From the NCBI RefSeq assembly GCF_002843175.1, contig NZ_PJEO01000037.1, positions 1 through 33,323 on the forward strand: DNA of 33,323 nucleotides. Direction: 5' to 3'. Below are positions 1 through 33,323 of this stretch, one piece after another. The stretch is from Confluentibacter flavum (GTDB lineage: Bacteria > Bacteroidota > Bacteroidia > Flavobacteriales > Flavobacteriaceae). The position numbers and the translations under genes are program-made. Each line of letters opens with the position of its first letter. Position 1 is the first letter of the stretch. The notes beneath the pieces were generated by a model, which did not search any database, had not been told where the DNA came from, and was given only the letters and a program-made list of their open reading frames with translations.

Positions 1-77
1 CGGTTTTCTTGGTGGTTTTCCATAAGGATACTTTTTGTGTATCGCTATTTCAGGACAAGACAACATATAAATTATAA
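1..77 (+). other. Window edge, possible 3' end of an unidentified gene
   Basis: One forward frame is open from position 3 to a TAA at 75-77, and a strong terminator follows at once. That is what the last codons of an upstream gene would look like. A second forward frame ends at 22-24 and is an equally possible gene end. The visible residues are too few to assign a family. Confidence 0.25.
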
Positions 78-78
78 G

Positions 79-107
79 AACCTCGCAAGATTTTGTGAGG
101 TTTTTTT
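79..107 (+). terminator. Intrinsic terminator
   Basis: A 10-bp stem, AACCTCGCAA (79-88) with TTGTGAGGTT (93-102, one G-U pair), closes a 4-nt loop and runs into seven T residues (101-107). It would end transcription of whatever gene lies left of the window and insulates the fabG promoter at 273-301. Confidence 0.8.
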
Positions 108-111
108 ATTT

Positions 112-272
112 GAAGTGGTTTAAACTTTTTTGATTGAAGCGAAAAATAGGGATTTTTGTTCCAGATTTTATCTTTTTCGCACTACATAGCAGAGCTATGG
201 AGCAAAAAAACAGGTGAAATATGGGATAAAAAGACCATTTTGTAGCCAATTAAAAAAAGTTTAAACCACTTC
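112..272. repeat. 161-bp palindromic MITE-like element
   Basis: Terminal inverted repeats of about 25 bp begin GAAGTGGTTTAAAC at 112 and end GTTTAAACCACTTC at 272, with a single mismatch and a one-base length difference inside the arms. The interior holds two smaller stems: GCGAAAAA (139-146) with TTTTTCGC (173-180), and the perfect hairpin CATAGC-AGA-GCTATG (185-199). There is no reading frame of note. The architecture fits a non-autonomous palindromic mobile element. No convincing target duplication is visible beyond TTT on each side. It separates the upstream terminator from the fabG promoter. Confidence 0.7.
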
Positions 273-301
273 TTTGATACAGTTTGTAATTACTATATTT
301 G
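273..301 (+). promoter_or_regulatory. Bacteroidota-type promoter of fabG
   Basis: TTTG (273-276), 17 nt, then TATATTTG (294-301) match the Bacteroidota primary sigma consensus TTTG / TAnnTTTG. The start codon of fabG is 26 nt downstream. The -33 box begins directly after the right arm of the palindromic element, so that element now forms the upstream flank of the promoter. Confidence 0.65.
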
Positions 302-327
302 AAAATCAACTTTTTTATATAAACTAA

Positions 328-1074
328 ATGAAATTATTAGAAGGAAAAACAGCCATTATAACTGGTGCAAGTAGGGGTATAGGAAGAGGAATCGCTCAAG
401 TATTTGCAGAACAGGGAGCTAATGTAGCTTTTACATATAGTTCTTCTGTAGAAGCTGCTAACGAATTAGAAAAAGAATTAATTGCCCTAGGCGTTAAAGC
501 CAAAGGTTATAAAAGTAATGCAGCTAGTTTTGACGACGCTCAAAAATTAGCAGATGATGTGGTTGCCGAATTTGGCAGTATTGATATTTTGGTCAATAAT
601 GCCGGTATTACTAAAGATAATTTGTTAATGAGAATTAGTGAGGAAGATTTTGACACCGTTATTGAAGTTAATCTAAAATCGGTTTTTAATATGACCAAAG
701 CCGTACAAAGAACGATGTTAAAGCAACGTAAAGGATCTATCATTAATATGAGTTCTGTAGTTGGCGTTAAAGGAAATGCAGGACAAACCAATTATGCAGC
801 ATCTAAAGCTGGAATCATTGGCTTTTCCAAATCTGTAGCTTTAGAGCTGGGTTCTAGAAATATAAGAAGCAACGTGATTGCGCCTGGTTTTATTGAAACT
901 GAAATGACAGCCAAACTGGACGAGAATGTGGTTAAAGGATGGAGAGATGGTATTCCATTAAAACGTGGTGGAACTCCTCAAGATGTCGCCAATGCCTGCG
1001 TATTTTTAGCTAGCGATATGAGCGCCTATATTACTGGGCAAACATTGAATGTAGATGGTGGTATGCTAACCTAA
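328..1074 (+). CDS. fabG: 3-oxoacyl-[acyl-carrier-protein] reductase FabG
   Basis: Cytosolic short-chain dehydrogenase that reduces 3-oxoacyl-ACP to 3-hydroxyacyl-ACP with NADPH in fatty-acid elongation. The 248-residue length is normal for FabG. Visible motifs are the Rossmann glycine motif TGASRGIG (12-19), NNAG (90-93), the catalytic Ser143 in NMSSVVG, and Tyr156-x3-Lys160 in NYAASK, with Asn115 completing the tetrad. The C-terminus ITGQTLNVDGG is the usual FabG ending. The ATG at 328 gives the expected N-terminus; no Shine-Dalgarno is seen, as is usual in this phylum. A promoter matching the Bacteroidota consensus lies just upstream. The gene stands apart from other fatty-acid genes, so a role as a general SDR is possible but less likely given the close FabG-type motifs. 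Confidence 0.93.
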   Translation: MKLLEGKTAIITGASRGIGRGIAQVFAEQGANVAFTYSSSVEAANELEKELIALGVKAKGYKSNAASFDDAQKLADDVVAEFGSIDILVNNAGITKDNLLMRISEEDFDTVIEVNLKSVFNMTKAVQRTMLKQRKGSIINMSSVVGVKGNAGQTNYAASKAGIIGFSKSVALELGSRNIRSNVIAPGFIETEMTAKLDENVVKGWRDGIPLKRGGTPQDVANACVFLASDMSAYITGQTLNVDGGMLT

Positions 1075-1135
1075 ATAGTCATTCCTTTGAAGGCAGTAAT
1101 CTTTTAAAACAAACTTAATAGAAAGTAAATTTTTA

Positions 1136-3169
1136 ATGAGTTCCATAACTCTAATTTTTGTCATACTTGCAGGAATTACAGCGCTATTATTAGCGCTTTT
1201 TCAATATTGGAACAAATCAAAACGACATTCCAAATTATATTGGATATTCATTTTTTTAAGATTTCTCACGCTTTTTGCAATCCTATTGCTTATCATCAAC
1301 CCTAAATTTGAGCATCTAGAAGTATATACTGAAAAGCCTAATCTAGTTATAGCTATAGATAATTCTAGTTCAGTAAAACATTTAAATCAGGATGGAAATG
1401 CGCTAAAAATCATGGATGCCTTAACCAATAATACTGATTTAAATGAAAAGTTTAATATGGAATGGTATGCGTTTGGTGATAATTTAAGTCCAAAAGATTC
1501 TTTAGTTTTTAATCAGCAACAAACCAATATTAGTAATGCCATCAACCAATTATCCCAAATCTATAAAGAATCCATTTCCCCAACAATTTTAATAACGGAT
1601 GGGAATCAAACCTATGGTAGTGATTACGAATTCAGTTCGAATTCATATAAACAATCCATTTATCCTATCATTTTAGGAGATACCATTAGTTACACCGATT
1701 TAAAGATCCAGCAACTTAACGTCAATAAATATGCTTTTCTAAAAAATAGTTTTCCTATTGAAGTATTTTTAATTTATAATGGCAACAACAATGTCAATTC
1801 CCAATTCATTGTCACTAGTGGTAACAATACGGTTTATTCCCAACCCATTACTTTTTCAAAAAACAATAATTCCAAGATTATCAATTTCACATTGCCTGCA
1901 AACAGCGTAGGAGTAAGCACGTATAAAGCAACACTTGTGCCATTGGATAATGAAAAGAATGTTATAAATAATACCAAAAATTTTGCGGTTGAAGTTATTG
2001 ATCAAAAAACAAAAGTAGCTGTAATAAGTGACTTTTTGCATCCAGATTTAGGTGTGCTTAAAAAGAGTATAGAAAGTAATGAACAACGGGAAGTTACATT
2101 CGTTAAACCAAACGACATTATTAATCATATAAATGATTTTCAACTATTTATATTATATCAACCAAACAATACCTTTAAACAAGTATTTGAAGCTTTAGAT
2201 AAAGAAAACAAAAATAAAATGATAGTTGTTGGAACAAAAACCGATCTGGGTTTTTTAAATACTATTGATAATAATTATAACCAACAAATAACGAATCAGC
2301 CCGAAGATTATCAAGCTGAACTAAACTTAAATTTTGCACCTTTTATTATAGATGAGATTGACTTTGAATCATTTCCACCGTTAAAATCAAATTACGGAGA
2401 CATCACGTTTTCAATACCTTTTGAAACGATTCTTTTTAAAAAAATCAATAATATTTCCACGAAAGAACCATTATTGGCCACTTTTGAAACCAATGGAAAA
2501 AGAGAAGGTGTTTTGTTTGGTGAAAACATTTGGCAATGGCGTGCGCAGAGTTATATAAATGCAAAATCGTTTAATGACTTTGATAATTTTATGGGGAAGC
2601 TGGTTCAATATTTAGCGTCGAATAAAAAGAGAAACCGACTTAATGTAGATTATGAATCCTTTTATAATGGCACAGGGAATATTATTGTGAAAGCACAATT
2701 CTTTGACAAAAACTTTGAATTTGATACTCGTGAAACGCTTACTATGTCAGTAAAGAACAAGATTTCCAACGAAGAAAAAAGTTTTCCTTTCATTCTTAAA
2801 AATAATAATTACCAAGTCGATTTAAGTAATTTATCACCTTCAGAATATAGTTTTAGGGTCTATGCTAAAAATGAAAACATATCACAATCAGGAAGTTTTC
2901 AAATTTTGGAGTATGATGTAGAACAGCAATTCTTAAATGCAGATGTAACAAAACTGCAACGTTTGGCCACCAATAGCGGCGGATTAAGTTATTTTGTTAA
3001 TGATACCAATACCTTGGTAAATGATTTATTAAATGATAATCGTTTTGTATCTATTCAGAAAAGCAATAAAAATACCATACCTTTGATAGATTGGAAATAT
3101 CTACTCATTTTAATAGCCTTAACTTTAACTACAGAATGGTTTTTAAGGAAATATAACGGATTAATTTAA
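1136..3169 (+). CDS. VWA-like membrane protein with extracytoplasmic domains
   Basis: A 677-residue protein with two N-terminal membrane segments (about 4-22 and 36-54), a large soluble part and a C-terminal membrane segment in the last 25 residues. Directly after the second helix comes a von Willebrand A fold start with a metal-site motif of DxSxS type (D75-N-S77-S-S79), followed by an ITDG motif typical of the third strand. The middle and C-terminal parts look beta-rich (possible CARDB or Ig-like) with no recognisable catalytic motif. The topology resembles BatA/BatB-like aerotolerance proteins, and such VWA proteins often pair with AAA+ ATPases, but none is present here. It ends 12 nt before the SPFH gene, so the two are probably co-transcribed. 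Exact function unknown. Confidence 0.75.
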   Translation: MSSITLIFVILAGITALLLALFQYWNKSKRHSKLYWIFIFLRFLTLFAILLLIINPKFEHLEVYTEKPNLVIAIDNSSSVKHLNQDGNALKIMDALTNNTDLNEKFNMEWYAFGDNLSPKDSLVFNQQQTNISNAINQLSQIYKESISPTILITDGNQTYGSDYEFSSNSYKQSIYPIILGDTISYTDLKIQQLNVNKYAFLKNSFPIEVFLIYNGNNNVNSQFIVTSGNNTVYSQPITFSKNNNSKIINFTLPANSVGVSTYKATLVPLDNEKNVINNTKNFAVEVIDQKTKVAVISDFLHPDLGVLKKSIESNEQREVTFVKPNDIINHINDFQLFILYQPNNTFKQVFEALDKENKNKMIVVGTKTDLGFLNTIDNNYNQQITNQPEDYQAELNLNFAPFIIDEIDFESFPPLKSNYGDITFSIPFETILFKKINNISTKEPLLATFETNGKREGVLFGENIWQWRAQSYINAKSFNDFDNFMGKLVQYLASNKKRNRLNVDYESFYNGTGNIIVKAQFFDKNFEFDTRETLTMSVKNKISNEEKSFPFILKNNNYQVDLSNLSPSEYSFRVYAKNENISQSGSFQILEYDVEQQFLNADVTKLQRLATNSGGLSYFVNDTNTLVNDLLNDNRFVSIQKSNKNTIPLIDWKYLLILIALTLTTEWFLRKYNGLI

Positions 3170-3181
3170 ACTAAAAATATA

Positions 3182-3997
3182 ATGGAAAAATTACCAAAAA
3201 TTACTATACCAGTTATAATTGCTGCAATTATACTTATCATCGTATTAGCAAAATCTGCTGTAACCATAGGATCAGGAGAAGCTGGTGTACTTTATAAAAC
3301 ATTTGATAATGGTGTAGTCACAAACCAACCACCATTGGGTGAAGGCTTTCATATAGTAGCACCTTGGAATAAGGTAATTATTTATGAAGTACGTCAACAA
3401 GAACTATTTGAAAAAATGAAAGTCCTATCTTCAAATGGGTTAGAAATTCAAATAGATGGGTCTGCATGGTATGAGCCTGTTTATAACGACTTAGGAAATC
3501 TGCATCAATCATTAGGAGAAAATTATTTACAACGTGTTATTCAGCCCGCCATTAGAAGTGCTGCTCGTAGTGTTGTTGGACGTTATACACCTGAACAATT
3601 GTATTCTAGTAAACGTGATGCCATTCAAGATGAAATATTTGAAGAAACTAAAAAAATACTAAAAAATCAATATATACAACTCAATGAATTTTTAGTGCGT
3701 GATGTGACATTGCCTGGAACAATTAAAGAGGCTATTGAACGCAAACTAAGACAAGAACAAGAATCTTTAGAATATGAATTTAGATTGGTAACTGCAGCTA
3801 AAGAAGCTGAAAAAGTAATTATTGAAGCTGAAGGAAAAGCAGAATCCAATAGAATATTAAGCGCTTCGTTAACTGATAAAATTTTACAAGATAAAGGTAT
3901 TGATGCCACTATGAAATTAGCTGAATCACCTAATAGTAAAGTCATTGTAATAGGTTCGGGCGATAGTGGGTTACCTATAATTTTAGGAAATCAATAG
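3182..3997 (+). CDS. SPFH/prohibitin-family membrane protein
   Basis: A 271-residue protein with one N-terminal membrane anchor (about residues 8-25) followed by an SPFH/band-7 domain (about 27-200). A long charged helix rich in Ala and Glu (AAKEAEKVIIEAEGKAESNR) follows, as in prohibitins and HflC/HflK. Family members form large ring assemblies in the membrane that organise proteases or lipid microdomains. The partner is unknown; no FtsH gene lies nearby. The gene follows the VWA protein by 12 nt with no terminator, suggesting that both act at the inner membrane. Start chosen at 3182 because the membrane helix begins a few residues later. Confidence 0.85.
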   Translation: MEKLPKITIPVIIAAIILIIVLAKSAVTIGSGEAGVLYKTFDNGVVTNQPPLGEGFHIVAPWNKVIIYEVRQQELFEKMKVLSSNGLEIQIDGSAWYEPVYNDLGNLHQSLGENYLQRVIQPAIRSAARSVVGRYTPEQLYSSKRDAIQDEIFEETKKILKNQYIQLNEFLVRDVTLPGTIKEAIERKLRQEQESLEYEFRLVTAAKEAEKVIIEAEGKAESNRILSASLTDKILQDKGIDATMKLAESPNSKVIVIGSGDSGLPIILGNQ

Positions 3998-4043
3998 TTT
4001 TTTAAACTTAAATAATATCCATAATGAAGTTTTGTTGAAATTA

Positions 4044-4076
4044 TTTGGAATTTTAAACTTAATTTATAGATATTTG
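4044..4076 (+). promoter_or_regulatory. Putative promoter of the his leader and operon
   Basis: TTTG at 4044-4047, a 21-nt spacer, then GATATTTG at 4069-4076, one mismatch from the TAnnTTTG -7 box. Transcription would begin near 4080-4085, shortly before the leader-peptide ATG at 4094. Confidence 0.45.
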
Positions 4077-4093
4077 CACATAATAAATAAAAC

Positions 4094-4150
4094 ATGACAT
4101 TTATTCAAGCACATCACCATCATTTTCAAATTTGCACTCAAGCGAACTGA
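4094..4150 (+). CDS. hisL: Histidine operon leader peptide (attenuator peptide)
   Basis: An 18-codon reading frame, MTFIQAHHHHFQICTQAN, carries four consecutive histidine codons (CAT CAC CAT CAT, 4112-4123) and lies directly upstream of a rho-independent terminator and hisG. Runs of the codons of the regulated amino acid in a short leader are the hallmark of ribosome-mediated attenuation, known best from enterobacterial his operons. The stop codon at 4148-4150 lies just downstream of the sequence (4137-4144) that can pair with the terminator's left arm. A ribosome finishing the peptide would mask that sequence, while one stalled at the His codons would leave it free. The peptide itself probably has no function after translation. 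Confidence 0.85.
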   Translation: MTFIQAHHHHFQICTQAN

Positions 4151-4194
4151 AGATGTATTGAATAAATTCAACATATTTTTTAAACCCGTTTGAG
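4137..4194 (+). promoter_or_regulatory. Candidate his antiterminator
   Basis: CTCAAGCG (4137-4144) can form an 8-bp helix with one G-U pair with CGTTTGAG (4187-4194). The second segment is most of the left arm of the attenuator terminator (4182-4193), so the two structures exclude each other. The first segment overlaps the last codons of the leader peptide. A short AT-rich hairpin, TTGAAT-AA-ATTCAA (4158-4171), lies inside the loop. This is inferred from base pairing by eye; no energies were computed. Confidence 0.6.
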
Positions 4195-4213
4195 ACAATC
4201 AAGCGGGTTTTTT
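4182..4213 (+). terminator. Attenuator terminator upstream of hisG
   Basis: A 12-bp stem, AAACCCGTTTGA (4182-4193) with TCAAGCGGGTTT (4199-4210, one G-T pair), with a 5-nt loop, is followed by a T-rich tail. It lies between the His-rich leader peptide and hisG with no other gene to terminate, so it is best read as the attenuator itself. Confidence 0.85.
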
Positions 4214-4259
4214 AATTTTAATGCCAACTAGATTGTTTCAAACTCATAAAAACAAGACA

Positions 4260-5117
4260 ATGAGTAAATTAAGAATTGCAGTTCAAAAAGCGGGTCGTTT
4301 ACACGACGAATCCATGGATATTTTAAAAGACATCGGTGTGTATATCGACAATGGAAAAGATCAATTAAAAGCATCTGCCAAAGGGTTTCCTGTAGAAGTA
4401 TTTTATTTAAGAAATGGCGATATTCCTCAGTATCTAAAAGACGGCGTGGTTGATGCAGCCATCATTGGAGAAAATATTTTAATAGAAAAAGGCGAGGGCA
4501 TTACCATTGCCGAAAAATTAGGGTTTTCTTCTTGCAAAGTGTGTATTGCGGTCCCAAAGGCCATGAAATATAATAGTATTAAGGATTTGGAAGGAAAACG
4601 TATAGCAACTTCTTACCCCAACACGGTACAAAATTATTTAGATAAAAATGGTATAAATGCACATCTGCACATTATTAATGGTTCGGTTGAAATTGCTCCT
4701 AATATCGGACTTGCCGATGCTATTTGCGATATTGTTTCCAGCGGAAGTACCTTGTTCAAAAACAATTTAAAGGAAGTTGAAACCATTTTAAAATCGGAAG
4801 CCGTTTTAGCTGTTTCACCTATTTTAAGTGAAGAAAAACAGGCCATTTTGGATACCATTCAGTTTAGAATTCAATCCGTTTTAAAAGGAAGACAATCTAA
4901 ATATATATTGTTGAATGCGCCTAACGATAAAATACAAGACATTATTAATGTCTTACCGGGCATGAAAAGTCCAACAGTATTGCCTTTAGCGGAAGCGGGG
5001 TGGAGTTCTGTACATTCCGTCATAAGCAAAAATGAGTTTTGGAACGTGATAGAAGAGTTAAAAAAGAATGGTGCCCAAGGTATTTTGGTGTGTCCGATTG
5101 AAAAAATGGTTCTTTAA
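4260..5117 (+). CDS. hisG: ATP phosphoribosyltransferase HisG
   Basis: Catalyses the first committed step of histidine synthesis, joining ATP and PRPP to phosphoribosyl-ATP, and is normally feedback-inhibited by histidine. The 285 residues fit the long, self-regulated HisG with a C-terminal ACT-like regulatory domain (about 210-285), and no HisZ is needed. The PRPP-binding signature is visible as GSVEIAPNIGLADAI (141-155) followed by DIVSSGSTL (157-165). I start at 4260, giving MSKLRIAVQKAGRL, rather than an in-frame ATG at 4221, because the 13 extra residues do not look like HisG and the earlier ATG sits within the tail of the attenuator. First gene of the his operon; hisD starts 10 nt after its stop. 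Confidence 0.96.
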   Translation: MSKLRIAVQKAGRLHDESMDILKDIGVYIDNGKDQLKASAKGFPVEVFYLRNGDIPQYLKDGVVDAAIIGENILIEKGEGITIAEKLGFSSCKVCIAVPKAMKYNSIKDLEGKRIATSYPNTVQNYLDKNGINAHLHIINGSVEIAPNIGLADAICDIVSSGSTLFKNNLKEVETILKSEAVLAVSPILSEEKQAILDTIQFRIQSVLKGRQSKYILLNAPNDKIQDIINVLPGMKSPTVLPLAEAGWSSVHSVISKNEFWNVIEELKKNGAQGILVCPIEKMVL

Positions 5118-5127
5118 TTAAATAAAA

Positions 5128-6411
5128 ATGCAAATTATAGATAATCCAAGTCGCGATACTTGGACCGACATATTAAAACGACCGACCCAAACGGTAGATG
5201 ACATTGAAGCTACGGTCAACGTTGTGTTTAATGACATACGCAATGATGGGGATTTGGCCGTTAAAAAATATACCGAACGCTTTGATGGCGTGACATTGGA
5301 TTCCAATATGGTAACCCTTGAAGAACTTCAAGAAGCTTCAACTTTGGTTTCAGATGCGTTGAAGGATGCAATTGACTTAGCAAAGTTGAATATAGTAGCA
5401 TTTCATGCAGCCCAAAAAACAACTAGAATTACCTTAGAAACCACTGAAGGTGTTAGCTGTTGGCAAGAAAAACGCCCCATTGAAAGAGTCGGTCTATACA
5501 TTCCAGGAGGTACTGCACCGTTGTTTTCCACGGTGTTGATGTTAGCGGTTCCTGCCCAAATTGCTGGTTGCAAAGAGATTGTATTATGTTCGCCACCGAA
5601 TAAACAAGGTAACGTTGCCCCGGAAATTTTATACGCGGCACAACTTTGTGGCGTTACTAAAATTATTAAAGTCGGTGGAATTCAAGCGATTGCTGGTTTA
5701 ACGTTTGGCACGGAATCCATTCCTAAAGTGTATAAAATTTTCGGGCCGGGAAATCAATTTGTGACGGTTGCAAAACAACTGGCTACAAAGTATGGTGTTG
5801 CTATTGATATGCCTGCTGGGCCTAGTGAGTTATTGGTTATTGCTGATGAAACCGCAAACGCATCTTATGTGGCATCCGATTTGTTAAGTCAGGCAGAACA
5901 CGGTACCGATAGCCAAGTTATATTGGTTTCGACTTCTAAAGATGTCATTAAAAATATTTCCAAAGAAATTGAAAAACAATTGGAAGTCCTTCCGCGTAAA
6001 GCGATTGCCAAAAAATCTATAGCGAATTCAAAACTGATTTATGTTGAAAGTGATGATATGGCTTTGGAACTGATAAACGAATACGGACCAGAACATTTTA
6101 TTATTTGCACAAAGAATGAAAATTTTTATGTAGATGGTATCGCTAATGCAGGTTCTGTTTTTATTGGGAATTATACACCCGAAAGTGCTGGGGATTATGC
6201 CTCTGGAACCAATCATACCTTGCCTACTAATGGGTTTTCTAAGGCCTATTCTGGGGTGAATTTGGATAGCTTTTTAAAGAGTATGACGTTTCAGAAAATA
6301 TCAAAAGAAGGATTAAAAAATATAGGAAACGCTATCGAATTGATGGCTGAAGCCGAAGGTTTGCAAGCACACAAAAATGCGGTAGCGATACGATTGAAGG
6401 ATTTAAAATAA
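5128..6411 (+). CDS. hisD: Histidinol dehydrogenase HisD
   Basis: Catalyses the last two oxidations, L-histidinol to L-histidinal to L-histidine, with NAD+ and a zinc ion. At 427 residues it has the standard length. Zinc ligands and catalytic residues align with the Escherichia coli enzyme at a constant offset of four: Gln255 and His258 in LLSQAEHGTDS, the Glu322-His323 pair in NEYGPEHF, Asp356 in ESAGDYASGTNH, and His415 in LQAHKNAV. The gene follows hisG by 10 nt. Downstream, an 82-bp repeat element fills the gap to hisC. Confidence 0.97.
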   Translation: MQIIDNPSRDTWTDILKRPTQTVDDIEATVNVVFNDIRNDGDLAVKKYTERFDGVTLDSNMVTLEELQEASTLVSDALKDAIDLAKLNIVAFHAAQKTTRITLETTEGVSCWQEKRPIERVGLYIPGGTAPLFSTVLMLAVPAQIAGCKEIVLCSPPNKQGNVAPEILYAAQLCGVTKIIKVGGIQAIAGLTFGTESIPKVYKIFGPGNQFVTVAKQLATKYGVAIDMPAGPSELLVIADETANASYVASDLLSQAEHGTDSQVILVSTSKDVIKNISKEIEKQLEVLPRKAIAKKSIANSKLIYVESDDMALELINEYGPEHFIICTKNENFYVDGIANAGSVFIGNYTPESAGDYASGTNHTLPTNGFSKAYSGVNLDSFLKSMTFQKISKEGLKNIGNAIELMAEAEGLQAHKNAVAIRLKDLK

Positions 6412-6430
6412 TAATGTGTCATGCTTAAGA

Positions 6431-6512
6431 TGTCACCCTGAGCGCAGTCGAAGGGTTGTTTCAGCATCACAAATAAAAATTTATGAGACACTGAAAGGAA
6501 TTCAGTGTGACA
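6431..6512. repeat. 82-bp two-stem element, copy 1 (hisD-hisC spacer)
   Basis: The unit has perfect 6-bp inverted ends, TGTCAC (6431-6436) and GTGACA (6507-6512). Stem A pairs ACCCT (6435-6439) with AGGGT (6452-6456) around GAGCGCAGTCGA. The unit continues with TGTTTCAGCATC and then carries stem B, ACACTGAA (6488-6495) with TTCAGTGT (6501-6508). It ends 6 nt before the hisC ATG. The same layout and length recur at 29441-29523 and 29535-29616. Confidence 0.75.
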
Positions 6513-6518
6513 AAAAAA

Positions 6519-7562
6519 ATGAATATACAAGATTTAATACGGCCAACCATAAAAGCTCTAAAACCTTATTCATCCGCACGTGATGAATTTCAAGGTGTAC
6601 CTGCCGATATGGTATTTTTGGATGCCAATGAAAATCCGTTTGAAAATGGCGTAAACCGTTATCCGGATCCGCAACAAGGAACATTAAAAGCTCTATTATC
6701 TGAAATTAAAGGAATTACTTCCAAAAAAATCCTTTTAGGAAATGGCAGCGACGAAGTTTTAGATTTGATTTTCAGGGCATTTTGTGAGCCAAACCAAGAT
6801 AATGTCATTATACTTCCTCCAACATATGGCATGTATGAGGTGTTGGCGAATTTGAATGCGGTAGATATCATTAAAGTTGATTTAGATAATACGTTTCAAC
6901 CGAAAGTCAATGAGATATTAAATGCCGCCAATGCAAACAGTAAAATTTTATTTCTGTGTTCACCCAACAATCCAACAGCTAACAGTTTTGAAAGCTCTAA
7001 AATTGAAAAACTAATTACTGAATTTAAAGGATTGGTCGTTATCGATGAAGCTTACATTGATTTTTCAAATGAAGCCAGTTGGCTCAGCAGATTGAATGAA
7101 TTCCCGAATTTGGTCGTTACGCAAACCTTATCAAAAGCCTATGCAATGGCAGGTATTCGCTTGGGGATTTGTTATGCTTCCGCAGAAATCATTTCGGTTT
7201 TAAATACCATCAAACCACCTTATAATATAAATGAACTGACACAGAAAAAAGCCATTGAATTACTTAGTATTAAGGATTTAGCTTCCAATCAAATCAGTGA
7301 TATTTTAAAGGAGCGAACTAAATTAATGGCTGAGTTAAAAAACATTACGTTTATTTCCAAAATATATCCTTCGGATGCTAATTTCATTTTGGCAAAAGTA
7401 GATGATGCCAATAAACGTTATAATCAACTTATTGAAAAAGGTATTGTGATTAGAAATAGAACCACTCAAGTGGGCTGTGAAAATTGTTTACGCTTTACTG
7501 TAGGTACATATGATGAAAATGAGAAATTAATAAAAACCCTTTTATTAATTTCGAAATCCTGA
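6519..7562 (+). CDS. hisC: Histidinol-phosphate aminotransferase HisC
   Basis: PLP-dependent class I/II aminotransferase converting imidazole-acetol phosphate and glutamate to L-histidinol phosphate. The 347 residues are typical. PLP features include Asn-Glu-Asn-Pro near the start (LDANENP, 34-40), GNGSDE (74-79), SPNNPT (148-153), DEAYIDF (176-182) and the Schiff-base lysine Lys206 in TLSKAYAMAGIRLG. A GTG at 6507 would add four residues encoded by the end of the upstream repeat; the ATG at 6519 gives the normal N-terminus. At the other end, the TGA stop (7560-7562) lies inside a palindrome (7557-7575), so a repeat fragment determines where the protein ends. A GIY-YIG gene, foreign to the pathway, comes next. 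Confidence 0.96.
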   Translation: MNIQDLIRPTIKALKPYSSARDEFQGVPADMVFLDANENPFENGVNRYPDPQQGTLKALLSEIKGITSKKILLGNGSDEVLDLIFRAFCEPNQDNVIILPPTYGMYEVLANLNAVDIIKVDLDNTFQPKVNEILNAANANSKILFLCSPNNPTANSFESSKIEKLITEFKGLVVIDEAYIDFSNEASWLSRLNEFPNLVVTQTLSKAYAMAGIRLGICYASAEIISVLNTIKPPYNINELTQKKAIELLSIKDLASNQISDILKERTKLMAELKNITFISKIYPSDANFILAKVDDANKRYNQLIEKGIVIRNRTTQVGCENCLRFTVGTYDENEKLIKTLLLISKS

Positions 7563-7575
7563 ACTTGTTTCAGGA
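7557..7575. repeat. Palindrome (stem-B half unit), left flank of the GIY-YIG gene
   Basis: TCCTGAA-CTTGT-TTCAGGA. Its core CCTGAACTTGTTTCAGG is the exact reverse complement of stem B in the repeats at 29501-29517 and 29594-29610. It overlaps the hisC stop codon. Confidence 0.75.
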
Positions 7576-7603
7576 ACTTTTTATTGAATAAGAATTATTA
7601 TGA

Positions 7604-7885
7604 ATGAAAAAATATTATTGTTACATATTAACAAATAAAAATAGGATTGTATTATATATTGGCTATACTGATAATTTAAAGAAAAGAATTAACCAACACC
7701 AAAAAGGAGCAGGTGCGTTATTTACCAAAAAGTATAGTGTAGTTGATTTAGTTTATTATGAGGAATTTGAAGAAATGAAAATTGCTAAATCTCGCGAAAA
7801 ACAATTGAAAAATTGGCATAAAGACTGGAAATGGAATTTAGTTAAAGAAACTAATCCAAAATTAGAGACATTAATATTAATTTAA
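7604..7885 (+). CDS. GIY-YIG nuclease-superfamily small protein
   Basis: A 93-residue single-domain protein of the GIY-YIG fold (YhbQ/UPF0213-like). The first strand YYCYILTN (4-11) and the second VLYIGYTDNLKKRINQH (16-32) supply the Tyr, Ile-Gly-Tyr and catalytic Arg elements, and the Glu of SREKQLKNW (65-73) matches the metal-binding glutamate. It belongs to no histidine step, yet it lies between hisC and hisB. It is flanked by two related palindromes (7557-7575 and 7890-7910), which suggests an inserted cassette. Codon use is more AT-rich than the his genes around it. An earlier ATG at 7600 is in another frame and stops after 12 codons. Real enzymatic activity is unproven; a role in moving or processing the palindromes is only a hypothesis. 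Confidence 0.85.
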   Translation: MKKYYCYILTNKNRIVLYIGYTDNLKKRINQHQKGAGALFTKKYSVVDLVYYEEFEEMKIAKSREKQLKNWHKDWKWNLVKETNPKLETLILI

Positions 7886-7889
7886 AGAG

Positions 7890-7910
7890 GTCCTGAAATA
7901 AATTCAGGAC
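7890..7910. repeat. Palindrome (stem-B half unit), right flank of the GIY-YIG gene
   Basis: GTCCTGAA (7890-7897), loop ATAAA, TTCAGGAC (7903-7910): a perfect 8-bp stem of the same CCTGAA/TTCAGG family as the left flank at 7557-7575. It begins 4 nt after the GIY-YIG stop codon. Confidence 0.75.
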
Positions 7911-7926
7911 ATATAACTAAAGTTAT

Positions 7927-9060
7927 ATGCAAAAAGTATTATTTATAGATAGAGATGGTACCATCATTAAGGAGCCTGGCGATGAGCAAATTGATTCCTT
8001 TGAAAAATTGGAGTTTTACCCCAAAGTGTTTCAATATTTAAGTAAAATCGCCAAGGAACTGGATTACGAAATCGTCATGATTACCAATCAAGATGGTTTG
8101 GGTACACCCGCTTTTCCAGAAAACACGTTTTGGCCTGTGCATAATTTCATTCTTAAATGTTTTGAAGACGAAGGTGTTGTTTTTAAGGAACAATTTATAG
8201 ACAGGACCTTTGCAAAAGACAATGCGCCCACAAGAAAACCAAATACAGGATTATTGACCAAATATTTTTCTGAAGCATACGATTTAGAGAATTCATTTGT
8301 GATAGGCGATAGGTTAACGGACATTGAATTGGCAAAAAACCTAGGAGCCAAAGGCATTTATATAAACGACAATACCCATTTGGGAACCAATGAAATCACC
8401 GTGAAACGTGACGAATTAGATGCTTTTATTGCTCTAGAAACGAATGAGTGGGCTAAAATATATGGGTTTTTAAAGGCTGATGATAGACTGGGAGGCATTA
8501 TAAGAAATACCAATGAAACTAAAATTGCTATCCAAATTAATTTAGATGGAACTGGCAAAAGCAAAATAGATACGGGAATTGCTTTTTTTGATCATATGTT
8601 GGACCAGATTGCACGTCATGGACAATTGGATTTAACCATTCAAGTAGATGGCGACTTAGAAGTTGATGAACACCATACCATCGAAGATACCGCCATTGCC
8701 TTAGGTGAATTGTTTCATAAGGTTTTAGGGAACAAATTGGGGATAGAACGTTACGGATTTTGTTTGCCCATGGACGATTGTTTAGCGCAAGCTGCCATCG
8801 ATTTTGGTGGTAGAAATTGGTTGGTTTGGGAAGCGGATTTTAAACGCGAAATGGTTGGTAAAATGCCAACGGAAATGTTTTATCATTTCTTTAAATCGTT
8901 TACCGATGGTGCTAAATGCAACTTGAATATTAAAGCAGAAGGCACGAATGAGCATCATAAAATTGAAGCCATTTTTAAAGCCTTTGCCAAAGCCATTAAA
9001 ATGGCGGTGAAACGCGATATTGAAAAAATGATTTTGCCTTCCACAAAAGGGATGTTATAA
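7927..9060 (+). CDS. hisB: Bifunctional histidinol-phosphatase / imidazoleglycerol-phosphate dehydratase HisB
   Basis: Two fused enzymes in 377 residues. Residues 1 to about 165 form an HAD-type phosphatase (FIDRDGT with Asp8 and Asp10; [10 protein letters not shown] with the acidic motif at 128-132) that dephosphorylates histidinol phosphate. Residues about 185-377 form the dehydratase, with its metal-binding DEHHTIED and [11 protein letters not shown] motifs, which makes imidazole-acetol phosphate. Odd point: the zinc-binding loop of the E. coli phosphatase domain (Cys93, His95, Cys101, Cys103) is replaced here by Asp92, Thr94, Ala100 and Thr102, with the adjoining RKP conserved. The phosphatase therefore probably works without structural zinc. 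The gene follows the GIY-YIG cassette after 41 nt. Confidence 0.96.
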
Positions 9061-9081
9061 ATTAGCTTTTCGCATTTTGCG

Positions 9082-9123
9082 GTTAGCTGTTAGCCAATAC
9101 CCAAAGGCCAAAAGCCAAAAGCT
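9082..9123. repeat. Degenerate heptanucleotide array (hisB-hisH spacer)
   Basis: Six consecutive 7-nt units: GTTAGCT, GTTAGCC, AATACCC, AAAGGCC, AAAAGCC, AAAAGCT. They occupy most of the 68-nt spacer and end 5 nt before the hisH ATG. The consensus AAnAGCC is shared with the arrays at 9731-9786 and 26102-26136. Confidence 0.8.
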
Positions 9124-9128
9124 TAAAA

Positions 9129-9710
9129 ATGAAATTAGTCATTATAAATTACGGAGCAGGAAATATAAAAAGCATACAGTTTGCTTTTAAACGCCTTGGG
9201 GTTGATGCTATTTTATCAAATAATCCGGATGAGATAGTAGCTGCCGATAAAATTATATTTCCAGGTGTTGGTGAAGCTAGTACAGCCATGAACATGTTAA
9301 AGGAAAGTGGTTTGGATGTTTTGATTCCTACCTTAAAACAACCTGTTTTGGGCATTTGTTTAGGTATGCAATTGCTTTGCAATTCAACAGAAGAAGGCAA
9401 TACCAAAGGATTAGGTGTTTTCGATACCGTTGTTAAACGGTTTTCTAACCATGTAAAAGTGCCTCAAATGGGCTGGAACGTGATTAAAGATTTAAAATCT
9501 GATTTATTTGAAGGCATCAAAGAAGGGGAATATATGTATTTGGTTCACAGTTATTATGCCGAACACTGTCCACAAACCATTGCTAAAACAGATTACGGAA
9601 TCAATTATGCTTCAGCATTGCAACATGATAATTTTTATGGTGTACAATTTCACCCAGAAAAAAGCAGTGTGGCAGGCGAGAATATACTAAAGAATTTTTT
9701 AAAATTATAG
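9129..9710 (+). CDS. hisH: Imidazole glycerol phosphate synthase, glutaminase subunit HisH
   Basis: Class I glutamine amidotransferase that releases ammonia from glutamine and channels it to HisF, its partner encoded two genes downstream. The catalytic triad is visible: the nucleophile Cys77 in GICLGMQ, and His175 and Glu177 in VQFHPEKS. At 193 residues it has the usual length. The oxyanion-strand region PGVGEA (45-50) also matches. It is separated from hisB and from hisA by spacers filled with 7-nt repeat arrays. Confidence 0.96.
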   Translation: MKLVIINYGAGNIKSIQFAFKRLGVDAILSNNPDEIVAADKIIFPGVGEASTAMNMLKESGLDVLIPTLKQPVLGICLGMQLLCNSTEEGNTKGLGVFDTVVKRFSNHVKVPQMGWNVIKDLKSDLFEGIKEGEYMYLVHSYYAEHCPQTIAKTDYGINYASALQHDNFYGVQFHPEKSSVAGENILKNFLKL

Positions 9711-9730
9711 TTGATGGTTTTTAGATGTTG

Positions 9731-9786
9731 GGAAACTAATAGCTAATAGCTAACAGCCAAAAGCCAAAAACCAAAAACCAGAAAAA
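9731..9786. repeat. Heptanucleotide array (hisH-hisA spacer)
   Basis: Eight units in register, 56 nt: GGAAACT, AATAGCT, AATAGCT, AACAGCC, AAAAGCC, AAAAACC, AAAAACC, AGAAAAA. The last unit abuts the hisA ATG at 9787, so the array forms the whole translation-initiation region. Confidence 0.85.
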
Positions 9787-10521
9787 ATGAGAATAATACC
9801 AGCCATAGATATCATAGACGGTAAATGCGTTCGATTAACTAAAGGGGATTATGAGACTAAAAAAATCTATAATGAAAACCCATTGGAAGTCGCCAAAATG
9901 TTTGAAGCTGCCGGTATCGAATATTTACATTTGGTCGATTTAGACGGTGCCAAAGCACAGCATATTGTAAATTATAAGGTTTTAGAGCAAATTTCAACAA
10001 AAACGAAGTTGAAGATTGATTTTGGTGGCGGCTTAAAAACCAATGAAGATTTACATATTGCTTTTAACTCAGGTGCAAAACAAATTACAGGAGGAAGTAT
10101 TGCGGTTAAAGACCCTAAGACTTTTGAAGGTTGGATTGCTAAGTATGGTGGTGAAAAAATCATTTTAGGCGCCGACAGTAATAATGGAAAAATAGCCATT
10201 AGTGGCTGGCAAGTGGATAGTGTTGAAGACGTCATTCCGTTTATTAAAGGCTATCAAAAGAAACGCATCAAATATGTTATTTGTACCGATATTGCTAAAG
10301 ATGGTATGCTTGAAGGGCCGTCGTTTGATTTATATAAAAATATTATAGATGCGTGTACAAACAGTAGCAGCGGACAATCCATTAAGCTTATTGCGTCTGG
10401 AGGCATATCCATTATTGATGAATTGCCCAAACTAAAAGAATTGGGTTGCGAAGGGGTTATTATAGGAAAAGCTATTTACGAAAATAGAATTAGCTTAAAA
10501 CAATTGGAAAAATTTGTTTAA
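9787..10521 (+). CDS. hisA: ProFAR isomerase HisA
   Basis: TIM-barrel enzyme that isomerises the 5'-ProFAR aminoaldose to the aminoketose PRFAR, the substrate of HisHF. The catalytic aspartates are Asp8 (IPAIDIIDG) and Asp130 (ILGADS). Phosphate-binding glycines are seen in DFGGGLKT (78-85) and in IASGGI, close to the C-terminus. The 244 residues are standard. It is homologous to HisF, which follows after a 68-nt spacer containing five copies of a 7-nt unit. Confidence 0.96.
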
Positions 10522-10549
10522 CTCGTTATCAGTTAAGATTTAAAACCCA

Positions 10550-10584
10550 AACTTTTAACTTTTAACTTTTAACTTTTAACTTTT
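10550..10584. repeat. Heptanucleotide array (AACTTTT)5 (hisA-hisF spacer)
   Basis: Five perfect tandem copies of AACTTTT, ending 5 nt before the hisF start codon at 10590. Its sequence differs from the AAnAGCC family but the 7-nt period and the position are the same. Confidence 0.9.
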
Positions 10585-10589
10585 TATTA

Positions 10590-11345
10590 ATGTTGACAAA
10601 GAGAATCATACCCTGTTTGGATATTAAAAACGGACGTACCGTAAAAGGCGTCAATTTTGTTGATTTACGTGATGCAGGTGACCCTGTAGAGTTGGCCAAG
10701 CAATATGCAGATATAGGTGCCGATGAGTTGGTTTTTTTAGATATTTCAGCGACTTTAGAGGGTCGAGCCACAACCTTGGATATGGTTTTGCATGTCGCGG
10801 AACAAGTCAATATTCCGTTTACAGTGGGTGGCGGTATTTCGTCCATAGAGCATGTCGACGATTTATTGAAATGCGGCGCTGATAAAGTCTCCATCAATTC
10901 GTCTGCTGTAAAACGACCAGAATTGGTTAATGAACTTTCCAATAAATTTGGAAGTCAGTGCATTGTCGTCGCCATTGATGCCAAACAAATTGACGGCAAT
11001 TGGAAAGTACATTTAGCTGGCGGCAGTATCCCAACGGATATTGATTTATTTGAATGGGCCAAAGAAGTAGAACAACGTGGTGCCGGTGAAATATTATTCA
11101 CATCTATGGATCATGATGGCACGAAGAATGGGTTTGCCAATGAAGCCTTGGCTAAATTATCAAGTGAATTGAATATCCCAATCATAGCTTCAGGCGGTGC
11201 AGGTAATATTCAGCATTTTATTGATACCTTTAAAGAAGGGAAAGCAGATGCAGCACTAGCAGCCAGTGTGTTTCATTTTGGAGAAATACCTATTTCAGAA
11301 TTAAAAAGAGCATTAAAAAATAATAATATAGAAGTACGACTATAA
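10590..11345 (+). CDS. hisF: Imidazole glycerol phosphate synthase, cyclase subunit HisF
   Basis: TIM-barrel cyclase that combines PRFAR with ammonia from HisH to give imidazole glycerol phosphate and AICAR. Catalytic Asp11 ([10 protein letters not shown]) and Asp130 (VVAIDAK) are in place. FTVGGGIS (77-84) and a C-terminal IASGGAGN supply the two phosphate sites. The 251 residues are standard. Its stop codon at 11343-11345 touches the start of a palindromic element that carries the beginning of hisIE. Confidence 0.97.
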
Positions 11346-11446
11346 GCCCCTAACCCCAAAGGGGAAAATAAATTAAGAATTAAAATATGTCAAATAAAAA
11401 AAATACACGCGCCATTTCTCCCCTTTGGGGGGAGTTAGAGGGGGCT
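11345..11446. repeat. Palindromic element spanning the start of hisIE
   Basis: The inverted ends are AGCCCC (11345-11350) and GGGGCT (11441-11446). Each end carries a further inner palindrome, CCCC-AAA-GGGG at 11354-11364 and CCCC-TTT-GGGG at 11420-11430. The two ends are inverted relatives of each other: CCCCTTTGGGG followed by GTTAG and a G-run. The hisIE start codon (11387) lies between them, so the element contributes the spacer, the start and 20 codons. Confidence 0.65.
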
Positions 11447-12013
11447 CTAGTTCCAGCCATTATCCAAGATGCCACAACAAAAAAGGTGTTGATGTTGGGG
11501 TATATGAATGAAGCCGCTTACAACAAAACATTAGAGACGAAACAAGTTACTTTTTTTAGCAGAAGTAAAAATCGGTTATGGACAAAAGGGGAGGAAAGTG
11601 GCAACTTTTTAAACCTCGTGGATATAAAAAACGATTGTGATAACGATACGCTGCTTATTCAAGTAAACCCAATCGGACCAACGTGTCATACTGGAACAGA
11701 TACCTGTTGGGGCGATTCAAATGATGAAAATTATGGCTTTTTATCGCAATTGGAAGCTGTTATCGAAAACAGAAAAGAGAATGCAGACGCAGACACATCA
11801 TATGTAGCATCACTATTTAAAAAGGGGATTAATAAAATCGCGCAAAAAGTAGGAGAGGAAGCAGTTGAAGTGGTTATTGAAGCCAAAGACAGTAATGATG
11901 ATTTATTTTTAAGTGAAAGTGCCGATTTATTGTTCCACTATTTAATACTGCTAAAGGCTAAAGGTTTCAAACTAAATGATATCATAAAGGTTCTGAAGTC
12001 AAGACATAAATAA
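11387..12013 (+). CDS. hisIE: Bifunctional phosphoribosyl-AMP cyclohydrolase / phosphoribosyl-ATP pyrophosphatase HisIE
   Basis: Fused enzyme for steps two and three of the pathway. The N-terminal HisI domain (about 20-115) shows FFSRSKNRLWTKGEESGN and the metal-binding Asp/Cys motifs DIKNDCDNDT and PTCHTGTDTCW. The C-terminal HisE domain (about 120-208) shows EEAVEVVIEAKD and the following SESADLLFHYL helix, a MazG-like pyrophosphatase. The family's core begins at LVPAIIQDA (residue 21). The preceding 20 residues, including ISPLWGELEGA, are encoded by the right half of a palindromic element. The original start was probably lost or replaced. Last gene of the his operon; I see no clear terminator after it. 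Confidence 0.95.
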   Translation: MSNKKNTRAISPLWGELEGALVPAIIQDATTKKVLMLGYMNEAAYNKTLETKQVTFFSRSKNRLWTKGEESGNFLNLVDIKNDCDNDTLLIQVNPIGPTCHTGTDTCWGDSNDENYGFLSQLEAVIENRKENADADTSYVASLFKKGINKIAQKVGEEAVEVVIEAKDSNDDLFLSESADLLFHYLILLKAKGFKLNDIIKVLKSRHK

Positions 12014-12063
12014 AAAAATGTTAAATCCATTAGCTCCTTTTAATTCAGTAATTAATTCGTATT

Positions 12064-12089
12064 TTTAAAGAAATTAACTATTCTTTAAA
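12064..12089. promoter_or_regulatory. Perfect 9-bp dyad directly upstream of the DUF6807 gene
   Basis: TTTAAAGAA (12064-12072) and TTCTTTAAA (12081-12089) are separated by 8 nt and end 3 nt before the ATG. It could be an operator or an RNA hairpin covering the translation start. It marks a change of function from the his operon to the exported-enzyme cluster. Confidence 0.4.
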
Positions 12090-12092
12090 CTA

Positions 12093-13058
12093 ATGCAATT
12101 AACTAAGCTATCTATCTTAACTCTTATGGTGTTGTTTGCTTTTTCATTCAAAGCATTGTCTCAAAACGAAAAAGTATTATCCGTTTTAAAAGAAAAGGGG
12201 ATATTATCAATTGTCCATAAAAACCAGCCACTTATTGGGTATCAATATGAAGTGCTAGATCCGCCAGAAGGAGTAGATCCAGCATTCAAACGCAGTGGTT
12301 TTTTCCATCCAATAAATACCTTAAAAGGACATCGGTTAACTCGTATTCATGCAAAAGACCATTACCACCATTTTGGTATGTGGAATCCTTGGACAAAGAC
12401 TTTGTTTGAAGGAGATACGCTTGATTTTTGGAATATTGGTGGCAAACAGGCAACAATTCGCCATTCAGGTTTTAAAAACACGAATGTAACAGATGACTTT
12501 GCTGAATACCAAATGCTGCATGAACACGTCGTTTTAAAAAACAACAAAAACAAAGTAGCATTAAACGAGATTCAAACCGTAAAAATCCACAATCCAAAGG
12601 ATAATTATTATATCATTGACTTACAGTTTGATTACACCTGTGCAACAGATAGTAAATTTGAAATTTTGGCATATCGCTACCAAGGTCTAGGCTGGCGCGC
12701 CACTGAAGAATGGAATGATGCCAATAGTAGCATAATTACTTCTGAAGGTAAAACACGCAAAGACGCCGATAATACAACCGCCAAATGGATGCTATACCAA
12801 GGCAAGTTGGGAAATGATAAAGGTGGTATTATAATGCTTTCACATGCACAAAATTACAACCATCCTGAACCTATCAGGGTTTGGCCTATTGGTCAGCATG
12901 AAGGTTCTGTTTTTATAAATTTTTCACCAACCAAGACCAAAGACTGGGTATTTGAGCCTGGTAAAACCTATACATTAAAATATAGGTTGGTTGTTTTTGA
13001 TGATGAGTTTACACCAACTCAGGCAGAAACATTTTGGGAAGAATTTACCAAGCAATAA
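12093..13058 (+). CDS. Exported DUF6807 (PmoA-like) protein
   Basis: A 321-residue protein with a signal peptide (hydrophobic segment about 6-22, cleavage likely near ALS-Q) and a DUF6807 domain, often labelled PmoA family. Histidine-rich segments RIHAKDHYHHFGMWNPWT and the downstream IRHSGF resemble the pocket of galactose-mutarotase-like folds. The biochemical role of the family is not established to my knowledge; members often occur beside Gfo/Idh/MocA oxidoreductases in Bacteroidota sugar loci, as here. The next gene begins 23 nt after its stop. It probably acts in the periplasm on a carbohydrate derivative. The label 'methane oxygenase' sometimes attached to the family should be ignored. 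Confidence 0.8.
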   Translation: MQLTKLSILTLMVLFAFSFKALSQNEKVLSVLKEKGILSIVHKNQPLIGYQYEVLDPPEGVDPAFKRSGFFHPINTLKGHRLTRIHAKDHYHHFGMWNPWTKTLFEGDTLDFWNIGGKQATIRHSGFKNTNVTDDFAEYQMLHEHVVLKNNKNKVALNEIQTVKIHNPKDNYYIIDLQFDYTCATDSKFEILAYRYQGLGWRATEEWNDANSSIITSEGKTRKDADNTTAKWMLYQGKLGNDKGGIIMLSHAQNYNHPEPIRVWPIGQHEGSVFINFSPTKTKDWVFEPGKTYTLKYRLVVFDDEFTPTQAETFWEEFTKQ

Positions 13059-13081
13059 CAACCAAAACTAGACTATATAGC

Positions 13082-14470
13082 ATGAAAAAAAACATTTCAA
13101 GAAGAACGTTTATCCAAACAACTTCAAAGGCATCAGCAGCTACTATATTGCTATCTGGAGTTCCATCAATAGTTCCAGCCAGTGTGTTTGGTAAAAATGC
13201 ACCCAGTAACCGTATCAATATTGCCGCCATTGGTAATGGCCGGATTTCAAGAATTTATGATATGCCAGAGGTTTGGCAATCCGAGGATGTCCAAATACTC
13301 GCTGTTTGCGATTTAGACTCCAATCGGGCCAAAGATGCCAAGACGTTGGTTGAAAAATATTATACCGAAAAATCAGGCAAGCCTTTTAACGGTGTAAATG
13401 TTTACACCGATTACCGTGAATTACTTCTTAATAAAGATATTGACGCCGTGATTATAAGCACACCAGACCATTGGCATACAAAGATAGGGGTTGATGCCGT
13501 ACGTGCAGGAAAAGATATTTTTATGCAAAAACCAGTATCATTAACTATTAAAGAGGGGCGTTATTTAAGTGATGAAGTTAGAAAAACCGATAGGATTTTT
13601 CAAATTGGCAGTCAGCAACGTTCTTCGCCTCAATTTCGTTATGCAGCAGAATTGGTAAGAAATGGCCGAATAGGTGAGCTTAAGAAAGTATATGTTGGGT
13701 TGCCCGGCGATCCCAGTGGAAATGAAGAGCCAGAAATGCCAATTCCAACAAACTTGGATTATGATATGTGGTTAGGGGCTACACCAGAAGTCTATTATAC
13801 TGAAAAACGCGTCCATCCACAAACAAACTATGGTCGCCCAGGTTGGTTACGCTGTGAGCAGTTTGGTGCTGGTATGATTACCGGCTGGGGATCCCACCAT
13901 ATCGACTCTGCACATTGGGGAATGAATACGGAGTATACGGGTCCTATTGAGGTTTGGGGACAGGCAGAATTTCCAAAATCCGGTTTATGGGATGTCCATG
14001 GTATTTTTACTACCTATGCCAAATATGCCAATGGCGTTGACATGGTTGTAACTAACGAATTACCTAATGGTGTTAAATTTGAAGGTACCGAGGGCTGGAT
14101 ATTTGTTACAAGAGGTGATTATCGCGTTACTGCAAGTGATCCAGTGGCCGATTCTGATGGGGTAAAGCCATTAGATGCAAGTGATCCAAAAATCATTACA
14201 TCCCAAATTGGAGCTAATGAAATCCATTTACCTGTTAGTGACAATCATCATAGAAATTGGATTGATAGTATCAAATCCCGCAAAGAGCCTATAGCACCAA
14301 TTGAAGCTGCCCATCGTTCTTGTTCTGCTTGCTTAATTCATCATATGGCCATGAAATTAAACAGGAAATTATACTGGAATCCAGAAACCGAACAATTTAA
14401 AAATGATGATGAGGCAAATTCTATGCTCTCTAGACCGCAACGTGAAAAATATGCTGTAAAATATGAATAA
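13082..14470 (+). CDS. Tat-exported Gfo/Idh/MocA-family oxidoreductase
   Basis: A 462-residue NAD(P)-dependent sugar oxidoreductase with a twin-arginine signal (SRRTF at 6-10, hydrophobic stretch about 17-36), so it is exported folded with its cofactor. The Rossmann motif AAIGNGRIS (48-56), TPDHWHT (127-133), the lysine-proline of the EKP-type motif (QKP, 149-151) and the later GWGSHHIDSAHWGM segment with catalytic histidines fit the family. I start at 13082 rather than an in-frame upstream ATG at 13034, which overlaps the previous gene and would bury the Tat motif. The next gene overlaps it by 8 nt, implying translational coupling. Substrate unknown. Confidence 0.88.
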   Translation: MKKNISRRTFIQTTSKASAATILLSGVPSIVPASVFGKNAPSNRINIAAIGNGRISRIYDMPEVWQSEDVQILAVCDLDSNRAKDAKTLVEKYYTEKSGKPFNGVNVYTDYRELLLNKDIDAVIISTPDHWHTKIGVDAVRAGKDIFMQKPVSLTIKEGRYLSDEVRKTDRIFQIGSQQRSSPQFRYAAELVRNGRIGELKKVYVGLPGDPSGNEEPEMPIPTNLDYDMWLGATPEVYYTEKRVHPQTNYGRPGWLRCEQFGAGMITGWGSHHIDSAHWGMNTEYTGPIEVWGQAEFPKSGLWDVHGIFTTYAKYANGVDMVVTNELPNGVKFEGTEGWIFVTRGDYRVTASDPVADSDGVKPLDASDPKIITSQIGANEIHLPVSDNHHRNWIDSIKSRKEPIAPIEAAHRSCSACLIHHMAMKLNRKLYWNPETEQFKNDDEANSMLSRPQREKYAVKYE

Positions 14471-15842
14471 AAAAAGTATTAAAACATTTTTATATCTAAC
14501 CTTAACTTTGACTTTAATGGTCTCCTGTAAAACAGAAACAAAAGAGGTTTCAGAAGAAAACATTAAATTTATCACCATTGATCCTGGCCATTTCCATGCT
14601 GCGTTAGTTCAAAAATATAATTATCCGGAAGTTGATTCAACGGTTTATATCTATGCTCCAAAAGGTGATGATGTTACTTTGCATTTAAATAGAATAGACG
14701 GATTTAATACGCGTGAAGAAACCCCCACAAATTGGAATACCATTTTATACGAAGGCAATGATTTTTTCGAAAAAATGTTATCTGAAAAAAAGGGAAACGT
14801 CGTTGTTTTATCAGGAAATAATCGTAAGAAAACAGAATATATCAATCAATCTGTGCTTAATGGTATGAATGTACTTGCCGATAAACCAATGGCAATCAAT
14901 GTGGATGATTTTAAGTTATTGAAAGAAACTTTCCAATTGGCTTCACAAAAAAATGTGTTATTATATGATGTTATGACCGAGCGCTTTGAAATCACATCCA
15001 TATTACAGCGCGAGTTATCAATGAATAAAACCATTTTTGGTGACCTCGAAAAAGGTTCCCCTGAACACCCAGCGATAACAAAAGAAAGTGTCCATCACTT
15101 TTATAAATACGTTTCTGGAACTATTTTAACTCGCCCACCATGGTTTTTTGATGTCGACCAACAAGGTGAAGGGATTGTCGATGTTACCACACATTTGGTT
15201 GATTTAGTTCAATGGCAATGTTTTCCTAACCAAATTTTACATGAAGAAGATGTAAATATTAATTCAGCAACTAGAACGCCCACACATATTTCCAAATCTG
15301 AATTTGAAGCTGTAACCAAGCTTGACCATTTTCCTGATTATTTGCAAAACGCTATTGTAAAAGATTCTGTTTTGGCGGTATTTTGCAATGGAGAAATTAA
15401 TTATAAGTTAAAAGACATTCATGCTAAAGTATCTGTAAAATGGAATTATATGGCACCTGAAGGTACCGCAGATACCCACTTTTCTAAAATGAGAGGTTCA
15501 AAGGCTGAACTAGTAATCAAACAAGGTAAAGAACAAAATTTTAAACCGACATTATATATAGAAATTATAGAACTCTCACCAACTTACCTTATAAATGTCA
15601 TTGAAGAATTTAAAAAGTTAGAAAAGAAGTATCCTGGAATTTCGTTAGAATCAACCCCCTTAGGTTGGGAAGTTGTTATACCTGAATCTTATAAAAATGG
15701 CCATGAAGCCCATTTTTCCCAAGTAACCGAAAAGTTTATTGAATATCATACCCAAGGAAATATCCCAGAATGGGAAATACCCAATATGATTACAAAATAT
15801 TACACTACAACAAAAGCCTTAGAAATTGCTAAATCTAATTAA
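14463..15842 (+). CDS. Lipoprotein Gfo/Idh/MocA-type oxidoreductase with Oxidoreduct_C-like C-terminus
   Basis: A 459-residue lipoprotein: a hydrophobic signal of about 17 residues ends in LMVSC, with Cys22 as the lipidation site. Unlike a canonical Rossmann enzyme it opens with FITIDPGHFHAALVQ, and it keeps the DKP motif (VLADKPMAIN) and a later TTHLVDLVQW segment. The C-terminal half matches the putative-oxidoreductase C-terminal domain found in similar Bacteroidota proteins. It overlaps the Tat-exported oxidoreductase by 8 nt, so the two are probably made together and may act as a pair on one substrate. The glycine-rich nucleotide loop is not obvious, so activity needs proof. Confidence 0.78.
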   Translation: MNKKSIKTFLYLTLTLTLMVSCKTETKEVSEENIKFITIDPGHFHAALVQKYNYPEVDSTVYIYAPKGDDVTLHLNRIDGFNTREETPTNWNTILYEGNDFFEKMLSEKKGNVVVLSGNNRKKTEYINQSVLNGMNVLADKPMAINVDDFKLLKETFQLASQKNVLLYDVMTERFEITSILQRELSMNKTIFGDLEKGSPEHPAITKESVHHFYKYVSGTILTRPPWFFDVDQQGEGIVDVTTHLVDLVQWQCFPNQILHEEDVNINSATRTPTHISKSEFEAVTKLDHFPDYLQNAIVKDSVLAVFCNGEINYKLKDIHAKVSVKWNYMAPEGTADTHFSKMRGSKAELVIKQGKEQNFKPTLYIEIIELSPTYLINVIEEFKKLEKKYPGISLESTPLGWEVVIPESYKNGHEAHFSQVTEKFIEYHTQGNIPEWEIPNMITKYYTTTKALEIAKSN

Positions 15843-15843
15843 G

Positions 15844-16581
15844 ATGATGAGAAGAACAGTTACATTTTGTATTTGCTTATTAACAACACTTGCTTTTTCC
15901 CAAGGCAAAGTAAACTCTGGTGTTTATAAATTTGGGATAAATCAGATGATGATAAGTGGAGAAACAACCCATTTTCACGATATGAAATTATCAACCATGA
16001 AGTTGGATCGTAATGATTCTATTCACGATAAAGCCTTTGATAATAAAGAACAAATTTTTATAGTAAAACAAGGTGAAATAGAAGTAACCATTGGTAATGA
16101 AACAAAAATTATAGGAGCAAACAGCGTAGCCTTTGTATTGCCAAAAGATCAAATTAAAATTAAAAATAATTTGGAAACTCCTGCCATTCTATATCATATG
16201 CTATATAACTCTAAAGATGAAATGGATTTAAAAAGAGGGAAAGACAATGCCGGTTCTTTCATCATAAATTTTACGGATTTAGAATACAATCAACACGATA
16301 GAGGGGGCATTCGAAATTATTTCAATACCAAAACAGCTACTCTTAATTATTACGAAATGCATGTTACCAATTTAAATGGGGGCATTAAAAGCCATGAGCC
16401 ACATACTCACCGTGCAGCAGAAATTGTACTAATGATAGAGGGTGATACCCAAATGGAAATAGGTGATAAAATATATAAAGCAAATGTGGGTGATATTTAT
16501 TTTTTAGCTTCTAATATACCGCATGCCATTCAAAATATGGGAAGTAATCAAGCCATGTATTTTGCGTTTCAGTGGGATTGA
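15844..16581 (+). CDS. Exported bicupin protein
   Basis: A 245-residue protein with a signal peptide (to about residue 20, LAFSQ) and two cupin domains (about 40-125 and 160-245). The second has a full metal-type motif, with HTHRAAEIVLMIEG giving His, His and Glu ligands and the later IPHAI giving the third histidine. The first lacks the usual HxH and may be structural. The layout recalls ureidoglycine aminohydrolase-like bicupins, but an exported bicupin next to sugar oxidoreductases more likely acts on a sugar derivative or as a binding protein. Two adjacent ATG codons at 15844 and 15847 are possible starts. The start lies 1 nt after the previous stop, so it belongs to the same operon. Confidence 0.8.
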   Translation: MMRRTVTFCICLLTTLAFSQGKVNSGVYKFGINQMMISGETTHFHDMKLSTMKLDRNDSIHDKAFDNKEQIFIVKQGEIEVTIGNETKIIGANSVAFVLPKDQIKIKNNLETPAILYHMLYNSKDEMDLKRGKDNAGSFIINFTDLEYNQHDRGGIRNYFNTKTATLNYYEMHVTNLNGGIKSHEPHTHRAAEIVLMIEGDTQMEIGDKIYKANVGDIYFLASNIPHAIQNMGSNQAMYFAFQWD

Positions 16582-16585
16582 CAAA

Positions 16586-16613
16586 AAAAGGCATTAAGAA
16601 ATTAATGCCTTTT
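16586..16613. terminator. Bidirectional terminator
   Basis: An 11-bp stem, AAAAGGCATTA (16586-16596) with TAATGCCTTTT (16603-16613), has a 6-nt loop with A-rich sequence to the left and T residues to the right. It lies between the convergent bicupin gene and the minus-strand 4-TM gene and can serve both. Confidence 0.85.
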
Positions 16614-16621
16614 CGGTAAAT

Positions 16622-17038
16622 CTATATGATCCAGTCTTTGGAAATTGATTTTTTAGAAAACCACACTAAAAATACGGCAAAGGCAATAATACTAATAGTC
16701 ATTGCTATCCCATAAAAATGTCCCTGAGCCAAAACATAGCCCATTTGAACTATGACCGCAATTAATGAAATTATAAACAAAGAATATGACCATTTTTTTC
16801 TCAATAAGAGTCCGATAGATCCCAAAACGGCGGTAAATACAGCAATGGCGAACGCAGCTGTTAACCATGCTGGGAGATTAGAAGCCATCTCCAATTGTGC
16901 TTCTGTCAGTGCCAAACGCCAACGATCAGTTTTATAAGCTTGTCCCAAATATTGGTCAACGCCCATGACATTCCAAAAAAGAGCAATTACGCTCACAATC
17001 CAAAACCAAACTGGTGGTTTAACTTTGTAATTTGTCAT
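16622..17038 (-). CDS. Small 4-TM membrane protein, function unknown
   Basis: A 138-residue protein with four predicted membrane helices (about 10-28, 50-72, 78-100 and 104-125) and a basic C-terminal end (SKKSISKDW). I do not recognise a characterised family; similar flavobacterial proteins are usually left as hypothetical. I start at the ATG at 17038 (MTNYKVKPPVW) because the first helix follows directly. An in-frame ATG at 17083 would add 15 residues. The gene is convergent with the bicupin gene and divergent from the TruA-like gene. Confidence 0.65.
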   Translation of the reverse strand: MTNYKVKPPVWFWIVSVIALFWNVMGVDQYLGQAYKTDRWRLALTEAQLEMASNLPAWLTAAFAIAVFTAVLGSIGLLLRKKWSYSLFIISLIAVIVQMGYVLAQGHFYGIAMTISIIAFAVFLVWFSKKSISKDWII

Positions 17039-17139
17039 AATAGTTAGTTTTTTAATTAGTTGGTTAAATAAAAAGTAATACAATTTATAATTTTTTTGTC
17101 ACAATTAATAAAATAACTTATTTTACCCCAGCGATACAG

Positions 17140-17922
17140 ATGTTAATGAAGCAGTATTTTTATTTAGTTACTATTCAGTACTTAGGCTACCGTTTTCACG
17201 GTTGGCAAAAACAACCCAATATAAAAACACTGCATTTAATGGTAGATAGAACCTTAAATTTTATTTTAGAAGGAAAACCTTTTAAAAGTTTAGGGTCGGG
17301 GAGAACCGATGCTATGGTGTCAGCAGAATGTGCCGCTTTTGAACTGTTTTTGGAAGAACCTATAGAAGATTTAGATACTTTTTTGGGTTTGTTCAATCAT
17401 AATTTACCTCAAGATATTAGGGCATTGACCATCAAGGAAGTTGATAAAAAATTCAACATCATAAAACATTCCAAAATCAAGGAGTATCTTTATTTGTTTA
17501 CCTATGGTGAAAAATGTCATCCCTTTTGCGCTCCTATCATGACAACCATTCTTGAAAATTTGGATATAGATCTCATGAAACAGGGAGCCAAACTCTTTGA
17601 GGGCGAACATTTTTTTAAATCGTATTGTTTTCGGGCGACCGATAATGGCATTTACAATCGTGATATTTTAACTTGTGAATTGGTAGAAAACACCAAGTAT
17701 ACCGCCAATTATTTTCCGAAGAAAACCTATGTATTAAGGGTTAGGGGCAAAGGGTTTATGCGTAACCAAATAAGGTTGATGATGGGTACGTTGATTGATT
17801 TAGGCAAGGGCAATAAGTCTTTAGAGGATATTGAGAACAGTTTACTTCCAGAAAGCACCATAAAAATGGATTATATAGCACCTGCTTCAGGGCTCATTCT
17901 TAACAAGATAGAATTCATTTAA
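17140..17922 (+). CDS. TruA-family tRNA pseudouridine synthase
   Basis: A 260-residue protein of the TruA family, whose classical member modifies uridines 38-40 in the anticodon stem. The catalytic motif GSGRTDAMVSA carries the essential Asp57, and YLGYRFHGWQKQP (14-26) plus the C-terminal RGKGFMRNQIRLMMG are family motifs. The middle part, with a long Ser-rich-free insert and ICHPFCAP-like region around residue 125, differs from the standard enzyme. It could therefore be a paralogue with another target rather than the housekeeping TruA. ATG codons at 17140 and 17146 are both plausible starts; the second gives MKQYFYLV. Confidence 0.8.
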   Translation: MLMKQYFYLVTIQYLGYRFHGWQKQPNIKTLHLMVDRTLNFILEGKPFKSLGSGRTDAMVSAECAAFELFLEEPIEDLDTFLGLFNHNLPQDIRALTIKEVDKKFNIIKHSKIKEYLYLFTYGEKCHPFCAPIMTTILENLDIDLMKQGAKLFEGEHFFKSYCFRATDNGIYNRDILTCELVENTKYTANYFPKKTYVLRVRGKGFMRNQIRLMMGTLIDLGKGNKSLEDIENSLLPESTIKMDYIAPASGLILNKIEFI

Positions 17923-18060
17923 TTAATTAGCGTAATAAATTAAAATTATAGCTTAATTAAAAATATGTGTGAATTTTGCAAGTTATTTAAAAAACTTTGT
18001 AAATAAGTTAGTTTAAGTGTAGCCTATATTTACTTCATATTAATAATAAAAACTATAAAA

Positions 18061-18618
18061 ATGAAACATGTAATTTATATTTGTTTATTCTTGTTTGCTG
18101 GAACTGTGTTCGCACAACAAAAGCCTAAAGAAGTAAAGGAAGAAGTAGAAGTTAAAACAGTAAAAGTTAAAGACAGCGAAAAAACGACCGAAAACAAAGT
18201 TAAAGTAGTTACAAGAGAAACGTCCGATGTTGAGTTAGATGAAAAGGACAAAAATAAAACCAACCAAGACCGTGTACCCGGCACTACTAAGGTTGAAAAA
18301 AGGACTTATGTGGACAACGATGCCAGTGATAAGTACGATATTTTAACCACTGAAACTTATTATAGAATGGATGATGGAAATTATGTATTTTCCCCACGTG
18401 ATCAAGGGTTTCAAATATCGCATACAAAAGGCGATAATCAACGTCAAAACATTATTGGTAAATCTTGGCCTACCAGTTTGAAAGGTTACTATATTGTAGA
18501 TGGTGCATCACAATCTGGTATTGGTTATTTTGACCAAAATGGAAATTTTGTTACCGAATATTATAACAAAGCTACCAAACAAGTTGAAGTTAAAACATAC
18601 CTTAAGAGTTCTCTTTAA
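18061..18618 (+). CDS. Secreted protein with charged low-complexity N-terminus, function unknown
   Basis: A 185-residue protein with a clear signal peptide (cleavage probably at VFA-QQ, near residue 19). Residues about 20-80 are dominated by Lys, Glu and Val in a repetitive KEVKEEVEVKTVK pattern, likely disordered. The C-terminal part (about 85-185) contains aromatic beta-like segments (YYRMDDGNYVFSP, GYYIVDG, GYFDQNGNFVTEYY). No family recognised. A strong terminator follows at 18637-18666, so it is probably transcribed alone. A weak promoter candidate, TTTG (17996-17999) with TATATTTA (18025-18032), has a spacer of 25 nt, longer than usual. Confidence 0.65.
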   Translation: MKHVIYICLFLFAGTVFAQQKPKEVKEEVEVKTVKVKDSEKTTENKVKVVTRETSDVELDEKDKNKTNQDRVPGTTKVEKRTYVDNDASDKYDILTTETYYRMDDGNYVFSPRDQGFQISHTKGDNQRQNIIGKSWPTSLKGYYIVDGASQSGIGYFDQNGNFVTEYYNKATKQVEVKTYLKSSL

Positions 18619-18636
18619 ATAATAATTAAAACATTG

Positions 18637-18666
18637 CAAAAAGTCCTTTATAAAAAGGACTTTTTG
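18637..18666 (+). terminator. Intrinsic terminator after the secreted-protein gene
   Basis: A 13-bp perfect stem, CAAAAAGTCCTTT (18637-18649) with AAAGGACTTTTTG (18654-18666), closes a 4-nt loop. The right arm includes a run of five T. It stands between 18618 and the DUF2461 start. Confidence 0.85.
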
Positions 18667-18699
18667 TATTTTAGAAACTTATTTATAAGTTTTAATTGT

Positions 18700-19377
18700 A
18701 TGAATCCATCAATTTCAAAAGATACTTTAGAGTTTTTTAAAAATTTAGAACAAAATAATAATCGCGATTGGTTTAATGAGCATAAAGCAGCATTCAAAAA
18801 AATTGAGGCTGATGCTAAGAAGATATACACGATTATTTTAAATAATTTAAAAGTTCATGATGATGTTGACGGATTGAAAATGTTCCGGATTTATAGGGAC
18901 GTGCGTTTTTCAAAAAATAAAGCACCTTACAAAACACATTTTGGAGGAGCTTTTCATAGAACGAAACCACACTTAAGAGGTGGTTATTACCTTCAAATAC
19001 AGCCCAATAATGAAAGCTTTATAGCAACAGGATTTTGGGAACCAGCATCGGCAGATTTATTGCGTATTCGAAAGGAATTCGAAATGGACGACCAAGAAAT
19101 TCGTGCCATAATAAATGATAAAGCGTTTAAAAGTGTTTGGGGTGGCTTTGTTGGCGACGAGGTAAAATCCGCTCCCAAAGGCTTTAGTAAAGACCATAAG
19201 GCCATTGATCTAATAAAAAAGAAGCAATACATTTTCACTAAAAAATATACCGATGAACAGGTTTTAAGCCCTGATTTTTTAAGTGATGTAAATAACTCAT
19301 TTAAAGCCATTCGCCCATATTTTAATTATATGAGCGATGTGCTTACCACGGATTTAAATGGAGTTTCTATTATATAA
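18700..19377 (+). CDS. DUF2461 family protein
   Basis: A 225-residue cytosolic protein with the DUF2461 signature: an N-terminal TLEFFKNLEQNNNRDWFNEHK helix pair, then MFRIYRDVRFSKNKAPYKTHFGG and a GGYYLQIQP strand. The family is widespread in bacteria and fungi without a proven activity. Start taken at 18700 (MNPSISK); an in-frame ATG at 18634 lies inside the upstream terminator and adds residues foreign to the family. Its stop codon overlaps by 8 nt with the stop end of the convergent Gre-like gene, the two stops sharing the palindrome TTATATAA. Confidence 0.88.
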   Translation: MNPSISKDTLEFFKNLEQNNNRDWFNEHKAAFKKIEADAKKIYTIILNNLKVHDDVDGLKMFRIYRDVRFSKNKAPYKTHFGGAFHRTKPHLRGGYYLQIQPNNESFIATGFWEPASADLLRIRKEFEMDDQEIRAIINDKAFKSVWGGFVGDEVKSAPKGFSKDHKAIDLIKKKQYIFTKKYTDEQVLSPDFLSDVNNSFKAIRPYFNYMSDVLTTDLNGVSII

Positions 19378-19816
19378 CCTCGGTAATGAGGTATTTTTTT
19401 TGATTGAATTCAAAAACATCCTTTTCACATTTATTCTTTAATAATTGTCCGATTGGAGAATTCAATGAAATGGCGAAATACGTGTCATCATCAATCTCTA
19501 TCTTACCAATACTTGTAGAAATGTAAAAATTCATAATATTGGTTTTTACAATGCTACCCAACATGGCATCCGTAGAATCAATATTGGTCTTTATTTGTTT
19601 TAAATGTTCCTTGGTTTTTGTGGCATCATTAAGATGCTCCATGTTTTTTTCAAGATCATTAAATAATTTACCATTCCCAGCGTCGTCATCTTCTGAGTTT
19701 CCTTGGTCATTACTAGCAATCGATTCTTTAATTAATTGAATTTCATTTTTGTAATCTGCAATCCGTTTATCAACGTATTCATTACACTTTTGCAATAGTT
19801 TCTGTTTTGTAGTCAT
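19370..19816 (-). CDS. Gre-like protein (coiled coil plus GreA/GreB C-terminal domain)
   Basis: A 148-residue protein with the plan of an RNA polymerase secondary-channel factor. Helix 1 (about 3-35) and helix 2 (about 49-77) form a predicted coiled-coil hairpin, joined by an acidic loop with E42, D43, D44 and D45. The C-terminal part (about 85-148) ends ISLNSPIGQLLKNKCEKDVFEFNQKKYLITEV-like, matching the FKBP-like Gre domain (ISLNSPIG then a KxYxI strand). Classical GreA is about 158 residues with a different N-terminal tip. Proteins of this kind in flavobacteria are sometimes mislabelled as 3-oxoacyl-ACP synthase; nothing here supports that. It is followed, in the same direction and 6 nt from the upstream gene, by convergent DUF2461. 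Confidence 0.72.
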   Translation of the reverse strand: MTTKQKLLQKCNEYVDKRIADYKNEIQLIKESIASNDQGNSEDDDAGNGKLFNDLEKNMEHLNDATKTKEHLKQIKTNIDSTDAMLGSIVKTNIMNFYISTSIGKIEIDDDTYFAISLNSPIGQLLKNKCEKDVFEFNQKKYLITEVI

Positions 19817-19822
19817 TAAAAA

Positions 19823-20239
19823 TTAAACGGCTTTTAGCACTTCGGGGCTCTCAAAAAGAAGTATATTACTTATCAGGCGTTCTTTTACAATATGCATCAT
19901 GCGCTTATTTAATGCAGAAGAATTTTGTATGTAAATGGAATATTCTTCCACCGTAAACAAACCTATAATAATACCTTTCAGAGAATTACGAAATTTCATG
20001 TCTTTTGTAATAGCATTTTCTATATAATCCAAACGCTTTTCCAAAGATAATCCATAAAATACACATTTGTGCTTTTCTATATAATTTTTAAAAACAGCTA
20101 CTAATAAATCGTTTTGTAGCTTGGTAATAGGGCGTAATACTGAATTTTGAAAACGCTCGTCGCTACTCATACTTTCGTTAATGGAGGCGGAAGAAATTTC
20201 GGGACGAATACTGCTTAAACTGTGTTGTCTGGTGTCCAT
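19823..20239 (-). CDS. Conserved hypothetical protein upstream of the Gre-like gene
   Basis: A 138-residue soluble protein, probably mostly helical, with a Ser-rich N-terminal 30 residues and the core SVLRPITKLQNDLLVAVFKNYIEKH. I do not recognise a domain with a known function. Its stop codon lies 6 nt before the Gre-like start, so the two genes are very likely co-transcribed and may act together. It has been seen in flavobacteria under unreliable names such as glyoxalase, which the sequence does not support. The divergent spacer upstream holds an 11-bp inverted repeat. Confidence 0.6.
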   Translation of the reverse strand: MDTRQHSLSSIRPEISSASINESMSSDERFQNSVLRPITKLQNDLLVAVFKNYIEKHKCVFYGLSLEKRLDYIENAITKDMKFRNSLKGIIIGLFTVEEYSIYIQNSSALNKRMMHIVKERLISNILLFESPEVLKAV

Positions 20240-20299
20240 GGTTTTAAGAGTTTTAATAAAATTATAGATTTATGAACCTTTAAAAAGTGAATGAACTTA

Positions 20300-20329
20300 T
20301 TAATTGTTAACGAGGTTATTAACAATTAA
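20300..20329. promoter_or_regulatory. 11-bp inverted repeat in a divergent spacer
   Basis: TTAATTGTTAA (20300-20310) and TTAACAATTAA (20319-20329) form a perfect dyad with an 8-nt spacer, about 60 nt upstream of the minus-strand pair and 40 nt upstream of the DUF72 gene. The location suits a shared operator. No canonical TAnnTTTG promoter was found beside it. Confidence 0.4.
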
Positions 20330-20368
20330 AATTTTATCTTTAAATTCAATTACAAACAATGCGATAAA

Positions 20369-21256
20369 ATGAAATTTGGAAGTACAGATAACCCTGAAAA
20401 TATTGACTTTACGTTACCACCAGACCATCCGGAAACAAAAAGGGTTCTAAACACATTTAAAGATGATAACATTCCAGAAATTTATGTGGGCTGCGCCAAA
20501 TGGAACAAAGCCGATTTAAAAGGATTTTATCCAAAAGGCACTAAAGATGAACTGGAGTATTATTCCAGACAGTTTAATTCCATAGAATTAAATGCCACAT
20601 TTTACAGGATTTTTTCTGCGGAACAATTTGCAAACTGGTATGAAAAAACACCAAGTGGATTTAAGTTTTTCCCAAAACTGAACCAAGAAATAAGCCATTG
20701 GAAACGTCTGCAGGACACCAAAGATGTGGTTGAAACTTATTTTTACAATGCCTCTAATCTTAAGGAAAAATTAGGCACGGTGTTTTTGCAAATGCACGAT
20801 AATTTTGCTCCTAAGGATTTTGGGAGGGTCGTAACATTTGTCGAATCCTGGCCAAAGGACATTCCGTTGGCTGTGGAATTCAGACATACCAAATGGTATA
20901 ACGATACGGCTGTGGCTAATGACTTGTACCAACTTTTAGAAACCAGCAACGTCTCGAATGTCATTGTTGATACTGCGGGAAGACGTGATTTATTGCACAT
21001 GCGATTAACCAATGCCACAGCATTCATTAGATATGTGGGCGCCAACCATACCAGTGATTACAACCGTTTGGATGATTGGATTGAGCGGTTAAGAGATTGG
21101 AAAGCTCAGGGCATTAAAGAAATAGATTTTTTTATCCATCAAAATATTGAAAAGGAATCTCCTTTATTATCGGCTTATTTTATTAAAAAATTAAATTCAG
21201 AGCTTGGCTATTCGCTTAAAATACCAGATGAGGGAAATGGTGAAACCTTATTTTAA
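20369..21256 (+). CDS. DUF72 (YecE-like) family protein
   Basis: A 295-residue cytosolic TIM-barrel-like protein of the DUF72 family. Diagnostic parts are EIYVGCAKWNKADLKGFYP (31-49), the FNSIELNATFYR segment, FKFFPKLNQEISHWKRL and FLQMHDNFAP. The biochemical role of DUF72 is unproven. The N-terminal 30 residues before the domain (KFGSTDNPENIDFTLP) are an extension also seen in related flavobacterial sequences as far as I recall. The CBM9-like gene follows after 6 nt. Confidence 0.88.
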   Translation: MKFGSTDNPENIDFTLPPDHPETKRVLNTFKDDNIPEIYVGCAKWNKADLKGFYPKGTKDELEYYSRQFNSIELNATFYRIFSAEQFANWYEKTPSGFKFFPKLNQEISHWKRLQDTKDVVETYFYNASNLKEKLGTVFLQMHDNFAPKDFGRVVTFVESWPKDIPLAVEFRHTKWYNDTAVANDLYQLLETSNVSNVIVDTAGRRDLLHMRLTNATAFIRYVGANHTSDYNRLDDWIERLRDWKAQGIKEIDFFIHQNIEKESPLLSAYFIKKLNSELGYSLKIPDEGNGETLF

Positions 21257-21262
21257 ATACCT

Positions 21263-22057
21263 ATGAAGACACTCCGTTTTTTATATCAATTACATTGTAA
21301 AAAGATTATAATATCAACGCTTTTATTTAGTTCCACTTTGGTTTTTTCCCAAACCCAAAAAGAATTGGTTCTAGGGGAGCAACCCATCTATAAGGTTGCT
21401 AAAACGAAAGATTCAATCATTGCCGATGGAAAAATGGATGAGCCAAGCTGGAAAAATGCTGAAGTCAGAACATTTGACTACTTTTTTAGACGGGATAAAC
21501 CAGCCGATGAACAAAAAACGAAATTCAGGATGCTTTGGGATGATAAAAACCTCTATCTTTTTTATGAATTCGAAGATTCATCACTAACCGCTCGTGAAAC
21601 GCAACATGATGGGCGTACTTATCTAGATGATTGCGCCGAATTTTTCTGCCTCCCCATTCCAGATAGTTTAAACATGCATTTTGGCTTTGAGGTCAATATT
21701 CCTAAAGTGAAGTACGATTATATTGTGCTATGGCAATTTCATAATAATAGAAGTATTTTCATTCCTACTTATGATCCCTATTATGAAGTAGGCGTAACCT
21801 ATAATGGCACCTTAAATGACGATACGGATACAGACAAAGGCTGGACCATGGAATATATTATTCCGTTAACCGCTTTTCGTGGATTTAGCACTCGCGATTT
21901 GGCAGGAAAAAAATGGGCTTTTCAAGCTGTAAGACAGGATAGGAATTTAGTGGATGACACGTTTCGTTCCACATCCACACTATTCCCAACTTATGATGTG
22001 ATTTTAGATGTACATCCACCAAACCGTTTTGGTCTGATGGAATTTATTGAAAAATAA
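21263..22057 (+). CDS. Exported carbohydrate-binding CBM9-like protein
   Basis: A 264-residue protein with a signal peptide (hydrophobic segment about 14-29, LVFSQ) followed by a family 9 carbohydrate-binding-like domain over nearly its full length. Family features are DGKMDEPSWKNAE (55-67), FRMLWDDKNLYLFYEFEDSSL and DDCAEFFCLP, then GWTMEYIIPLTAF. CBM9-like domains bind sugar chain ends or stand alone as periplasmic proteins of unknown role in Bacteroidota. It lies 6 nt after the DUF72 gene, so co-transcription is likely, although no functional link is known. Confidence 0.82.
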   Translation: MKTLRFLYQLHCKKIIISTLLFSSTLVFSQTQKELVLGEQPIYKVAKTKDSIIADGKMDEPSWKNAEVRTFDYFFRRDKPADEQKTKFRMLWDDKNLYLFYEFEDSSLTARETQHDGRTYLDDCAEFFCLPIPDSLNMHFGFEVNIPKVKYDYIVLWQFHNNRSIFIPTYDPYYEVGVTYNGTLNDDTDTDKGWTMEYIIPLTAFRGFSTRDLAGKKWAFQAVRQDRNLVDDTFRSTSTLFPTYDVILDVHPPNRFGLMEFIEK

Positions 22058-22156
22058 AGTCTACTGCAAGTGTTAAAATATCGTTAATCCTTTGTTAATT
22101 AGTTAAATAGAAGTAATTATTATGATAATTTTAAAGGAAACTAAAATAAATCCCTC

Positions 22157-23251
22157 ATGAAAAAAATTGTATTCAGTATCATTGGTGTAGGACTGGCCGT
22201 TACCTTCCTTTCTTATATCAACAAACCAAACAGCACTCTAACTTCAAATTTTGTTACAGGCAATCCTGAAGTAGCTTCGATAAATGCGATCAGCTTTGGC
22301 CCAGAAGGCATCTTGTTTTTAGGCGATTCTAAAAATGCCACGATTTTTGCCTTAGACACAAAAGATACAAAAACCAAGAACGCTTCAGAAGTAAGCATGA
22401 CAAACTTTGATACCAATCTGGCTGCATCTTTGGGTACTACTGCCGAAAACATCAAAATTACGGATATGGCAGTCAATCCCATTTCAAAAGCTATTTATTT
22501 CTCAGTGAATAGTGAGGATGGCACACCATTGCTAATGAAATTAAATAATGGTAAATTTGAAAATGTATCTTTAAAAAATGCCAGTTATTCTAAAATCGAA
22601 TTGGTAAACCCCGTTGATGATGTTAAGGATGATAGGGGTAGAGATCAAAGGGTTTGGGCTATAGCCGACTTAAAATATCACAATGGAAGGGTTATGGTAT
22701 CTGGTTTATCTAATAAAGAATTCAGTTCCACTTTTAGGAGTATGCCATTCCCATTTACAAATAATCAGGATTATGCGTCTTTAGAAATGTACCATGCAGC
22801 TCATGGCCGTTACGAAACCTATTCACCCATTAAAACATTTGATGTCGTTAATATTGACAAAAAAGAGTATTTGTTAGCTAGTTATACCTGTACGCCCTTG
22901 GTATTATTTCCTATGGATGAGTTAAAAGGCACGAATCATGTAAAAGGCAGAACCATAGCTGAAATTGGTGCTGGAAATACACCTTTAGATATGATTGTTA
23001 TGGAAAAAAATGGCAAATCTTATGTGTTGATGGCCAATACAAGACATTCCACAGTGAAATTTGATTTTGAGTCCATTGCATCCACAAAGGCATCGCTTAC
23101 CGAAAAAGTGCAAGGAACCGATGGTATTGCTTTTGAAGCTTTGGCCGATATGAAAGATGTTGTTCAATTGGACAATTTAGATGCTGAAAACATCGCTTAT
23201 CTTCAAAAAACAGCTGATGGCACATTGGCATTGAAAAGCAGTTCAATTTAA
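22157..23251 (+). CDS. Exported propeller-like protein, function unknown
   Basis: A 364-residue protein with an N-terminal signal or anchor (about 5-20). Repeating patterns such as INAISFGPEGILFLGDSKNATIFALD, ITDMAVNPISKAIYFSV and PLDMIVMEKNGKSYVLMAN resemble blades of a beta-propeller, but I cannot count blades or name a family with certainty. Cysteine is seen only in SYTCTPLVLF. Its stop codon overlaps the next start (TAATG at 23249-23253), so expression is coupled with the Big_5-like lipoprotein that follows. They probably act together at the cell envelope. Confidence 0.65.
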   Translation: MKKIVFSIIGVGLAVTFLSYINKPNSTLTSNFVTGNPEVASINAISFGPEGILFLGDSKNATIFALDTKDTKTKNASEVSMTNFDTNLAASLGTTAENIKITDMAVNPISKAIYFSVNSEDGTPLLMKLNNGKFENVSLKNASYSKIELVNPVDDVKDDRGRDQRVWAIADLKYHNGRVMVSGLSNKEFSSTFRSMPFPFTNNQDYASLEMYHAAHGRYETYSPIKTFDVVNIDKKEYLLASYTCTPLVLFPMDELKGTNHVKGRTIAEIGAGNTPLDMIVMEKNGKSYVLMANTRHSTVKFDFESIASTKASLTEKVQGTDGIAFEALADMKDVVQLDNLDAENIAYLQKTADGTLALKSSSI

Positions 23252-24345
23252 TGAATAAAAAAAGTAGATTTATATACCTAAAAAAGATCAAGATGTACTT
23301 GGTCTTTTTTTGTGTATTATTATTTTTTAATTGTAAAGAAACAAAAGAAGGCAATACCTCCATTGTCATTATAGAAACGAACAACAGGGAACGTGTTTCT
23401 TTTGAGTCTACAAGTGCATTAGAAGATTTACGCATCGTTTTAGAAAATCAGCCAGACATTCCCATTTTAGGGGATTGGTCTAGTGAGGGCGATACTATTA
23501 CTTTCATGCCAGTTTTGCCTTTCACAATCGGACAAACCTATAACATAAAAAATAGAGGAGGAGCTGTATATGTTTTTGACATAGAGCAAGAATCTATAAA
23601 GTCAGCCACCGAATTACTAGCTATATATCCAACAACGGATTCTGTGCCTGAGAATTTGCTTAAAATGTATTTAGTGTTTTCAAAACCGATGCAGGAACTT
23701 GGGAATTCTTTGGATTATATAACCGTGTTGGATAATACCTCCAACAAAGAGGTAACGGTATTCTTAGAATTACAATCGGAGCTTTGGAATAAAGATCACA
23801 CCACGTTGACACTTTGGTTAGATCCAGGTCGTGTTAAAACGGATTTAATTCCCAACAAAATACTAGGCTTACCCATACAAGAAGGCCATAATTATACGAT
23901 TACCATCAATGCCAATTGGAAAGATTCCCAAGGCCAACCCATTGACTCAACTTATACCAAAACGCTCAGTGTTGGCAGTAGGGATAGTGAAAAGCCAAAC
24001 ACTAAAAATTGGACAATTAACCCACCAAAAAAAGAAACTAAAGAGCCTTTAACCATTCATTTTAATGAAGCCTTGGATTATTTTTTAGCAATGGGCAGCT
24101 TTACTATTTTAGATTCTGATAAAAACAACATAGCAGGCACGTTTTCATTATCAAATAAAGAGCGTGAACTTCATTTTTATCCCAATCAAACATGGAAATT
24201 GGGAATTTATACCATGTCTGTTGAAAACCGTTTGGAAGATCTAGCAGGAAATAACTTAAACCATCTTTTTGACACGGATTTAAAAGCCAATGATTCTAAA
24301 GTCAAAAACAACAACAATACCTATATGAGCTTCATCATTCAGTAA
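23251..24345 (+). CDS. Lipoprotein with bacterial Ig-like (Big_5-type) domains
   Basis: A 364-residue envelope protein. A hydrophobic segment (about 15-27) ends at Cys28 (LLFFNC), a likely lipidation site. The start could also be the internal ATG at codon 15 (23293), which would give a more typical lipoprotein signal. Two regions resemble Big_5/SbsA Ig-like domains: about 120-230 (YLVFSKPMQEL followed by a TLWLDPGR strand) and about 250-350 (PLTIHFNEALDY, ITIL-like strand, LEDLAGNNL). Such domains usually serve as binding or spacer modules. The ATG overlaps the preceding stop by one base. Confidence 0.68.
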   Translation: MNKKSRFIYLKKIKMYLVFFCVLLFFNCKETKEGNTSIVIIETNNRERVSFESTSALEDLRIVLENQPDIPILGDWSSEGDTITFMPVLPFTIGQTYNIKNRGGAVYVFDIEQESIKSATELLAIYPTTDSVPENLLKMYLVFSKPMQELGNSLDYITVLDNTSNKEVTVFLELQSELWNKDHTTLTLWLDPGRVKTDLIPNKILGLPIQEGHNYTITINANWKDSQGQPIDSTYTKTLSVGSRDSEKPNTKNWTINPPKKETKEPLTIHFNEALDYFLAMGSFTILDSDKNNIAGTFSLSNKERELHFYPNQTWKLGIYTMSVENRLEDLAGNNLNHLFDTDLKANDSKVKNNNNTYMSFIIQ

Positions 24346-24644
24346 TTTTCAAGCGTCCTTTCCTATTATAAAACCTGCAAATAGATAAGCGATCTGCATC
24401 ATACGAATTACTCGGCACAATTTTTAAATATTTAAGTTCAAAATTTATAAGTGATTATCATATTCTATTGCATTAAATATAAAATATTTCATATCTATTG
24501 GTTATTTTATAAAAATATAATAAAATGAATCTTATAGTTTCAAAAGTCTTCAATAAAATAGAGTTTTTCGTAAATTTGTTGTCCAAAATAGCTTAAAAAA
24601 ATATCTAAATATTAATAAAGCTATAATACTAAATTAAATATTAT
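24346..24644. other. 299-nt AT-rich spacer upstream of leuC
   Basis: No gene with recognised homology and no strong hairpin was found. It contains a -7 box TAAATTTG (24571-24578) about 67 nt before leuC. It also contains a 23-codon frame at 24525-24596 with 9 Leu, Ile or Val codons, which would suit a leu leader peptide, but no terminator follows it. Confidence 0.5.
24571..24578 (+). promoter_or_regulatory. Candidate -7 box of the leu operon
   Basis: TAAATTTG matches TAnnTTTG exactly. No TTTG lies 17-23 nt upstream, so the -33 half is missing or weak. The predicted start site would leave a leader of about 60 nt before leuC. Confidence 0.35.
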
Positions 24645-26039
24645 ATGAGTAAAACATTGTTTGATAAGGTGTGGGATTCACATGTTGTAAGAAAGATTGA
24701 AGGCGGGCCAGATATATTCTTTATCGATAGGCACTTTATTCACGAAGTAACTAGCCCTGTTGCTTTTCTTGGATTAAAAAGCAGAGGATTAAAAGTATTA
24801 TATCCGGAACGTACATTTGCTACGGCCGACCATAATACACCAACCATTAATCAGCACTTACCAGTTGAAGATCCGTTATCGGCCATCCAGTTAAAAGCCT
24901 TGGAAGATAACTCAAACGAATATGGCATTAGCCATTGGGGTCTTGGTCATCAAAAAAACGGTATTGTTCATGTTGTAGGTCCAGAAAACGGCATTACATT
25001 CCCTGGAGCCACTATTGTTTGTGGTGATTCACATACATCAACCCACGGTGCGTTTGGTGCTATTGCTTTTGGTATCGGTACGTCTGAAGTGGAGATGGTA
25101 CTCACTACACAATGTATCATGCAGCCAAAACCTAAAAAAATGCGCATTAACGTTAATGGGCAATTAGGTAAAGGTGTGACCCCTAAAGATGTGGCATTAT
25201 ATATCATTTCTAAATTATCAACTTCTGGTGCTACAGGTTATTTTGTAGAATATGCTGGTGATGTTTTTGAAAACATGACCATGGAAGGCCGTATGACCGT
25301 TTGTAACTTATCCATCGAGATGGGTGCTCGTGGTGGCATGATTGCGCCAGACGAAACAACCTTCACTTACTTAAAAGACAAACCATTATCGCTTAAAGGT
25401 GAGGCGTGGGATACAGCCGTGGCTCATTGGAAAACGCTAAAAACCGATGCTGATGCGACATTCGATAAAGAACTAACGTTTTTAGCTAGTGATATTGAAC
25501 CGATGATTACTTACGGAACCAATCCAGGAATGGGTATGGGTATTTCTAAAAACATTCCAAATGCTGAATCGATAGAAGGTGGCGTTGCAACGTACAAAAA
25601 GTCTTTAGACTACATGGGTTACCACGAAAACGATGAAATGATTGGCAAAAAGATCGATTATGTGTTTTTAGGAAGTTGTACCAATGGTAGAATAGAGGAT
25701 TTTAGAGCCTTTGCATCTATTGTAAAAGGAAGAAAAAAAGCAGATAACGTGACCGCTTGGTTAGTTCCTGGCTCTCATGAGGTAGAAGCCTTAATCAAGG
25801 AAGAAGGTATTTTAGACATCATTAATGAAGCTGGATTTGTGTTGAGACAACCAGGTTGCTCGGCTTGTTTGGCGATGAATGACGATAAAGTTCCTGCTGG
25901 CAAATATGCGGTAAGCACCTCTAACAGAAACTTCGAAGGTCGTCAAGGCCCAGGTTCCAGAACCTTGCTAGCAAGTCCGTTAGTCGCTGCTGCTGCTGCG
26001 GTTACAGGTGTTGTTACAGACCCTAGGGATTTACTATGA
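24645..26039 (+). CDS. leuC: 3-isopropylmalate dehydratase large subunit LeuC
   Basis: Aconitase-type [4Fe-4S] enzyme that, with LeuD, isomerises 2-isopropylmalate to 3-isopropylmalate in leucine synthesis. The three cluster cysteines are Cys345 (LGSCTNGR), Cys405 and Cys408 ([10 protein letters not shown]), at positions nearly identical to the E. coli protein. [14 protein letters not shown] (126-139) and [11 protein letters not shown] (430-440) are further signatures. At 464 residues it is full length. First gene of the leuC-D-A-B cluster; leuD follows after a 102-nt spacer made largely of two 7-nt repeat arrays. Confidence 0.97.
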
Positions 26040-26040
26040 T

Positions 26041-26136
26041 AGCTTCTAGCTTTTGGCCTTTGGCTATTAGCTAAAAAAATAAAAACAATATTTATAATTT
26101 TGCCAATAGCCAACAGCTAATGGCCAATAGCAAACA
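26041..26136. repeat. Two opposed heptanucleotide arrays (leuC-leuD spacer)
   Basis: The left array (26041-26075) has five units: AGCTTCT, AGCTTTT, GGCCTTT, GGCTATT, AGCTAAA. The right array (26102-26136) has five units: GCCAATA, GCCAACA, GCTAATG, GCCAATA, GCAAACA. The left array is roughly the reverse complement of the right, so the whole spacer can fold on itself. The right array ends 5 nt before the leuD ATG. Confidence 0.8.
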
Positions 26137-26141
26137 AAAAA

Positions 26142-26738
26142 ATGGCATACGATAAATTCAATATATTAACAAGTACAGCGGTTCCATTACCATTGGAAAA
26201 TGTAGATACCGATCAAATTATACCAGCGCGTTTCTTAAAAGCAACGAAGCGTGAAGGTTTTGGCGATAATTTATTTCGTGACTGGAGATATAATAACGAC
26301 AATTCTCCTAAAGAAAGTTTCGTACTAAACAATCCTATTTATTCAGGTAAAATTTTAGTCGGAGGCAAGAACTTTGGTTCTGGTTCTTCTAGGGAACACG
26401 CGGCTTGGGCGGTTTACGATTATGGGTTCCGTTGTGTGGTATCAAGCTTTTTTGCTGATATCTTCAGAAACAACTGTTTGAATGTAGGTGTATTGCCAGT
26501 TCAAGTAAGTGTTGAGTTCTCCGAGCAAATTTTCAACGCTATTTACGACGATCCAAATACGGAAATAGAAGTTAATCTTCCTAATCAAACCATAACCATA
26601 CTTTCAACAGGAGCGCAAGAATCTTTTGAAATCAATAGTTATAAAAAAGACAATATGTTGAATGGTTTTGATGATATTGATTACTTACAAAGCATGAAAA
26701 CGGAGATAGAATCATTTGCTAATGGACTATTGCTCTAA
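26142..26738 (+). CDS. leuD: 3-isopropylmalate dehydratase small subunit LeuD
   Basis: Swivel domain partner of LeuC. The 198 residues are standard for bacterial LeuD. Family motifs: [14 protein letters not shown] (20-33), [14 protein letters not shown] (the substrate-loop motif), and [13 protein letters not shown]. It directly abuts the leuA-like gene: the stop ends at 26738 and the next ATG starts at 26739, so translation is probably coupled. Confidence 0.97.
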
Positions 26739-28262
26739 ATGACCCTCAAGAAAATTGAAATAATGGATACGACATTGCGCGATGGTGAACAAACCTCGGG
26801 CGTGTCGTTTTCTGCTTCCGAAAAATTAAACATAGCCAAACTTTTACTCGAAGAATTAAAAGTGGACCGTATTGAAATTGCTTCAGCTAGAGTGTCTGTA
26901 GGCGAATTTCAAGCAGTCAAAGGCATTACTAATTGGGCCAATGCTCATGGTTATTTAAACCAGGTTGAAGTGTTAACGTTTGTGGATAACGGCGTGTCAA
27001 TCAATTGGATGTTGGAAGCAGGAGCCAAGGTGCAAAACCTGCTTACAAAAGGCTCATTAAATCATTTAACTTACCAACTTAAAAAGACTCCTAGCCAGCA
27101 CTTTAAAGAGATTTCAGAATCTATTTTATTGGCTACACAAAAAGGCATCAAAACCAATGTGTATTTAGAAGATTGGAGCAATGGCATGCGCAATTCCAAA
27201 GACTATGTTTTTGAATATTTAGAGTTTATTTCCAAACAACCAGTGGAACGCATCATGCTTCCTGATACCTTAGGCATTTTAACCCCTTGGGAATCTTATG
27301 AGTTTGTTTCTGTCATTAAAACAAAATATCCTCATTTGCATTTCGATTTCCATGCGCATAACGACTATGATTTTGGAGTTGCTAATGTTGTGGAAGCGTT
27401 GAAAGCGGGGGCGGACGGATTGCATTTAACCGTTAATGGTATGGGCGAACGTGCTGGAAATGCACCTATGGCCAGTACAATTGCGGTTATAAATGATTTT
27501 ATGCCTACCTTAAAAGTTGGTGTGAACGAAAAAGTATTATACACCGTAAGCAAGCTCGTGGAAACTTTTTCCGGAGTGATGATTCCAGCCAACAAACCAG
27601 TAATTGGTGCCAATGTGTTCACACAAACGGCAGGTATTCATGCGGATGGCGACAATAAAAAGAATCTTTATTTTAGTAATTTATTACCAGAACGTTTTGG
27701 TAGAACCAGACAATATGCCTTAGGAAAAGCATCGGGGAAAGCCAATATATTAAAGAATTTACAGGAATTAGGCTTACAGCTTAAGGATGAGGATTTAAAA
27801 AAAGTGACCCAACGCATCATTGAATTGGGAGATAAAAAAGAGGTGGTTACCAAAGAGGACTTGCCTTATATCATTTCCGATGTGTTGGACAGTCATTCTT
27901 ATGAAGAAAAAATAAAAGTAGATTCTTATGTGTTAACACATGCGAAGGGCTTAAGGCCATCTACGAGTATTTCCATCACCATAGAAGGCAAAACTTTTGA
28001 GGAAAATGCGCAAGGTGACGGTCAATTTGATGCGTTTATGAATGCCATTAGAAGCATTTTCAGAAAGAAAAAATTAATATTGCCAGATTTGATAGATTAT
28101 GCCGTTAGAATTCCTCCTGGAAGTCATTCAGATGCCTTGTGTGAAACGATCATAACTTGGAAAAGCCCTGAAAAAGAATTTAAAACACGTGGCTTAGACT
28201 CCGATCAAACGGTTTCTGCGATTAAAGCCACCGAAAAAATGTTAAATATTATTATTAATTGA
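26739..28262 (+). CDS. 2-isopropylmalate synthase-family protein (LeuA-like, could be citramalate synthase)
   Basis: A 507-residue member of the HMGL/DRE-TIM metallolyase family with a LeuA-type regulatory C-terminus. Barrel motifs are MDTTLRDGEQ (9-18), the metal-binding HAHND segment (FDFHAHNDYD) and NGMGERAGNAP. The C-terminal ~130 residues resemble the LeuA allosteric dimer domain, with SISITIEGKTFEENAQGDGQFDA. The family includes 2-isopropylmalate synthase and (R)-citramalate synthase, and the sequence alone does not settle which. Its place between leuD and leuB supports a role in leucine supply. DGEQTSGVS differs from the DGEQ-PG-S of classical LeuA. Its stop codon forms the start of a 7-nt tandem array. 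Confidence 0.85.
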   Translation: MTLKKIEIMDTTLRDGEQTSGVSFSASEKLNIAKLLLEELKVDRIEIASARVSVGEFQAVKGITNWANAHGYLNQVEVLTFVDNGVSINWMLEAGAKVQNLLTKGSLNHLTYQLKKTPSQHFKEISESILLATQKGIKTNVYLEDWSNGMRNSKDYVFEYLEFISKQPVERIMLPDTLGILTPWESYEFVSVIKTKYPHLHFDFHAHNDYDFGVANVVEALKAGADGLHLTVNGMGERAGNAPMASTIAVINDFMPTLKVGVNEKVLYTVSKLVETFSGVMIPANKPVIGANVFTQTAGIHADGDNKKNLYFSNLLPERFGRTRQYALGKASGKANILKNLQELGLQLKDEDLKKVTQRIIELGDKKEVVTKEDLPYIISDVLDSHSYEEKIKVDSYVLTHAKGLRPSTSISITIEGKTFEENAQGDGQFDAFMNAIRSIFRKKKLILPDLIDYAVRIPPGSHSDALCETIITWKSPEKEFKTRGLDSDQTVSAIKATEKMLNIIIN

Positions 28263-28284
28263 GACGGAAGACGGAAGACGGAAG
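28262..28284. repeat. Heptanucleotide array (AGACGGA)3.3 (leuA-like to leuB spacer)
   Basis: Three perfect copies of AGACGGA plus two bases, starting at the last base of the upstream stop codon. It lies 40 nt before the leuB ATG. Confidence 0.85.
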
Positions 28285-28324
28285 TTAAAAAAAATTATAA
28301 ATTAAAAGATTAAACAAATAAAAA

Positions 28325-29383
28325 ATGAAGTTAAGTATAGCCCTATTAGCAGGCGATGGCATTGGTCCAGAAGTTATTGATCAAGCAGTGAAAGTAAGTG
28401 ATGCGGTTGCTAAGAAATTCGGACACGAAATCACTTGGAAACCAGCTTTAACAGGTGCTGCGGCTATTGATGCCGTTGGAGAGCCTTATCCAGACTCTAC
28501 ACACGACATATGTAAAAATGCCGATGCCGTATTGTTTGGTGCTATTGGTCACCCGAAATATGACAACGATCCTTCATCTAAAGTAAGACCAGAACAAGGC
28601 TTGCTTAAAATGCGTAAAGCGTTGGGTTTGTTTGCTAATATTCGTCCGACCTTTACATTTCCGTCGTTGATTGATAAATCCCCATTAAAAAGAGAGCGTA
28701 TTGAAGGCACCGATTTGGTGATTTTACGTGAATTGACCGGTGGTATTTATTTTGGTGAAAAGGGCAGAAGAGATGGTGGTGAAACCGCTTATGATAATTG
28801 TGTTTACACAAGAGAAGAAGTAAAGCGTTTAGCTAAAAAAGGCTTTGAATTGGCGATGACACGAGGCAAAAAATTATGTTGTGTTGATAAGGCCAATGTT
28901 TTGGAAACTTCAAGGTTGTGGAGAGAAACCGTTCAGGCAATGGAAAAAGACTATCCAGAAGTAAAAGTATCGTATGAGTTTGTGGATGCCGTTGCGATGC
29001 GTTTGGTACAATGGCCAAATAGTTACGATGTATTGATTACTGAAAACTTGTTCGGAGATATTTTAACGGATGAAGCCTCTGTTATTTCTGGTTCTATGGG
29101 ACTTATGCCATCGGCATCCATTGGAACTGAAAATCAGTTGTTCGAGCCTATCCATGGGTCGTATCCACAAGCTACTGGATTAAATATTGCAAACCCAATG
29201 GCGACTGTGTTATCAGCTGCGATGATGTTTGAAATGGCTTTTGATTTACAGGAAGAAGGTGCTGCCATTCGTAAGGTTGTGAATAAAGCATTAGCACAAG
29301 GGATGGTTACTGAAGATTTAGCCGATGGCGGTAAAGCGTTTGGAACTAAAGAAGTAGGGGATTGGTTAGCTGCTAACATCTAA
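28325..29383 (+). CDS. leuB: 3-isopropylmalate dehydrogenase LeuB
   Basis: NAD-dependent beta-hydroxyacid decarboxylating dehydrogenase that oxidises 3-isopropylmalate to 2-ketoisocaproate. GDGIGPEV (10-17), the substrate-binding [28 protein letters not shown] with the catalytic Lys/Asp region, [15 protein letters not shown] with the metal-binding aspartates, and [12 protein letters not shown] are all present. The 352 residues are normal. It ends the leu cluster, and a terminator follows at 29406-29434. Confidence 0.97.
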
Positions 29384-29405
29384 ATAAAACTATTTATTAT
29401 AAATG

Positions 29406-29434
29406 AAAAGGTGATTCTAAATGAGTCACCTTTT
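29406..29434 (+). terminator. Terminator of the leu operon
   Basis: A 12-bp stem, AAAAGGTGATTC (29406-29417) with GAGTCACCTTTT (29423-29434, one G-T pair), has a 5-nt loop and a T-rich tail to 29440. It lies 22 nt after the leuB stop. Confidence 0.85.
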
Positions 29435-29440
29435 TTATTT

Positions 29441-29523
29441 TGTTATTCTGTCCCGATAGCTATCGGGATGTTTCAGAATCTCACACATAACAAAGGAGAA
29501 CCTGAAACAAGTTCAGGTTGACA
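29441..29523. repeat. 83-bp two-stem element, copy 2
   Basis: Begins TGTTA (29441) and ends TGACA (29523). Stem A is the perfect palindrome TCCCGATAGCTATCGGGA (29451-29468) followed by TGTTTCAGAATC. Stem B is CCTGAAACAAGTTCAGG (29501-29517) followed by TTGACA. Same layout as 6431-6512. Confidence 0.75.
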
Positions 29524-29534
29524 ATATATGGTTT

Positions 29535-29616
29535 TGTCATTCCGAATTTATTTCGGAATCTTATACAACAATAGAAGTCATCATTTACAAGAACCTGAAA
29601 CAAGTTCAGGTTGACA
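29535..29616. repeat. 82-bp two-stem element, copy 3
   Basis: Inverted ends TGTCA (29535-29539) and TGACA (29612-29616). Stem A is ATTCCGAAT-TTA-TTTCGGAAT (29539-29559) and stem B is CCTGAAACAAGTTCAGG (29594-29610), identical to copy 2. It stands tandem with copy 2, 11 nt away. Confidence 0.75.
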
Positions 29617-29627
29617 AAAAGGCGTTT

Positions 29628-29668
29628 TGTCATTCAGTCCCAATAGCTTTCGGGGATGTTTCAGCATC
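29628..29668. repeat. Half element inside the 3' end of the MscS gene
   Basis: Begins TGTCATTCAG (29628), then a decayed stem A, TCCCAATAGCTTTCGGGGA, and TGTTTCAGCATC. It lacks stem B. The stop codon and about the last dozen codons of the minus-strand channel gene lie within it. Confidence 0.65.
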
Positions 29669-30919
29669 CAATGCCATAAAATCAAACCGCGTACCACTAG
29701 GCAACTCAAAAACCTCCAAATCAAAATAAGGAAGCGAGGCAATGAGGTGATCAAAAATATCGGACATGATATACTCGTAGTTTTCCCAACGCTTGTCACT
29801 ACTAAATGCATAAATTTCCATGGGAATGCCTTGTGTGGTTGGTGCCAATTGGCGCGCCATAATCATCATATCCTTATTAATCGCCGAATGATTTTTTAGG
29901 TACACATCAATATATTTCCTAAAAACACCAATATTAGTGAGGTTTCTACCATTTAAAAGCAGCTCTTTATTTATATTGTTTTGTGTGTTGTAATTTTTAA
30001 TATCGCCTTGTCTGGATTCTAAATAAGCGGTAATCAGCTGAATGTTCTTTAATCTGTTAACATCGTCATCCGTTAAATATTTAACACCACTTTGCTTAAT
30101 ATACAAGGCCCGTTTTATGCGTCTGCCATCCGAAGCCGTCATCCCACGCCAGTTTTTAAACGAATCAGAAATAAGCGCATAGGTGGGAATGGTGGTAATC
30201 GTTTTATCGAAATTTTGGACTTTTACGGTCGATAGATTAATTTCAATCACATCGCCATCGGCGCCATATTTTTCAAAAGTCACCCAATCGCCAATACGCA
30301 CCATATCGTTAATGGAGACTTGAATACTGGCGACAAAACCCAATATGGTATCTTTAAAAATCAAGATGACCACGGCCGATGCAGCGCCTAATCCCGTTAT
30401 AAAATTCAAAAAAGGAATCCGCGTAATTAGCGCTATGGCAGAAAATATGCCAATCACCCATACAAAAATCATGAATACCTGGATAAAGCTATCTATGGGC
30501 TTATCCTTTAAATTGGGCAAAGTTTTAAAATAATCTTTTAGGGTATGCAATACGCTTCTAACAATCCATAATATTAAAACAATGGCAAATACGGATAAAC
30601 CACGTTCAAAAAAAACTTCAAACGCAGGGAAATCAATAAACACGACGTCAATAAATTCCAAAGCAATGAGTAGAGGCACAATATGCGCCACATTTCTGGG
30701 TACTTTATTGCTGATTAATAAGTCATCAAAATTGGTTTTAGACCGTTTTGCAAATTGTGTAAATGCCTGTATTAAAAGTTTTCTAATGAGGAAATCCACA
30801 AGAAAAACCAAGAGTATAAGCCCCAAGGCAAGTGCCAACATGTTTAGATTAATCGCTAAAGTATCTGTTAAGCCTAATTCTATTAAGTAATTGTAAACTA
30901 GGTGATTGATGTTATCCAT
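29630..30919 (-). CDS. MscS-family mechanosensitive ion channel (YbdG-like)
   Basis: A 429-residue inner-membrane channel with an N-terminal region of about five membrane helices (first near 25-46) and the pore helix with glycine/alanine-rich GLGAASAVVILIFKDTILGF. The MscS beta domain begins at VSINDMVRIGDWV, and the C-terminal part carries FKNWRGMTASDGRRIKRALYI, as in YbdG-type proteins of about 415 residues. It probably opens on osmotic down-shock. The last residues (SPKAIGTE and stop) are encoded by a repeat fragment, so the native tail was probably different. It overlaps the DUF3817 gene by 8 nt at its start. Confidence 0.88.
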   Translation of the reverse strand: MDNINHLVYNYLIELGLTDTLAINLNMLALALGLILLVFLVDFLIRKLLIQAFTQFAKRSKTNFDDLLISNKVPRNVAHIVPLLIALEFIDVVFIDFPAFEVFFERGLSVFAIVLILWIVRSVLHTLKDYFKTLPNLKDKPIDSFIQVFMIFVWVIGIFSAIALITRIPFLNFITGLGAASAVVILIFKDTILGFVASIQVSINDMVRIGDWVTFEKYGADGDVIEINLSTVKVQNFDKTITTIPTYALISDSFKNWRGMTASDGRRIKRALYIKQSGVKYLTDDDVNRLKNIQLITAYLESRQGDIKNYNTQNNINKELLLNGRNLTNIGVFRKYIDVYLKNHSAINKDMMIMARQLAPTTQGIPMEIYAFSSDKRWENYEYIMSDIFDHLIASLPYFDLEVFELPSGTRFDFMALDAETSPKAIGTE

Positions 30920-31217
30920 CTCTTTGTGGTTTTAAATAGGCTCTTTCAATATAAAAGGTTCCAAACGGAATGATAGATGCCAATAAAACGATGCCAAATT
31001 GTTTCGTGTCCCATTTTAATTCACTTTTTAACATGATGGCCAAAACGATGTAGGTTACAAATAACAAACCATGTGGCATGCCCAGCAATTTAACATATTG
31101 TTCATCATCGCCAAAATACTTAATAGGTGTGGCAATAAACAGCAATAATATATAGGATATACCTTCTAAAAAGGCAATAACACGAAAGATATTTAGTAGT
31201 GAAAACATAGAATTCAT
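30912..31217 (-). CDS. DUF3817 small membrane protein
   Basis: A 101-residue protein with three predicted membrane helices (about 9-30, 44-62 and 74-90) and the DUF3817 pattern FRVIAFLEGISYILLLFIATPIKY then GMPHGLLFVTYI. Function unknown; family members are often near transporters or channels. The ATG at 31217 or 31208 may be used. Two bases upstream of the first begins a (GAATAAT)7 array, so its translation-initiation region is a simple repeat. Overlaps mscS by 8 nt. Confidence 0.8.
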   Translation of the reverse strand: MNSMFSLLNIFRVIAFLEGISYILLLFIATPIKYFGDDEQYVKLLGMPHGLLFVTYIVLAIMLKSELKWDTKQFGIVLLASIIPFGTFYIERAYLKPQRDG

Positions 31218-31219
31218 TA

Positions 31220-31275
31220 ATTATTCATTATTCATTATTCATTATTCATTATTCATTATTCATTATTCATTATTA
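31220..31275. repeat. Heptanucleotide array (ATTATTC)7 upstream of DUF3817
   Basis: Seven perfect tandem copies of ATTATTC (31220-31268) and one degenerate unit ATTATTA (31269-31275). Read on the minus strand, each unit GAATAAT joins to the next to give an ATG, so the array is a ladder of start-like triplets in changing frames that end within five codons. It fills the spacer between the VTT-protein stop (31279) and the DUF3817 start (31217). Confidence 0.92.
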
Positions 31276-31278
31276 CAT

Positions 31279-31914
31279 TTAGAATACCTGAAAAAGGATG
31301 AGGCCGTAAATTAAAAACCGTAATAAACGCAACGACCCAAATATTATAACGCCTCTAAACGGATACTCAATAATACCGGCTGCCATACACGATATGGAGA
31401 AAGGCAAGGGGAGCAACGCACCCACAACAATTAAAAAACCGCCCCATTTTTTAGAGTTTTTAAGCTGTTTTGCCATTTTAACCTCTAAATAGTTGTGTAC
31501 CACTGGTATTTTTGTGATGGCAATTCCAATCCAATAGGATATGAGTCCGCCAAAATACGATAGAAACCCTAGAATGCCAAGAAATACCCAAGGCATCTCC
31601 ATTTTTGCGGCCCAGGCAATAAAAATTTCTGGTGGCACCAAGCCCAGTATGGTTTCTGAAACAAAAAACACACTTAAAACGCCCCAAGCAGGGAGTGTTT
31701 CCGTCATGCGGATCAATATGGTGTTGATGCTAAAGAAATGGTTGAACAAAAATACAATGCCCACTAAAACAATAATATAGGGCAATGCTTTTAAGACGCT
31801 TTTACCTACAAACGAATAAAAACCAGTATACTTATAATACTGATGCAATAATTCTGAGCGCGATTTACCTGTACTGGGTTTAGCTTTTTCTTTTTCTTTT
31901 TCTTTTGGTTTCAT
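31279..31914 (-). CDS. VTT/DedA-family membrane protein (YqaA-like)
   Basis: A 211-residue inner-membrane protein of the DedA/VTT superfamily, thought to act as a lipid-flippase or transporter. A charged KPKEKEKEKAKP head (1-13, low-complexity) is followed by helices; the signature is GLVPPEIFIAWAAKM and then GALLPLPFSISCMAAGI near the end. Start chosen at the ATG at 31914; a GTG at 31926 would add four residues. It is the first gene of the minus-strand set, with DUF3817 and mscS downstream, and a promoter lies at 31939-31969. Confidence 0.8.
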   Translation of the reverse strand: MKPKEKEKEKAKPSTGKSRSELLHQYYKYTGFYSFVGKSVLKALPYIIVLVGIVFLFNHFFSINTILIRMTETLPAWGVLSVFFVSETILGLVPPEIFIAWAAKMEMPWVFLGILGFLSYFGGLISYWIGIAITKIPVVHNYLEVKMAKQLKNSKKWGGFLIVVGALLPLPFSISCMAAGIIEYPFRGVIIFGSLRLLRFLIYGLILFQVF

Positions 31915-31938
31915 CACTGGGGACACCTAAATTGACTG

Positions 31939-31969
31939 CAAAGATAGTATTAAGTTAAGCTTCTTTAAA
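31939..31969 (-). promoter_or_regulatory. Promoter of the VTT-DUF3817-mscS unit
   Basis: On the minus strand TTTA (31966-31969), 19 nt, then TATCTTTG (31939-31946), a perfect TAnnTTTG box. The transcript would begin about 15-20 nt before the ATG at 31914. Confidence 0.6.
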
Positions 31970-32294
31970 GTTTATGAAACCATTATTAACAAACTTTTAA
32001 TCAAAAATAATAGAGAATTTTGTTAAGCGAAACCACATTAATAAAAAAGGCTCGAAAATTTATATTTCGAGCCTTCAATATCAAATAAAGTTTAGTTGGT
32101 GTTTAATGAGAGCAATATACAATAAATTTGAATTCACAGTATGTTTTAATACATATTTTATTACCTTTTTTTACCATGTGTTAGATTTTGGTAGAGGTGG
32201 TATCCTTCAAGGGAATCATGCTGCTTTGAATTATTCTATTTTACATAATATAAATTATAGTACAATTGTATCGTAATTTCTGTATAGCCGTATT
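31970..32294. other. Noncoding stretch between the VTT promoter and the insertion sequence
   Basis: No gene of recognisable family was seen. It contains a minus-strand terminator (32043-32075) that no gene in the window uses. A minus-strand 12-codon frame beginning MIPLKDTTSTK lies near 32186-32224, without known homology. Confidence 0.5.
32043..32075 (-). terminator. Minus-strand terminator without a visible gene
   Basis: An 11-bp stem, AAGGCTCGAAA (32047-32057) with TTTCGAGCCTT (32065-32075). On the plus strand six A residues precede it, giving a T6 tail when read on the minus strand. It would end a transcript coming from the right, where only the forward-oriented insertion sequence is now found. 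Confidence 0.65.
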
Positions 32295-32313
32295 TAACGT
32301 GAGTTCGACGTAA
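32295..32313 (+). repeat. Left terminal inverted repeat of the IS
   Basis: TAACGTGAGTTCGACGTAA, matching the reverse complement of the right end with one mismatch. The transposase gene starts 85 nt inside it. Confidence 0.85.
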
Positions 32314-32398
32314 AAAAGTTGATTTATTTATAATAAAAAAGCGAAAAATTTAGTAAATTAAAGTTCTGAATTTCAATTATATAACTAAATATTTCGCT

Positions 32399-33304
32399 AT
32401 GATTTCCGATTCTAAAATTACTGAAATTTTCTGTTCTATTGATGATTTTTGTCTTGAATTTGTCCCTTTTTGGCAAAAAAGCCTACTGGCCAATGGAAAA
32501 AAGCGCACCAGAGCTTCAAAAATGGGCCTCTCTGAAGTAATGACCATTCAAGTGCTTTTCCATTTATCCGGGTATAAAACCTTCAAGGATTTTTATATAG
32601 GCTATGTCTCAAAACATCTAACCAGTTATTTTCCAAACCTGGTATCCTATAATCGTATGGTGGAACTCAAAGGGCAAAGCTTTATGCCCCTGGCTATTTA
32701 CCTCAAAGTTTGTGGATTGGCAAATTGTACGGGGATTAGTTTTATAGATTCTACGCCCCTAAGGGTTTGTGACAAGCGAAGAATTAACCAACATAGGGTA
32801 TTCAAGGATTTGGCACAAAGGGGACAATGTTCCCTGGGTTGGTTCTATGGTTTCAAATTGCACATAATCACCAATGACCAAGGCGGTATCATTGATTTTA
32901 TGATAACTAAAGGCAATGTGGATGATAGAAAACCTTTACGCTTCAAAGCCTTTGTTAAAAAGCTGTTTGGGAAGCTCTTTGGTGACAAAGGCTACATCTC
33001 CAAAGATCTATTTACTGAGTTGTTCTATAATGGAGTGCATCTGGTAACCAAGCTTAAAAAGAACATGAAAACAAAACTATTGACCCCTGTGCAAGATGCT
33101 TATCATTTAAGAAAAAGGGCCATTATCGAAACTATTTTTGACCAACTCAAGAACATTTGCCAAGTTGAACATTCTAGACATAGAAGCGTAACCAACTACT
33201 TCAATAATATTTTTGCCTCACTTATTGCCTATAATTTTAAAGATAGAAAACCTTCTTTAAAAAACAACTTCGTCGATACAAAGCAACTGTATTTAACTTT
33301 ATAA
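32399..33304 (+). CDS. IS982-family transposase
   Basis: A 301-residue DDE transposase, full length. The catalytic triad is Asp117 (SFIDSTPLRV), Asp196 (FGDKGYIS) and Glu244 (AIIETIFDQLKN). The N-terminal part (MISDSKITEIFCSIDDFC) and HRSVTNYFNNIFASLIAYNF near the C-terminus are typical of IS982. No frameshift or stop interrupts it, so the copy may be active. ATG at 32399 is the natural start. Confidence 0.92.
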   Translation: MISDSKITEIFCSIDDFCLEFVPFWQKSLLANGKKRTRASKMGLSEVMTIQVLFHLSGYKTFKDFYIGYVSKHLTSYFPNLVSYNRMVELKGQSFMPLAIYLKVCGLANCTGISFIDSTPLRVCDKRRINQHRVFKDLAQRGQCSLGWFYGFKLHIITNDQGGIIDFMITKGNVDDRKPLRFKAFVKKLFGKLFGDKGYISKDLFTELFYNGVHLVTKLKKNMKTKLLTPVQDAYHLRKRAIIETIFDQLKNICQVEHSRHRSVTNYFNNIFASLIAYNFKDRKPSLKNNFVDTKQLYLTL

Positions 33305-33323
33305 TTACATCGAACTCACGTTA
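33305..33323 (-). repeat. Right terminal inverted repeat of the IS
   Basis: TTACATCGAACTCACGTTA, the inverse of the left end except for one base. It follows the transposase stop codon immediately. Confidence 0.85.

Follow-up and report, generated by a model that had tools for sequence, protein, structure and literature searches.

A 93-residue GIY-YIG gene located between hisC and hisB in Confluentibacter flavum appears to be an inserted cassette, in which the gene is nested between two of its own recognition repeats, set head to head and belonging to the super-family of CGTC-tagged REPs; the probability of this reading is estimated at roughly three in four. With the balance tipping only slightly in its favor, a wider reading can be added: CGTC REPs would delimit mobile cassettes of a widespread class, encoded by one type of GIY-YIG enzyme, here called W-type, with REP-gene-REP as the autonomous and REP-REP as the miniature form, each paralogue spreading its own REP class in a homing-like manner and, in the present case, into a conserved amino-acid operon. 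The stretch of DNA that was analyzed (33,323 nucleotides, hereafter the window) contains the following features, some of which are defined by comparison with the congeners G001 and G002.

6417..6512, + strand: gene-less REP pair between hisD and hisC (TGTCA...TGACA), with a counterpart in G001 but not in G002
6507..7562, + strand: hisC, with coordinates from the ORF finder and the ATG at 6519 as the likely start
7518..7950, + strand: identity island corresponding to the GIY-YIG/REP cassette, with 4 mismatches in 433 bp between G001 and G002 (7580, 7582, 7602, and 7801)
7523..7552, + strand: left hairpin over the hisC tail (arm 13, loop 4), just outside the upstream palindrome
7552..7579, + strand: upstream CGTC-type REP with a degenerate tag (CGAA for CGTC) and a perfect stem at 7557-7575 (arm 7, loop 5)
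7604..7885, + strand: GIY-YIG gene of 93 aa, of the REP-associated subfamily bearing W75 (from PF01541, the structural model, and dN/dS)
7890..7910, + strand: downstream REP palindrome (arm 8, loop 5), with the inner GAG kept and the outer GAC lost
7910..7929, + strand: right hairpin reaching the hisB start codon (arm 8, loop 4), just outside the downstream palindrome
7927..9060, + strand: hisB, from the ORF list
29441..29523, + strand: first REP pair 3' of leuB, in which the loop of the first REP holds a second palindrome (29451-29468)
29535..29616, + strand: second REP pair 3' of leuB, with stems CCGAA and CTGAA

The gene, which lies between hisC (ending at 7562) and hisB (starting at 7927), and the palindromes bracketing it (7557-7575 and 7890-7910) lie where the preliminary description had placed them. 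The recurrence of the same palindrome that it had reported farther along corresponds to the two REP pairs 3' of leuB, the CCTGAA-N5-TTCAGG core being found in the block 29441-29616 at 29499-29519 and 29592-29612. These two pairs are absent from that place in G001, G002, and a third congener, G003, where other repeats occur. The TGA stop codon of hisC (7560-7562) is supplied by the upstream palindrome, and the hisC product ends in LISKS in the window versus KTLKDLK in the congener G004, which is cassette-free. In the latter genome, the left arm of the 7523-7552 hairpin is present and the right arm absent; our reading is that the left arm is the native hisC match and the right arm its probable inverted copy. 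A counterpart of the right hairpin, TGATTAAC/GTTAATCA, is found in the hisC-hisB junctions of G095 and G174 and in the hisH-hisA junctions of G048 and G148.

CGTC REPs are described, in the portions of Di Nocera et al. (2013; PMC3733652) that bear on these features, as having a stem of 8 or 9, a loop of 4 or 5, complementary A and T at the first two positions, mostly CCA tails, and TGTC or CCTC as variant tags; they occur mostly as inverted pairs and mainly downstream of coding regions, in alpha-Proteobacteria, Neisseria (where CGTC-1 REPs are dRS3), Rickettsia, Bacteroidetes, and others. The palindromes found beside GIY-YIG homologues fit this published family by their CGTC/TGTC tag, stem, loop, A-T first pairs, CCA-like tail, inverted pairing, and host groups, as far as these portions of the paper describe them. 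The window REPs themselves, with arms of 7 and 8 and a loop of 5, and inverted around the gene, have the stem, loop, and pair arrangement of CGTC REPs; the upstream arm of 7 is one short of the CGTC-REP stem and its first pair is mismatched.

The window protein matches the GIY-YIG domain PF01541 above the cut-off (E 6e-19) and hence belongs to the GIY-YIG superfamily, while NCBIfam gave partial matches alone, far under their cut-offs. Six residues (Y7, Y18, G20, R28, H32, and E65) are invariant across 41 alignment rows; these are presumably the motif and catalytic residues, with the glutamate as the metal-binding one. An AF2 model of the 93-residue protein (pLDDT 94.9) consists of a lone GIY-YIG domain, for which Foldseek matched 1zg2 (UPF0213), Slx1, and UvrC, the nearest solved folds being 1zg2 and the branched-DNA nuclease Slx1; by sequence profile, the closest solved structures are PDB 1zg2 and 1ywl. 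A Neisseria homologue exhibits 44% identity to the window protein, has the motifs in common with it, and carries ATTCCCGC palindromic repeats on its flanks. Judging from its dN/dS (0.15 versus G002 and 0.13 versus G001), the window gene is under purifying selection. A role in anti-phage defence was rejected on PADLOC matches that were weak and partial (best E 4.5e-4, across 27 residues), as was a phage origin, with just 5 phage records at the E 1e-4 limit and 33-36% identity.

Comparison of his junctions indicates that the cassette is an insertion. Among the best 30 of 50 HisB loci from 60 Flavobacteriaceae genomes, window included, the gap from hisC to the first matched HisB residue is 0-10 bp in 22 of the 29 other junctions, 16-91 bp in six, and about 1 kb, with another frame, in one, and none of these 29 carries the GIY-YIG gene. 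Empty hisC-hisB sites, which the preliminary description had proposed to look for, are thus the common state. The cassette is found in the hisC-hisB junction of the window genome, G001, G002, G091, G174, and G095, and in the hisH-hisA junction of G048 and G148; support in the tree of this his clade (64/84) is too weak to order which of the two junctions came first, and neither a target-site duplication, looked for by eye, nor an excision product was seen. The cassette gene of G091, G174, and G148 has stops in its frame, G003 retains a remnant with the start and end of the gene and a deleted middle, and G004 has, in the same hisC-hisB junction, a REP pair of other classes and no gene. The hisC-hisB junction of G023, which is of another genus, contains what can be read as a degenerate REP pair. 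The cassette appears dispensable, given the copies that have decayed in G003 and in other genera.

The cassette also differs in age from its surroundings. While G001 and G002 are nearly identical over the island, mismatches amount to 133 in 999 positions in the hisC flank and 112 in 1107 in the hisB flank, and the island edges lie about 25 bp or less from the outer hairpins on both sides. Between these two genomes, dS of the gene is 0.021 (1 synonymous difference in 48 sites) with a dN of 0, versus 0.664 for hisB, 0.693 for hisC, and 0.454 for hisH; between the window and either of them, dS is 0.25-0.27 for the gene and 0.88-1.02 for hisB. On these substitution rates, the ancestry shared by G001 and G002 is more recent for the cassette than for the surrounding his genes. 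Homing or same-site transfer would be expected to leave such a short homogenized tract at the position of the gene, and these alignments would then record it; alternatively, ordinary recombination or transformation may have exchanged a short piece here without help from the enzyme. Over 7518-7579 and 7888-7929, the window, G001, and G002 are identical in every pairwise comparison, and these two stretches may therefore be under selection themselves.

Within the C. flavum genome (4.14 Mb), the pattern CCTGAAN{3,9}TTCAGG occurs at 25 sites, versus 2 for the reversed control. A search of the same genome with the window protein gave four matches, namely the window gene itself (C15:7604), a gene at C56:60214-60477 (52% identity, E 6e-26), and two weak homologues on C53 and C23, that on C53 containing a TAG. 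Nine of the 25 sites are located no more than 2 kb from one of the two close homologues (2 at C15 and 7 at C56), and no site comes that near to either of the weak ones. The variant CCTGAAATAAATTCAGG has 5 copies in the genome, all of which adjoin the two close homologues. The C56 gene lies within an array whose pairs read TGTCAT-stem-ATCTC...GAGA-stem-TGACA; the REPs at this gene keep the CGTC/TGTC tag, as do those of most relatives. The pair-internal pattern TTCAGNATCTN{8,38}AGANNCTGAA occurs 11 times in forward and 3 times in reverse orientation (reversed control, 0), with 9 copies belonging to the C56 array; it is present in 4 of the 5 genomes searched (C. flavum and three of four congeners) and absent from G003.

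A profile scan with one genome per species yielded at least 570 relatives; for the best 80 of these, up to 10 kb of flanking sequence was retained, and palindromes were counted as tagged REPs when they had a perfect arm of at least 7, a loop of 4 or 5, and GTC at one outer end. In these best 80 of at least 570, a tagged REP is found within 500 bp of the gene at 68 loci, on both sides at 53, and on neither side at 12. The GTC points outward in the nearest upstream REP in 47 of 61 cases and in the nearest downstream REP in 44 of 60, the opposite orientation being seen in 14 and 16, respectively. Within 300 bp, leaving out 3 of the 80 loci whose flank was shorter than that, REPs lie on both sides in 52/77, on one side in 13, and on neither in 12. 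As to whether GIY-YIG homologues lie beside such palindromes more often than other genes, a comparison proposed in the preliminary description, other predicted genes in the same loci have REPs within 300 bp on both sides in 2/989 cases and on one side in 48, and ORFs of up to 160 aa have them on both sides in 1/306. When intergenic bases alone are considered, the density of tagged REPs is 6.7/kb within 300 bp of the gene versus 0.30/kb beyond 1.5 kb. Chance palindromes are excluded by these flanking-gene controls together with the reversed control in the C. flavum genome.

By record title, the palindrome-bearing loci come from Bacteroidota, Balneolaceae, Chloroherpetonaceae, Patescibacteria, Proteobacteria, Gastranaerophilales, Treponema, Nitrospinae, Chloroflexi, Sedimentisphaerales, and Mesoaciditogaceae; several of these loci are from metagenome bins, and their host names thus rest on binning. 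A tblastn search of a plasmid collection with the window protein returned 33 records, 14 of which are from genera that are, as far as the available part of the literature goes, apparently named for CGTC REPs (Sphingobium 6, Sinorhizobium 4, Neisseria 2, Azospirillum 1, and Novosphingobium 1). At the loci from 16 of the 33 records, CGTC/TGTC REPs are found on both sides in 10, downstream only in 1, replaced by palindromes with a CCTC-like tag in 2, and lacking in 3. Stems vary by lineage: rhizobia have ATCCTCGGG or ATCCCAGGG, Sphingobium has ACCCCGGG, and Neisseria has ATTCCCGC. In Azospirillum, the same type of gene is sited between sufB and sufC.

The association with REPs is a property of one GIY-YIG subfamily. 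From several searches, 173 distinct GIY-YIG genes were pooled, 168 of them with full flanks. Where tryptophan occupies the place of W75 of the window protein (W-type), a tagged REP is present in 106 of 132 cases, on both sides in 85, versus 1 of the 36 non-W genes (Fisher p 2e-18); this single exception resembles the W-type and has leucine at the W75 place. Among the 26 W-type genes lacking a tagged REP, 7 make up the his clade itself, in which the palindromes no longer carry the tag, and at several of the rest a palindrome is present but imperfect or untagged. Furthermore, the 3-5 paralogues covered in each of five genomes carry different REP classes (CTGAA loop 5, CCTGC loop 4, CCGCA loop 5, and others). 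When the fetched W-type paralogues of these genomes, plus L220 with leucine at the W75 place, were compared, the closest cross-genome paralogue had the same REP class in 47 of the 60 comparisons where a match was possible, with classes assigned by hand, versus 20.1 expected; none of 2000 within-genome shuffles reached 47, and pairing failed in 13. Paralogues thus tend to have their own REP class, and, because the shuffle was kept within genomes, this pairing is not accounted for by common host ancestry alone. On a tree built from 110 genes, REP stems, loops, tails, and tags follow the gene (0/200 shuffles for each; with rare states set aside, 98, 110, 100, and 96 genes, respectively), the tail motif doing so loosely, with 47 changes versus 60.9 when shuffled.

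The proposal of the preliminary description that an endonuclease gene is carried within or with the palindromes is thus supported by the nesting in a REP pair, by the 52/77 versus 2/989 comparison, and by the junction insertion. The most likely mechanism is that the enzyme would recognize its own REP, as a single strand or as an extruded hairpin, and would nick it at or near the GTC tag. GIY-YIG enzymes hydrolyze DNA and do not join ends, so that any spread would depend on the host, whose repair or replication might copy a REP-gene-REP or a bare REP-REP donor in a homing-like manner; gene-less REP pairs would then represent non-autonomous units. In view of its lost outer tags and its gene under purifying selection, the window copy is likely to be an old resident, perhaps shielded from its own enzyme. 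For an active copy, the C56 array is a better candidate.

Several other explanations can be considered. If the palindromes were ordinary terminators or mRNA stabilizers that gather beside any small intergenic gene, with the nuclease as a bystander, their position mostly downstream of coding regions, as given in the consulted portion of PMC3733652, would be readily understood; the rarity of flanking REP pairs at other small ORFs (1/306, versus 52/77), the more than 20-fold higher intergenic-only REP density beside the nuclease, and the non-W genes (1/36) nevertheless contradict such a reading, to which practically no credence can be given. It is also highly improbable that tyrosine (RAYT/Y1) transposases mobilize the REPs in trans, with the GIY-YIG gene as a passenger between two REPs. 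The window genome does have 15 Y1_Tnp matches, yet G001 and G002, with the cassette and recent homogenization, have none at E 0.001; none of the 15 is on C15 or C56, and, measured along single contigs of this 57-contig assembly, none comes within 2 kb of any of the 25 sites. RAYT mobilization was dismissed on this distribution; the REP class goes with the GIY-YIG paralogue (47/60), and PMC3733652, in its statements on the subject, has no CGTC REP beside tyrosine transposases.

More weight can be granted to two functional readings. The cassette may have been adopted by the host as a regulator and kept for that reason rather than as a selfish element, with the hairpins and the nuclease tuning his expression. 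The hisC stop codon inside a REP, the hairpin over the hisB start, the gene dN/dS of 0.13-0.15, the presence of the same subfamily in the his operon of eight genomes, and the mismatch-free stretches 7518-7579 and 7888-7929 in three congeners, despite a window-congener hisB dS of 0.88-1.02, are consistent with such a role. It is still considered unlikely, given the stops in the G091, G174, and G148 frames and the deleted remnant in G003, the use of two different his junctions with the gene in 0/29 other junctions, and the same gene type at unrelated places, such as sufB-sufC in Azospirillum. Less easily set aside, although still not the favored account, is the possibility that the nuclease limits or shapes the uptake of single-stranded DNA during transformation, with REPs serving as marks and the spread of the cassette as a by-product of recombination. 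Neisseria Ssn, together with its repeats, is said to limit or shape transformation in this way, the repeats acting as marks. The ATTCCCGC palindromes flanking the Neisseria homologue, the identification of CGTC-1 REPs of Neisseriae with dRS3 in the part of PMC3733652 on these hosts, and the short identity tract at the cassette would agree with this, but the nesting of the gene in REP pairs exceeds what a mark requires.

The inserted-cassette reading bears on a broader question, since CGTC REPs are found in many phyla and are presented, in the relevant portion of PMC3733652, without a dedicated enzyme. Short repeats once thought to be enzyme-less may have one of their own. With such a partner, the origin and spread of REPs come within reach of tests that need short oligonucleotides and a protein of 93 aa, and paralogues of distinct specificities are on offer within single genomes.

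Compared with CGTC REPs as published, the two copies around the window gene differ in being without the defining tag (CGAA upstream and none downstream). A further difference lies in the partner enzyme, as the same portion of PMC3733652 states that these repeats "apparently lack a dedicated transposase" and reports neither such a partner nor tyrosine transposases beside them. UPF0213 proteins (1zg2 and 1ywl) have the same domain and a similar size, whereas the non-W GIY-YIG genes, among which UPF0213 proper may be represented, are not beside REPs (1/36). GIY-YIG homing endonucleases, either free-standing or from group I introns, home to a single site, where a short tract is co-converted. The present gene resembles them in its GIY-YIG domain and in apparent one-site spread with such a tract, for which sequence comparison provides the empty hisC-hisB junctions and the identity island at 7518-7950; it differs in that no intron is seen, there is no separate DNA-binding domain in its 93 aa, and the presumed cognate sites are the flanking REPs.

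The closest known enzyme is probably Ssn, reportedly described first in Neisseria meningitidis and said, in a 2025 Nature Communications report, to represent a widespread GIY-YIG family with many homologues and site-specific single-strand cutting at a cognate repeat. The Neisseria homologue aligned here, which we take to be the published Ssn, likewise combines a small GIY-YIG enzyme with palindromic repeats. What differs here, as deduced from sequence alone, is the nesting in REP pairs, the CGTC link, the class pairing, and the homing-like island; to our knowledge, the Ssn report deals with neither the CGTC REP link, the nesting, the paralogue-class pairing, nor homing. If Ssn is indeed such an enzyme/repeat pair, the kind of enzyme is probably known, so that the view of the preliminary description that the pairing was undescribed may be outdated for the enzyme and its repeat, while novelty may lie in the connection to REPs and in reading the cassette as mobile. 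In open-licence literature, judged mostly by its listings, no paper was found on a pairing of GIY-YIG with REPs (REPIN, RAYT, dRS3, or RPE); RAYT, endonuclease, excinuclease, and UvrC are unmentioned in the accessible part of RepRanger 2025 (PMC12306157), as is GIY in those of PMC6006769 and PMC5082802.

With regard to REP/RAYT systems (REPIN), the analogy drawn in the preliminary description holds in layout, as far as the partly available sources describe these systems: an enzyme gene lies between inverted REPs, gene-less REP pairs occur elsewhere, and classes are paired with enzymes (47/60 here). Where a REPtron has a HUH tyrosine transposase beside its REPs, the gene found here is a GIY-YIG one. 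RAYTs are HUH tyrosine transposases, whereas a GIY-YIG hydrolase would not be expected to perform a ligation step, and the cassette would thereby represent a second, chemically different route, by a hydrolytic nuclease instead of an HUH transposase, through which palindromic repeats populate bacterial genomes.

A second palindrome, either CCCGATAGCTATCGGG or CCCTGAGCGCAGTCGAAGGG, can be found inside the REP loop at window positions 29441-29478 and 6417-6475 and at 4920-5960 of the fetched locus L020. The CCCGATAGCTATCGGG loop palindrome recurs in several copies across the C56 array, i.e., the REP pairs surrounding the second close GIY-YIG homologue of the same genome. REPs with such a palindromic loop are nested palindromes of different families. 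On contig C53 of the window genome, the region at about 84.6-85.0 kb (L021 4570-5030) includes a GIY-YIG frame interrupted by TAG, the weak homologue of that contig. A complete tRNA-Asn gene (L021 4956-5030) lies on one side of this frame and, on the opposite side, a tRNA-start-like stretch resembling the start of that gene is split by CCCGATAGCTATCGGG.

Regarding the congeners with the his cassette, the spacer downstream of leuB in G002 and G001 (L256 and L254, respectively) harbors another repeat, TGTCACTTCGAG...CGAAGCATGAGA, in the same spacer as the REP pairs of the window. REP pairs resembling those of the C56 array are present in G001 at C23:256358-256584 (L272, L275), and no second GIY-YIG homologue was detected in this genome at E 1e-8.

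With regard to transposases, a DDE transposase gene (PF13612, E 5e-69) lies at window positions 32399-33304, close to the right end of the contig. The window genome has 15 matches to the tyrosine transposase domain Y1_Tnp, seven of identical score, and none was found in G001 or G002; these counts possibly reflect an IS200-like burst in the window-genome lineage.

In G091, another genome with a hisC-hisB cassette, four paralogues of the W-type subfamily (tryptophan at window W75) occur within ~6 kb (L215, G091:C1:1186000-1194600), adjoined by three distinct REP classes. In Azospirillum lipoferum 4B, a GIY-YIG gene together with CGTC REPs lies between sufB and sufC (L102 4995-5288), a second case of a GIY-YIG gene inside a conserved operon.
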